In this document: in pieces, positions 1-49,859 of the stretch
Position numbering within the stretch: position 1 is the stretch's first letter
Layout of the letters: the number at the start of each line of letters is the position of its first letter
NCBI GenBank assembly: GCA_018816985.1
Contig: JAHIVA010000003.1
Location: forward strand, 1 to 49,859
DNA length: 49,859 bases
Direction: 5' to 3'
DNA from: Patescibacteria group bacterium
GTDB taxonomy: Bacteria; Patescibacteriota; Minisyncoccia; Phycocordibacterales; UBA9973
The notes under the pieces: generated by a model
Told to the model about the DNA's origin: nothing
Database searches by the model: none
The model's input: only the letters and a program-made list of their open reading frames with translations
Made by a program: the position numbers and the translations under genes

Positions 1-1
1 A

Positions 2-118
2 ATAAAATCTATTGGCCTGCCTAAGAAACAACTCTCTACTTCTTGTTTTACGGGTATTTACCCCATTGATTTAAAAGAACGCAAAAATGAGGTAAGTTAT
101 GATGTCCCAAACAAATAA
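2..118 (+). CDS. purF: Amidophosphoribosyltransferase, C-terminal fragment (truncated by window edge)
   Basis: Frame 2 reads IKSIGLPKKQLSTSCFTGIYPIDLKERKNEVSYDVPNK*. The GLP..-L--SCFTG-YP pattern resembles PurF C-termini. It overlaps the purN start. Confidence 0.7.
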   Translation: MKSIGLPKKQLSTSCFTGIYPIDLKERKNEVSYDVPNK

Positions 119-659
119 AATAAAATTGGTTCTTTTAGTTCACGAAGGGAGTGCTCAAACCAACCTCAAAGCAATCGGGAATGCAATTTATAAAAATAAA
201 ATAAATGCTGAAATTTCTGCAGTAATTTCTAGAAAAGAAGATACCCTGTCAACAATAGAGAGAATATTGCCAGATTATATATGTCTCTGTGGTTGGAAAA
301 AAACTATTCCCAATAAAGTGATAAAAAAATATAAAAATAAAATCTTAAATTTACATCCGGGCTTAATTCCAGATACATTAGATAAAAATGCAAAGAAAAT
401 AAGAAATCCAGACAACACAGAAGCTTTATGGAATAAAGGAATGTACGGCAATAGGGCAATTGCTAATTTTCTAGATAAAAAAGCTACTTTTGCTGGTTCT
501 TCTGTTCATTTTTTAACTTTAAATTTTGATTTCGGTCCGGTCTTGGGCAGAACTTTTGAACAAATTAAAACTGATGATACAATTGAATCTCTATATTTAA
601 GACTAAAGAAAAAAGAAAATGAATTGTATGTAAAAGTTTTAGAAAAATTAACCTCCTGA
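99..659 (+). CDS. purN: Phosphoribosylglycinamide formyltransferase-like protein (divergent PurN)
   Basis: Formyltransferase motifs NLHPGLIP and AGSSVHFLTLNFDFGPVLGR retain the N/H/D catalytic set. Lies directly after purF. SD-like GAGGT upstream. Confidence 0.75.
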   Translation: MMSQTNKIKLVLLVHEGSAQTNLKAIGNAIYKNKINAEISAVISRKEDTLSTIERILPDYICLCGWKKTIPNKVIKKYKNKILNLHPGLIPDTLDKNAKKIRNPDNTEALWNKGMYGNRAIANFLDKKATFAGSSVHFLTLNFDFGPVLGRTFEQIKTDDTIESLYLRLKKKENELYVKVLEKLTS

Positions 660-664
660 CCAAT

Positions 665-685
665 GTTCAACTCTCAGTGTTGAAC
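665..685. repeat. 21-nt inverted repeat GTTCAAC-7nt-GTTGAAC (copy A)
   Basis: gttcaactctcagtgttgaac, just past the RAYT stop codon. Confidence 0.85.
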
Positions 686-686
686 A

Positions 687-1352
687 CTACTCTAGTTCTT
701 CTTTTTCTTCTTTTAACATTTTTGAACCACTACTTTTAACAAAATCATGATATTCGTTTTTATCTTTGAATTGTTCAAGAACAATATCTAGGGCGAGAAG
801 TTTACCCCAACGATTTTCATTTACAAAATCCTGATAGCTTGAATACGTATATTTATTTTCTTTATTAGCCCACACAGCAATCTCTCTTGGATTTCTGTGA
901 ATATAAGCAGAAACATGGAGAAGTTGAGTGTTGTCTTTTATGTGTACTGCTTTATAAGGTCCCTGGAAAAGATGCCCAGATTTTTGATATTTTGTGTTGT
1001 AATATTTTGTATAGCCATTTAATATTCTTTGCATATACTGAGCAATGCCACCTTCTTTTTCTTCCTTAAGAATTAAATGAAAATGATTTTGCATTAAACA
1101 AAAGGAAACGAGTTCGACATAACAATCTTTGACTATTTTGTTTATAATTTCTTTATCAATGTTCAACACCGAGGGTTGAACAAGTCCCTTGGACAATCTA
1201 TTGATATTTGGAAAGGTAACAGGAGATTGAAAATAAAGAATAATAAAAAGAAAACGAAACCAATCATTGGTATCATGAAAAATAACTTGCTTTCTTGTAC
1301 CACGATTTAAAACATGATAATACTCTCCAGGGGCTATTTTTATATTTCTCAT
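687..1352 (-). mobile_element. REP-associated tyrosine transposase (Y1_Tnp/RAYT, IS200-like HUH)
   Basis: PGEYYHVLNRGT...FCLMQNHFHLIL...YTKYYNTKYQKSGHLFQGPYKAVHI: HUH motif (HFH) and Y1 region, flanked by inverted repeats. Confidence 0.88.
1161..1181. repeat. 21-nt inverted repeat (copy B), inside the RAYT coding sequence
   Basis: gttcaacaccgagggttgaac, same 7-bp arms as the flanking copies. Confidence 0.8.
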
Positions 1353-1381
1353 AAATAGATTATATATAAAACAGATAAACT

Positions 1382-1402
1382 GTTCAACCCTCAGGGTTGA
1401 AC
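1382..1402. repeat. 21-nt inverted repeat (copy C), 10-bp perfect arms
   Basis: gttcaaccctcagggttgaac, upstream of the RAYT start. Confidence 0.85.
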
Positions 1403-1440
1403 ACTTTGTTTTTTGTTGGTAATTTTGTTATTCTAATATC

Positions 1441-2202
1441 ATGTCCTCAAACCTTGAAGGTCCAAAAATTAGTTTCAAAAAACATACTGGAAAAGAAACT
1501 AGGGTTCAGATAATTAATGAAACTCAAATTAACCATGGAGATTTCGGAGAAGTGTTTGATACTTTAGTCGAAATTGGTGGACACAGAAAAAGATTTATAG
1601 TAAAAAAATATTTTGACTATCCAACAGATGCAATTGAAAAGCGTACTAAGGCTTCACCCCTTGGATGGTCAAAAATAAATGCTCAAACAGCGTTTAAAAA
1701 CTATTCCTTAGCTCAAAAAGCTGGTTTAAAAGTATTCCCAACTTTTCGAATGGGTGAAGATAAAAAAAGCATATTGATGACTACGGGCTTTTTGGACAAT
1801 CAAATATGTGTGAGCAGTAATAATAAAATAACCGTAGTTGAATTAGGGCGCCCTTTAATAAAAGAAATGGGGGGAGAGATGTTAGACAAATTTTTGTCAA
1901 CTATTTTTACAGAAGGTTTAAAGGCCTCTCAGAAGCAGATAAGTTTACATTCTGATATGTTTTTCTTTATTTTAAGTAAAGATGAGCCAACAAAAATAGA
2001 TTTTGTTCTTGGTGATTTAGATAATTTAAGGAAAGAAGAAAAATTGATACCGACAGAAAGTATTAAATCAGATAATATGATAAATATAAAAAAAGCCTTA
2101 TACCACTTTTGTGAAAAAAATATTAATCGTAATTTTTCAAAAAAGTTTTTGGATAAAATTGAATATTATTATACACAAAATGTTTATAGAGATTTTAAAT
2201 AA
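1441..2202 (+). CDS. Hypothetical protein, possibly kinase-fold
   Basis: HGDFGEVFDT resembles a G-loop, FIVKKYF a VAIK-like Lys, LHSDMFFFILS a catalytic-loop-like segment, and VLGDLDNL a DFG-like segment. Possible -10 TATTCT 6 nt before the ATG. Confidence 0.45.
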   Translation: MSSNLEGPKISFKKHTGKETRVQIINETQINHGDFGEVFDTLVEIGGHRKRFIVKKYFDYPTDAIEKRTKASPLGWSKINAQTAFKNYSLAQKAGLKVFPTFRMGEDKKSILMTTGFLDNQICVSSNNKITVVELGRPLIKEMGGEMLDKFLSTIFTEGLKASQKQISLHSDMFFFILSKDEPTKIDFVLGDLDNLRKEEKLIPTESIKSDNMINIKKALYHFCEKNINRNFSKKFLDKIEYYYTQNVYRDFK

Positions 2203-2207
2203 TTTTT

Positions 2208-3521
2208 ATGCAAAAGCAAAAAATTTTAATAATAGGTAGCGGAGGTAGGGAACATGCTATTGGGTGGAAAGTAGCGCAGTCGCCTGACGTAGGGCAGATT
2301 TTTTTTGCGCCCGGAAATGGCGGTACTGGTAAAATTGGAATTAATGTGGACATAAAGGCAACTGATATTTTAGGGCTTTTGGAATTTGCCAAAAAAGAAA
2401 AAATAGATTTAACTCTCGCTCTGCCAGACGACCTGCTTGCCCTAGGAATAGTGGACGAATTTAAAAAAGCTGGTTTGCGAATCTGGGGACCAACTAAAAG
2501 TGCAGCCAAACTTGAATGGTCTAAAGCTTTTTCAAAGAATTTTATGAAAAAACACAAATTACCGACAGCTAAATTTGAGATTTTTACTGATTGTGAAAAA
2601 GCTAAAGAATATGTCCAAAAACAATCTTTCCCGATTGTGGTAAAAGCCAGCGGTCTAGCTCTTGGTAAGGGCGTAATTATTGCAAAAACAAAAGAAGAAG
2701 CTTTTAAGGCATTGGAAAATATTTTGGTTAAAAAAGTTTTTGGAAATTCTAATAATGAAGTTGTCATTGAAGAGTTCCTGGTTGGGCCAGAGATTTCGAT
2801 TCATATGTTTTCTGATGGAAAAAATTATAAAATGTTCCCGACCTCACAGGATCACAAAAAAATAGGGGAGAATGACATTGGATTAAATACTGGTGGCATG
2901 GGCACCATTGCCCCGTTGCCTTTTGTAAATAGCGAACTTTTTAAAAATATAGAAAAAGAAATTGTTGCCCAGACTATTCAAGCAATGCAAAAAGATAGCA
3001 ATTCTTTTTTAGGCGTACTCTACCCGGGATTAATCCTCACCCAAGATGGTCCAAAGATTCTTGAATACAATGCGCGTTTTGGTGATCCGGAAACGCAAAC
3101 ATATATGCGACTTTTAGAAACAGATATTTTGGATATTTTCAATGCTTGTATTGACGGCACCCTAGATAAACAAAAAATTGTCTGGAAAAAAGCAAGCGCT
3201 TGCACTGTCGTGTTGGCTTCGAGTGGTTATCCAGAAAATTATGAAAAAGGTAAAGTGATTTCAGGTATTGAAGAAGCCGAAAAAAATGCCGATATTGTTA
3301 TTTTCCACGCTGGCACAAAAATAGAAAAAAGTACAAGGCAAGACCTTGTACAAAACTTAATCACTAATGGTGGGCGAGTTTTGGGAGTTTCGGCTGTTGG
3401 AAATACTCTAGAAGAAGCACTGACGAAAGCCTATAAAGCCATAGAAAAAATTTCTTTTCAAGATATGTATTATCGCCACGACATCGGCCAGTCGGCTCTG
3501 AAAATAAGTAAAATAATTTAA
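2208..3521 (+). CDS. purD: Phosphoribosylamine-glycine ligase
   Basis: ILIIGSGGREHAIGWK, FGDPETQ, TNGGRVLGV...DIGQSAL are typical of PurD. Confidence 0.97.
   Translation: MQKQKILIIGSGGREHAIGWKVAQSPDVGQIFFAPGNGGTGKIGINVDIKATDILGLLEFAKKEKIDLTLALPDDLLALGIVDEFKKAGLRIWGPTKSAAKLEWSKAFSKNFMKKHKLPTAKFEIFTDCEKAKEYVQKQSFPIVVKASGLALGKGVIIAKTKEEAFKALENILVKKVFGNSNNEVVIEEFLVGPEISIHMFSDGKNYKMFPTSQDHKKIGENDIGLNTGGMGTIAPLPFVNSELFKNIEKEIVAQTIQAMQKDSNSFLGVLYPGLILTQDGPKILEYNARFGDPETQTYMRLLETDILDIFNACIDGTLDKQKIVWKKASACTVVLASSGYPENYEKGKVISGIEEAEKNADIVIFHAGTKIEKSTRQDLVQNLITNGGRVLGVSAVGNTLEEALTKAYKAIEKISFQDMYYRHDIGQSALKISKII
3331..3351. repeat. In-frame palindromic insert in purD (8-bp arms, 5-nt loop)
   Basis: gtacaagg-caaga-ccttgtac, encoding STRQDLVQ. 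Confidence 0.7.
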
Positions 3522-3578
3522 AAAAAAATTAAATTCCTTAATATATCATATATGGTAGGTTAAGAAAAAAACTAATTT

Positions 3579-4913
3579 TTATTTATCCCAATTGAAAAAT
3601 TGTTCTCGGTCGGGACCAGTGCCGACAGAGATGATTTTGACATTCAAATCGGAAAGTTTATTTTTTATATATTTTAAATACGCGGAAAGTTCTTTGGAAA
3701 CTTTTTGCTTATTGTTAACGCCAAAATTAGCTTCACCCCAGCCGGGCATTTCCTCCGTCTGTACACTCATTACTTGGCTTAATTGAAGTGGAAATTCTTT
3801 TAACACTTTTCCTTGGTGTTTGTATCCCGTAACCACTTTGATTTTATTACTTAGGCAAATATCTGCTTTGTTGATAAAAATTTTATTGGCACCCGAAAGG
3901 GTAATGGCATAACGAAGCGCAAACAAATCAAGCCAGCCACACATTCGAGGACGCCCGGTGGTTGCTCCAAATTCTTGCCCAGCCTTTTGAAAAAGTTTTT
4001 CTAGAGTTTCGTCTTTAATTCTAGCAGGAAAACTTCCACCACCCACTTTAGTAGTATAAGCTTTAATCACACCATAAATATTTTGCAAATAAGTGTGCGG
4101 TACGCCCAAACCGAGACAAACATTAGCTGGTAGGGTATTACTACTAGTCACGTTTGGGTAATCTCCAAAATCTATGTCCAGCATCACTCCTTGAGCACCT
4201 TCGGCTAAAATATTTTTTCCTTCTTTCAATCTTTTTTGAGTTAACGAAGATACATCACAAATCTGTAATTTTTTTAATTTTTTCAGAGCATCTTCCCATT
4301 TTTTCTTGGCTTCATTGATTTTTTTTATTGAATATTGAAAATTATATTTTTCTTTATACATTTTTAAAAAATTCATTTGAAAATCTAAAAGGTCGGATTT
4401 TTGTTTATTGAAATCCAGCAACAAAATATCTCCAATTAAAAGACCTCGGCGCGCCCTGGAATCAGCATAGCTGGGACCAATACCCTTGGCAGTGGTGCCC
4501 ACTTTTGTTCCCGACTTGCTTCTGCTATATTCTTCAGCCTGGTCTAAAAATGGGTGTAAGTATGAAACCAATTTCGCCCGATTGGAAATATAAAGACGAG
4601 GCTTAACATCAAAGCCTAAACTTTTTAGCTGAGATATTTCCGCAATTAATGATACAGCATCAACTACCACACCATTACCAATATATAATTCTGTGCCTTT
4701 CTGAAGGCAACCAGATGGGACAATGTGTCCAATAAAAGTAGTATCACCATACTTAAGGGTATGTCCTGCATTTGCTCCACCCTGGAAACGGGCAACTCCG
4801 GAATAAATTCTTGAAGATAATAACTGGTCTATATTTTTACCTTTTCCTTCATCTCCCCATTGAAGACCCACAACCACATCAATAAAACCTTTTTTGAGAA
4901 TTTTTTTTACCAT
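3579..4913 (-). CDS. purA: Adenylosuccinate synthetase
   Basis: VGLQWGDEGKGK...GGANAGHT...GTTAKGIGPSYADS...TTGRPRMCGW. Confidence 0.97.
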   Translation of the reverse strand: MVKKILKKGFIDVVVGLQWGDEGKGKNIDQLLSSRIYSGVARFQGGANAGHTLKYGDTTFIGHIVPSGCLQKGTELYIGNGVVVDAVSLIAEISQLKSLGFDVKPRLYISNRAKLVSYLHPFLDQAEEYSRSKSGTKVGTTAKGIGPSYADSRARRGLLIGDILLLDFNKQKSDLLDFQMNFLKMYKEKYNFQYSIKKINEAKKKWEDALKKLKKLQICDVSSLTQKRLKEGKNILAEGAQGVMLDIDFGDYPNVTSSNTLPANVCLGLGVPHTYLQNIYGVIKAYTTKVGGGSFPARIKDETLEKLFQKAGQEFGATTGRPRMCGWLDLFALRYAITLSGANKIFINKADICLSNKIKVVTGYKHQGKVLKEFPLQLSQVMSVQTEEMPGWGEANFGVNNKQKVSKELSAYLKYIKNKLSDLNVKIISVGTGPDREQFFNWDK

Positions 4914-6394
4914 TATTTATCAAGACTATAATTAGGAGCTTCTTTGGTAATAATAACATCGTGGGGGTGATTTTCTTTTATGCCAGAGTTAGTAATTCTG
5001 ACAAATTTTGCTTTAGCTTGAAGAGTTTTTATATTTTTCGCTCCACAATATCCCATTCCAGCTCGAAGTCCACCCACTAACTGATAAATTACTTCTGCTA
5101 ATCCGCCTTTAAAAGAAACTCTCCCGACTATTCCTTCCGGTATAAGTTTTTTTATATCATCTTCTGTGTCTTGAAAATATCTATCTTTTGAACCAAGCTG
5201 CATAGCTTCAATCGAACCCATACCACGATAAGTTTTATATTTTCTAGATTCAAAAATAATCATTTCGCCAGGAGATTCTTCCACTCCAGCAAACAAAGAA
5301 CCAGCCATAATAGAACTTGCCCCAGCAGCAAGAGCCTTAGGAATGTCTCCTGTATATTTTATACCTCCATCAGCAATAATAGGTACTCCTGAGCCGGCAA
5401 TAGCTTGCGCAACCTCATAGACAGCAGAAAATTGGGGAAAACCCACACCAGCAATTATCCGAGTAGTACAAATAGAACCAGGACCAATTCCCACCTTAAT
5501 TGCATCAGCTCCGGCTTTGACCAGGTCTCGAGCTGCCTCTCCAGTGGCGATATTTCCCGCGATTACTTCCAGCTTTGGAAATTCCTTTTTTATTTTCTTG
5601 AGTATTTCTATTACTCCTTTAGAGTGTCCATGAGCCGTATCTATCACAACTACATCCACTCCATTTTTCTCTAGCGCTTCAACTCTTTTTACGGTATCTC
5701 CTGATACCCCTATCGCAGCACCAACACGTAAACGCCCCAAACTATCTCGAGAAGATTTCGGACGAGATTTTACTTTCATTATATCTTTATAGGTAATTAA
5801 TCCGATAAGCCTGTTTTGCTTATCAACTAACGGTAATTTTTCAACTTTATGCTCTGTTAGAATTTTTTCAGCTTCTTTTAAATCTGTACCAATACTTCCA
5901 AGTATTAAATTTTTCTTGGTCATAATTTCACTTACAGGAAGTTCAAAATTTTTTTGAAATCGTAAATCACGATTAGTTAAGATTCCTTTTAATTCCTTAT
6001 TTTTACCAACTATCGGAATTCCACCAATTTTATTATCCTTCATTAAGGCCATGGCTTCAGAAAGTAGAGCTTTTTCTGTTAGGGTTATTGGGTCGTGAAT
6101 CATCCCGCTTTCAGAACGTTTAACCTTGCGCACTTCATCTGCCTGTTTTTGGATACTTAAATTTTTATGGATAATCCCGATGCCTCCTTCTTGGGCCATT
6201 GCTATCGCCATCGCCGCTTCCGTAACCATATCCATGGCCGCTGAAATAATTGGAACGTGGAGGGTTATTTTTTTAGTCAGTTTAGAAGAAATATCAACCT
6301 CGCGAGGTAAAACTTCTGAATATTGGGGTATCAGCAAAACATCATCATAGGTAAGACCTTCTTTAAAATTTTCTCTCTGTGCTTTCAAAGCCAT
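4913..6394 (-). CDS. guaB: IMP dehydrogenase with CBS domains
   Basis: [45 protein letters not shown] pair in the middle. Confidence 0.97.
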
Positions 6395-6419
6395 AATATA
6401 TTATGTATACTACCATATT

Positions 6420-7943
6420 ATGAATAAGATACAAATACTAATAGTAGATTATGGGTCGCAATATACACTGGTTATTGGTCGGACATTGCGTGAACTCGGA
6501 GTGCGCAGTGTGATTTTGCCACCAGATAAAGCGGAAGATTGGATAAAAAATAATCTACCAAAAGCAGTCATTCTCTCTGGTAGTAATTGGAGCGTCCACA
6601 ATGAAGGAGCACCAGAGTTACCAAAGTCGCTTAATGTCACTGGTGTAAAATATCCAATTTTGGGTATTTGTTATGGAATGCAGTTGCTGGCCCATAAACT
6701 TAACGGCTTAGTTGAGCGCCCACTGGCCCATCGTGAATACGGACCAGCTAATGCAATATTAAATACAAATCATCCATTTTTTTATGGTGTCTCTAAAAAA
6801 ACTCAAGTTTGGGCCAGTCATGGAGATACTGTTGCAAAACTTCCAAAAGGTTTTATTTCCATCGCCACCTCTGGCGGAATAGCTGCCATGAGCAGTAAAA
6901 ATAATCGAGTATTGGGAATTCAGTTTCATCCCGAAGTCGTTAATACTAAAGAAGGTAAAAAAATATTGCAAAACTTTTTGAACATTTCTAATTGTCAGAA
7001 AGACTGGAACCCAATAAATTTAATTCATGAAATTCAAAAAGAAGTGACTGGCCTTGTCGGTAAAAAAAATGTTATCTTGGGCGTTTCTGGCGGAGTAGAT
7101 TCCACTACCTTGGCTGCTGTACTGGCTCCAATTTTTGGTAAAAGACTTATTTGTATAGCAATAGATACCGGCGGACTCAGAGCCAATGAATTGGAAGAAT
7201 TAAAAACAAATACAAAAAGTGCCGGAGTAAAAAATCTGATTATCATTAATACGAAAAAAGAATTTATAAAAAATATTGGTACAACAATTGATGGAGAAGA
7301 AAAACGCGCTAAATTTCGTAAAGTGTATCAAAAAATATTTAAAGAACAAATAAAAAAATACAAAGCCGGTTTTATGGTGCAGGGAACTCTAGCTACTGAT
7401 ATTATAGAAAGCGGAAAAGCAGGCAAGTCGGCTATGATAAAAACGCATCATAATGTGGGTCTTTCTTGGGAAGTGGAAGATTTACATCCATTTAGAAATT
7501 TATTTAAATATGAAGTTCGAGAACTTGCCCGAGCGCTCAAACTTCCAAAAGCTATATATGAACGTAATCCATTTCCAGGCCCGGGCTTGTTCTTGCGAAT
7601 CGTCGGCACATCAGTTTCTGAAGAAAATATTAAACTGGTACGGGAAGCAGACAAAACCGTTGCCAATATTTTGAAAAAGTATAAACTTACTAAAAATATT
7701 TCCCAGCTCATTGTGGCACTTTTGGGTATTAATTCTGTCGGAGTAAAAGGCGACGAACGTGTTTACGGCCATTCTCTAGCTATTCGAGCCGTGCAGACGG
7801 CAGATTTTATGACCGCCAAAGGTTATTATTTTCCCCAGGAAGTTGTAAATGAAATTACTAATGCGCTCACGAAGCATAAAAATATTGTCCGCGTATTTTT
7901 CGATATGACTCCCAAACCCCCAGCTACAACTGAGTTTGAGTAG
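6420..7943 (+). CDS. guaA: GMP synthase (glutamine-hydrolysing)
   Basis: LGICYGMQLLAHKL, ILGVSGGVDSTTLAA, C-terminal TPKPPATTEFE. Confidence 0.97.
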   Translation: MNKIQILIVDYGSQYTLVIGRTLRELGVRSVILPPDKAEDWIKNNLPKAVILSGSNWSVHNEGAPELPKSLNVTGVKYPILGICYGMQLLAHKLNGLVERPLAHREYGPANAILNTNHPFFYGVSKKTQVWASHGDTVAKLPKGFISIATSGGIAAMSSKNNRVLGIQFHPEVVNTKEGKKILQNFLNISNCQKDWNPINLIHEIQKEVTGLVGKKNVILGVSGGVDSTTLAAVLAPIFGKRLICIAIDTGGLRANELEELKTNTKSAGVKNLIIINTKKEFIKNIGTTIDGEEKRAKFRKVYQKIFKEQIKKYKAGFMVQGTLATDIIESGKAGKSAMIKTHHNVGLSWEVEDLHPFRNLFKYEVRELARALKLPKAIYERNPFPGPGLFLRIVGTSVSEENIKLVREADKTVANILKKYKLTKNISQLIVALLGINSVGVKGDERVYGHSLAIRAVQTADFMTAKGYYFPQEVVNEITNALTKHKNIVRVFFDMTPKPPATTEFE

Positions 7944-7969
7944 AAATAAAATTATGCTAATATGACTTT

Positions 7970-9550
7970 ATGAAAATTCCCAAAAAAATCTCTAGCGCTT
8001 TAATTTCAGTTTTTAATAAAGATGGGCTAGAAGAAATTGTTAAACTTCTCGCTAGATACAAAGTAAAAATTATTTCTACTGGTGGTACGGCGGAGTTCAT
8101 TCGCAAATTAAAAATTCCAGTAACTGAAGTAGAAGCAATTACTAATTTTCCAGCAATTTTCGGGAGCAGAGTAAAGACACTACAGCCACAAATTTTTGGT
8201 GGGATTTTGAATCGTCGAGACAACAAAAAAGACCAAAAAGAAAAAGAAGAACACAAGATAGCCGATATTGATTTAGTTATCGTGGATCTTTATCCGTTTG
8301 AAGAAACTCTCGAGAAATATGGAAACGAACCCTCCTTCGCCAAGACTTCGAAAGGCGAGGCAGAAATTATTGAAAAAATAGATATTGGTGGAATAGCACT
8401 TATTCGAGCAGCCGCGAAAAATTTTAACGATGTGGTAGTTATTCCTTCTAAATACCAATATCAAGAATTAATTAAAATACTAAAAAAGAGTGCAAAAACT
8501 ACTTTGGAACAACGTAAAAAATTCGCTGGTCAAGCGTTTGAAGTAACTAGCATTTACGATACTGCTATTCGTGGATATTTTCAGGGTGTGTCAAAGGCGG
8601 GCTTTGACACGAGTATTAAACTTCGCTACGGGGAAAATCCGCACCAAGGAGGAAAATTTGTCGGCAACTTGTCCGAAATATTTTCTCAACTTAATGGCAA
8701 AGAACTTTCTTATAACAACCTTCTTGATACTGAAGCTGCTATCACAACCATTAGTGATTTTAAAGATCCCGCTTTCGCTATTATTAAACACCTGAATGCC
8801 TGCGGTTTAGCTGTTCGCAAAGAAGGAAAACTTTTAGATGCATATAAAGCCGCCTATAAAGCTGACCCACTTTCTGCCTTTGGTGGAGTGTTTGCTACTA
8901 ATAGAATCATTAAAGAAAATATTGCTAAATATATAAAAAAACAAAAGATTTTTTTAGAAGTAATTATTGCTCCAGATTTTACAAAAAAGGCTCTAGAAAT
9001 ATTAAAGGAGAAAAAAGATTGTCGAATTTTAAAGTGCTTGCCCGCCGAAGCCTTGGCGAAGGCGGGGCAAAATCCAATTCTACCTACCAAGCAAATTCGC
9101 ACTTGTTTTACGGGACTACTTGTTCAGGACAGAGATACTCACGTGGAAAATGAAAAAGATTTAAAAATTGTTACAAAAAGAAAACCTACCAAACAGGAAG
9201 AAAAAGATTTACTGATGGCCGCTATCGCCACTAAACATTTAAAATCTAATTCTGTGGCTCTGGTAAAAAACGGCACGCTTGTTTCTATGGGTTGTGGACA
9301 GACATCTCGCATTGATGCCCTAAAGCAGGCAATTGATAAAGCTAAAAAATTTGGATTTTCACTTAAAGGTGCCGTGCTTTCTTCGGAAGCTTTTTTTCCA
9401 TTTCCTGATTCTGTGGAGATGGCAGGGAAGGCAGGAGTAAGCGCCGTTATTCAACCCGGAGGTTCCAAGAACGACCAAGCTTCCATCGACATGGCTAATA
9501 AATACAAAATGGCTATGGTTACAACTGGTTTTCGGCATTTTAAGCATTAA
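7970..9550 (+). CDS. purH: Bifunctional AICAR transformylase/IMP cyclohydrolase
   Basis: STGGTAEFIRK, LRYGENPHQ, AIIKHLNACG, EAFFPFPDSVEMAGKAGVSAVIQPGGS. Confidence 0.96.
   Translation: MKIPKKISSALISVFNKDGLEEIVKLLARYKVKIISTGGTAEFIRKLKIPVTEVEAITNFPAIFGSRVKTLQPQIFGGILNRRDNKKDQKEKEEHKIADIDLVIVDLYPFEETLEKYGNEPSFAKTSKGEAEIIEKIDIGGIALIRAAAKNFNDVVVIPSKYQYQELIKILKKSAKTTLEQRKKFAGQAFEVTSIYDTAIRGYFQGVSKAGFDTSIKLRYGENPHQGGKFVGNLSEIFSQLNGKELSYNNLLDTEAAITTISDFKDPAFAIIKHLNACGLAVRKEGKLLDAYKAAYKADPLSAFGGVFATNRIIKENIAKYIKKQKIFLEVIIAPDFTKKALEILKEKKDCRILKCLPAEALAKAGQNPILPTKQIRTCFTGLLVQDRDTHVENEKDLKIVTKRKPTKQEEKDLLMAAIATKHLKSNSVALVKNGTLVSMGCGQTSRIDALKQAIDKAKKFGFSLKGAVLSSEAFFPFPDSVEMAGKAGVSAVIQPGGSKNDQASIDMANKYKMAMVTTGFRHFKH
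8334..8350. repeat. Interspersed element core (ccttcgccaagacttcg) in frame in purH
   Basis: 16/17 match to the reverse complement of 9046-9062; the region encodes EPSFAKTSKGEAE. Confidence 0.65.
8588..8610. repeat. In-frame palindrome in purH (9-bp perfect arms, 5-nt loop)
   Basis: gtgtcaaag-gcggg-ctttgacac, encoding GVSKAGFDT. Confidence 0.7.
9038..9070. repeat. In-frame GC-rich hairpin element in purH
   Basis: ttgcccgccgaagccttggcgaaggcggggcaa, encoding LPAEALAKAGQ; core shared in inverse orientation with 8334-8350. Confidence 0.7.
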
Positions 9551-9597
9551 AATTATATTTTTGTTTTATATTAAAAAAATGATAAGATAAAATTACT

Positions 9598-10116
9598 ATG
9601 AAAAATCTAGAAGTTGGCATAATTATGGGCTCAGATTCTGATTTAGAGGTAATGGCGGAAGCAGCCAAGGTCCTTGAAGAATTTAAGGTACCCTATGAAA
9701 TAACGGTTGCTTCGGCGCATCGCAGTCCTGACTTGGTTCATAAATATGCAACTATTGCTAAAGATTGCGGATTAAAAATTATTATTGCTGGTGCTGGAGG
9801 CGCAGCACATTTAGCAGGGGTAATTGCTTCATTAACAACCCTACCAGTTATCGGTGTACCTATTAAAACAAAAAATCTAGATGGTCTTGATTCCATTCTT
9901 TCAACGGTCAACATGCCTTCCGGTATACCGGTGGCCACTGTCGGAATTAACTCTGCTAAAAATGCTGGATTGTTGGCCATAGCCATGCTCGCAATATCTG
10001 ATAAAAATTTAGAAAAAAAATTAGTTGCTTATAAAAATAAAATGAATAAGGAAATAAAAATAAAAAGCAAAAAACTTTTAAAAATTGGATATAAAAAATA
10101 TTTGCAAAATAAATGA
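9598..10116 (+). CDS. purE: N5-carboxyaminoimidazole ribonucleotide mutase (class I-like)
   Basis: GIIMGSDSDLEVM, ASAHRSPD, GAGGAAHLAGV, GLDSILSTVNMPSGIPVATVGI. Confidence 0.95.
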   Translation: MKNLEVGIIMGSDSDLEVMAEAAKVLEEFKVPYEITVASAHRSPDLVHKYATIAKDCGLKIIIAGAGGAAHLAGVIASLTTLPVIGVPIKTKNLDGLDSILSTVNMPSGIPVATVGINSAKNAGLLAIAMLAISDKNLEKKLVAYKNKMNKEIKIKSKKLLKIGYKKYLQNK

Positions 10117-11153
10117 CTGACTTATATAAACAAGCTGGGGTAAATATTGAAGCTGGAAATGAAGTCGTCAAGCGAATTAAGGAAGACGTCATGAGCACCC
10201 ATACCAAAGCGGTGCTAACCAACATTGGACATTTCGGAGGATTGTATGACCTAGGAGAGATAATAAAAAATTATAAACACCCAATCTTAGTTCAAAGTAT
10301 TGACGGCGTGGGAACAAAGCTTTTGGTGGCCAAAATGGTAAATAAATACGACTCTGTGGGGGAAGACATGGTTGGACATAGTTGTGGAGATATTTTAGCC
10401 ATGGGTGCACGGCCAATTATTTTTTTAGATTATGTCGCTAACGAAACACTCGTACCCGAAGAAATGGAACAAATAGTTTCTGGAATGGTAAGGTCTTGTA
10501 AAAAAGCCGGTGTCGCAATTATCGGTGGCGAAACCGCGGAAATGCCTGGGGTATATATGAAAGGAGAACATGATATCGCCGGATGTATCACCGGCATAGT
10601 AGAGAAAGATAAAATAATCACCGGAGAAAAAATTAAGGAAGGTGATATTATTCTAGGTCTTGCTTCTTCTGGATTGCACACTAATGGATTCTCCCTGGCA
10701 AGAAAATTAATTTTCGAAACAGCTAAACTTTCAATAAGAGATAAAATTCCTGAACTCAACACGACTATCGGCCAAGCACTTTTACAAATTCATCTAAATT
10801 ATACCGAGCCTATATTGGCTATTCTTGATTCGGGCATTGAAATAAAAGGCATCGCCCATATAACTGGCGGGGGCTTTATAGAGAATATTCCACGAGTACT
10901 TCCAAAAAACCTTAACGCAGAAATTAAAAAAGATTCCTGGCCAGTACTTCCTATTTTTTCTTTTTTACAGAAAATCGGCCAGGTAAACGAAGAGGAAATG
11001 TATACAGCTTTCAATATGGGCATAGGAATGGTTCTAATAGCTTCGTCAGCAGAAAAAGAAAAAATTAAAATAATCTTGGAAAAATATTCAGATTATCATT
11101 TATATGAAATCGGTCAAATTATTAAAGGAGAAGGTAAAGTAAAATTAGTTTAA
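10113..11153 (+). CDS. purM: Phosphoribosylformylglycinamidine cyclo-ligase
   Basis: YKQAGVNIEAGNEVVKRIK, DGVGTKLLVA, GGETAEMPGVY, HITGGGFIENIPRVLP. Confidence 0.97.
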   Translation: MTDLYKQAGVNIEAGNEVVKRIKEDVMSTHTKAVLTNIGHFGGLYDLGEIIKNYKHPILVQSIDGVGTKLLVAKMVNKYDSVGEDMVGHSCGDILAMGARPIIFLDYVANETLVPEEMEQIVSGMVRSCKKAGVAIIGGETAEMPGVYMKGEHDIAGCITGIVEKDKIITGEKIKEGDIILGLASSGLHTNGFSLARKLIFETAKLSIRDKIPELNTTIGQALLQIHLNYTEPILAILDSGIEIKGIAHITGGGFIENIPRVLPKNLNAEIKKDSWPVLPIFSFLQKIGQVNEEEMYTAFNMGIGMVLIASSAEKEKIKIILEKYSDYHLYEIGQIIKGEGKVKLV

Positions 11154-11163
11154 TTTAAAAAAA

Positions 11164-12096
11164 ATGAATATTTTAGAAAAAACAGATTTCAAAAATTTAG
11201 GAAAAAAATATATTGGTAAAGTAAGAGATGTTTATATTCAAAACGACAAGGTAATTTTAATTTCCACTGACCGATATTCAGCTTTTGACCGCAATCTTGC
11301 CTTAATCCCTTACAAAGGACAAGTTCTGACACAAATTAGTCGTTTTTGGTTTGAAAATACAAAAGATATTGTAAAAAATCACGTTCTTGATTTTCCAGAT
11401 TCAAATGTAGTGGTGGGTAAAAAATGTAAAGTTATCCCTATAGAAATGGTGGTGCGAGGATATATTACTGGAGTCACTGATACTTCTTTATGGACTTTAT
11501 ATAATAATGGACAAAGAAATTTTGGTGATTTTATTTTACCAGATGGTATGAAAAAAAATCAAAAACTAGCTAAACCAGTTTTAACACCCACGACCAAAGC
11601 TTCGGACCACGACCAACCGTTAACGACTGCTGATATTGTAAACGAAAAAATTGTTTCAAAAGAATTATGGGAAAAAATGATGGACGTAACATTAAAACTC
11701 TTTCAAAGAGGGCAAGAAGTCGCTTTTCAGCATGGATTAATTTTAGTAGATACTAAATATGAATTTGGCTTAGATGAGAGCGGAGAACTAACTCTCGTTG
11801 ACGAAATTCATACTCCCGATTCCTCTCGTTATTGGCAAGCAAAAACTTACGAGGAACGCATTAAAGGTGGCCTAGAACCAGAAAATTTCGATAAAGAATT
11901 TCTACGTTTATGGTTTAAAGAACAATGTGATCCATATAAAGATGTTATAATACCACCGGCTCCTCCGGAATTAGTATCAGAGCTATCTCGCCGATATATG
12001 CAGATTTTTGAACAAATTACTGGCACTAGTTTTAAAATTGAAACAGGAAATATTGAAAAAAGAATAGAAAATAATCTTAAAAAATATATAATATAA
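11164..12096 (+). CDS. purC: Phosphoribosylaminoimidazole-succinocarboxamide synthase
   Basis: GKVRDVYIQNDKVILISTDRYSAFDR, VVRGYITG, VDTKYEFG, DEIHTPDSSRYW. Confidence 0.96.
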   Translation: MNILEKTDFKNLGKKYIGKVRDVYIQNDKVILISTDRYSAFDRNLALIPYKGQVLTQISRFWFENTKDIVKNHVLDFPDSNVVVGKKCKVIPIEMVVRGYITGVTDTSLWTLYNNGQRNFGDFILPDGMKKNQKLAKPVLTPTTKASDHDQPLTTADIVNEKIVSKELWEKMMDVTLKLFQRGQEVAFQHGLILVDTKYEFGLDESGELTLVDEIHTPDSSRYWQAKTYEERIKGGLEPENFDKEFLRLWFKEQCDPYKDVIIPPAPPELVSELSRRYMQIFEQITGTSFKIETGNIEKRIENNLKKYII

Positions 12097-12098
12097 TT

Positions 12099-13460
12099 AT
12101 GATAAAGAATGCAATAAATCCACTGGACGGAAGATATTTTGAAAAAACCCGTGCCTTGGCATCTTATTTTTCTGAAGAAGCATTAATGAAATATCGCATT
12201 GTGATGGAGTGTAAATATCTGATAGCTTTATCACAGAATAAAATTCTGAGAAAATTTACATCCAAAGAAATAAAAATAATTACGAATCTTTACGAAAAAT
12301 TTGACGAAACTTTTTATAAAGAAATAAAAAAGATAGAAGTAATAACCAATCATGATGTTAAGGCAGTTGAATATTTTATAAAAGAAAAACTTTCCAAGAC
12401 ATCCTTAAAAGACAGTGTTGAGTGGGTTCATTTTGCCGTCACCTCGGAAGATACAAACAACATCGCCTATGCGTTCATTTTGTCTGACTCTTTAGAGAAT
12501 GTACTAATACCTTCAATTTCAGAAATAATTTCAGAATTAAATATTTTAGCGAATAAATATAAAAATTTACCAATGCTGGCTCGTACTCATGGGCAAAGCG
12601 CTTCTCCCACTACTTTCGGCAAAGAAATGAATGTTTTTCGTTCTCGCTTAGAAAAACAGCTTAAAAATTTACAAAAAATAAAAATAGAAGCAAAACTAAA
12701 TGGCGCTACTGGAAACTATAATGCCCACCTAGTTGCTTATCCAAATATAAATTGGTTAGAATTTAGTAAAAAATTTATTGAGGATTTTAATAAAAACCGA
12801 AAGCAGAAATTTGCCGTCAATTTAAACACGACTCAAATAGAATGTCACGATAGTTATATAGAAATTTTTGACGCCCTGCGAAGAATAAATAGTATCCTGC
12901 TAGATTTTAATCAGGATATGTGGCGATATATTTCTGACAACTGGGTAACTCAAAAACCAAAAGCAGGGGAAATAGGCTCTTCCACTATGCCCCACAAAAT
13001 AAATCCCATCGATTTTGAAAACAGTGAAGGAAATTTAGGACTAGCAAATGCTTTGTTTGAATTTTTTGCTCGCAAGCTCCCAGTCTCGCGCCTACAACGA
13101 GATTTATCAGATTCCACAGTAGAACGCACCCTTGGTACTGCTTTTGGACATTCTTATTTAGCTTATATTTCATTACTTAAAGGATTAAGTAAAATAAAAG
13201 TGAATGAAAATAAAATAAGAGAAGACTTAAATGCACATCCAGAAGTTATTGCCGAAGCAATCCAAACAATTTTAAGAAGGGAAGAGGTAAAATTTCCTTA
13301 TGAAAAATTAAAAAATTTAACTCGAGGTAAACAAGTGGCCTTAGAAGATATTCATAAATTTATCAAAACACTTGACGTCAGTAATAAAATCAAAACTGAA
13401 CTCTTAGCAATCACTCCAGAAAATTACCTCGGTCTTGCGTCAAAACTGGCTTCCAAGTAG
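12099..13460 (+). CDS. purB: Adenylosuccinate lyase
   Basis: NPLDGRYFEKTRALASYFSE, HFAVTSEDTNN, STMPHKINPIDFENSEGNLGLANA. Confidence 0.96.
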   Translation: MIKNAINPLDGRYFEKTRALASYFSEEALMKYRIVMECKYLIALSQNKILRKFTSKEIKIITNLYEKFDETFYKEIKKIEVITNHDVKAVEYFIKEKLSKTSLKDSVEWVHFAVTSEDTNNIAYAFILSDSLENVLIPSISEIISELNILANKYKNLPMLARTHGQSASPTTFGKEMNVFRSRLEKQLKNLQKIKIEAKLNGATGNYNAHLVAYPNINWLEFSKKFIEDFNKNRKQKFAVNLNTTQIECHDSYIEIFDALRRINSILLDFNQDMWRYISDNWVTQKPKAGEIGSSTMPHKINPIDFENSEGNLGLANALFEFFARKLPVSRLQRDLSDSTVERTLGTAFGHSYLAYISLLKGLSKIKVNENKIREDLNAHPEVIAEAIQTILRREEVKFPYEKLKNLTRGKQVALEDIHKFIKTLDVSNKIKTELLAITPENYLGLASKLASK

Positions 13461-13469
13461 AATAGGTCT

Positions 13470-13736
13470 ATGTTGTTTAGAATTTTAGCTTCTCTTTTAC
13501 TCTTATTTTCAATACTTTTTATGCCTTTTTGGGTGTCTGTCATTTTAGCTTTAGCTGGAATGATTTATTTTAATGTTTTTTTCGAAGCAATAATTTTATT
13601 TATTTTATCGGATTTGCTTTATGGAACAAAAGAGTCAAGTTTTCCTGTAGTTTTTACTTCTTTTATCGTCACTTCAATTGTTTTAATAATGATAGAAATA
13701 ATGAAAAAAAAAGTAAAATTTTATAATGATCGTTAA
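13470..13736 (+). CDS. Small hydrophobic membrane protein upstream of PBP2
   Basis: Hydrophobic 88-aa ORF overlapping the PBP2 start. MreD-like position only; no diagnostic motif. Confidence 0.6.
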   Translation: MLFRILASLLLLFSILFMPFWVSVILALAGMIYFNVFFEAIILFILSDLLYGTKESSFPVVFTSFIVTSIVLIMIEIMKKKVKFYNDR

Positions 13737-15420
13737 AATATTTAAAAAAAATAAAAAGAAAAAAAATACCTTGGTAGAACCAGACGAGATTTTTCTAGAT
13801 TCAAAAAATCTAGAAAGTTTTGATCGCCAGCAATTTGAGGGACGGATAGAGCGTCCTATCCCTAAAAAAAATATTCTCTTGCTTGGTATTTTATTTTTAT
13901 TTTTTACAGTAATTTTTGGAACTCGGCTTGTTTATCTTCAAATCCAAAAAGGGGAAACATATTTTAAACGTAGCCAAAATAATATACTAGAAAAAGTTCC
14001 TATTTTTACCGATCGGGGAATGGTCTACGATCGTAATAAGGTAGAATTAACCTGGAATGAAAAAACAAGCGAATCTTCCATTCCTATTCGAAATTATTTG
14101 TCACCAGGATTCTCACATCTTTTAGGTTATGTGAGTTATCCCACAATGGATAATTCTGGCAATTATTGGCAGGTCGAATTTATAGGCAAAGATGGATTAG
14201 AAAAACAATACAATGATTCACTAAAGGGTGAAAATGGAGCAAAAATAATAGAAACAGATGCATTGGGAAAAGTATATTCGGAAAATATTATCAATGCACC
14301 CAAAAAAGGTACCGACTTAATAACGACGATTGATTCAAGAATTCAAAAAGAATTGTTCAATCTCATAAAAAATCTCTCAGCCAATAGAACTTTTAACGGA
14401 GGTTCGGGGATTATAATGAGTACAGAGAATGGAGAGATTATAGCTACCACCAGTTTTCCCGAATATAATTCAGAAATTCTTTCATTAGGAAAAGACGTGG
14501 TAATAATTAATGGTTATTTAACTGACCCAAGAAAAGTTTTTTTAGATAGAGATATCTCTGGACTTTATACTCCAGGATCAATCGTCAAACCCTTTTTTGC
14601 TTTAGGGGCTCTAGTAGAAGGAGTAATTGATCCGTATAAAAAAATTCTTTCTACCGGCTCTATTTCTATCCCTAATCCTTATTTTCCAAATCAAAAAACT
14701 GTTTTTAAAGATTGGCAAGTAAATGGCTGGACAAATATGATGGAAGCATTAGCTGTTTCTTCGGATGTTTATTTTTATGAAATTGGTGGGGGATTTGAAG
14801 ATCAAAAAGGGTTAGGTATAACTAATCTTGGAAAATATGCGGAACTTTTCGGTTTTGGAGAAAAAACAGGAATAGATTTGCCAGACGAAAAAGCTGGGAC
14901 CATTCCCAGTCCGAATTGGAAAATATTAAATTTCAAAGGAGACCCTTGGCGCATTGGAGACACCTATCATACTGCCATCGGACAATATGGATTCCAAGTA
15001 ACCCCAATAGAGATGGTTCGTGCAGTAGCCGCTATTGGAAACAGTGGAATAATGCTCACTCCACATTTAGTGTTAGGTGATTTGGAAAAGGAAAATCAAA
15101 AAACTCTACTTAACTTAAACAAAGAATATTTTAATACTGTACATGAAGGAATGAAACTTGCGGTAACTTCCGGGACCGTGACAGCTCTAAATGTACCCTA
15201 TGTACAAGTAGCTGCTAAATCGGGTACTGCCCAGATTGGAGTAGCTAAAAATAAAGTTAATTCTTGGGTTATTGGTTTCTTTCCTTACAAAAATCCAAAA
15301 TACGCCTTTGCAATAATAATGGAAGCTGGACCCGCAACCACAGGCGGTGGCGCCGCTTCCACTATTATGCGTCAGCTCTTAGACTGGATGTCCGTCAACA
15401 CACCAGAGTATTTTAAGTAA
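13726..15420 (+). CDS. mrdA: Penicillin-binding protein 2 (transpeptidase)
   Basis: LYTPGSIVKPF (SxxK), SSDVYFYEIGGG, AAKSGTAQIG (KSGT). Confidence 0.9.
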   Translation: MIVKIFKKNKKKKNTLVEPDEIFLDSKNLESFDRQQFEGRIERPIPKKNILLLGILFLFFTVIFGTRLVYLQIQKGETYFKRSQNNILEKVPIFTDRGMVYDRNKVELTWNEKTSESSIPIRNYLSPGFSHLLGYVSYPTMDNSGNYWQVEFIGKDGLEKQYNDSLKGENGAKIIETDALGKVYSENIINAPKKGTDLITTIDSRIQKELFNLIKNLSANRTFNGGSGIIMSTENGEIIATTSFPEYNSEILSLGKDVVIINGYLTDPRKVFLDRDISGLYTPGSIVKPFFALGALVEGVIDPYKKILSTGSISIPNPYFPNQKTVFKDWQVNGWTNMMEALAVSSDVYFYEIGGGFEDQKGLGITNLGKYAELFGFGEKTGIDLPDEKAGTIPSPNWKILNFKGDPWRIGDTYHTAIGQYGFQVTPIEMVRAVAAIGNSGIMLTPHLVLGDLEKENQKTLLNLNKEYFNTVHEGMKLAVTSGTVTALNVPYVQVAAKSGTAQIGVAKNKVNSWVIGFFPYKNPKYAFAIIMEAGPATTGGGAASTIMRQLLDWMSVNTPEYFK

Positions 15421-15503
15421 ATAACAAATAGAAGTATTACTAAACGCACGACAAAAACTTGTTCATCTTTACAAATAAGTTTTTATTGTTCATAATATAG
15501 CTA

Positions 15504-16448
15504 ATGTTTACTTGGTTAAAAAAACATTTTATTCCACACGAAGGAAATGAGCATCGTCCACATATTTTACGTGGTTATAATATTCGTAATCTTATTATTA
15601 TTGTTATTTTTTTAGAAATAATAACTTTTCTCTTACCGACACTAACTCATCTAAATACAGCAGGGAACATGGCAGCAGTTTTGCCAGCTGTCTTGTCTAA
15701 TCTAACAAACGAAAAGCGACAATCTCAAGATCTTCAAACTTTAACAGTTAATCCAATTTTAAATAAAGCAGCCGAAATGAAAGCAGAAGATATGTCCGCC
15801 AAAGGATACTTTGCCCACACCAGCCCTGAAGGAAAAACTCCTTGGTATTGGCTTGAGCAAGTAGGTTATCAATACCAATATGCTGGTGAAAATCTAGCTA
15901 TTAACTTTAGCGATTCCAAAGATGTCGCTACTGCTTGGATGTCTAGTTCTTCCCATAAATCAAATATTATAAAAGAAAACTATACAGAAATCGGTACCGG
16001 TATTGCTACTGGTATATATGAAGGATATGAGACAATTTTCGTAACTCAAATTTACGCAAATCCTCTAAAAGAAACAATAGGACAAATAGAATCCACCTCA
16101 AAAGAAATAAAAACAAATAATGAGGAACTGATAAATGTTCTTGGGGCAGAAACAGTTATAACTACAGAAAATACTCAAGATATTTTAATTAGCCCAGCTG
16201 AAAATGCTTCATTTTGGCAAAAACTAATTGCCTCACCCCGCAATACTACTAATATATTTCTATATATTATTTTCGGAATTATTGTCCTTGCCTTGTTTTT
16301 ATATGTAATATTTATAAAAATGAAAAATCATCATCTTGGATTAATAACAAATGGATTAGTTGTTTTAGCTATTATTGGAGTGATTTTTATTACCAATTAC
16401 TATTTAAGTCATCACAATATGGTAATTACCCAAAGTTTGGATTTTTAA
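15504..16448 (+). CDS. CAP/SCP-domain protein (YkwD-like) with TM segments
   Basis: MKAEDMSAKGYFAHTSPEGKTPWYWLEQVGYQYQYAGENLA...AWMSSSSHKSNI. Confidence 0.85.
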   Translation: MFTWLKKHFIPHEGNEHRPHILRGYNIRNLIIIVIFLEIITFLLPTLTHLNTAGNMAAVLPAVLSNLTNEKRQSQDLQTLTVNPILNKAAEMKAEDMSAKGYFAHTSPEGKTPWYWLEQVGYQYQYAGENLAINFSDSKDVATAWMSSSSHKSNIIKENYTEIGTGIATGIYEGYETIFVTQIYANPLKETIGQIESTSKEIKTNNEELINVLGAETVITTENTQDILISPAENASFWQKLIASPRNTTNIFLYIIFGIIVLALFLYVIFIKMKNHHLGLITNGLVVLAIIGVIFITNYYLSHHNMVITQSLDF

Positions 16449-16512
16449 AATAAATTTTAATATCGATAGAAAGCTATTTGCATTTTTTTTGTTTATAAAA
16501 TACAATACATTT

Positions 16513-16740
16513 ATGCAAAAAGCACGAATATTTTTAGTTTTAGGTATTTGGATAGCAATATTACCATATTTAGGTTTTCCATATTCTTGGAAAGATAGCC
16601 TGACGACTCTTTCTGGGTTAGGACTTATGTATGTGAGTTTTATGCTATATAAAGAATCCAAATTAAGAGAGAAAAAAGAAGAAAAAATTTTTGAAAATTT
16701 TTCAGAAAATGAATTCAAGGAAGAGGAAGGAGAAAAGTAA
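16513..16740 (+). CDS. Small membrane protein, hypothetical
   Basis: Start moved to the internal ATG (MQKARIF) because TACAAT lies exactly 6 nt upstream. Confidence 0.55.
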   Translation: MQKARIFLVLGIWIAILPYLGFPYSWKDSLTTLSGLGLMYVSFMLYKESKLREKKEEKIFENFSENEFKEEEGEK

Positions 16741-16751
16741 AATATAATCTA

Positions 16752-17975
16752 ATGAAAAATTTTTTTAAAACAAGACGTATTGCTACTGTCATTATCATTA
16801 TTGCTTTGTTTTTTATTACTTTTGCTGTAGGTGTCTATGTGGGTAATTCTAATCGACCCGCAATAGATAAAATTTTAGGTTTAACTAATAAAGAAACACA
16901 AGTCACCACTCAAACAGACTTTTCTCCTTTTTGGAAAGTCTGGAATATAATTAACGAAAAATACCCAAAGGCTGATACTATTACTGACCAGAACAGGGTT
17001 TATGGGGCTATTTTGGGCCTAGTAGGCTCTTTAGATGATCCATATAGTGTATTCTTTAATCCAGAGGAAACTAAATCTTTTAAAGAAGAAATAGCCGGCA
17101 ATTTTGATGGAATCGGTATGGAAGTGGGAATAAAAAATAAAGTTCTCACAGTAATTGCTCCACTCAAGGATACTCCTGCTTATCGGGCTAATATAAAATC
17201 CGGCGATGAAATCCTGAAAATTAATGAAAAAATCACTAGTGGATTAAGTATTGAGGAAGCAGTTAAATTAATACGTGGGCCTAAGGGAACATCTGTCACT
17301 CTCACTATTTTCCGTGAAGGACTACAACAACCAAAAGAAATAACAATTACTAGAGACACAATTAACATTCCCACTTTAGATACAGAATTAAGGGATGATG
17401 GAATTTTTGTTATTAGACTTTACAGTTTTTCCGCCAATTCCGCTAATCTTTTCCGTAGTGCGATAAAACAATTTATAGATTCAGGTAGTGATAAACTTTT
17501 ACTTGATTTACGAGGAAATCCTGGTGGTTACTTGGATGCAGCCGTAGATATGGCTAGTTGGTTTTTAAAGGGAGGGAAAATAGTTGTAACTGAAGATTAT
17601 GGTAATAATAAAACAGCCGAAATATTTAGAAGCAAGGGTTATGATATTTTTAGCGAAAAATTAAAATTTGTGATTTTAATTAACGATGGGTCAGCTTCAG
17701 CTTCCGAAATTCTCGCTGGCGCTATGCAGGATAATGGTCGGGCAAAATTAGTGGGAAGTCAAAGTTTTGGTAAGGGCTCAGTCCAAGAAGTAGTCGGTGT
17801 TACTTCAGATACTGTTTTAAAAATCACCGTAGCCAGATGGCTGACTCCCAATGGAACTTCTATTTCTGAAAAAGGATTGACCCCGGATTATCTTGTGGAA
17901 ATTACTCAAAAAGATATTAATGCTAAAAAAGATCCACAATTAGACAAAGCGGTGGAATTATTATTAAAACTATAA
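16752..17975 (+). CDS. ctpA: Carboxy-terminal processing peptidase (S41, PDZ)
   Basis: DDPYSVFFNPEE, PDZ region, LLDLRGNPGGYLD, NDGSASASEILAGA, GKGSVQ. Confidence 0.92.
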   Translation: MKNFFKTRRIATVIIIIALFFITFAVGVYVGNSNRPAIDKILGLTNKETQVTTQTDFSPFWKVWNIINEKYPKADTITDQNRVYGAILGLVGSLDDPYSVFFNPEETKSFKEEIAGNFDGIGMEVGIKNKVLTVIAPLKDTPAYRANIKSGDEILKINEKITSGLSIEEAVKLIRGPKGTSVTLTIFREGLQQPKEITITRDTINIPTLDTELRDDGIFVIRLYSFSANSANLFRSAIKQFIDSGSDKLLLDLRGNPGGYLDAAVDMASWFLKGGKIVVTEDYGNNKTAEIFRSKGYDIFSEKLKFVILINDGSASASEILAGAMQDNGRAKLVGSQSFGKGSVQEVVGVTSDTVLKITVARWLTPNGTSISEKGLTPDYLVEITQKDINAKKDPQLDKAVELLLKL

Positions 17976-17983
17976 ATTAATTT

Positions 17984-18427
17984 ATGAAAATTATTTTTTT
18001 ACAAGATGTTCCCAGGGTAGGGAAGAAATACGATATTAAAGAAGTAAATGATGGCTATGCTATGAATTTTTTATTACCCAGAAAATTAGCAGAAATGGCC
18101 ACACCAAAAGCCATCGCTTCGCTAGAAATGCACCAAAAAGAAATTGTAATTGAAAGGGAAGTGCAAGAAACTCTACTCCTGAAAAATTTAGAAGAAATTA
18201 AGGGAAAAGTGATTATAATTAAAGCAAAGGCGGATGAAAAAGGTCATCTGTTTTCTGGAATAAAAAATAAAGAAATTGTAGAAGAAATGAAAACTCAACA
18301 TCACGCCGATATTAGCGAAGAATGTATTGCTTTAGAAAAACCAATTAAAGAAGTAGGGGAGTTTGAAATCCCGATTTTCATTAAAGATAAAAAATCTTCG
18401 TTTAAACTTATCGTAGAAAGAATTTAA
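17984..18427 (+). CDS. rplI: 50S ribosomal protein L9
   Basis: MKIIFLQDVPRVGKKYDIKEVNDGYAMNFLLPRKLA; length and C-terminal domain consistent. Confidence 0.92.
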   Translation: MKIIFLQDVPRVGKKYDIKEVNDGYAMNFLLPRKLAEMATPKAIASLEMHQKEIVIEREVQETLLLKNLEEIKGKVIIIKAKADEKGHLFSGIKNKEIVEEMKTQHHADISEECIALEKPIKEVGEFEIPIFIKDKKSSFKLIVERI

Positions 18428-18428
18428 A

Positions 18429-18701
18429 TTAAACCACATTCACTATTTTTTTAACAACAACGTTACCGTTGAAAGAAGTTTTGCGCTTAGAGCCAAATTT
18501 GACCATACCGTCTTTAAGAGAGAAAAGGGTATGATCTTTACCTACAGATACGTTTGTCCCAGCCATAATAGCTGTACCGCGCTGACGAACGATAATAGAG
18601 CCAGCCTGAGCCTTTTGGCCGTCGGTAAGCTTAATACCGAGGTATTTTGGTTGCGAATCTCTTAAGTTTTTGGCTGTACCGCCAGCTTTTCTATGTGCCA
18701 T
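18429..18701 (-). CDS. rpmA: 50S ribosomal protein L27
   Basis: [29 protein letters not shown]...[10 protein letters not shown]. Confidence 0.96.
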
Positions 18702-18723
18702 GAAATGTAGTATAATTTATTTC
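18702..18723. promoter_or_regulatory. 22-bp divergent bidirectional promoter between rpmA and ORF18724
   Basis: Core agtataat reads TATAAT on + (7 nt before the ATG) and ATTATACT on - (TATACT 7 nt before the ATG). Confidence 0.55.
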
Positions 18724-19083
18724 ATGGAAAAAATCAAGCAATTTCTAGAAAATGAAAAAGGGAAGGACCTTTTGACAGTTATTATTGTAATTTTGGTCGG
18801 ATTAGGGTCATTTGAGCTGGGCAGGCTATCTTCTAAGGAAAATAGCTTTTCGGGTATAAAAATAGAGTATCCCGACCAAGGGATAAATCAAGCTGCAAGT
18901 CCTATAATAACCCAAAATTCAAATTCTGTTGGAAAAATTTTTTTTGCTTCAAGTAAGGGAAGTAAATACTATACCATTAGTTGTTCAGCCGGAAAAACAA
19001 TCAAGCAAGAAAATAGAATTTACTTTACGACAGGGGAGGAAGCACAAGCAGCCGGATATAGCCTTTCTAGCTCGTGTAATTAA
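18724..19083 (+). CDS. Membrane-anchored protein with Ada-like metal-binding C-terminal region
   Basis: One N-terminal TM, then KIFFASSKGSKYYTISCSAGKTIKQENRIYFTTGEEAQAAGYSLSSSC. Confidence 0.6.
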   Translation: MEKIKQFLENEKGKDLLTVIIVILVGLGSFELGRLSSKENSFSGIKIEYPDQGINQAASPIITQNSNSVGKIFFASSKGSKYYTISCSAGKTIKQENRIYFTTGEEAQAAGYSLSSSCN

Positions 19084-19157
19084 TATATCTACGTGTCGCA
19101 CAATATATGTTTTGGGTCTTTTATTTAAGATAGACCTATTTAGGCCATACTTATCCT

Positions 19158-19481
19158 TTATTGCACCATTTGGAGACTTTTGGCTGCATTATCAAAATCA
19201 GTGGGCTGACCATCACGAATACGCTCCATATTAGAAATAAAACCTTTCCAAAAAATATTTACCCAAACATCATTCCAAAGGTATGAAGCTGGTTCCGCTA
19301 AATAAGTGGTCCACAAGCTTTTAGCCCCTCCTTTAACATAGTTTACGTTTTCCTGACCAGCAGGACTATCCACAACAGATTTGATGCTTATATTAAAATA
19401 ACTGAGCACTAAAATAACAACCACCGATAAAAATAAAATTCCTAAGATACTTATGCCAGACTGCTTGTTATAATTTTTCAT
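19158..19481 (-). CDS. Small membrane protein, hypothetical
   Basis: 107-aa ORF with one N-terminal TM. Confidence 0.6.
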   Translation of the reverse strand: MKNYNKQSGISILGILFLSVVVILVLSYFNISIKSVVDSPAGQENVNYVKGGAKSLWTTYLAEPASYLWNDVWVNIFWKGFISNMERIRDGQPTDFDNAAKSLQMVQ

Positions 19482-19490
19482 TAAAATAAT

Positions 19491-19631
19491 CTATTTTAAA
19501 ACACTTTTAAAAAAACTAGAAAACCAATTAAAAACTTCAGAAATAGTTATTCCAAAAAACTTCATCACAAACAAAGAAATAATAAGAAGAATTATAATTT
19601 GAATGAACCCATTTTCCTTACTATTTTTCAT
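19491..19631 (-). CDS. 46-aa small membrane protein (not in the supplied ORF track)
   Basis: MKNSKENGFIQIIILLIISLFVMKFFGITISEVFNWFSSFFKSVLK*. TGTTAAAAT -10-like box 6 nt before the ATG. Confidence 0.55.
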   Translation of the reverse strand: MKNSKENGFIQIIILLIISLFVMKFFGITISEVFNWFSSFFKSVLK

Positions 19632-19671
19632 ACTTTTATTTTAACACACAGTCTCTTGCTGAGGCAAGACT

Positions 19672-20952
19672 TTATTTGAACATACTGGCAGTTGTTGGGG
19701 GTAAATAATTTAACGGATTAAGATAACCATTTGTTGCAGAAACAGGCTGGGTTAAGACTTTCCCTGGACATGATTTGCTTGGAATAGTTTTTATTTCAAC
19801 CGCATCACGGGCATAAACTGAGACATGAAGATGGGGAGCCGTAGAATAGCCTGTATTGCCACTATAAGCGACTATTTGACCCCTTGCTATAGTGTCCCCT
19901 TTTTTCACCTTAATGAGTGATAAATGCCCATAGGTACTCGCTAACCCGTTGTTGTATTTTATAAGTACAAAGCGTCCAAAAGAAACTCCTGGACATTGAA
20001 TATCTGTATCGCCAACTCCATCTACCACTCCATCAGCCATAGCAAAGACCGGCAATGGAGTTCTGGCCCTCAAATCAAATCCATAATGAAATCCGCCGTT
20101 CCTTGGACCATAAGAAGAAGTTATAATAATTGCACTAAGTGGCCAGTTTAATACTCTTCCACTGGGAAGCTTAGACGGATCCAGAATGTATTTTAACTGT
20201 GATTCATAATCTTCCAACTCTTTTTCAAAGGCATCTTTTTTTGCTAATCGATCTTTTAATAATTTTTGATAATTAGCTTCATTGTTTTTTGTTTCCTTGA
20301 GAAGTTTATTTTTATCATTGCTATTTTGGACGACTATTTTTTGCTGATCAGAAAGCTGGGAATGAAGTTTAGTTAGCTTATTTTTTGCGTCAATGGTTTG
20401 TTGCCTGGTGTTTTCTAATTCACCCTTAATTTGTTTTAAATTTGCAATATTATCTCTGATTTTTTCACGAACACTTATTAAATTATCAACATCATTCCAA
20501 ATAGTGGTAAAGTTGTCTCCAGAGAGTAAGATTTGCAAAGCATTATTTTGATCAGCTTCATTCATTTGTTTTAGTCCAAGTTCGATGGCATCAATGTCAT
20601 TATTTATATAATCTTGCTTACTCCCAATATCGAAACTCAAATTTTGGATAGTGAGATTTGTTTTATTAATCTGATTTTGCGTAACGGCGATATCTGCCTT
20701 CAATTTTTTATTGGTTAAATCAAGCTCTTTTAATGATTTACTCAAAGAATCTTTTTGCTGTCCCAAAGTGTCTAGTTGTATCTGATATATTGCTATTTCT
20801 TTTTCCAAATTCTGTATATTAGAATTATTTTGATTTATTTTATTTTGAATTTCCTGAGCAGTTTCCGCATAGGAAAAAACCATCGGATATAAAATTAAAG
20901 AGAATAAAATTATTATCTTAAATAGCTTTTTGTAATCTTGATAAAGTCTCAT
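19672..20952 (-). CDS. M23 (LytM/EnvC-like) peptidase with coiled coil
   Basis: Signal/TM, long coiled coil, then GFHYGFDLRA...YGHLSLIKVKKGDTIARGQIVAYSGNTGYSTAPHLHVSVY. Confidence 0.9.
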   Translation of the reverse strand: MRLYQDYKKLFKIIILFSLILYPMVFSYAETAQEIQNKINQNNSNIQNLEKEIAIYQIQLDTLGQQKDSLSKSLKELDLTNKKLKADIAVTQNQINKTNLTIQNLSFDIGSKQDYINNDIDAIELGLKQMNEADQNNALQILLSGDNFTTIWNDVDNLISVREKIRDNIANLKQIKGELENTRQQTIDAKNKLTKLHSQLSDQQKIVVQNSNDKNKLLKETKNNEANYQKLLKDRLAKKDAFEKELEDYESQLKYILDPSKLPSGRVLNWPLSAIIITSSYGPRNGGFHYGFDLRARTPLPVFAMADGVVDGVGDTDIQCPGVSFGRFVLIKYNNGLASTYGHLSLIKVKKGDTIARGQIVAYSGNTGYSTAPHLHVSVYARDAVEIKTIPSKSCPGKVLTQPVSATNGYLNPLNYLPPTTASMFK

Positions 20953-22345
20953 TTTTTCCTAAAATCTCTGCAATAATAAACGGATCAGGAGATTTATCTA
21001 ATCCAGACAAGGCAAAACGAACCGGGTGCAAGACCTCTCCCCTACTTTCTAAATTATCAGCCAGAGTCATTAATACATTTTTAATATTTTCAACAGTAAA
21101 ATTTTCTTCTTTTATTTGTTCCAATGCTTTAATTACCAATTCTAAATTGTTTTTAATTTTCTCCAAGGAAATATTTTTATAGATAAGTTTTCCTTTATCG
21201 TAGTCTGACTTTTTAAAAAAGAAATCTAACTCCCCTCTCGTAACGATATCCTCTACATCTCCCCACTTAGAAATTCTTTCAAAAATTAACGGTACTAGTT
21301 TTTTTCCAATGTCATTTTGCATTTCTTTCGGCAAATATTCCAAAATACTTTTTTCAATTTCATTTTTGGAAAGTAATTTAATGTGTTCCTTATTTAACCA
21401 ATTAAGTTTATCATCATTCCACTTAGCTCCAGAGCGCTGAATTTTTTTAATATCAAAAACATTAATTAGCTCTTCCCGTGTATAAACTTCTTTTTCTCCA
21501 CCCGGATTAAAACCAAGAAAAGCCAAATAATTTATCACGGCGTCTGATAGATATCCCTCTTTTTCATAATCCAAAATATCTTTAGCACCATCACGCTTAC
21601 TCAACTTTTTATTGCCACTGTCTCCCATGATTGGAGGCGTAGTGACAAATAGCGGAGGAGTGATACCAAAAGCTTCATAGACAGATAAAAATTTTGGGGT
21701 GGAAGAAATAAATTCCTGTCCCCGCACCACATGGGTCACTCCCATTTCTATGTCGTCTACAATGTGCGCAAAATTATATGTCGGATATCCGTCGCTTTTT
21801 ATTAAAATAAAATCATCTAACGCTTCAGTTCCGGCGGAAAGTTCGCCCCAAACAATATCATTCCATTTATAATTTTTTATTTCTGGAATCTTAAAACGAA
21901 GTGGTTTTGTTTCATCCCAAATATCAAACTTTTCAGGTCGGTGTTCTCTATATAAAAAAGGTTTTTTCTCCAGTTCTGCTTTATTACGAAATTGTCCGAC
22001 CTCTTCTTCCGAATATGGATCGGGGTATGCAAACCCTTTATTAATTAAAATTTGCGCATATTTTTTATAAATATCTAATCTTTCCGATTGAATATAGGGT
22101 GCATACAATCCGCCAATATCCGGCCCTTGGTCCCAATTCAACCCAAGCCATTTCAGTGATTTTTGGATATGAAAAATAGAACCTTCCACTTCCCTTTCCT
22201 TATCCGTATCTTCAATACGTAAGATAAATTGACCATTGTTTTTTCTAGCCCACAACCACGCATACAGAGCCGTACGAATATTTCCTACATGAATAAACCC
22301 TGTCGGGCTAGGCGCGAACCTGGTAACAATTTTTTTATCTGACAT
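20918..22345 (-). CDS. gltX: Glutamyl-tRNA synthetase
   Basis: TRFAPSPTGFIHVGNIRTALYAWLWAR, KLSKRDGA. Confidence 0.96.
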   Translation of the reverse strand: MSDKKIVTRFAPSPTGFIHVGNIRTALYAWLWARKNNGQFILRIEDTDKEREVEGSIFHIQKSLKWLGLNWDQGPDIGGLYAPYIQSERLDIYKKYAQILINKGFAYPDPYSEEEVGQFRNKAELEKKPFLYREHRPEKFDIWDETKPLRFKIPEIKNYKWNDIVWGELSAGTEALDDFILIKSDGYPTYNFAHIVDDIEMGVTHVVRGQEFISSTPKFLSVYEAFGITPPLFVTTPPIMGDSGNKKLSKRDGAKDILDYEKEGYLSDAVINYLAFLGFNPGGEKEVYTREELINVFDIKKIQRSGAKWNDDKLNWLNKEHIKLLSKNEIEKSILEYLPKEMQNDIGKKLVPLIFERISKWGDVEDIVTRGELDFFFKKSDYDKGKLIYKNISLEKIKNNLELVIKALEQIKEENFTVENIKNVLMTLADNLESRGEVLHPVRFALSGLDKSPDPFIIAEILGKNETLSRLQKAI

Positions 22346-22361
22346 AAGAGCATTTTAGCAT

Positions 22362-23492
22362 TTATCTCTCATGACTCAAAGCGATATCCACCAAAGCACG
22401 GGCAATTTTTTCGGCTGCACCCTCTTTACTAAAAGCTTTGGCATTTTTCGCCATTTTTTCATAACTTATTTTATCGTTCGTTATTCTTTCAATTTCTCCA
22501 CTTAAAATATTAGCGGTCATATTAGCTTCCTCAATAACACTGCAGGCTCCGGCTCGGGCATAATTAAAAGCATTTTTTCTGGAATGATCAGCATTAGAAT
22601 TTTTAAATGGAACTAAGATTGACGGCACGCCCCAAGAAGCTATTTCAAATAAAGTTGATCCAGCACGAGAAACAATAATGGTTGCCGAGCCAGCTGCCAT
22701 TTTCATTTGTAAGGGATTTAAAAAAGGAAAAGGAAAATATCTTGTTCGGAGACTTTCTCTAGTCAATACAACTTCAGCCTGGCTAGAAACTATTTTAAAC
22801 TTTTTAATCCCGGTTTGATGAATAATCTGATAATTTTTTATTAATCTCGGTAAAGCATCTAAGACAATATTATTGATAAGTTCCGCCCCTTGAGAACCCC
22901 CCAAGATAACAACAACAGGCACTTCTTCTTCAAGTTTAAGATATTCAAGCGCCTCTTTTTTAGTCGCTCTATGTTCTATCTCGGTGCGAATGGGCTGTCC
23001 TATCCAAGCAGTATTTTTTTGAGGAAAATAAGTCGCCGCTTGCTCAAAAGACACAGCTACTTTTTGGGCAAAGTGCCCGGCCCATTTATTTACCCTACCG
23101 GGCGCTGAATCCGATTCATGAATAATAACTGGAATACGTAAAATTCTAGCTGCAAAAATTGTCGGAAAGGATGCATATCCTCCCTTGCCAAAAATAACAT
23201 CGGGGTAAATTGTAAATATTTTAAAAATTGCATTCAGGGTACCAAAAAAAATTTTAAAAATATCAAAAAAGTTTTTCAAAGAAAAATAAGTGCGCATCTT
23301 ACCGGAATCTATTTCTTCATATAAAAGTCTATTTTCTAAGAGCATCTCCTTGTCATAAGGATCATTGGAAAAATAATAGAGTTTCGCCCCAAGAATGTGT
23401 TCAGAATCTATTATTTGATTAACTTTTTGGGCAATAGCGATAATAGGATAAAAATGCCCTCCTGTCCCCCCACCAGTGAAAACTATTTTCAT
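22362..23492 (-). CDS. murG: UDP-GlcNAc lipid II N-acetylglucosaminyltransferase
   Basis: FTGGGTGGHFYPIIAIA, GKGGYASFPTI, HESDSAPGRVNKW, ILGGSQGAELIN. Confidence 0.95.
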   Translation of the reverse strand: MKIVFTGGGTGGHFYPIIAIAQKVNQIIDSEHILGAKLYYFSNDPYDKEMLLENRLLYEEIDSGKMRTYFSLKNFFDIFKIFFGTLNAIFKIFTIYPDVIFGKGGYASFPTIFAARILRIPVIIHESDSAPGRVNKWAGHFAQKVAVSFEQAATYFPQKNTAWIGQPIRTEIEHRATKKEALEYLKLEEEVPVVVILGGSQGAELINNIVLDALPRLIKNYQIIHQTGIKKFKIVSSQAEVVLTRESLRTRYFPFPFLNPLQMKMAAGSATIIVSRAGSTLFEIASWGVPSILVPFKNSNADHSRKNAFNYARAGACSVIEEANMTANILSGEIERITNDKISYEKMAKNAKAFSKEGAAEKIARALVDIALSHER

Positions 23493-23510
23493 AAATATTA
23501 TTTAATTAAT

Positions 23511-24614
23511 CTAAACTGATCTACTTCTGGCGGATAATTTTGATACATTCAACACAATGCCGACAGCCGCCATATAAACCATCAGCGAGGTCCCCCCTTG
23601 ACTCATAAAAACTAAAGGAACTCCGGTCAAAGGAAAAACTCCAATTACTGAAGCAATATGCATAAACGATTGGACTGTAATTAGTATAACAATTCCATAG
23701 ACCAAAAGTCCACTAAAGGAATCTGGAGAGCGGTTGGCAATACGAAAACCTCTCAACATAAAAAGAAGATAAAGAAAGATTGTTAAAGTTGCCCCAATAA
23801 AACCTAATTCTTCACCTAAAACAGCAAAAATAGAATCCCCTTGTGGTTCGGGAAGATAGCCAAATTTTTGAATACTTTGTCCAAATCCACGCCCAAAAAC
23901 GCCACCAGACCCTATGGCAATAAGCGATTGCTGAATTTGATAAGAAGACCCCTGTGCATCTTGTGCCGGATTGATAAAGGTTTTTACCCGTTCCTGTAAA
24001 TAAGGCGTAAAATAAACAAGAGTCCCAAACAATAATCCTGCTCCTAAAATTGTACCTAAAATATATTTAACAGGAACACTGGAAACAAAAAGCATTGATA
24101 TTCCAGTAACTATAATTAAAATAAGACTTTTTGTATCCGGTTGCTTTAATAAAATTAAAGCAATAACTGCAATCATTATTAAAAACGGCAGAACTCCAAA
24201 TTTGAAATCTTTGATTCTACTCTTAGCCCAAGACAACCAAGCCGCAAAATAAATTACAAAAGCAAATTTTAAAAATTCTACCGGTTGAAAAGAAATTGGT
24301 CCCAACTGTATCCATCTTTCTGCTCCACCATGACTCCATCCCAAAGTTGGAATAAAAACTGCTGCAGTTAAAAGTATTGATCCCAAAAAAAAGAAAAAAG
24401 AAAATTTACGCCAAAATTTATAATTTATTTTAAAACAAAAATACATACCTAAAAATCCAAAACCAAAGCCTAAAACCAACTGACTAAAAAGTACTGAATA
24501 AAAAGTTTTCTCATTTTTAGCTAAAATCCCCAAAGAAGCCGAAATAAACATAGCCACCCCAAGTGCCAATAAAAGAAAGACAATTATTAGAAAAAATCTA
24601 TCTGGTTTTTTCAT
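23511..24614 (-). CDS. ftsW: FtsW/RodA/SpoVE-family protein
   Basis: Multi-TM; GGAERWIQLGPISFQPVEFLKFAFVIYFA, YQIQQSLIAIGSGGVFGRGFGQS. AGGTGA SD-like upstream. Confidence 0.92.
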   Translation of the reverse strand: MKKPDRFFLIIVFLLLALGVAMFISASLGILAKNEKTFYSVLFSQLVLGFGFGFLGMYFCFKINYKFWRKFSFFFFLGSILLTAAVFIPTLGWSHGGAERWIQLGPISFQPVEFLKFAFVIYFAAWLSWAKSRIKDFKFGVLPFLIMIAVIALILLKQPDTKSLILIIVTGISMLFVSSVPVKYILGTILGAGLLFGTLVYFTPYLQERVKTFINPAQDAQGSSYQIQQSLIAIGSGGVFGRGFGQSIQKFGYLPEPQGDSIFAVLGEELGFIGATLTIFLYLLFMLRGFRIANRSPDSFSGLLVYGIVILITVQSFMHIASVIGVFPLTGVPLVFMSQGGTSLMVYMAAVGIVLNVSKLSARSRSV

Positions 24615-24618
24615 AAAC

Positions 24619-25674
24619 TCACCTACTAATAATTGTTAAAATTATGCCGATGATAGCAAATATAACTGAAAGGATCCAAAAACGCATTGTTACCTTATAA
24701 GATGGCCAACCAATTGCTTCAAAGTGATGATGAATGGGGGCGAGTTTTAATAATCTTTTACCCCCTCTTAATTTTTTTGAAAAAATTTGTAAAATAACCG
24801 AACCAGAAGTAATAACCAGAGGTAAAGCAATAATTGGAAGAATCAAAACCGAGTCAGTAAGAAAAGCAAAAGTTGCCAAAGTAATAGTAAGACCCATTAT
24901 GCCCGTTTCTCCCATATAAAATCTGGCTGGAGGAATGTTAAACCACAGAAATGCCAAGATTACTCCAGCAATAACTCCAGAAAAAGACGCCAAGTCAATT
25001 TGATTATTCGCATAAGCGATAATAGAATAAGCGGCAAAAATGGAAGCAAAGACTCCTCCGGACAAGCCATCTAGTCCATCAATCACCCCCCCAGAGAAAG
25101 TTGCCAGAGCCACTATAATAAAAAAAGGAATAATAAAAATACCTAAATAAATTTCTCCGCCGAATGGAATATGAATTTCGGTCAGGCCTAATTTATAAAA
25201 AAACCAAAAACCGATAAAAAAAGAAATCAATATTACCAAAAAAGCTTTCCATCTACGCCAAGACTTATCGTCCCGGGCAAATTTACCATTACCATAAATT
25301 TGAATAAGGTCATCCCAAAGTCCGACCAAAGAACCTAAAAGAAGTGTGAAAAAAGGAATAATAGTTTGATTGCGACTCAGAAAATTCATTTTTTCCGTAA
25401 TAGATGATGGAAATAAAATTGATATTAAATAAAAAACAAGAGTCGTAAGTAAAGCAGAAACCCAAATTATTATTCCCCCAATTCGAGGTGTTTTTAATTC
25501 CTCTTTTTCATTGTGTATTTTATGAAAATCTAACGAAGATGTATCTGTATTTCTGGAATATTTTTTCCACATTTTATATTTATAGAAAAAATACGTGGCA
25601 ATTGGGGTAAGTAAAAAACCCAAAAAAAAGGCGAAAGCAGTCGGTAGAAAAATTTTAACTATGTTTATGAGCAT
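24619..25674 (-). CDS. mraY: Phospho-N-acetylmuramoyl-pentapeptide transferase
   Basis: TPRIGGIIIW, GVIDGLDGLSGG, FNIPPARFYMGETGIMGL, APIHHHFEAIGWP. Confidence 0.95.
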   Translation of the reverse strand: MLINIVKIFLPTAFAFFLGFLLTPIATYFFYKYKMWKKYSRNTDTSSLDFHKIHNEKEELKTPRIGGIIIWVSALLTTLVFYLISILFPSSITEKMNFLSRNQTIIPFFTLLLGSLVGLWDDLIQIYGNGKFARDDKSWRRWKAFLVILISFFIGFWFFYKLGLTEIHIPFGGEIYLGIFIIPFFIIVALATFSGGVIDGLDGLSGGVFASIFAAYSIIAYANNQIDLASFSGVIAGVILAFLWFNIPPARFYMGETGIMGLTITLATFAFLTDSVLILPIIALPLVITSGSVILQIFSKKLRGGKRLLKLAPIHHHFEAIGWPSYKVTMRFWILSVIFAIIGIILTIISR

Positions 25675-25734
25675 AAATATAGTATAACATTTAATTTTTT
25701 TGATTAAAATGTGTACTTGTGTTATTCTTTTGAA

Positions 25735-26574
25735 GTGAAAAAAGGAAATATTTTAAATTTTATATGGTTGATAATTTTTCTAATTTTAATTTCTATACCA
25801 ATAGGTACTTCATTCACCTTATATATAAAACAAAGACAGGAAAATAAAATTCTCCATCAAAAACTCCTGGTATTGGAATTAGTTGTTAAAAAAATACAAG
25901 AGAAAGTTGCAGAAAAAAATTATTTAATGGGAAAATTTGACCCATCCCAGAGGGGAGATTTTATTGCTGTCCCCGAGAATTACAGCATTAGCGGGTATAA
26001 AATGTATTTGAGAAAAGAAACCCTAGATGCTTTTTTACAAATGCAGAAAGTGGCAGAAAAGGATGAGGTAGATTTAAGAATAGCTTCAGCTACCAGAAAT
26101 TTTATTTATCAAAAAAATATTTGGAACAATAAATGGACTGGGTTCACTCTAGTAGACGGGAAAAGTTTAGTAAAAAGTATATTAGATGAATCAGCCAGAT
26201 TTAAAAAAATCTTGGAATATAGTGCTGTTCCTGGAACATCTAGACATCATTGGGGCACGGAAATAGATATCAATAACGCTAATCTAGAATATTTTGAAAC
26301 TGAAAAAGGTAAAAAAGTATATGAATGGCTGGTAAAGAATGCTCCGCTTTTTGGTTTTTGCCAACCTTATATTCAAAAAGGAGTTAACCGACCAACGGGC
26401 TACAACGAAGAAAAATGGCATTGGTCTTACTTACCTCTCGCAAAAGATTTTACCCAAGAATATAAAAATTTAATCAACGATGCTGACATTAAAGATTTTG
26501 ACGGGGATAAATATGTCCCTGATTTAAATCTAATTAATAATTACGTATTAGGTATTAATCTAGAGTGCCTTTAA
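25735..26574 (+). CDS. D-Ala-D-Ala carboxypeptidase, VanY/M15-like
   Basis: SATRNFIYQKNIWN..., PGTSRHHWGTEIDIN, EEKWHWSYLP. GTG start chosen: TTGATT-17-TATTCT then 6 nt to the GTG. Confidence 0.85.
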   Translation: MKKGNILNFIWLIIFLILISIPIGTSFTLYIKQRQENKILHQKLLVLELVVKKIQEKVAEKNYLMGKFDPSQRGDFIAVPENYSISGYKMYLRKETLDAFLQMQKVAEKDEVDLRIASATRNFIYQKNIWNNKWTGFTLVDGKSLVKSILDESARFKKILEYSAVPGTSRHHWGTEIDINNANLEYFETEKGKKVYEWLVKNAPLFGFCQPYIQKGVNRPTGYNEEKWHWSYLPLAKDFTQEYKNLINDADIKDFDGDKYVPDLNLINNYVLGINLECL

Positions 26575-26584
26575 TAGATTTTAC

Positions 26585-27136
26585 TTATTCTGTTTCAGTA
26601 GATTCTTCTTCTAAATTCTTAGCCGCTGTTTCAACGGCCTGACTTACTTCGCCGTAATCTTGCAACTCTTCTACTGATTTTATTCCCATAAAAGACAACG
26701 TATCAAAACTTGGCTTATAGATATACCGTCGATTGTCTTTCGAGTCCATAGTTTTTTCTATCAATCCACGCACCGACAATGCCCGCAGGGTAAAACTTGA
26801 ATTTACCCCCCGAATATAATCAATCTCTGCCCGGCTGGCGCCATTTTTATAAAGAACAATAGAAAGCGTCTCCAGGCTCGCCTTAGAAAGTTCTTTATTT
26901 AATTCTTCTTTTTGTAAATCTTCAATTAGCTGACTTAATTCCGGCATCGTACCAAGAGTAACTTCATCAGACTTTTCCAATAAAACTATTCCCCTATTTG
27001 TAAAATTAGTTTTTAAATTTAAAATGGCTGTTTCTATTTCTTCTTTTGAAACTTTTAAAATATCTTGAAGTTTTTTTAAAGAAATTGGTTCGCCTTTAAA
27101 AAAAAGAACAGCTTCGATTTTTTGTTCTAAATTCAT
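26585..27136 (-). CDS. scpB: Segregation and condensation protein B
   Basis: IEAVLFFKGEPISLKKLQDIL...ETLSIVLYKNGASRAEIDYIRGVNSSFTLRALSVRGLIE. Confidence 0.93.
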   Translation of the reverse strand: MNLEQKIEAVLFFKGEPISLKKLQDILKVSKEEIETAILNLKTNFTNRGIVLLEKSDEVTLGTMPELSQLIEDLQKEELNKELSKASLETLSIVLYKNGASRAEIDYIRGVNSSFTLRALSVRGLIEKTMDSKDNRRYIYKPSFDTLSFMGIKSVEELQDYGEVSQAVETAAKNLEEESTETE

Positions 27137-27882
27137 AAAATTTGTTTTTCCATAAAAATATCTCCAGAGTCAATTTCCTGTATAGCGTTAATAATTCCCT
27201 GTCGGACAAGTTCCAGCATAGCCAAAAAACCAATAATAACAACAACTTTTTCTTCTCGAGTAACCTTTTTTCCATTTCCATTAAAATCTTTAAAATTAAT
27301 CTTGAGGGAATTTTCAATTCTGTCTTTTAATTTATCAATCATTTCTTCAAGGCTAACAACTTTTCTCACTTCCACTTTAGGTAAAAATACTTTCTGGGGC
27401 ATTTCACCTAATACATTTCTGGCTAAGGTCATCATAGATTCTTTGGTAATTTGATTGTCCGGTAAAAATACTAAAGTTGTGTGGCCCCAAGCTTGTAAAT
27501 TGTTTTTTCTAGAAAGTGGAGCGAAAATTATTCTCTGACCAAAATTACTTTTTACATTTCCTCCAAGTTTAGTAAAAAGTTCATAAAGACGAAGTCTTTC
27601 TTCTAGATTTTTTATATCACCCTTCTCCTCACTAGTTAAATCTAAATTAGGTAAAAGTGATTTTGATTTAATTAAAAGCAAGGTGGATGCAACTAAAACA
27701 AAATTGGTAATCTCCACCGGTGGAAATCCTCCCAGTTTATTCAGATAACCTAAATATTCTTCAGTCACAGCCGAGAGAGAGACATCATTGATGTGAAGTT
27801 TCCTTTTTTCAATTAAGGTTAAAAGTAAACCAAAAGGTCCCTCAAAATTGTTTGTTTTTATTTTAAAAGTTTCCGTTTCCAC
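27133..27882 (-). CDS. scpA: Segregation and condensation protein A
   Basis: FEGPFGLLLTLIEKRKLHINDVSLSAVTEEYLGYL; adjacent to scpB. Confidence 0.92.
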   Translation of the reverse strand: METETFKIKTNNFEGPFGLLLTLIEKRKLHINDVSLSAVTEEYLGYLNKLGGFPPVEITNFVLVASTLLLIKSKSLLPNLDLTSEEKGDIKNLEERLRLYELFTKLGGNVKSNFGQRIIFAPLSRKNNLQAWGHTTLVFLPDNQITKESMMTLARNVLGEMPQKVFLPKVEVRKVVSLEEMIDKLKDRIENSLKINFKDFNGNGKKVTREEKVVVIIGFLAMLELVRQGIINAIQEIDSGDIFMEKQIL

Positions 27883-27927
27883 CTTTATATTATATAATTA
27901 TTTCCAAATTTTTGCTATCAACAAGAA

Positions 27928-28761
27928 TTACATTACTAAAAATACCAAACCCATAACAATAAAAATAAATGAAGTAATTTTAATTAAAATATGCTTTTCA
28001 TGAAAAACTTTACTACCTGAAATAATTGACCACAATAGAGAAGAAGCTCTTTTGCCACTAGTAATTATAGAAGCAGGAGCATAAACATAAGCAATGCTTA
28101 TTAACACAGAACCAAATCCATTAGAAAATGAATGTACTAAAAAATCTTTTCTTAAAAGATAAGACAAGGGATTCTGTTTGAATTTCCACATAGACATAAT
28201 AAATAAAAAAATTAATAAAAAAACAGAAGTGATAATTTGTTGAGCCGCAACAGAATTATAGTAAGTAATACAATATTTATAAATAGAAATTGTAGCTACA
28301 GCATTAATGGTAGAAAATATAACATAACCAATTCCTTTCTTATTAATACCATGGTTGGTAAGTAAAATAATCAAACCTAAAACTGTTACAAAAATCCCAA
28401 TTAAATTAAAAGTGCTTATTTCATAACCTAAAACCTTATCAACTAAAAGTAAAAGTGGAATTGTCCCAATCATTAGAAATCCTAAAGTACTACGATCTGC
28501 TTTGACTATTGCATGCAGAGAAGAATAAGTTTGGGCTATTTCTAAAATTATTAATAAACAAAAAATTGGAATAGAGGCAGGATTAAATATAAAATCATTT
28601 TTTACGAGAGCAAAAATAATAAATATAATTAAAAGCCAAAACATATTCAAAAAACCAAAAGTATAAATATTTTCCTTATTATGTAAAATTTCCCACTTCC
28701 CAAAAGAAGAGGATATCTCATCAAAAAAAGTTCCAATAGTGGCTAAAATTACACCAATCAT
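27928..28761 (-). CDS. EamA/DMT-family transporter
   Basis: 277 aa with about 10 hydrophobic segments in EamA arrangement. Confidence 0.75.
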   Translation of the reverse strand: MIGVILATIGTFFDEISSSFGKWEILHNKENIYTFGFLNMFWLLIIFIIFALVKNDFIFNPASIPIFCLLIILEIAQTYSSLHAIVKADRSTLGFLMIGTIPLLLLVDKVLGYEISTFNLIGIFVTVLGLIILLTNHGINKKGIGYVIFSTINAVATISIYKYCITYYNSVAAQQIITSVFLLIFLFIMSMWKFKQNPLSYLLRKDFLVHSFSNGFGSVLISIAYVYAPASIITSGKRASSLLWSIISGSKVFHEKHILIKITSFIFIVMGLVFLVM

Positions 28762-28764
28762 GTT

Positions 28765-30198
28765 TTATTCATATTCCTCAATAAATTTATACAAAAGCCT
28801 AACTGGTGTACCAAGGGCACCGATAGCAAGATTTTCACCAGTCATAGAGGTCATTCTAGGAGCAATATCTAAATGCGCCCATTTTGGAATTCTACCATCT
28901 TTGGATTGGTCTTTGATAAATTGGTAGAGAAAAATTGCTCCATAAATCGCCCCGCCAGAACGAGAATCTTTGTTGTGAATATTAGTAAAATCTCCAAAAG
29001 TTCCCTTTATTTCATTTTCATATTCTTCCCACATAGGCAAACGCCAAACATAATCCCCAGTTTTTTCTCCTTTTTCTTCAAGGTCTTTAGCTAATTTATC
29101 GTCATTAGAAAACAAAACAGAGGCTCTCTCCCCAAGCGCCACCATTGCTGCACCCGTTAGGGTTGCAATATTTATTACAACTTTTGGATTATATTTCCCT
29201 GCATAAGTTAAAGCATCTGCCAAAATCACTCGGCCTTCCGCATCGGTGTTTAATATTTCAATTGTTTGTCCAGACATAGAACGAATCACATCTCCCGGAT
29301 GATAACTTTTTCCAGAAGCCATATTCTCCACAGCTGGAATGAGCCCAATTACATTCTTTTTTAATTTCATTTTAGCTATTAAGACAATCGCATGAATTAC
29401 CGCTGAGCCCCCAGACATATCCATATTCATGCCAGAAAGAGAGGACGAGGGTTTTAAATTTATTCCACCCGTATCAAAAGTTACTCCTTTCCCTACAAGC
29501 ACAATCGGTTTATCTGTTTTTTTGCCTCCTTCGTATTCCATAATAATAAATTTTGATTCTTCATCTGACCCTCGTCCAACAGAAAGGATAGCTCGCATAT
29601 TTTCTTTTTCCATCTCCTTTTCGCCAAGCACCGTAACTTTTACTGGTAAATTTTTTACTGCTTCTTTTGCTTTCTTCGATAAAATTTGCGGAGTCATATC
29701 TCCGCCAGGCATATTTGAGAGAGAACGAGTTTTATTTACCTCCTCAGCAATAATACTTCCTTTCAAAATAGCTTTTTGTATTTCTTTATTTACTCCTAAA
29801 ATAAAAATTTCCTGAATTAAGGAAAAGCCTTCCTTTGGTGGAGTTTTATATTCATTAAATTCATAATTGGCAAAATCAAGCTGAGAGCCGATAATTTCTC
29901 CAAGCTCTAGGTTAGATAGTTTTATGCTGCTGAATTTGAAATCATTAAAATTGAAAGCAAGCTTTTTTGTTTTGGTGCTTTTAGCCATAACAACCATTTT
30001 GCGCACTAATAAAAATAGCTTTCTTAAATTTATTTTTCCTTCCTCGTCGCATTTCAAATAAAGAGTTTTTACTCCATTTTCTTTTACAATTTCATCACTT
30101 ACTTGTGGTGAGCTTGTCGAACCATTTTTTGAGCCAATAGACACAAAAAGCACCTCCCCCGGCACTCCTTTTGCGCTATCTTTAAAGGTAATTTTCAT
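28765..30198 (-). CDS. pepA: Leucyl aminopeptidase (M17)
   Basis: VGKGVTFDTGGINLKPS, NTDAEGRVILADAL, GAMVALGE. Start moved to MKITF (30198): TACAAT 6 nt upstream. Confidence 0.93.
   Translation of the reverse strand: MKITFKDSAKGVPGEVLFVSIGSKNGSTSSPQVSDEIVKENGVKTLYLKCDEEGKINLRKLFLLVRKMVVMAKSTKTKKLAFNFNDFKFSSIKLSNLELGEIIGSQLDFANYEFNEYKTPPKEGFSLIQEIFILGVNKEIQKAILKGSIIAEEVNKTRSLSNMPGGDMTPQILSKKAKEAVKNLPVKVTVLGEKEMEKENMRAILSVGRGSDEESKFIIMEYEGGKKTDKPIVLVGKGVTFDTGGINLKPSSSLSGMNMDMSGGSAVIHAIVLIAKMKLKKNVIGLIPAVENMASGKSYHPGDVIRSMSGQTIEILNTDAEGRVILADALTYAGKYNPKVVINIATLTGAAMVALGERASVLFSNDDKLAKDLEEKGEKTGDYVWRLPMWEEYENEIKGTFGDFTNIHNKDSRSGGAIYGAIFLYQFIKDQSKDGRIPKWAHLDIAPRMTSMTGENLAIGALGTPVRLLYKFIEEYE
30101..30123. 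repeat. Interspersed element in pepA (core tgagcttgtcgaa)
   Basis: Encodes NGSTSSPQ on the minus strand; core matches 12/13 with 32764-32776 in aspS. Confidence 0.55.
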
Positions 30199-30232
30199 TT
30201 TGATATTGTACACTAAAATATGCTATTATCAA

Positions 30233-31483
30233 ATGGTGCAATTTAAAAATAAAACTTTTATCGGTGCCTTGGCGGTCGTGGTGGCCGCTTTGTTTTGGAG
30301 CTTAGATGGGACTTTTTTGCGTCCGCATCTTTCATCTGTTTCCCCTACCCTAGTGGTATTTTTAGAACATAGCTTAGGATTCATTATTCTCTGGCCATTT
30401 TTATTTATTTATCGAGCAGAATTAAAAAAGATTACCAAAAAACAATGGGGGACGATTTTTTGGGTGGCTTTATTCGGCGGAGCGTTGGGTACTACTTTTT
30501 TCACTAAAGCACTATTTTTAACCGGTTTTGTGGATGTCTCAGTGGTTATTCTTTTGCAAAAGTTTCAACCGATTTTTGCTATCTTATTATCGGCTATTAT
30601 TTTAAAAGAACGCTTCCCTCTTAAATTTTATATCTATGCCACTTTGGCTTTAATTGGCGGATATTTTGTAACCTTCAAAGACCCAAGTTCCATAAATTTT
30701 GGTAGCGCTACATTTATGATAGCCGTTTTTTCTTTACTAGCTGCTTTCTCTTGGGGGTCATCAACTACTTTTGGAAAATATTCTTTAAAAAATATTAACT
30801 ACGGCTTGCTTTCTGCTCTACGGTTTGGTTTTACTGTACTCATTATGTTGATTCCGGCCATAAGATATTTTTCAACCTTGTCGTCAATTGAATCAAGTGT
30901 CTGGAAAACTTTAATTATCATAGTCTTCACTTCTGGGGCTATGGCTATGTATTTTTATTATTATGGTTTAAAAAAAATTCCAGCTTCACTGGCAACTTTA
31001 TGCGAATTGGCTTGGCCAGTCTCGGCAGTTATTTTTGATTATTTTTTCAATCACAATATCCTATCATCCACTCAAATTATTGGCGCAGTCGTTTTGATTA
31101 TAACGGTTTCTTTAGCCACTCGTCTGAATAAAACAAAAATCATCAGTGGAGTAGTTTTAGCTGGTAAAAATAATAGTGAAAAAACAGGCGCCAGAACGGC
31201 AAACTTAGACATTTCTTTAGCTAAAAACCTTGCCAAGGGACTCTACTCCTGTAAGGTTGATTTGAACGGTATAGTTTACCGAGGACTTTTATATTATGGA
31301 TTTAACTCACTAATTAATAAAGATTCTCTAGAAGTTCATCTTCTCGAATTTAATGGAAATCTTTATGGTAAAAATATTACCGCTGTCACGGAGAGATACT
31401 TGCGTTTTCCCAAGAAATTCAAAAGTGTAGAAAAATTAAGCAAACAAATTAAAAAAGATTTAGCTCAATCGTTTAACGAGTAA
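30233..31483 (+). CDS. EamA-family permease fused to C-terminal flavokinase-like (riboflavin kinase) domain
   Basis: About 10 TM segments, then from nt ~31136: IISGVVLAGKNNSEKTGARTANLDISLAKNLAKGLYSCKVDLNGIVYRGLLYYGF...LEVHLLEFNGNLYGKNITAVTERYLRFPKKFKSVEKLSKQIKKDLAQ. Confidence 0.8.
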   Translation: MVQFKNKTFIGALAVVVAALFWSLDGTFLRPHLSSVSPTLVVFLEHSLGFIILWPFLFIYRAELKKITKKQWGTIFWVALFGGALGTTFFTKALFLTGFVDVSVVILLQKFQPIFAILLSAIILKERFPLKFYIYATLALIGGYFVTFKDPSSINFGSATFMIAVFSLLAAFSWGSSTTFGKYSLKNINYGLLSALRFGFTVLIMLIPAIRYFSTLSSIESSVWKTLIIIVFTSGAMAMYFYYYGLKKIPASLATLCELAWPVSAVIFDYFFNHNILSSTQIIGAVVLIITVSLATRLNKTKIISGVVLAGKNNSEKTGARTANLDISLAKNLAKGLYSCKVDLNGIVYRGLLYYGFNSLINKDSLEVHLLEFNGNLYGKNITAVTERYLRFPKKFKSVEKLSKQIKKDLAQSFNE

Positions 31484-31485
31484 AT

Positions 31486-32826
31486 TTATTCTGACAGTCT
31501 GCTATCTATACGCGTCATGTCTCTCGGAAATGAAGTAGCTTCTTTAACATTTGGAAGTTCAAGCATTCTAGCAGTGAAACGCTCCAGTCCGGTAGATGAC
31601 CCCCCGTGAGGAGGCATACCATATTTGAAAGCCTGAAGATAATATGAAAATTTGTTAGGATCCATTCCCCTCTCTTTTATTTTAGCCACAAGCATATCGT
31701 AATTATGAATTCGTTGCGCCCCGCTATTTATCTCTAATCCCCGAAAAAGCAAATCAAAACCCCTAGAATAGGGTGCTTCTTTTGGGTCTTCATATGTATA
31801 AAAGGCTCGCTTTTTTGTTGGATATCTTGTAATAAATACGAAATCTGAACCCTTTTCTTTTTTGGCCCATTCACAAATATTACGTTCATGTTCGGGATCC
31901 ATATCTGGAGCATGTTCAACACCAAGAATATCGTGTACTTCTTTCAGTGTTAGAATAGGAATTTCATTAGGTAGAAGCGGTAAGGTTGTATTAAAATGAG
32001 AAAATATGTCAGAGTGTTTTTCTTTCACTATCTGAACGACATCGCGAATAACTTGCTCTAAGACTGCCATAGGTTCTCGCTCATTTTCAATAAACCCCAT
32101 TTCAAAATCAATACAGGTTGCTTCGCTTAAATGACGAGTGGTAGCGCTTTTCTCAGCTCTAAAAATTTTTGCCACCGTGAAAGCGCGTTCAAACGGACCA
32201 ACCATAATTTGCTTATAAAATTGTGGACTAGTCGCCAAAAACGCCGTATGGTCATTAAAATAATCTACTTTAAATGCGGCTGCTCCCCCTTCCGCATCTC
32301 CTCCCACAAGCGCTGGGGCAATAAATTCTGTAAAACCTTGTTGCTGTAAAGAATTTCTATAAGCGTCAAGAATTGATGCCTGCATTTTAAAAATATCTTT
32401 GGCTCGTTCTGTTCGTAACTTGAATGGTAAATAATCCAAATATGTATCAAGATTAACTTCGGTATCAAGGTCAAATGGCAAATCTTGAGCTTCAGACAAA
32501 ACTTCGATACCTGTCACCTCTAACTCCACTCCCCCATTCAATACTCCCACTTTTATATTTTTCTCTGGACGATTGTTTACTAAACCAGTAATTTTTAAAA
32601 CCCATTCTGAGCGAATTTCTTTTGCCTTTTCAATAACTTCTGCTCGAGAGGGTAAAGCTACGCATTGCACTTTCCCAGTCACATCTCTCATATCAAAAAA
32701 AACCATCTTCCCCTGGTCACGTCTGACATCTACCCATCCAGCAATAATAATTTCTTTTTGACCTGAGCTCGTCGAATGGTTGCCTATATTATCTTTTAAA
32801 TCTTTTATATAAATTCTATTTTGCAT
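31486..32826 (-). CDS. aspS: Aspartyl-tRNA synthetase, short archaeal/AspRS2-like form
   Basis: FRAEKSATTRHLSEATCIDFEMGF, YSRGFDLLFRGLEINSGAQR, GLERFTARML; 446 aa, shorter than the GAD-containing bacterial type. Confidence 0.9.
   Translation of the reverse strand: MQNRIYIKDLKDNIGNHSTSSGQKEIIIAGWVDVRRDQGKMVFFDMRDVTGKVQCVALPSRAEVIEKAKEIRSEWVLKITGLVNNRPEKNIKVGVLNGGVELEVTGIEVLSEAQDLPFDLDTEVNLDTYLDYLPFKLRTERAKDIFKMQASILDAYRNSLQQQGFTEFIAPALVGGDAEGGAAAFKVDYFNDHTAFLATSPQFYKQIMVGPFERAFTVAKIFRAEKSATTRHLSEATCIDFEMGFIENEREPMAVLEQVIRDVVQIVKEKHSDIFSHFNTTLPLLPNEIPILTLKEVHDILGVEHAPDMDPEHERNICEWAKKEKGSDFVFITRYPTKKRAFYTYEDPKEAPYSRGFDLLFRGLEINSGAQRIHNYDMLVAKIKERGMDPNKFSYYLQAFKYGMPPHGGSSTGLERFTARMLELPNVKEATSFPRDMTRIDSRLSE
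32760..32779. repeat. Interspersed element in aspS N-terminus (core tgagctcgtcgaa)
   Basis: Encodes HSTSSGQ; matches the pepA element. Confidence 0.55.
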
Positions 32827-32838
32827 ACTTTTATATTA

Positions 32839-33828
32839 TCATATTTCCAGAAATAATTTTCTCATGTGACCTTCAGTATGAATAAGAGTAATAACATCAG
32901 CAATAAGGTCTGCCGGACTAATTACCACAAGATTCTTGTGCCATTTTTCTTTATTAATGAGAGGGACGGTTTCTAAAATATAAATCTTATCAATTACTCC
33001 ATTTTCTAGCAGAGGATTAATACGATTAAATGTATTCATAGAAAAATCGTTGTGAACTACAAAAAAAGTAATTTTTTTGGCACCATTATATTTAGCAATC
33101 TTTGCGCCTGCCTCTAAAGTTCCTCCCTCTTGAAGCATATCATCAAAAGAAGCAACTCTATGTCCTTTTACATTTCCAACAATACTTGATTTTTCAATAC
33201 TCACTAGTCGAGTGGCTGGGTCTCTGTCTTTGATAATAAAGGAAACTTTTTTATCAAGCATTTCGGCAATTTTTTTATTCCTCTTAAAACCACCATCATC
33301 CAGAGCCAGAACACTGTCATATAATTTACTATTTTTCATCACATATTCAATGAGTATCTTCATTAAATATACGTGATGCACCGTGCGAAGACGATAGTGT
33401 CTAGTGTCATAGAAACTTGGATGTTGCCCTGAATGTTGGTCGAATATTGTGATTATTTCCACTCCAGAACTGGAAATTTCCATAGCGGTGTCTTTATAAG
33501 CTACGTTTTCTCCAAATCGTTTGATATGATCAGATTTTCCATCTCTAACAAATGGAAATACTCCGAAAATTCTGTTGGCTCCCTTGATTGATTTGCAAAT
33601 CAATCTCAGCTCTTTCATTGTGTCATAATTAGCGTGTAGTGAACTAAAAACACATATATCTTTTCCGCTTACATCGCACAATCTTCTTACGTCCAATTCT
33701 CCATTGGGAAACAACTTGGATTCAATTTCAAGCGGAGTTACTTTGAGCTTTTTTGCTATTTCTTTTCCTAACGATGGATGAGAATTAGCGATAATCAAAC
33801 CGAATTCCCCGAATCTACTTTTTTTCAT
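32839..33828 (-). CDS. prs: Ribose-phosphate pyrophosphokinase
   Basis: SKLFPNGELDVR, FDQHSGQHPSFYDT, VLALDDGGFKRNKKIAEML, ASFDDMLQEGGTL (PRPP loop). Confidence 0.85.
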   Translation of the reverse strand: MKKSRFGEFGLIIANSHPSLGKEIAKKLKVTPLEIESKLFPNGELDVRRLCDVSGKDICVFSSLHANYDTMKELRLICKSIKGANRIFGVFPFVRDGKSDHIKRFGENVAYKDTAMEISSSGVEIITIFDQHSGQHPSFYDTRHYRLRTVHHVYLMKILIEYVMKNSKLYDSVLALDDGGFKRNKKIAEMLDKKVSFIIKDRDPATRLVSIEKSSIVGNVKGHRVASFDDMLQEGGTLEAGAKIAKYNGAKKITFFVVHNDFSMNTFNRINPLLENGVIDKIYILETVPLINKEKWHKNLVVISPADLIADVITLIHTEGHMRKLFLEI

Positions 33829-33847
33829 AGTAAATGTATTTTATCAC

Positions 33848-33893
33848 AAAAAAAACAAAAACCAGCAACATTTCTCCTTTCGGTGTTACTGGT
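33848..33893 (-). terminator. Rho-independent terminator just before prs
   Basis: Minus strand: ACCAGTAACA-13 nt-TGTTGCTGGT (10 bp, 1 mismatch) then TTTTGTTTTTTTT. Confidence 0.75.
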
Positions 33894-34007
33894 TGATTAT
33901 GAGAAGTTTGGCCTTCTCGTTGCCTGCTCGGAGGGCGCCGAGCTCGCTTAACACCATGGGTCTAATTCCCAAGCTACTTTGATGATGAAATCACCCCCTT
34001 TCTTCAC

Positions 34008-34037
34008 TAAAGAACAAAAATCAGCGCTTGTGCGCTG
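34008..34037 (-). terminator. Possible terminator hairpin
   Basis: Minus strand: CAGCGC-ACAA-GCGCTG then ATTTTTGTTCTTT. Confidence 0.45.
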
Positions 34038-34200
34038 TTTGGTAGATTCCTTTTTTTATAAAACAGAGAAGAAAGAAATCAATTAAATAGCGCAAAAGCT
34101 AAAACTTTTGTGCTAAACCAATAATTCAATGTTGTTATTGTATAATTTCGTTTCATAACCTTATATCCAAACATTAACAAACTAAAAAAAATAAAGCAAA

Positions 34201-35151
34201 TTAATATATATTCACTCCGATTTTTTCCCGTACTTCTTCCATTTTTTTTGCCGCAACAATTTTTGCCTGTTCACTTCCCTTTTTTAAAATCAAGAGGACA
34301 GTGGGAATATCTTTAGCAAATTCTTTTCTCTTTTCTCGCAAGGGCGCGATAAACTTTTCTAAATCTTCTATTAGTAATTCTTTTAATTCTTTATATTTTC
34401 CCGCCTTGCTCTCATAAAGAGACAGAAGCTCCGAAGCTGGACGAAGCAAATTATGGATTGCATAAACATTCTTAGGGATTCCTTCACCTGAATCCGTGAC
34501 TATACTCATTACACATTTTTTTATTTCTTCATATTCAGCAAAAAGCGGAATCGTGTTATTGTAACTCTTGCTCATTTTTTTGCCATCCGTACCGGGTACC
34601 ACAGCGACATCTTTTAAAATCATCGGATTCGGAAGTTTAAATGTTTCCCCATAAGTATTATTAAATTTTTCCGCTATATCCCGAGCTATTTCTACATGTT
34701 GTTTTTGATCAGCTCCTACCGGCACCATATCTGGACCATAAAGCAGAATATCAGCCGCCATCAAAACAGGATAATTAAAAGTACCAACATCAATTTCTTT
34801 ATTCTTCGCCTGTGCATCTTTAAAAGCATGAGCGCGCATCAAAAATGGCATTGTGGTAATGGTATCAAAAATCCAAGCCAGTTCAGTGTGTTCACTAATA
34901 TCACTTTGTTTAAAAAATATAACTTTTTTGGGGTCTAAGCCAATGGCTAAATAATCAAGCAATACATTCTTGATGTTTTCGTTCATTTCTCTAGAATTTC
35001 GCAACGAATGTAAAGCATGGTAATCAGCAATAAAAACATAGCCTTCGTGCTCTTTTTGTAAATCTACGAATTGCTTCATTGCCCCAAAATAATTACCAAG
35101 GTGAGGCTTTCCGGAAGGCTGAACTCCCGATAAAAATATTTTTTTCGACAT
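34201..35151 (-). CDS. trpS: Tryptophanyl-tRNA synthetase
   Basis: FLSGVQPSGKPHLGNYFGAM, GTDGKKMSKSYNN. Start moved to MSKKIF: TGGTAATAT ends 7 nt upstream. Confidence 0.95.
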   Translation of the reverse strand: MSKKIFLSGVQPSGKPHLGNYFGAMKQFVDLQKEHEGYVFIADYHALHSLRNSREMNENIKNVLLDYLAIGLDPKKVIFFKQSDISEHTELAWIFDTITTMPFLMRAHAFKDAQAKNKEIDVGTFNYPVLMAADILLYGPDMVPVGADQKQHVEIARDIAEKFNNTYGETFKLPNPMILKDVAVVPGTDGKKMSKSYNNTIPLFAEYEEIKKCVMSIVTDSGEGIPKNVYAIHNLLRPASELLSLYESKAGKYKELKELLIEDLEKFIAPLREKRKEFAKDIPTVLLILKKGSEQAKIVAAKKMEEVREKIGVNIY

Positions 35152-35231
35152 ATTTAATATATTACCATATTTAATTACTTCAGCACAGCAATTTTCCACA
35201 TGTTTAATAACATTTTACCGATTTTTAGGCT

Positions 35232-35258
35232 TTGACAATCATTTTACTATGCTAGAAT
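35232..35258 (+). promoter_or_regulatory. dnaB promoter, likely leaderless transcript
   Basis: ttgaca-15 nt-TAGAAT with TGC extended -10; ATG begins 6 nt after the box. Confidence 0.55.
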
Positions 35259-35264
35259 GGCAGA

Positions 35265-36659
35265 ATGGTTAGAATTGAAAAAAATAATAATCTTCGCATC
35301 CCACCTCAAAGTATCCCCTCTGAACAAGCGGTCTTGGGATCTATTATGCTCCGCAAGGACGCAATGCATGAAGTAGAAGATATGATAATTTCGGATTCTT
35401 TTTATGTTGAAAAACATAAAATAATTTTTAGGGCTATGCTTGATCTTTCGGTAAAAAATGAACCAATAGACATGCTTTCCCTCTCCACAAAATTAGGAGA
35501 ACAGAAACTTCTTGAGGCAGTTGGTGGTAATCAATATTTAGCTGAAATTGTAAGTGTCGTGCCTTCTTCCATCAACATAAAACATTATGCCGATATTGTC
35601 CAAAAAAAATATGTTCTTCGAAGCCTAATAGAAGCAGCAGATTATGTATCCGAACTTGCTTTTGAGGAAGGTGACGACCATATGAATGACATTTTAGATA
35701 TGGCGGAAAAGAGAATTTTTAGCGTAGTCTCCTCTCCCAAAAATCAAAAATATGTAAATTTAAAAGACGCCCTGCCGGAAGCCTATGAACGTTTGGAAAA
35801 ATTACATGAAAATAAAGGTATGCTTCGTGGGCTAGCAACAGGATTTAAAGATTTAGATACAATCCTTTCAGGTTTGCAAAAATCAGATTTAGTCATCTTG
35901 GCGGCCAGACCAAGTATGGGTAAAACAACTCTCGCTCTTGACATAGCGCGAATGTCCGGAGTCTTGCATGAAAAATCTATTTTAATATTTTCTCTAGAAA
36001 TGTCTTCTCAACAATTGGTAGACAGAATGCTTTCAGCTGAAAGCCGAGTCAATGCCTGGAACCTACGCACCGGACGTCTGTCTTCCGACCGAGAATTTTC
36101 TCAATTACGAGATTCCTTAGACAAATTAGCCAAAGCAAAAATTTATATTGACGACCAACCCGGAAATTCTATCGTTAAAATGAAGGCTCTTTCCCGCCGG
36201 CTTAAAGCGGAAAAAGGGTTAGACCTTATTGTGGTAGATTATTTACAGCTAATGACTACTTCAAAAAATTATGATTCTATGGTTAATCAAGTGACGGAAA
36301 TCAGCCGGTCCTTAAAAAGTTTAGCCAAAGAATTAGATGTACCGGTTCTGGCACTTTCTCAGCTTAATCGTGCAGTAGAATCCCGTGGAGGTAAGCCCAG
36401 ACTTTCTGACCTACGCGATTCCGGGTCCATTGAACAAGATGCAGATGTTGTAATGTTCATTCATCGTGAAGATAAAGGAAAAGATGAATCAGAAAAAACA
36501 AATATAGCTGAAATTTTAATTGAAAAACACCGTAATGGACCAACTGGAAAAATTGAACTTTATTTCGATGAAAAAACCACCACTTTCCTAAACCTTGAAA
36601 AAAGTAATTTAAGTGAATTTACCCAGTCAAAAGTTGGCGGAGAATTGGATGAATTTTAA
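35265..36659 (+). CDS. dnaB: Replicative DNA helicase
   Basis: PPQSIPSEQAVLGSIM, LAARPSMGKTTLALDIAR, VVDYLQLM, LSDLRDSGSIEQDADVVMFIHRE. Confidence 0.97.
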   Translation: MVRIEKNNNLRIPPQSIPSEQAVLGSIMLRKDAMHEVEDMIISDSFYVEKHKIIFRAMLDLSVKNEPIDMLSLSTKLGEQKLLEAVGGNQYLAEIVSVVPSSINIKHYADIVQKKYVLRSLIEAADYVSELAFEEGDDHMNDILDMAEKRIFSVVSSPKNQKYVNLKDALPEAYERLEKLHENKGMLRGLATGFKDLDTILSGLQKSDLVILAARPSMGKTTLALDIARMSGVLHEKSILIFSLEMSSQQLVDRMLSAESRVNAWNLRTGRLSSDREFSQLRDSLDKLAKAKIYIDDQPGNSIVKMKALSRRLKAEKGLDLIVVDYLQLMTTSKNYDSMVNQVTEISRSLKSLAKELDVPVLALSQLNRAVESRGGKPRLSDLRDSGSIEQDADVVMFIHREDKGKDESEKTNIAEILIEKHRNGPTGKIELYFDEKTTTFLNLEKSNLSEFTQSKVGGELDEF

Positions 36660-36667
36660 ATTTAAAT

Positions 36668-37282
36668 ATGGATATCATAGAAAAATTAACTGAAATTTTT
36701 AAAGAATTCCCAGGAATCGGAGAAAGACAGGCAAAACGTTTCGTCTATTTTTTGATGCACAAAAATCCCATTTATGCAGAAAATTTATGCAACCTTATTT
36801 CCGATCTTAAAAAAGAAGTGACACAATGCAAAGAATGTTTCAGGTTTTTCATAAAAAACAAAAAATTAGTATCTACAACTTGTGAAATTTGCGCTAACGT
36901 AAATACAGACTCCTCTATCCTAATGATTGTAGAAAAAGATTCTGATTTAGAAAGTATCAAAAAAAGTAGGGTTTATCATGGTAAATATTTTATTTTGGGC
37001 GGGCTGGTACCCATAGTAGAAAAAACAACCAAAAGCCGAGTACGGATTTCCGAACTGCAAGAAAAAATTAAACGTGAAAAAGAATTGAAGGAAATAATTT
37101 TAGCCTTTTCCATCAGTCCCCAGGGCGACCATACGGACCAATACGTGCGAGAACAACTGAAAGATTTGTGTGAAAAACAAAAAATAAAAATCTCCTCCTT
37201 AGGTAAAGGCCTCTCCACCGGCACCGAACTCGAATATTCCGACAACGACACTCTAAAAAACGCATTAAAAAACAGACAATAA
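36668..37282 (+). CDS. recR: Recombination mediator RecR
   Basis: FPGIGERQAKRFVYFL, zinc-finger Cys, Toprim region, SSLGKGLSTGTELEYSDNDTLKNAL. Confidence 0.93.
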   Translation: MDIIEKLTEIFKEFPGIGERQAKRFVYFLMHKNPIYAENLCNLISDLKKEVTQCKECFRFFIKNKKLVSTTCEICANVNTDSSILMIVEKDSDLESIKKSRVYHGKYFILGGLVPIVEKTTKSRVRISELQEKIKREKELKEIILAFSISPQGDHTDQYVREQLKDLCEKQKIKISSLGKGLSTGTELEYSDNDTLKNALKNRQ

Positions 37283-37288
37283 AGATGC

Positions 37289-37326
37289 ACACAGGAGTTT
37301 CCTATGTACATAGGAAACTCCTGTGT
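37289..37326. repeat. 38-bp perfect palindrome upstream of second RAYT
   Basis: acacaggagtttcctatgtacataggaaactcctgtgt equals its own reverse complement. Confidence 0.95.
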
Positions 37327-37338
37327 TATACTTAATGT

Positions 37339-37974
37339 ATGGCATTAAGAAAACAAGTTTTCGCTCCAGGTGAATTTTATCATTTATATAATCGCGGTAC
37401 TGAAAAAAGAATAATCTTTTTAGATGAATATGACTATCGTCACTTTTTGTTTTTAATGTATATTTGCAACTCAGAAAAAAGCATCACATTAAGAAATGTT
37501 GGTGAATTTTTTGACCGAGGAGAAACTATCGTTGATATTGGAATCTTTTGTTTAATGCCAAATCATTTTCATATTCTTGCTTATGAAAAAATAGAAAATG
37601 GCATTTCTACATACATGCGTAAATTATTGACTGGATACTCCATGTATTTCAATAAAAAATACAAAAGAACCGGAAAATTGTATGAAGGGGTTTTTAAATC
37701 AATTCACGCAAACAAAGACACATATTTTAAATATCTTTATTCATACGTACATCTAAATCCGGCAAAAATAATAGATAAAAATTGGAGAGAAAACAACAAC
37801 AGAAATTCAGCAAGCTTATTAAAATATGTTTTTTCTTACCCATACTCAAGTCTAAAAGAATATAAAGATAAAAAATTTAGAATCGTAAACCCCTTGCCGT
37901 TTCCTGCTTATTTCAAAAATCTAATTGATCACAAAAAAGAACTTTTGGAGTGGCTTAGTTTTGATGATGCATAG
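37339..37974 (+). mobile_element. Second REP-associated tyrosine transposase (Y1/RAYT)
   Basis: PGEFYHLYNRGTEKRIIF...FCLMPNHFHILAYEK...YSMYFNKKYKRTGKLYEGVFKSIHA. Confidence 0.9.
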
Positions 37975-38005
37975 GAAACTCCTATGTACATAGGAGTTTC
38001 CTATG
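37970..38005. repeat. 36-bp perfect palindrome at the end of second RAYT, overlapping its stop
   Basis: cataggaaactcctatgtacataggagtttcctatg equals its own reverse complement; arms are inverted relative to 37289-37326. Confidence 0.95.
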
Positions 38006-38015
38006 TTAAGTACAA

Positions 38016-38306
38016 TTAGTTAAAAATAGATATTACAATAAAACTAATCCACGGCGCCATAAATATGATGGCTATAATATTATTAACTATCATTTCCATT
38101 GTAGGGTATTTTTCTTTATTATCGCTAGCATAAAACCAAACAAATATTAGGAAAACAGATATAAAAATATAATACCAACTAAAATCTATTATCTTATTAC
38201 TAATAGTGGCACCCATAGCATTAAACATAAAAGAAAAAACTACAAAAATATCTACAATTATAGATAGACCAATTACGTAATTTCTTATTTTTCTAAAAAG
38301 TTGCAT
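38016..38306 (-). CDS. Small membrane protein, hypothetical
   Basis: Hydrophobic 96-aa ORF abutting rplU. Confidence 0.55.
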   Translation of the reverse strand: MQLFRKIRNYVIGLSIIVDIFVVFSFMFNAMGATISNKIIDFSWYYIFISVFLIFVWFYASDNKEKYPTMEMIVNNIIAIIFMAPWISFIVISIFN

Positions 38307-38623
38307 TATTTAATAGAAGTAATTTTCACTTTGAAAAATGGCTGACGATGGCCATTGCGCTTCAGATAGCGAGATTTTTGTTTATATTTTACAACCATCA
38401 CTTTGCGAGCACGACCGATTTCTACTATTTCCGCTTCTACTTTTGCGCCTTTAATGTAGGGTGTACCGATAGTTGTATCTTTATCATCTTCAACAAGCAA
38501 AACTTTTTCAAAAACAAGTTTATCCCCTTTTTTATATTCTCCCTTTATTTTCTCAATAGAAATAAGGTCTCCTTCGGAGACTTTATATTGCTTTCCGCCT
38601 GTTTGAATTACTGCAAATTCCAT
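38306..38623 (-). CDS. rplU: 50S ribosomal protein L21
   Basis: FAVIQTGGKQYKVSEGDLISIEK...VMVVKYKQKSRYLKRNGHRQPFFKVKI. Confidence 0.95.
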   Translation of the reverse strand: MEFAVIQTGGKQYKVSEGDLISIEKIKGEYKKGDKLVFEKVLLVEDDKDTTIGTPYIKGAKVEAEIVEIGRARKVMVVKYKQKSRYLKRNGHRQPFFKVKITSIK

Positions 38624-38680
38624 AAGTTACATATTATATGAAATTTCACAAAAAGGCAAGGATGGGTTATACTAAATATT

Positions 38681-39688
38681 ATGCGACCAAAAATTATAGA
38701 AAGGTACTTTTTCTTCGGGTTATTATTTACCACTTTAATTTTTGTTTTTTTAATTTTTCGTCCTTTTTGGACTGTTCTCGTGTTGGGAGCTTCTTTTTCC
38801 ATAATACTTTATCCTGTATATGAATGGTTAAATAAAAAGTATTTACCAAGTTGGCTGGCTTCGCTTTTAACTTTATTTTTCTTTATTATTGTTCTTTGTA
38901 TTCCGCTTTTCAGCATTGGATCCATCGTCTTTAGCCAATCTCAAGATCTTTACCATTCTGTTATAAAAGGTGGTAATGTTTTCCCATTTATAAATTCTAT
39001 TGGGGATAAAATTAATCAAATACTGCCCAGCGGTCTGTCTTTCGATATTAATGAAAAAATTTCAACCTTTATTTCTTTCTTAACAAACAATCTGGCAAAT
39101 ATATTTAGCGCCACTGTCTCTGCCTTGTTTTCTTTTGTGTTATTGCTTTTAGCTATTTTTTATTTCTTAAAGGATGGAAAAGAATGGAGAAAAACAATAT
39201 TGAGACTAAGTCCCCTTTCAAATACTGACGACGAAAAAATAATTGCCAAGCTTTCACAAACCATAAATGGAGTAATGAAAGGAACTCTTTTTATCGCCCT
39301 TATTCAAGGCGTTCTAATGGCAATAGGCCTTAGTTTGTTCGGTGTACAAAATGCAGCCATTTGGGGTGTGGTAGCAGCCATAACCTCTCTTATTCCTTCC
39401 GTTGGCACTGCGATGGTTTCGGTCCCCGCTATAATTTTTCTTTTTGCCACGAATCATATTTTTCCAGCTATTGGTCTTGCCATTTGGTCAACAATAGTAG
39501 TTGGAACAATAGATAATTTCTTAACTCCTTACATTATAGGTAGTAGAATAAACATTCCTCCATTTTTAATCCTTTTTTCAGTCTTGGGCGGAATTGCTCT
39601 TTTGGGCCCAGTAGGCGTCCTGATTGGTCCGTTAACAGTCTCTCTCCTTTATACCCTAACTGAAATATATCAAAGCGAATTTAAATAA
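38681..39688 (+). CDS. AI-2E transporter family (PerM/YdiK-like) permease
   Basis: Multi-TM; PYIIGSRINIPPFLILFSVLGGIALLGPVGVLIGPLTVSLL. Confidence 0.88.
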   Translation: MRPKIIERYFFFGLLFTTLIFVFLIFRPFWTVLVLGASFSIILYPVYEWLNKKYLPSWLASLLTLFFFIIVLCIPLFSIGSIVFSQSQDLYHSVIKGGNVFPFINSIGDKINQILPSGLSFDINEKISTFISFLTNNLANIFSATVSALFSFVLLLLAIFYFLKDGKEWRKTILRLSPLSNTDDEKIIAKLSQTINGVMKGTLFIALIQGVLMAIGLSLFGVQNAAIWGVVAAITSLIPSVGTAMVSVPAIIFLFATNHIFPAIGLAIWSTIVVGTIDNFLTPYIIGSRINIPPFLILFSVLGGIALLGPVGVLIGPLTVSLLYTLTEIYQSEFK

Positions 39689-39697
39689 AAAATTAAA

Positions 39698-41077
39698 ATG
39701 TCTCTGAAATTTTACAATACCCTAACTCGTAAAAAGGAAAACTTTATCCCAATTAATAAAGAAGAAGTTCGAATGTATTCCTGCGGACCAACGGTATATT
39801 ATTATGCGCACCTGGGCAATTTACGAGCTTATGTTTTTACTGATATCTTGTGCCGAACAATAAGATATAGTGGTTTGAAATTAAAACAAATAATGAATAT
39901 TACTGATTTTGGGCACTTAACCAGTGACGCAGATTCAGGCGAAGATAAAATGACTAAGGGACTTTTACGCGAAGGAAAAGAATTAACTTTAAAAAACATG
40001 CGTGAGCTTGCAGAATTCTATACAGAAAGATTCAAAGAAGACTTGCAAGCTCTTAATATTAAAATACCAAATGAAATGTATTTCGCCAGTGATTATATAA
40101 AAGAAGATGTTGAACTTATAAAAAAACTGGAAGGAAAAGGATACACCTACAAAACAAGTGATGGAATTTATTTTGATACTTCAAAAATTTCCGACTATGG
40201 AATTCTCTGGGGCGGAAAAAGGGACTGGGACGAAAAGGGTGCCAGGGTTACAGAAAATTCTGAAAAAAAAGATCCGAAAGATTTTACTCTTTGGAAATTT
40301 GAAGACAAGATTGGATACTCTTCTCCTTGGGGCCAAGGCTTCCCAGGTTGGCATATTGAATGTTCAGCGATGGGAATAAAATTTTTAGGCGAACAATTTG
40401 ACATACATACTGGCGGTGTGGACCATATTGCAGTGCACCACACCAACGAGATAGCCCAATCAGAAGCCGCGACTGGTAAAAAACCTTTCGTAAAATTCTG
40501 GATGCATAATGAACACGTGGGTATTGAAGGCGCCAAAATGGCTAAATCTGATGGAAATTTCTTGAGACTTTCCAGCATCACCGACCGAGGGATAAATCCC
40601 CTTACTTATCGTTTTTGGCTTCTAATGGCCAATTATCGCACTAAAATAAACTTTGTCTGGGAAGCCCTAGAGGGCGCGGAAACGGCCTTAAAACGCCTTT
40701 ATGGCCTTTATTTAGCCCTTGGAAATGAACACGGACATATCCATAAAGAATATCAAAATAAGTTCAAAGAATACCTTGAAGATGACCTAGATACACCTAG
40801 GGCTTTAGTCCTTCTTTGGGATGTTATTAAAGATAAAAATATGTCCGCCGGCGACAAGAAGGCCACTATTTTAGATTTTGATAAAGTGCTAGGTCTGGGT
40901 TTTGAAAATTTGCAAAAAGAAAAAATTCCAGAAGAAATAAAAAAATTAGCCGAAGAGCGCGAAGAAGCCCGAAAAGAAAAAGATTTTAAAAAATCTGATG
41001 AGCTAAGAAAAGAGATTAATTCATTAGGTTATGAAGTAAAAGATACTTCTGCAGGCCAAAAAATTTCAAAGATTTAA
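39698..41077 (+). CDS. cysS: Cysteinyl-tRNA synthetase
   Basis: MYSCGPTVYYYAHLGNLRAYVFTDIL, GWHIECSAMG, HTGGVDHIAVHHTNEIAQSEA, KMAKSDGNF. Confidence 0.96.
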   Translation: MSLKFYNTLTRKKENFIPINKEEVRMYSCGPTVYYYAHLGNLRAYVFTDILCRTIRYSGLKLKQIMNITDFGHLTSDADSGEDKMTKGLLREGKELTLKNMRELAEFYTERFKEDLQALNIKIPNEMYFASDYIKEDVELIKKLEGKGYTYKTSDGIYFDTSKISDYGILWGGKRDWDEKGARVTENSEKKDPKDFTLWKFEDKIGYSSPWGQGFPGWHIECSAMGIKFLGEQFDIHTGGVDHIAVHHTNEIAQSEAATGKKPFVKFWMHNEHVGIEGAKMAKSDGNFLRLSSITDRGINPLTYRFWLLMANYRTKINFVWEALEGAETALKRLYGLYLALGNEHGHIHKEYQNKFKEYLEDDLDTPRALVLLWDVIKDKNMSAGDKKATILDFDKVLGLGFENLQKEKIPEEIKKLAEEREEARKEKDFKKSDELRKEINSLGYEVKDTSAGQKISKI

Positions 41078-41655
41078 ATTTGCTTAAAAATCTTTTTGCG
41101 GTAGATGCAAAATACAATTACTAGATTAATCAATACGAAATATAAACCAAAAGAATAAATAGAGAAAGTCCAATTCTTAATAATCAATAAACCAAAAGCA
41201 TTACTCAAGGCAGCCACTAAATATACAGTGACTGCTTCTGTTTCTGGAAATTTCCAAGATTTTACAAGTGTCGGCATAGTCGCTAGGCCATCACTTAATA
41301 TGGCAAACAAAATAGATATTCCTAAATTATGAGTAAATATATAGAGAATTAAGGCCATTAAGGCAAGCGCTCCGCAATATAGATCGAATGCATTAAATTT
41401 CCAAAAACCATTTTTAGTTAAAATAGCTGTAATAATAATTAATAAAGAAAGAAAGCCATCCATAAATATCGGAAGACTGACAAGTCCTGCCCCAGCCTTA
41501 AGCTGAAAGAACACTCCGATAAGTGGAGCCAGCGCCCAAATAAACCAAGAAACCAAATTAGGTTTCGCCTCTCCTTTTATTATGCTTTTAATATAAGAAA
41601 GATGGCCAAATAAACTTAAAAAAATAACAATGTAAATAATATTTTCAGGAAGCAT
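41074..41655 (-). CDS. Polytopic membrane protein, hypothetical
   Basis: About 6 TM with GEAKPNLVSWFIWALAPLIG. Confidence 0.65.
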   Translation of the reverse strand: MLPENIIYIVIFLSLFGHLSYIKSIIKGEAKPNLVSWFIWALAPLIGVFFQLKAGAGLVSLPIFMDGFLSLLIIITAILTKNGFWKFNAFDLYCGALALMALILYIFTHNLGISILFAILSDGLATMPTLVKSWKFPETEAVTVYLVAALSNAFGLLIIKNWTFSIYSFGLYFVLINLVIVFCIYRKKIFKQI

Positions 41656-41659
41656 TTTT

Positions 41660-42769
41660 TTATATTCCCTCTTTTTTAAGTTGTTCTATGATCTCGCGGG
41701 ATTGACGAGATAATTTCCCTGGAAGTTTGATGTTGAGTTTAATCAATAAATCACCGCGTCTGTTTTTCCCAACAGGTACGCCTTTGCCTCGCACTCGCAG
41801 AATTTCATTGATAGTTACTCCCTCCGGAATAGTTACTTCAATTTCCCCGTCTAGAGTCTGAATTGGATATTTGGTTCCCAATAAGGCATCAGAAAGTTTC
41901 AAATTCAAATTCATCACCAAGTCACTACCTTCGCGCTTGAAAACCGGATGCGATGCCACGTTTATTTTTATATAAAGATCCCCAGCTGTTCCTTTAGAAA
42001 TAGCTTCACCATAACCAGTCATCTGAATCATCTCCCCATCACGAATGCCCGCCGGAATAACAATTGAAACTTCTTCCTCGCGACGGAGCACGCCTTTGCC
42101 TTTGCATTTTTCACAAATTTCTTTTGGTACCTCACCTGTTCCTAAACAAAATTCACAAGTTTTAGTACTGGCAATATTTCCAAAAATTGTTCTTTTGGAC
42201 TCACGAATCCTACCCTGACCGTTGCAATGCTTACAAGTCTCCATCTTGGAGCCAGCCCTAGCACCAGAACCGCTACAAATTAAACATTTTGAAGTTTTAG
42301 TAATTAAAACTTTTCGAGTAGTGCCAAAAACAGAATCAGCAAAAGAAATTTGAATCTCAGTAGAAATATCTCTTCCACGGCGTGCCTCTCGCCTTCCCCC
42401 ACCCATTCCGCCACCAAAAAAATCACTAAAAATATCATTGAGATTCCCAAAGTCTCCACTAAAAGCAGATTCACCTTGAGCGGAAAAATTAGAAAAGTCG
42501 AACCCCTCAAATCCTCTAAATCCACTTTGCGCGCCTCCTCCATATCCCGCCCCTGCATTTTCAAATTGAGAACCAAATTGATCATACTTTGAACGCCTAG
42601 TATCATCCGAGAGGACCTGATAAGCTTCATTAGCTTGTTTGAATTTTTCTTCATTACCACCTTTTTTATCAGGATGATATTTTTGCGCCAACTTATAAAA
42701 AGCCTTTTTGATTTCATCCTTAGAGGCACCCCTATTAACACCTAAAATATTGTAATAGTCTTTGTTCAT
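41660..42769 (-). CDS. dnaJ: Molecular chaperone DnaJ
   Basis: [35 protein letters not shown] region, CXXCXGXG zinc repeats. Confidence 0.95.
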
Positions 42770-42784
42770 AACGATATTTAACTA

Positions 42785-44272
42785 TTATATCATAGGTTCA
42801 GCCTCTTGGGAAGTTTGATTTTTTTCTTTCTCTTTTCCCTCAGGTGTAGCACTACGAGCGAGCCTCTTTGCCCTACCCTCAATAATTGCTTTCTCTTCTT
42901 CACTTCGAATAATTGTGGCCTCTTCTTCAGCAATAAGTTTAGCTGCATCACCCTTAGGTATTGAATATTTACCACGAGAAGCCTCAATAATTTCTTCTCT
43001 GTATGATGGATGAGTTGGCACAAGAACTCGTAATGTTTCAGCGGAAAACGGATCATATGATTCTCCATCAATGGTCATTTTTATATAAAATTCCCCGACA
43101 GCTAGATTAATCATATCTTTAACATCAAACAAGGGCGCAAATTCCGGTTTCATTTTCACTGCATCTTCACCACCAATCCGAAAAGTGATAACGCTCCCAC
43201 AATTACCCAACACCGCCTGATGAACTCTCGGTAAAATTTGGCCGACATATTGATGAGCAATGGTCAGATTAAGAGCATATTTTCTAGCTTCCGATAAAAT
43301 ATTTTCAAAGGTCTGAGTAACGACATTTTGGAACTCATCCACATATAAATAAAAATCCACCCGATCTTTTTCCGGAATAGCAGCTCGTTCCATTCCGGCT
43401 TGTTTTATTTTGGTTAAAAATATCGAACCAAGAAATGAAGAATTTTCTTCTCCCAAACGTCCTTTAGAAAGATTAATCAGAATTATTTTTTGTTGATTCA
43501 TTAACTCACTGATATCTATTTTATTCTGTTTCTGCCCGAAAATATTTCGGAGCAATGGGTCGGAAAGAAATTGCCCCAGTTTGTTCACTAACGGAATAAT
43601 GGCATCAGTATCAAACTTCTCAGACCAATCAGCGAATTCTATTGCAAAGAATCTTTTCACCATATCGTCGGTAATATACTCCACCACTTTTTGTCTATAA
43701 TTTCTATCCGTTAACATTGAAATCATTCCACGCATTGTAGCATGAGGATAGTCAAGCAGAGCCAAACAAGTAAAACGAAAAACGTGTTCTAATCGAGGTG
43801 TCCAATTCGCTCCAAATTGTTTTTGGAAAACCTCAATTAACCCTTGGGTTAATTGAAATTTAAACATCGGATCAACATTGGCTAGTGGATTAAAGGAGGC
43901 CGGAAAGTCTAAGTCAGTCGGATCAATGAGACAAACATCATTAATCCGTTCCTTAGGTATATAATCAAGAATCGCATTTATTTCATCTCCGTGTGGATCT
44001 ATTAAGCAAATCCCGTGGCCATAAGTAATATCTTGGCGCATAAAAAGCTCAAGTAATTTGCTTTTCCCGACACCGGATTTACCGACAATATAAAGATGGC
44101 GACGACGGTCTAGTCTTTTGATACCAAAAACAAATTTTTTCTCTTCTAAAGAAGCAACGTAATTCGTTCGGCCAATGAAAGAAACATCTTCTGGTTTGAC
44201 CTTTCCAAAAACAGGCAATTCCGGCGGTGGCGGTCCGTATTTTATTATTTGCACTCGATTCTGTTTAATCAT
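42785..44272 (-). CDS. TraG/VirD4-like (HerA/DUF87-type) ATPase, paralogue 1
   Basis: YIVGKSGVGKSKLL (Walker A), GICLIDPHGDEINAIL, FYLYVDEFQNVVTQTFENILSEARKYALNLTIAHQY. Confidence 0.85.
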   Translation of the reverse strand: MIKQNRVQIIKYGPPPPELPVFGKVKPEDVSFIGRTNYVASLEEKKFVFGIKRLDRRRHLYIVGKSGVGKSKLLELFMRQDITYGHGICLIDPHGDEINAILDYIPKERINDVCLIDPTDLDFPASFNPLANVDPMFKFQLTQGLIEVFQKQFGANWTPRLEHVFRFTCLALLDYPHATMRGMISMLTDRNYRQKVVEYITDDMVKRFFAIEFADWSEKFDTDAIIPLVNKLGQFLSDPLLRNIFGQKQNKIDISELMNQQKIILINLSKGRLGEENSSFLGSIFLTKIKQAGMERAAIPEKDRVDFYLYVDEFQNVVTQTFENILSEARKYALNLTIAHQYVGQILPRVHQAVLGNCGSVITFRIGGEDAVKMKPEFAPLFDVKDMINLAVGEFYIKMTIDGESYDPFSAETLRVLVPTHPSYREEIIEASRGKYSIPKGDAAKLIAEEEATIIRSEEEKAIIEGRAKRLARSATPEGKEKEKNQTSQEAEPMI

Positions 44273-44296
44273 ATATTAATTATTTTAGCACAAAAT

Positions 44297-46075
44297 TTAA
44301 TAAACCTCCTTTTGGTAGCATTTCTCGCAATAAATTATCTCCGGTCGGTCGGGAGAGTAGGTAGTTTCAAACTCATTTGGACAAGGTTCATTTCTATGAA
44401 AATGTTCTATTGTATTTTTATATTTTTTATTTGAAGAATAGGCCCCAGCACACTGACATTTACCAGACCAGAGCTTGAACGGATTTCTTTGTTTTAACCT
44501 CTGATAGTGCCGACAATTAGGACAAAAACGTGGTAAAGCAATATTGTTATTTTTAAGAAATTCTAACTCTGACTTAATAATTCTATAGGCTTTCGTACAC
44601 TGAGTTTTTTCATTACCATTATTGGGACAAGCAATAATTTCTTCTAAAATACTTTCCGGCACATCTTTAATATGATCTGACAAATCTTTACTCAAGATAG
44701 TTGTTTGATAATCTTTTTCCAGTGAGTCTCGAAAATTATTCTTGTTTTTAATAATTTCTTTTTTTGTTTTTGGAAAATATTCTTGAGCAATTGTTTCATT
44801 ATAGGCAAAGGGAGATAATTCACTTGGAAAAAATTCTCCATATTTATAAATTAAACCCTTTTTATCTTTATAGGGTAAATTATTCATTTGCTCAATAATT
44901 TTCGGCACAAGCTTTTCATATTCTTCTTTGCTATATTGTTTATTTAAAATACAATACTGTTTACCTCGTAAGCCAACACAACCAAAAAGATTTTTAGAAC
45001 TAAAACACATATATGTGTAATGGGTATTTAAACAACTATGGGTAAAAATAGAAAATAATTGCCTAGATGATTGCACCCCTGCATCTACCGATTCATACAT
45101 TAAAGAAGCTATCCCCCCACCATACATATCATAACTATCTTTTAAGTCCACACAATGAATTATATCTTTTGAATCTTCTACTCCACCATAACTATCAAAA
45201 CATCGTTGGACATTTTTAGAATTCATAATATTATCACCTGTCGCTTCAGTAGATTTTATGATACTGGCATATCTATTGGGAAAATTAGGTGCAAATTTAT
45301 TATATAAATTTACAAATTCGCAAAGTTTTTTATAACTACCAAAATCAAATTCTTTTTTCTTTTTTTCATATTCTTCTTTAGTATATTGAATATTAAAAAT
45401 GCAATGACTTTTATTTCTTAAATTGACACAACCAATACAATCTTGTAGATTTTTACAATGTTTTAGAAAAAAGGAGTCAATAGATTCATCTGTATCGTAA
45501 GAAAAATGAGTTTTATATAAACCTACACACAACGTATCCCAATAAGACAATTCGGATTTATCAACAACATATATATCAAGACAATCCTTTAATCCAACAG
45601 CACCAAATGAATAATGTGTTCGTTCGTTATTATAAGAGGCATATAATAAATAACAATATTTACAATCCAAATTATGATTACCAAAAGGGCTACCTACACA
45701 ATTGACGTTTCCTAAATTAGCTAATGGAGTTTTGTGAAGCAACTCCTGAAACTGCTTAAAAAAGGGCTGAGAAAAATCATAATCCATTTTATAATCAGTT
45801 GGCTCCCATTGGTCGCTCCACCAAATATCATGATCATAGATTATCACATCCGTATCTGGATGAAACATTGTTATTATTTCCTTGCCAGTTTTGGCGCAAG
45901 GTCTTTTAAAAAGTGAACGTTCGTTACGCCAAGTCATCCGGCGAATTAACCGACATTCCGGACAAAAAGTCGGCAAAGGAACTTTGATTTTTTCATAAAA
46001 ATTAAAATCTTCCGGCTCTATGGAAAACGAAGCCTTGCAATTTTGACACACCACATTTTTAGATTTATATTCCAT
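44297..46075 (-). CDS. Cys-rich protein with terminal zinc ribbons and repeated CI(F/L)N-QY-KEEYEK modules
   Basis: N-term CQNC...CPEC, C-term CPNC/CEKC; internal CIFNIQYTKEEYEK and CILNKQYSKEEYEK. Confidence 0.7.
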   Translation of the reverse strand: MEYKSKNVVCQNCKASFSIEPEDFNFYEKIKVPLPTFCPECRLIRRMTWRNERSLFKRPCAKTGKEIITMFHPDTDVIIYDHDIWWSDQWEPTDYKMDYDFSQPFFKQFQELLHKTPLANLGNVNCVGSPFGNHNLDCKYCYLLYASYNNERTHYSFGAVGLKDCLDIYVVDKSELSYWDTLCVGLYKTHFSYDTDESIDSFFLKHCKNLQDCIGCVNLRNKSHCIFNIQYTKEEYEKKKKEFDFGSYKKLCEFVNLYNKFAPNFPNRYASIIKSTEATGDNIMNSKNVQRCFDSYGGVEDSKDIIHCVDLKDSYDMYGGGIASLMYESVDAGVQSSRQLFSIFTHSCLNTHYTYMCFSSKNLFGCVGLRGKQYCILNKQYSKEEYEKLVPKIIEQMNNLPYKDKKGLIYKYGEFFPSELSPFAYNETIAQEYFPKTKKEIIKNKNNFRDSLEKDYQTTILSKDLSDHIKDVPESILEEIIACPNNGNEKTQCTKAYRIIKSELEFLKNNNIALPRFCPNCRHYQRLKQRNPFKLWSGKCQCAGAYSSNKKYKNTIEHFHRNEPCPNEFETTYSPDRPEIIYCEKCYQKEVY

Positions 46076-46092
46076 AACTTTTTTGCAGCCTG

Positions 46093-46122
46093 CCCTGTAC
46101 TAAGCTTTGCTTTAGTATGGGG
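46093..46122. repeat. Intergenic inverted repeat (11-bp stem with two G-T pairs)
   Basis: ccctgtactaa-gctttgct-ttagtatgggg. Confidence 0.55.
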
Positions 46123-46170
46123 TTTTGGCATTGTCGTTTTTCGCTTTTCATTCTATTTTATCATTCTAAT

Positions 46171-46190
46171 ATTCTATAGAATTATAGAAT
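46171..46190. repeat. Intergenic inverted repeat downstream of TraG-like paralogue 2
   Basis: attctata-gaat-tatagaat. Confidence 0.5.
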
Positions 46191-46195
46191 AGATT

Positions 46196-48208
46196 TTACT
46201 CCAGAATTTTCTTCAAAACATCTTCCGGTACTTCCTTAGGCTTTTGCGGTACTGGCGTTGAAGTGGGTATTTTTTCTTCAATCAAATTTTTCAACTTCTT
46301 CATATCTTCTGAACCCGCAGAACGGTCAGATGAAACTTTAGTTTTTTTATCTTTAAGAGTATCGAGAGAAACTGGCCTATTTAGACTCGATCTAGTTGGG
46401 GCTGGCTCCGGAGTAGGTTTAGCAGCAAGAGTTTTATCTAAAAATTCCCTTAAGGCTGTATTATCTTTTGGCTTTATGGGAATCGAGATTTTGTCTGGAA
46501 TAGGCTTTTTGTTTTGTTCTTGTTTAGTAAAAACTTTTTTAATAACCCCAATTATTCCAGCTTTACCGACATTTTCAGACCTTTCAGGATACCTATTATC
46601 TTCTTCAATTCTTCCATTTTTTTGCTTGAACTCTATCCCCAAATCAGCCAAGGGTTTAAAAAATTTAGATTCATCATATTTAATTTGATCCGTTCCCCTT
46701 TTTTCCACCTTAACTTCTCCAGATTTTATTTTAGCAATGCATTCTTTACAATAAACCGCCCGGCCCGGCTCAGGCTTAAAAGGCACCGTCTTTTCCAGTT
46801 TGCAAAGCGAACAAATCACCGGAAATTTTTCAAAACTACCACCACTACTGCTACTATTGCCACTATTGCTATCAGATTCATTGCCGAGCGACATTCCGCT
46901 CCATTCATTAATTTCCTGCTCCACCACTTCTTTCGTCCGACAATAAAGTTCACGAGAAGATTTTATAACCTCTTCTTCTATTTTTTTATCACCCGCCTTA
47001 ACCATCGGAGGCAGAGTCTTAGCAGAAAAAGGACGAGACGTTACCCCATCTATCATTAATTTTAAATAAATTTTATAATTCGGCAAATTTACGATATCAG
47101 AAGGAGTAAACTCTGGATCAAATTCTTTTTCCAGAAAATCTGCGTCATCGGAGCCAACACGAAAAACTATCATAGTACCGACGTTACCAAAAACAGCATC
47201 GCGCACCGCAGAACTTTTGTCTGAAATAAGCTGAGCGGTATATTGATGAGCTACTGTCAAATTTAATCTATATTTTCTAGCCTCAGATAAAATACCAGCA
47301 AAAGCATCAGTCACAAAATTTTGAAATTCGTCGACATAAAGATAAAAATCCTTACGATGTTCCTCGGGGATACGCACGCGTTCCATCGCGGCTAATTGAA
47401 TTTTAGTAATAATCATCCCTCCTAAAAGTCCAGAATTATCCTCTCCGATACGCCCCTTGGAAACATTCACTAGAAAAATTTTTCCCTCATTCATAATGTC
47501 AAAAATATTGATAGTACTGATGGATTGCCCAACAACATTCCGAATAATGGAAGTAGAAAGAAATTGCCCGACTTTATTTTGAATCGGCGCAATCGCTTCA
47601 TTCCTGAATTTATCTTGCCAAGCTTCATATTCGTGCACCCAAAAAGCCTTAATTACTGGATCTTTTAAATTTGAAATTATTTTTTGACGGTAATCTTTAT
47701 CTACCAGCATTCGAGGAATTCCAAGAAGCGTTGTCCCTGGCGTATCCAACAACGCTAAGATGCAATTATTTAAAATGTATTCCATTCGGGCGCTCCAGGC
47801 ATTCGCCCAAATTTTAGTAAAAATACCCATCAGTCCGGACGCCACCAAGTGTTTATATTGCGGATCAATTAATTCTAAAACATTAAACCCAATATGATGG
47901 TCCGCGTCCGCGGGATTAAAATAAACAACATCTTTCATTCGATGAGGCGGGATAGCAGAAAGGACAGCCTCCACAAGCTCTCCGTGCGGGTCTACGACAC
48001 AAACTCCTTCACCGTTTTTAATATTTTGGAAAATCATATTGAACATCAGAACGGACTTACCGGTACCAGACTTTCCTAAAATATAAACATGCTGACGCCT
48101 GTCTTTGCGCTTAATACCAAAAAGCTGATTACGGTCACGAAAAGTCGTGAGCCCCAGATAAGTAACGTCCTTATTTATAGGTATTTCCGGCAATTCAATG
48201 TGAGTCAT
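46196..48208 (-). CDS. TraG/VirD4-like (HerA/DUF87-type) ATPase, paralogue 2, with Cys4 C-terminal zinc module
   Basis: YILGKSGTGKSVLM, GVCVVDPHGELVEAVL, FYLYVDEFQNFVTDAFAGILSEARKYRLNLTVAHQY; C-term CSLCKLEK...YCKECIAK. Start moved to MTHIEL: TGCTATACT 8 nt upstream. Confidence 0.85.
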   Translation of the reverse strand: MTHIELPEIPINKDVTYLGLTTFRDRNQLFGIKRKDRRQHVYILGKSGTGKSVLMFNMIFQNIKNGEGVCVVDPHGELVEAVLSAIPPHRMKDVVYFNPADADHHIGFNVLELIDPQYKHLVASGLMGIFTKIWANAWSARMEYILNNCILALLDTPGTTLLGIPRMLVDKDYRQKIISNLKDPVIKAFWVHEYEAWQDKFRNEAIAPIQNKVGQFLSTSIIRNVVGQSISTINIFDIMNEGKIFLVNVSKGRIGEDNSGLLGGMIITKIQLAAMERVRIPEEHRKDFYLYVDEFQNFVTDAFAGILSEARKYRLNLTVAHQYTAQLISDKSSAVRDAVFGNVGTMIVFRVGSDDADFLEKEFDPEFTPSDIVNLPNYKIYLKLMIDGVTSRPFSAKTLPPMVKAGDKKIEEEVIKSSRELYCRTKEVVEQEINEWSGMSLGNESDSNSGNSSSSGGSFEKFPVICSLCKLEKTVPFKPEPGRAVYCKECIAKIKSGEVKVEKRGTDQIKYDESKFFKPLADLGIEFKQKNGRIEEDNRYPERSENVGKAGIIGVIKKVFTKQEQNKKPIPDKISIPIKPKDNTALREFLDKTLAAKPTPEPAPTRSSLNRPVSLDTLKDKKTKVSSDRSAGSEDMKKLKNLIEEKIPTSTPVPQKPKEVPEDVLKKILE

Positions 48209-48235
48209 ACTTATAAAGTATAGCAAAAAAGCATA

Positions 48236-48275
48236 AAACTAAAAAGCCCAAGAGAAATCGAGGGCTTTTTAGTTT
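48236..48275. terminator. Terminator hairpin between dnaK 3' end and TraG-like paralogue 2
   Basis: aaactaaaaagccc-12 nt-gggctttttagttt, 14-bp perfect arms, U-tract in either orientation. Confidence 0.8.
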
Positions 48276-48303
48276 CCGTTGTGCAACACCAAGTATTAAA
48301 CAT

Positions 48304-49857
48304 TTACACTTTTTGTGCTTCGTCTTCCCCTTCTTTTTTTTCTTTAAATTCTGCATCCCGAGTAGGTCCTGAACCTTCAGATGCAGGATTGACTTCTGGA
48401 TTTTGTTCTTCGGGAATAGGGTTCGCTTCCGGATTGGCAGTCCCGCCGGCTTTAGCTATCGCCTCTCCTATCTTGGACATTTCAGTAGAAAGTTCTTCGG
48501 TCGCTTTTTTAATAGCTTCTCCGTCTGCACCATCTTTTACTCCGCGAAGCGCAGTAATTTTTGCATTCACTTCATCTTTTAATTCTACCGGAATTTTTGT
48601 TTCATTATCTTTCAGCGCTTTCTCCGCAGTATAAATTATCATCTCCGCTGTATTTTTTACTTCAGCATTTTCTTTCTTTTTCTTGTCTTCTTCGGCGTGT
48701 AATTCAGCATCAGCTTGCATTTTTTTAATATCTTCTTCTTTCAACCCAGAACTAGCTTCAATTTTAATAGATTGAGTTTTTCCGGAGGCTTTGTCTTTCG
48801 CCGCCACATTTAAAATTCCATTTACATCCACATCAAAAGAAACTTCAATCTGAGGCATTCCACGAGGAGCTGGAGGAACTCCGTCCAAAATAAATCGTCC
48901 AAGAGATTTGTTGTCGGAAGCCATTGGACGCTCTCCTTGAACTATATGAATCTCGACGCTAGTTTGATTATCGGCGGCCGTAGAAAACACTTGAGATTTA
49001 GAAGAAGGAATAGTGGTATTTCTTTCAATTAATTTTGTTCCTACTCCTCCCAAAGTTTCAATACCTAAAGATAGAGGAATGACATCCAAAAGTAAAACAT
49101 CGCGGACATCACCCTGTAATACACCCGCTTGAACAGCTGCACCGAGAGCCACAACCTCATCAGGATTAATGGACATATTCGGTTCTTTGCCGAAAAGATT
49201 CTTAACTGCAGAAACTATGGCAGGCATTCTCGTCTGGCCACCCACCATAATAATTTCATTGATTTCATTCATCTTGAACGGAGACGCAGCGAGCGCTCTT
49301 TTAGTAATTTCAATAGAACGATCAACAAATTCTTTTGAAATAGATTCTAAGGTTGCACGAGACATTTTCATCAATAAGTGCTTTGGCCCAGATGAATCGG
49401 AAGTAATAAATGGAACATTTATTTCAGTTTCTAGGGTAGTAGAAAGTTCATGCTTAGTTTTTTCAGCTGCTTCTTTCAATCTCTGATGGGCTAATGGATC
49501 TTTAGTTACATCAATGCCCGAATCTTTTTTATATTCTTCAGCAATCCAAGAAATTATTTTTCTATCAATATCGCCTCCACCCATATGGCTGTCTCCATCA
49601 GTAGACTTTACTTCTATAACGTCGTCACCAATTTCTAATACTGACACGTCAAAAGTTCCTCCACCAAAATCATAGACGACAATTTTCTCGTTTTTCTTTT
49701 TATTAAACCCATAAGCAAGCGCAGCCGCTGTCGGTTCATTGATAATACGTTTTACTTCCAAACCGGCAATGGCACCAGCGTCTTTAGTTGCTTTTCTTTG
49801 CGCATCATTAAAATAAGCCGGCACGGTTATAACCGCTTCAGTAATTTTTTCTCCCAA
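48304..49857 (-). CDS. dnaK: Chaperone DnaK (N-terminus beyond window)
   Basis: [87 protein letters not shown]. Confidence 0.97.
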
Positions 49858-49859
49858 TT

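What the first reader, a model, noticed from the sequence alone, without database searches (positions are those of the whole stretch)
30233..31483. EamA permease fused to a flavokinase domain: candidate one-protein riboflavin uptake and trapping system
Seen: a single uninterrupted ORF with about 10 TM segments (EamA type), then about 115 aa matching the flavokinase pattern: TGARTAN (cf. GFPTAN), KGLYSCKV, YRGLLYYGF, LEVHLLEF.GNLYGK, RFPKKFKSVEKLSKQIKKD. The TAN nucleotide/Mg motif and the catalytic-type Glu in LEVHL are kept. Established: RibN riboflavin transporters belong to the EamA/DMT superfamily and flavokinase makes FMN. Inference: import and phosphorylation are coupled to trap scavenged riboflavin as FMN. 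I know of no described permease-flavokinase fusion.
Basis: partly seen in the sequence, partly recalled or inferred. Interest (0 to 1): 0.8.

Follow-up and report, generated by a model that had tools for sequence, protein, structure and literature searches.

The report
Vitamin B2 importer fused to kinase
A tiny-genome bacterium that apparently cannot make vitamin B2 carries one protein that is most likely both the door that lets the vitamin in and the enzyme that traps it as the cofactor FMN; the two parts are known separately, but I found no description of them joined.

Summary
ORF 30233-31483 (416 aa) is one open frame with two EamA repeats (10 TM segments) and a C-terminal riboflavin kinase (RFK) domain about 60 bits over Pfam's cut-off. 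The fusion recurs at the same length in about a dozen independently assembled Nomurabacteria and Magasanikbacteria genomes. Both halves are under purifying selection (dN/dS 0.03-0.11). It is the genome's only flavokinase; RibH and RibA were not found.

The permease is ImpX-like rather than RibN-like: 41-42% identical over 98% of the Fusobacterium ImpX ortholog, and F. nucleatum ImpX rescues an E. coli riboflavin auxotroph. Separate patescibacterial orthologs lie beside standalone RFK genes, six of them directly behind FMN riboswitches. Across 105 RFK-bearing genomes this permease and RibH replace each other (36 permease only, 53 RibH only, 5 both). A second, independent fusion has the opposite order (RFK-EamA), and other lineages fuse RFK to a RibXY-like ABC ATPase.

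Best reading: a one-protein riboflavin importer and FMN trap. Transport and kinase activity are inferred, not measured. Fusion orthologs carry GARTAN-type motifs in place of GFPTAN, so kinase activity needs testing. Channelling between the halves is unproven. New variant of a known kind.

The parts
30233..31483 (+). EamA(ImpX-like)-riboflavin kinase fusion gene, 416 aa
   Evidence: single ORF; PF00892 x2 + PF01687; conserved fusion clade
30233..31129 (+). ImpX-like permease half, residues 1-299, 10 TM segments, N-in/C-in by positive-inside count
   Evidence: 41% identity over 296 columns to Fusobacterium ImpX ortholog; topology
31139..31468 (+). riboflavin kinase domain, residues 303-412; T322, N324, G336, E367, R391 kept; GARTAN in place of GFPTAN
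   Evidence: PF01687; residue conservation; fold match to RFKs in the PDB
31486..32826 (-). aspS (aspartyl-tRNA synthetase; named from its sequence, no HMM run), convergent neighbour. In relatives the order is aspS-RFK-EamA, so the flavin locus sits at the same place
   Evidence: cluster c1

Best explanation
The protein is a bifunctional flavin-acquisition enzyme of a riboflavin-auxotrophic patescibacterium. The N-terminal 10-TM ImpX-type EamA domain lets riboflavin cross the membrane. The C-terminal riboflavin kinase, held about 8 residues below TM10 on the cytoplasmic side, phosphorylates it with ATP to FMN, which should not leave by the same route, so net uptake is pulled forward. FMN then goes to FMN enzymes, and to FAD through a separate nucleotidyltransferase (candidate at G000 contig 83). 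Shown by sequence: the fusion, its conservation, purifying selection on both halves, retained catalytic residues, ImpX homology, absence of RibH/RibA hits, riboswitches upstream of separate orthologs, and replacement of riboflavin synthesis genes across genomes. Inferred: riboflavin as substrate of this protein, inward direction, kinase turnover, and trapping.
For: Domains well above curated cut-offs. Only flavokinase in the genome; RibH and RibA not found. EamA half 41% identical over 296 columns to the Fusobacterium ImpX ortholog, which has an FMN riboswitch and is flanked by the published impX cloning-primer sites with 3 mismatches each; F. nucleatum ImpX complements E. coli delta-ribB (PMC4418817). 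Queried with ImpX, the window's genome gives one hit, this protein. Separate orthologs lie next to standalone RFK genes; six have an FMN riboswitch directly upstream. Of 60 relatives, the permease occurs in 20, all RFK+; all 27 RFK+ genomes have permease (18), RibH (7) or both (2); none of the 33 RFK- genomes has either. Phylum sample: 25 of 26 permease-bearing genomes are RFK+ (Fisher p 2.5e-14); within RFK+ the permease is in 22 of 33 without RibH but 3 of 49 with it (p 4.9e-9). Independent-pairs test on the RFK tree: about 9 of 10 pairs swap in opposite directions, median p 0.004. Independent reverse-order fusion RFK-EamA in L183. dN/dS 0.03-0.11 in both halves.
Against: No biochemical data. 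The signature GFPTAN is GARTAN, GAKTAN or GMRTAN in the fusion clade: the Pro before Thr is Arg or Lys, and the Phe is Ala or Met; its effect on catalysis is unknown. No FMN riboswitch or other Rfam hit lies in the window itself. The AlphaFold model is poor (mean pLDDT 48), so domain packing cannot be judged. Absence calls rest on a 136-contig assembly with 8% estimated contamination; RibB, RibD and RibE were not searched genome-wide. The 120-bit line for calling the permease was set after seeing the scores.
Confidence: 0.85

Rival explanations
1. The permease half imports riboflavin, but the C-terminal domain is no longer a kinase. It acts as a flavin/nucleotide sensor or gate on the transporter, and FMN is obtained in some other way.
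For: GFPTAN is changed to GARTAN/GAKTAN/GMRTAN throughout the fusion clade, while Pro is kept in 94% of other patescibacterial RFKs.
Against: T322, N324, G336, E367 and R391 are kept in every fusion row with sequence there. dN/dS is at most about 0.1 in the RFK half. There is no other flavokinase in the genome, while a Pyr_redox_2 protein, a probable flavoprotein, is encoded.
Confidence: 0.08
2. The EamA half exports flavins (FMN or riboflavin made inside the cell), with RFK supplying the FMN to be exported.
For: Many EamA/DMT proteins are exporters; NCBIfam's nearest models are generic amine/amino-acid and drug exporters, far below cut-off.
Against: The host has no RibH or RibA hit and so has no evident flavin to export. 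Separate orthologs sit behind FMN riboswitches, which normally shut genes off when FMN is plentiful. The permease is found where RibH is missing. The homologue ImpX supports uptake.
Confidence: 0.03
3. The EamA half carries another metabolite and the fusion to RFK is incidental.
For: EamA is a large superfamily with varied substrates.
Against: Two independent fusions in opposite orders, gene linkage in several families, FMN riboswitches and the mutual replacement with RibH would all have to be coincidence.
Confidence: 0.03
4. The ORF is an assembly or frameshift artefact joining two neighbouring genes.
For: The assembly is fragmented, and RFK and EamA are neighbours in relatives.
Against: In the neighbours the order is RFK then EamA, so read-through would give the opposite order. 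The fusion is present at full length in about a dozen separate assemblies at 63-88% identity.
Confidence: 0.01

Closest known systems
ImpX riboflavin transporter (Fusobacterium nucleatum; PMC4418817)
   Same: EamA-type permease; the window half is 41-42% identical over 98% of an ImpX ortholog, above the 38%/80% line that paper first used for orthologs. Separate patescibacterial orthologs share the FMN riboswitch.
   Different: ImpX is a stand-alone transporter; here it carries a C-terminal riboflavin kinase, and the window gene has no riboswitch. That survey found ImpX only in species that make riboflavin; here it occurs mainly where RibH is missing.
RibF, bifunctional riboflavin kinase/FMN adenylyltransferase (e.g. 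T. maritima TM379, 1mrz; C. ammoniagenes FADS)
   Same: Same RFK domain family and kept catalytic residues.
   Different: No N-terminal FAD synthetase domain; a permease takes its place. GARTAN instead of GFPTAN.
RibN riboflavin transporter (EamA/DMT)
   Same: Same superfamily and described function (riboflavin entry).
   Different: Not compared directly; the paper reports RibN only in Proteobacteria (PMC4418817).
RibXY ABC riboflavin transporter (Chloroflexus; PMC4418817)
   Same: Patescibacterial loci L103, L116 and L117 hold an NMT1-type binding protein and an ABC permease (both annotated by Pfam for L103 only) beside an ABC ATPase fused to RFK; L116 and L117 have an FMN riboswitch: the same transport-plus-kinase idea with other parts.
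   Different: A different, ATP-driven transporter class; not in the window.
Importer plus kinase trapping pairs such as PnuC/NadR and LicB/LicA (recalled from general knowledge, not tested)
   Same: A membrane importer paired with a kinase that traps the substrate.
   Different: Separate polypeptides and other substrates.

Membership tests
ImpX riboflavin transporter family | EamA-type 10-TM permease | tested here: met
   PF00892 twice; 10 TM segments
ImpX riboflavin transporter family | >38% identity over at least 80% of the ImpX prototype (first criterion in PMC4418817) | tested here: met
   41-42% over 98% of the F. vincentii ImpX ortholog. The exact prototype, F. nucleatum ATCC 23726, was not in hand; its cloning-primer sites match the F. 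vincentii locus
ImpX riboflavin transporter family | FMN riboswitch upstream (common in the family, not required of every member) | tested here: inconclusive
   Absent in the window; present directly upstream of six separate patescibacterial orthologs and of the Fusobacterium gene
ImpX riboflavin transporter family | riboflavin uptake | not testable with these tools
   needs complementation or uptake assay
Riboflavin kinase (PF01687) | score over the family's curated cut-off | tested here: met
   79-83 bits against 19.6
Riboflavin kinase (PF01687) | catalytic Thr/Asn of PTAN and the general-base Glu | tested here: met
   T322, N324, E367 kept in all fusion rows with sequence there
Riboflavin kinase (PF01687) | full GFPTAN signature | tested here: inconclusive
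   GARTAN, GAKTAN or GMRTAN in the fusion clade; Pro is also absent in about 6% of other rows, so it is not strictly required of members
Riboflavin kinase (PF01687) | ATP-dependent FMN formation | not testable with these tools
   enzyme assay needed
RibF (bifunctional RFK/FAD synthetase) | N-terminal FAD synthetase domain PF06574 on the same chain | tested here: not met
   no PF06574 in the ORF; RibF equivalog models stay far below cut-off
RibN riboflavin transporter family | closer to RibN than to other EamA groups | not tested
   no RibN sequence in hand; ImpX match found instead

The most novel reading that the evidence does not exclude
The fusion is a true vectorial device: riboflavin passes from the permease directly into the kinase site, so ATP-driven phosphorylation powers accumulation against a gradient. 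That would be a single-polypeptide group-translocation system for a vitamin, with the GARTAN change being part of the adaptation.
Probability: 0.15. Interest if true: 0.8.

Novelty: new variant of a known kind. Interest (0 to 1): 0.6.

Why it matters
Patescibacteria are thought to live largely on nutrients from neighbours, but which transporter brings in which vitamin is mostly unknown. This fusion, together with the linked standalone genes, names a riboflavin route for many of them and gives a single gene that can be tested in E. coli. The repeated swap between making riboflavin (RibH) and importing it, beside the same kinase gene, is a clear case of losing synthesis and gaining uptake. Independent fusions of the kinase to a permease in both orders, and to an ABC ATPase, suggest that placing the kinase at the transporter is selected.

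Tried and rejected
Frameshift or mis-assembly: rejected by independent assemblies. Flavin exporter: disfavoured by missing RibH/RibA and by riboswitch context. RibN assignment: not tested, replaced by ImpX after a plasmid-collection search hit a Fusobacterium replicon. AlphaFold on the 11-row fusion alignment gave a low-confidence model (mean pLDDT 48). Foldseek still matched the kinase half to riboflavin kinases, but nothing can be said on packing of the two halves. PDB sequence search with the TM half found nothing. Literature searches found no described permease-flavokinase fusion in the open-access library; subscription papers are not covered. NCBIfam could not settle whether the small cytidylyltransferase-like protein makes FAD.

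Full report
Observation. The ORF at 30233-31483 is a single open frame of 416 codons. Pfam finds two EamA repeats (126 bits, cut-off 28.2) and a Flavokinase domain at residues 303-412 (79 bits, cut-off 19.6; 83 bits for the C-terminal piece alone). RibF equivalog models align mainly to the C-terminal part and stay far below their whole-protein cut-offs, so this is the kinase domain without the FAD synthetase domain. Hydropathy shows ten TM segments, the last ending near residue 294. Even loops hold 13 Lys/Arg and odd loops 3, so both ends, and the kinase, are on the inside; the linker is about 8 residues. By sequence the kinase half matches T. maritima RibF and human riboflavin kinase in the PDB, and the predicted fold, though of low confidence overall, matches riboflavin kinases.

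Not an artefact. The same fusion was found in Nomurabacteria assemblies at 82-88% identity and in Magasanikbacteria at 63-67%. Within the genus, 8 of 80 genomes hold it at full length; in two more, pieces end at contig edges. On a tree of the EamA halves the EamA-RFK fusions form one clade (100/99 support), and their kinase halves do too. Nei-Gojobori dN/dS is 0.03-0.11 for both halves where it can be estimated. T322, N324, G336, E367 and R391 are kept in all fusion rows with sequence there. The usual GFPTAN reads GARTAN, or GAKTAN/GMRTAN in Magasanikbacteria, throughout the clade. That is a consistent, clade-wide departure whose effect on activity is unknown.

The host. The window lies in a 1.02 Mb patescibacterial genome (G000, 136 contigs, 100% completeness, 8% contamination by the tool's figures). 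The fusion is its only flavokinase match. Neither lumazine synthase RibH nor GTP cyclohydrolase II RibA was found. RibB, RibD and RibE were not searched genome-wide. One Pyr_redox_2 protein shows a likely demand for FAD. No canonical FAD synthetase was found: two weak PF06574 matches are 154-156 aa cytidylyltransferase-like proteins, one of them a candidate for the FMN to FAD step by inference only.

Context in relatives. In 60 relatives, 27 have a flavokinase, mostly a stand-alone protein of about 110-130 aa. In the same genus the common order is aspS, RFK, then an EamA gene in the same direction, often overlapping; the window's fusion also abuts aspS, with the halves in the opposite order. 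Other relatives have RFK followed by riboflavin synthase RibE and RibH. All 27 RFK genomes have the permease (18), RibH (7) or both (2); none of the 33 without RFK has either. In a sample of 287 genomes across the phylum, 82 have RFK, 52 have RibH and 26 have a strong match to the permease half, 25 of these with RFK. Among RFK genomes the permease is in 22 of 33 without RibH and 3 of 49 with RibH (Fisher p 4.9e-9). Genomes are related, so I repeated this with independent pairs on the RFK tree: about 9 of 10 supported pairs swap in opposite directions, median p 0.004. The overlaps were counted by hand from the tables, and the 120-bit line for a strong match was chosen after seeing the scores.

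Riboswitches. Six separate permease genes (L096, L101, L104, L108, L111, L113) have an FMN riboswitch directly upstream; in five of them it lies between RFK and the permease. The window itself has no Rfam match.

Which permease. A tblastn search of annotated plasmids hit a Fusobacterium vincentii replicon. The ORF there is 41% identical over 296 columns, has an FMN riboswitch upstream at 118 bits, and is flanked by sites matching the published F. nucleatum impX cloning primers with 3 mismatches each. It is thus most likely the impX ortholog. F. nucleatum ImpX rescues an E. coli delta-ribB strain (PMC4418817), and that paper's first ortholog line was 38% identity over 80%. Queried with this ImpX, the window's genome returns one match, the fusion, and of all permeases in the tree the fusion clade is nearest to ImpX (long branch).

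Other fusions. G042 (L183) has RFK-EamA in the reverse order, which on the tree arose separately. L103 and L116 (and L117 by the same layout) fuse an ABC ATPase to RFK beside an ABC permease and an NMT1-type binding protein, with FMN riboswitches in L116 and L117. RFK is also fused to RibE, a cytidylyltransferase-like domain, Nudix and 5-formyltetrahydrofolate cyclo-ligase. The kinase therefore joins repeatedly to flavin supply, by synthesis or by import.

Mechanism. The best-supported reading is uptake of riboflavin by the ImpX half and immediate conversion to FMN by the kinase below it, which traps the vitamin and keeps the inward gradient. Import and kinase activity follow from homology, residue conservation and genome context; neither was measured. 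Tethering should raise local capture, but channelling or true energetic coupling is a further claim without evidence here.

Novelty. Both parts are known. I found no description of a permease-flavokinase fusion in the open-access library, which does not cover subscription journals. I rate it a new variant of a known kind, with the phylum-wide exchange of synthesis for import as the wider result.

Noticed in passing
L103, L116, L117 (G116, G098, G078): ABC ATPase fused to riboflavin kinase beside an ABC permease and an NMT1-type binding protein; FMN riboswitch upstream in L116 and L117: a RibXY-like importer with a built-in kinase.
   Followed up: partly
L183:4439-5776 (G042): Riboflavin kinase-EamA fusion in the reverse order, independent of the window's fusion.
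   Followed up: yes
G009, G011, G041, G045, G058: RibH present (with RibE-like gene beside it in the loci seen) but no RibA match in the genome: a partial riboflavin pathway whose precursor source is unclear.
   Followed up: no
L101, L123, L098, L102, L088, L142: Further riboflavin kinase fusions: to a cytidylyltransferase-like domain, Nudix, 5-formyltetrahydrofolate cyclo-ligase and riboflavin synthase.
   Followed up: partly
L189:1003-1467 (G000 contig 83): 154-aa cytidylyltransferase-like protein resembling the domain found next to or fused with RFK elsewhere; candidate FAD synthase.
   Followed up: partly
window 30233-31483, residues 319-324: GFPTAN signature changed to GARTAN, GAKTAN or GMRTAN throughout the fusion clade.
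   Followed up: partly
window 27928-28761 (-): Second DMT-like membrane protein near the fusion; blastp shows no real similarity to the ImpX group.
   Followed up: partly
window 687-1352 (-) and 37339-37974 (+): Two ORFs that look like Y1 (REP-type) transposases, read by eye only.
   Followed up: no
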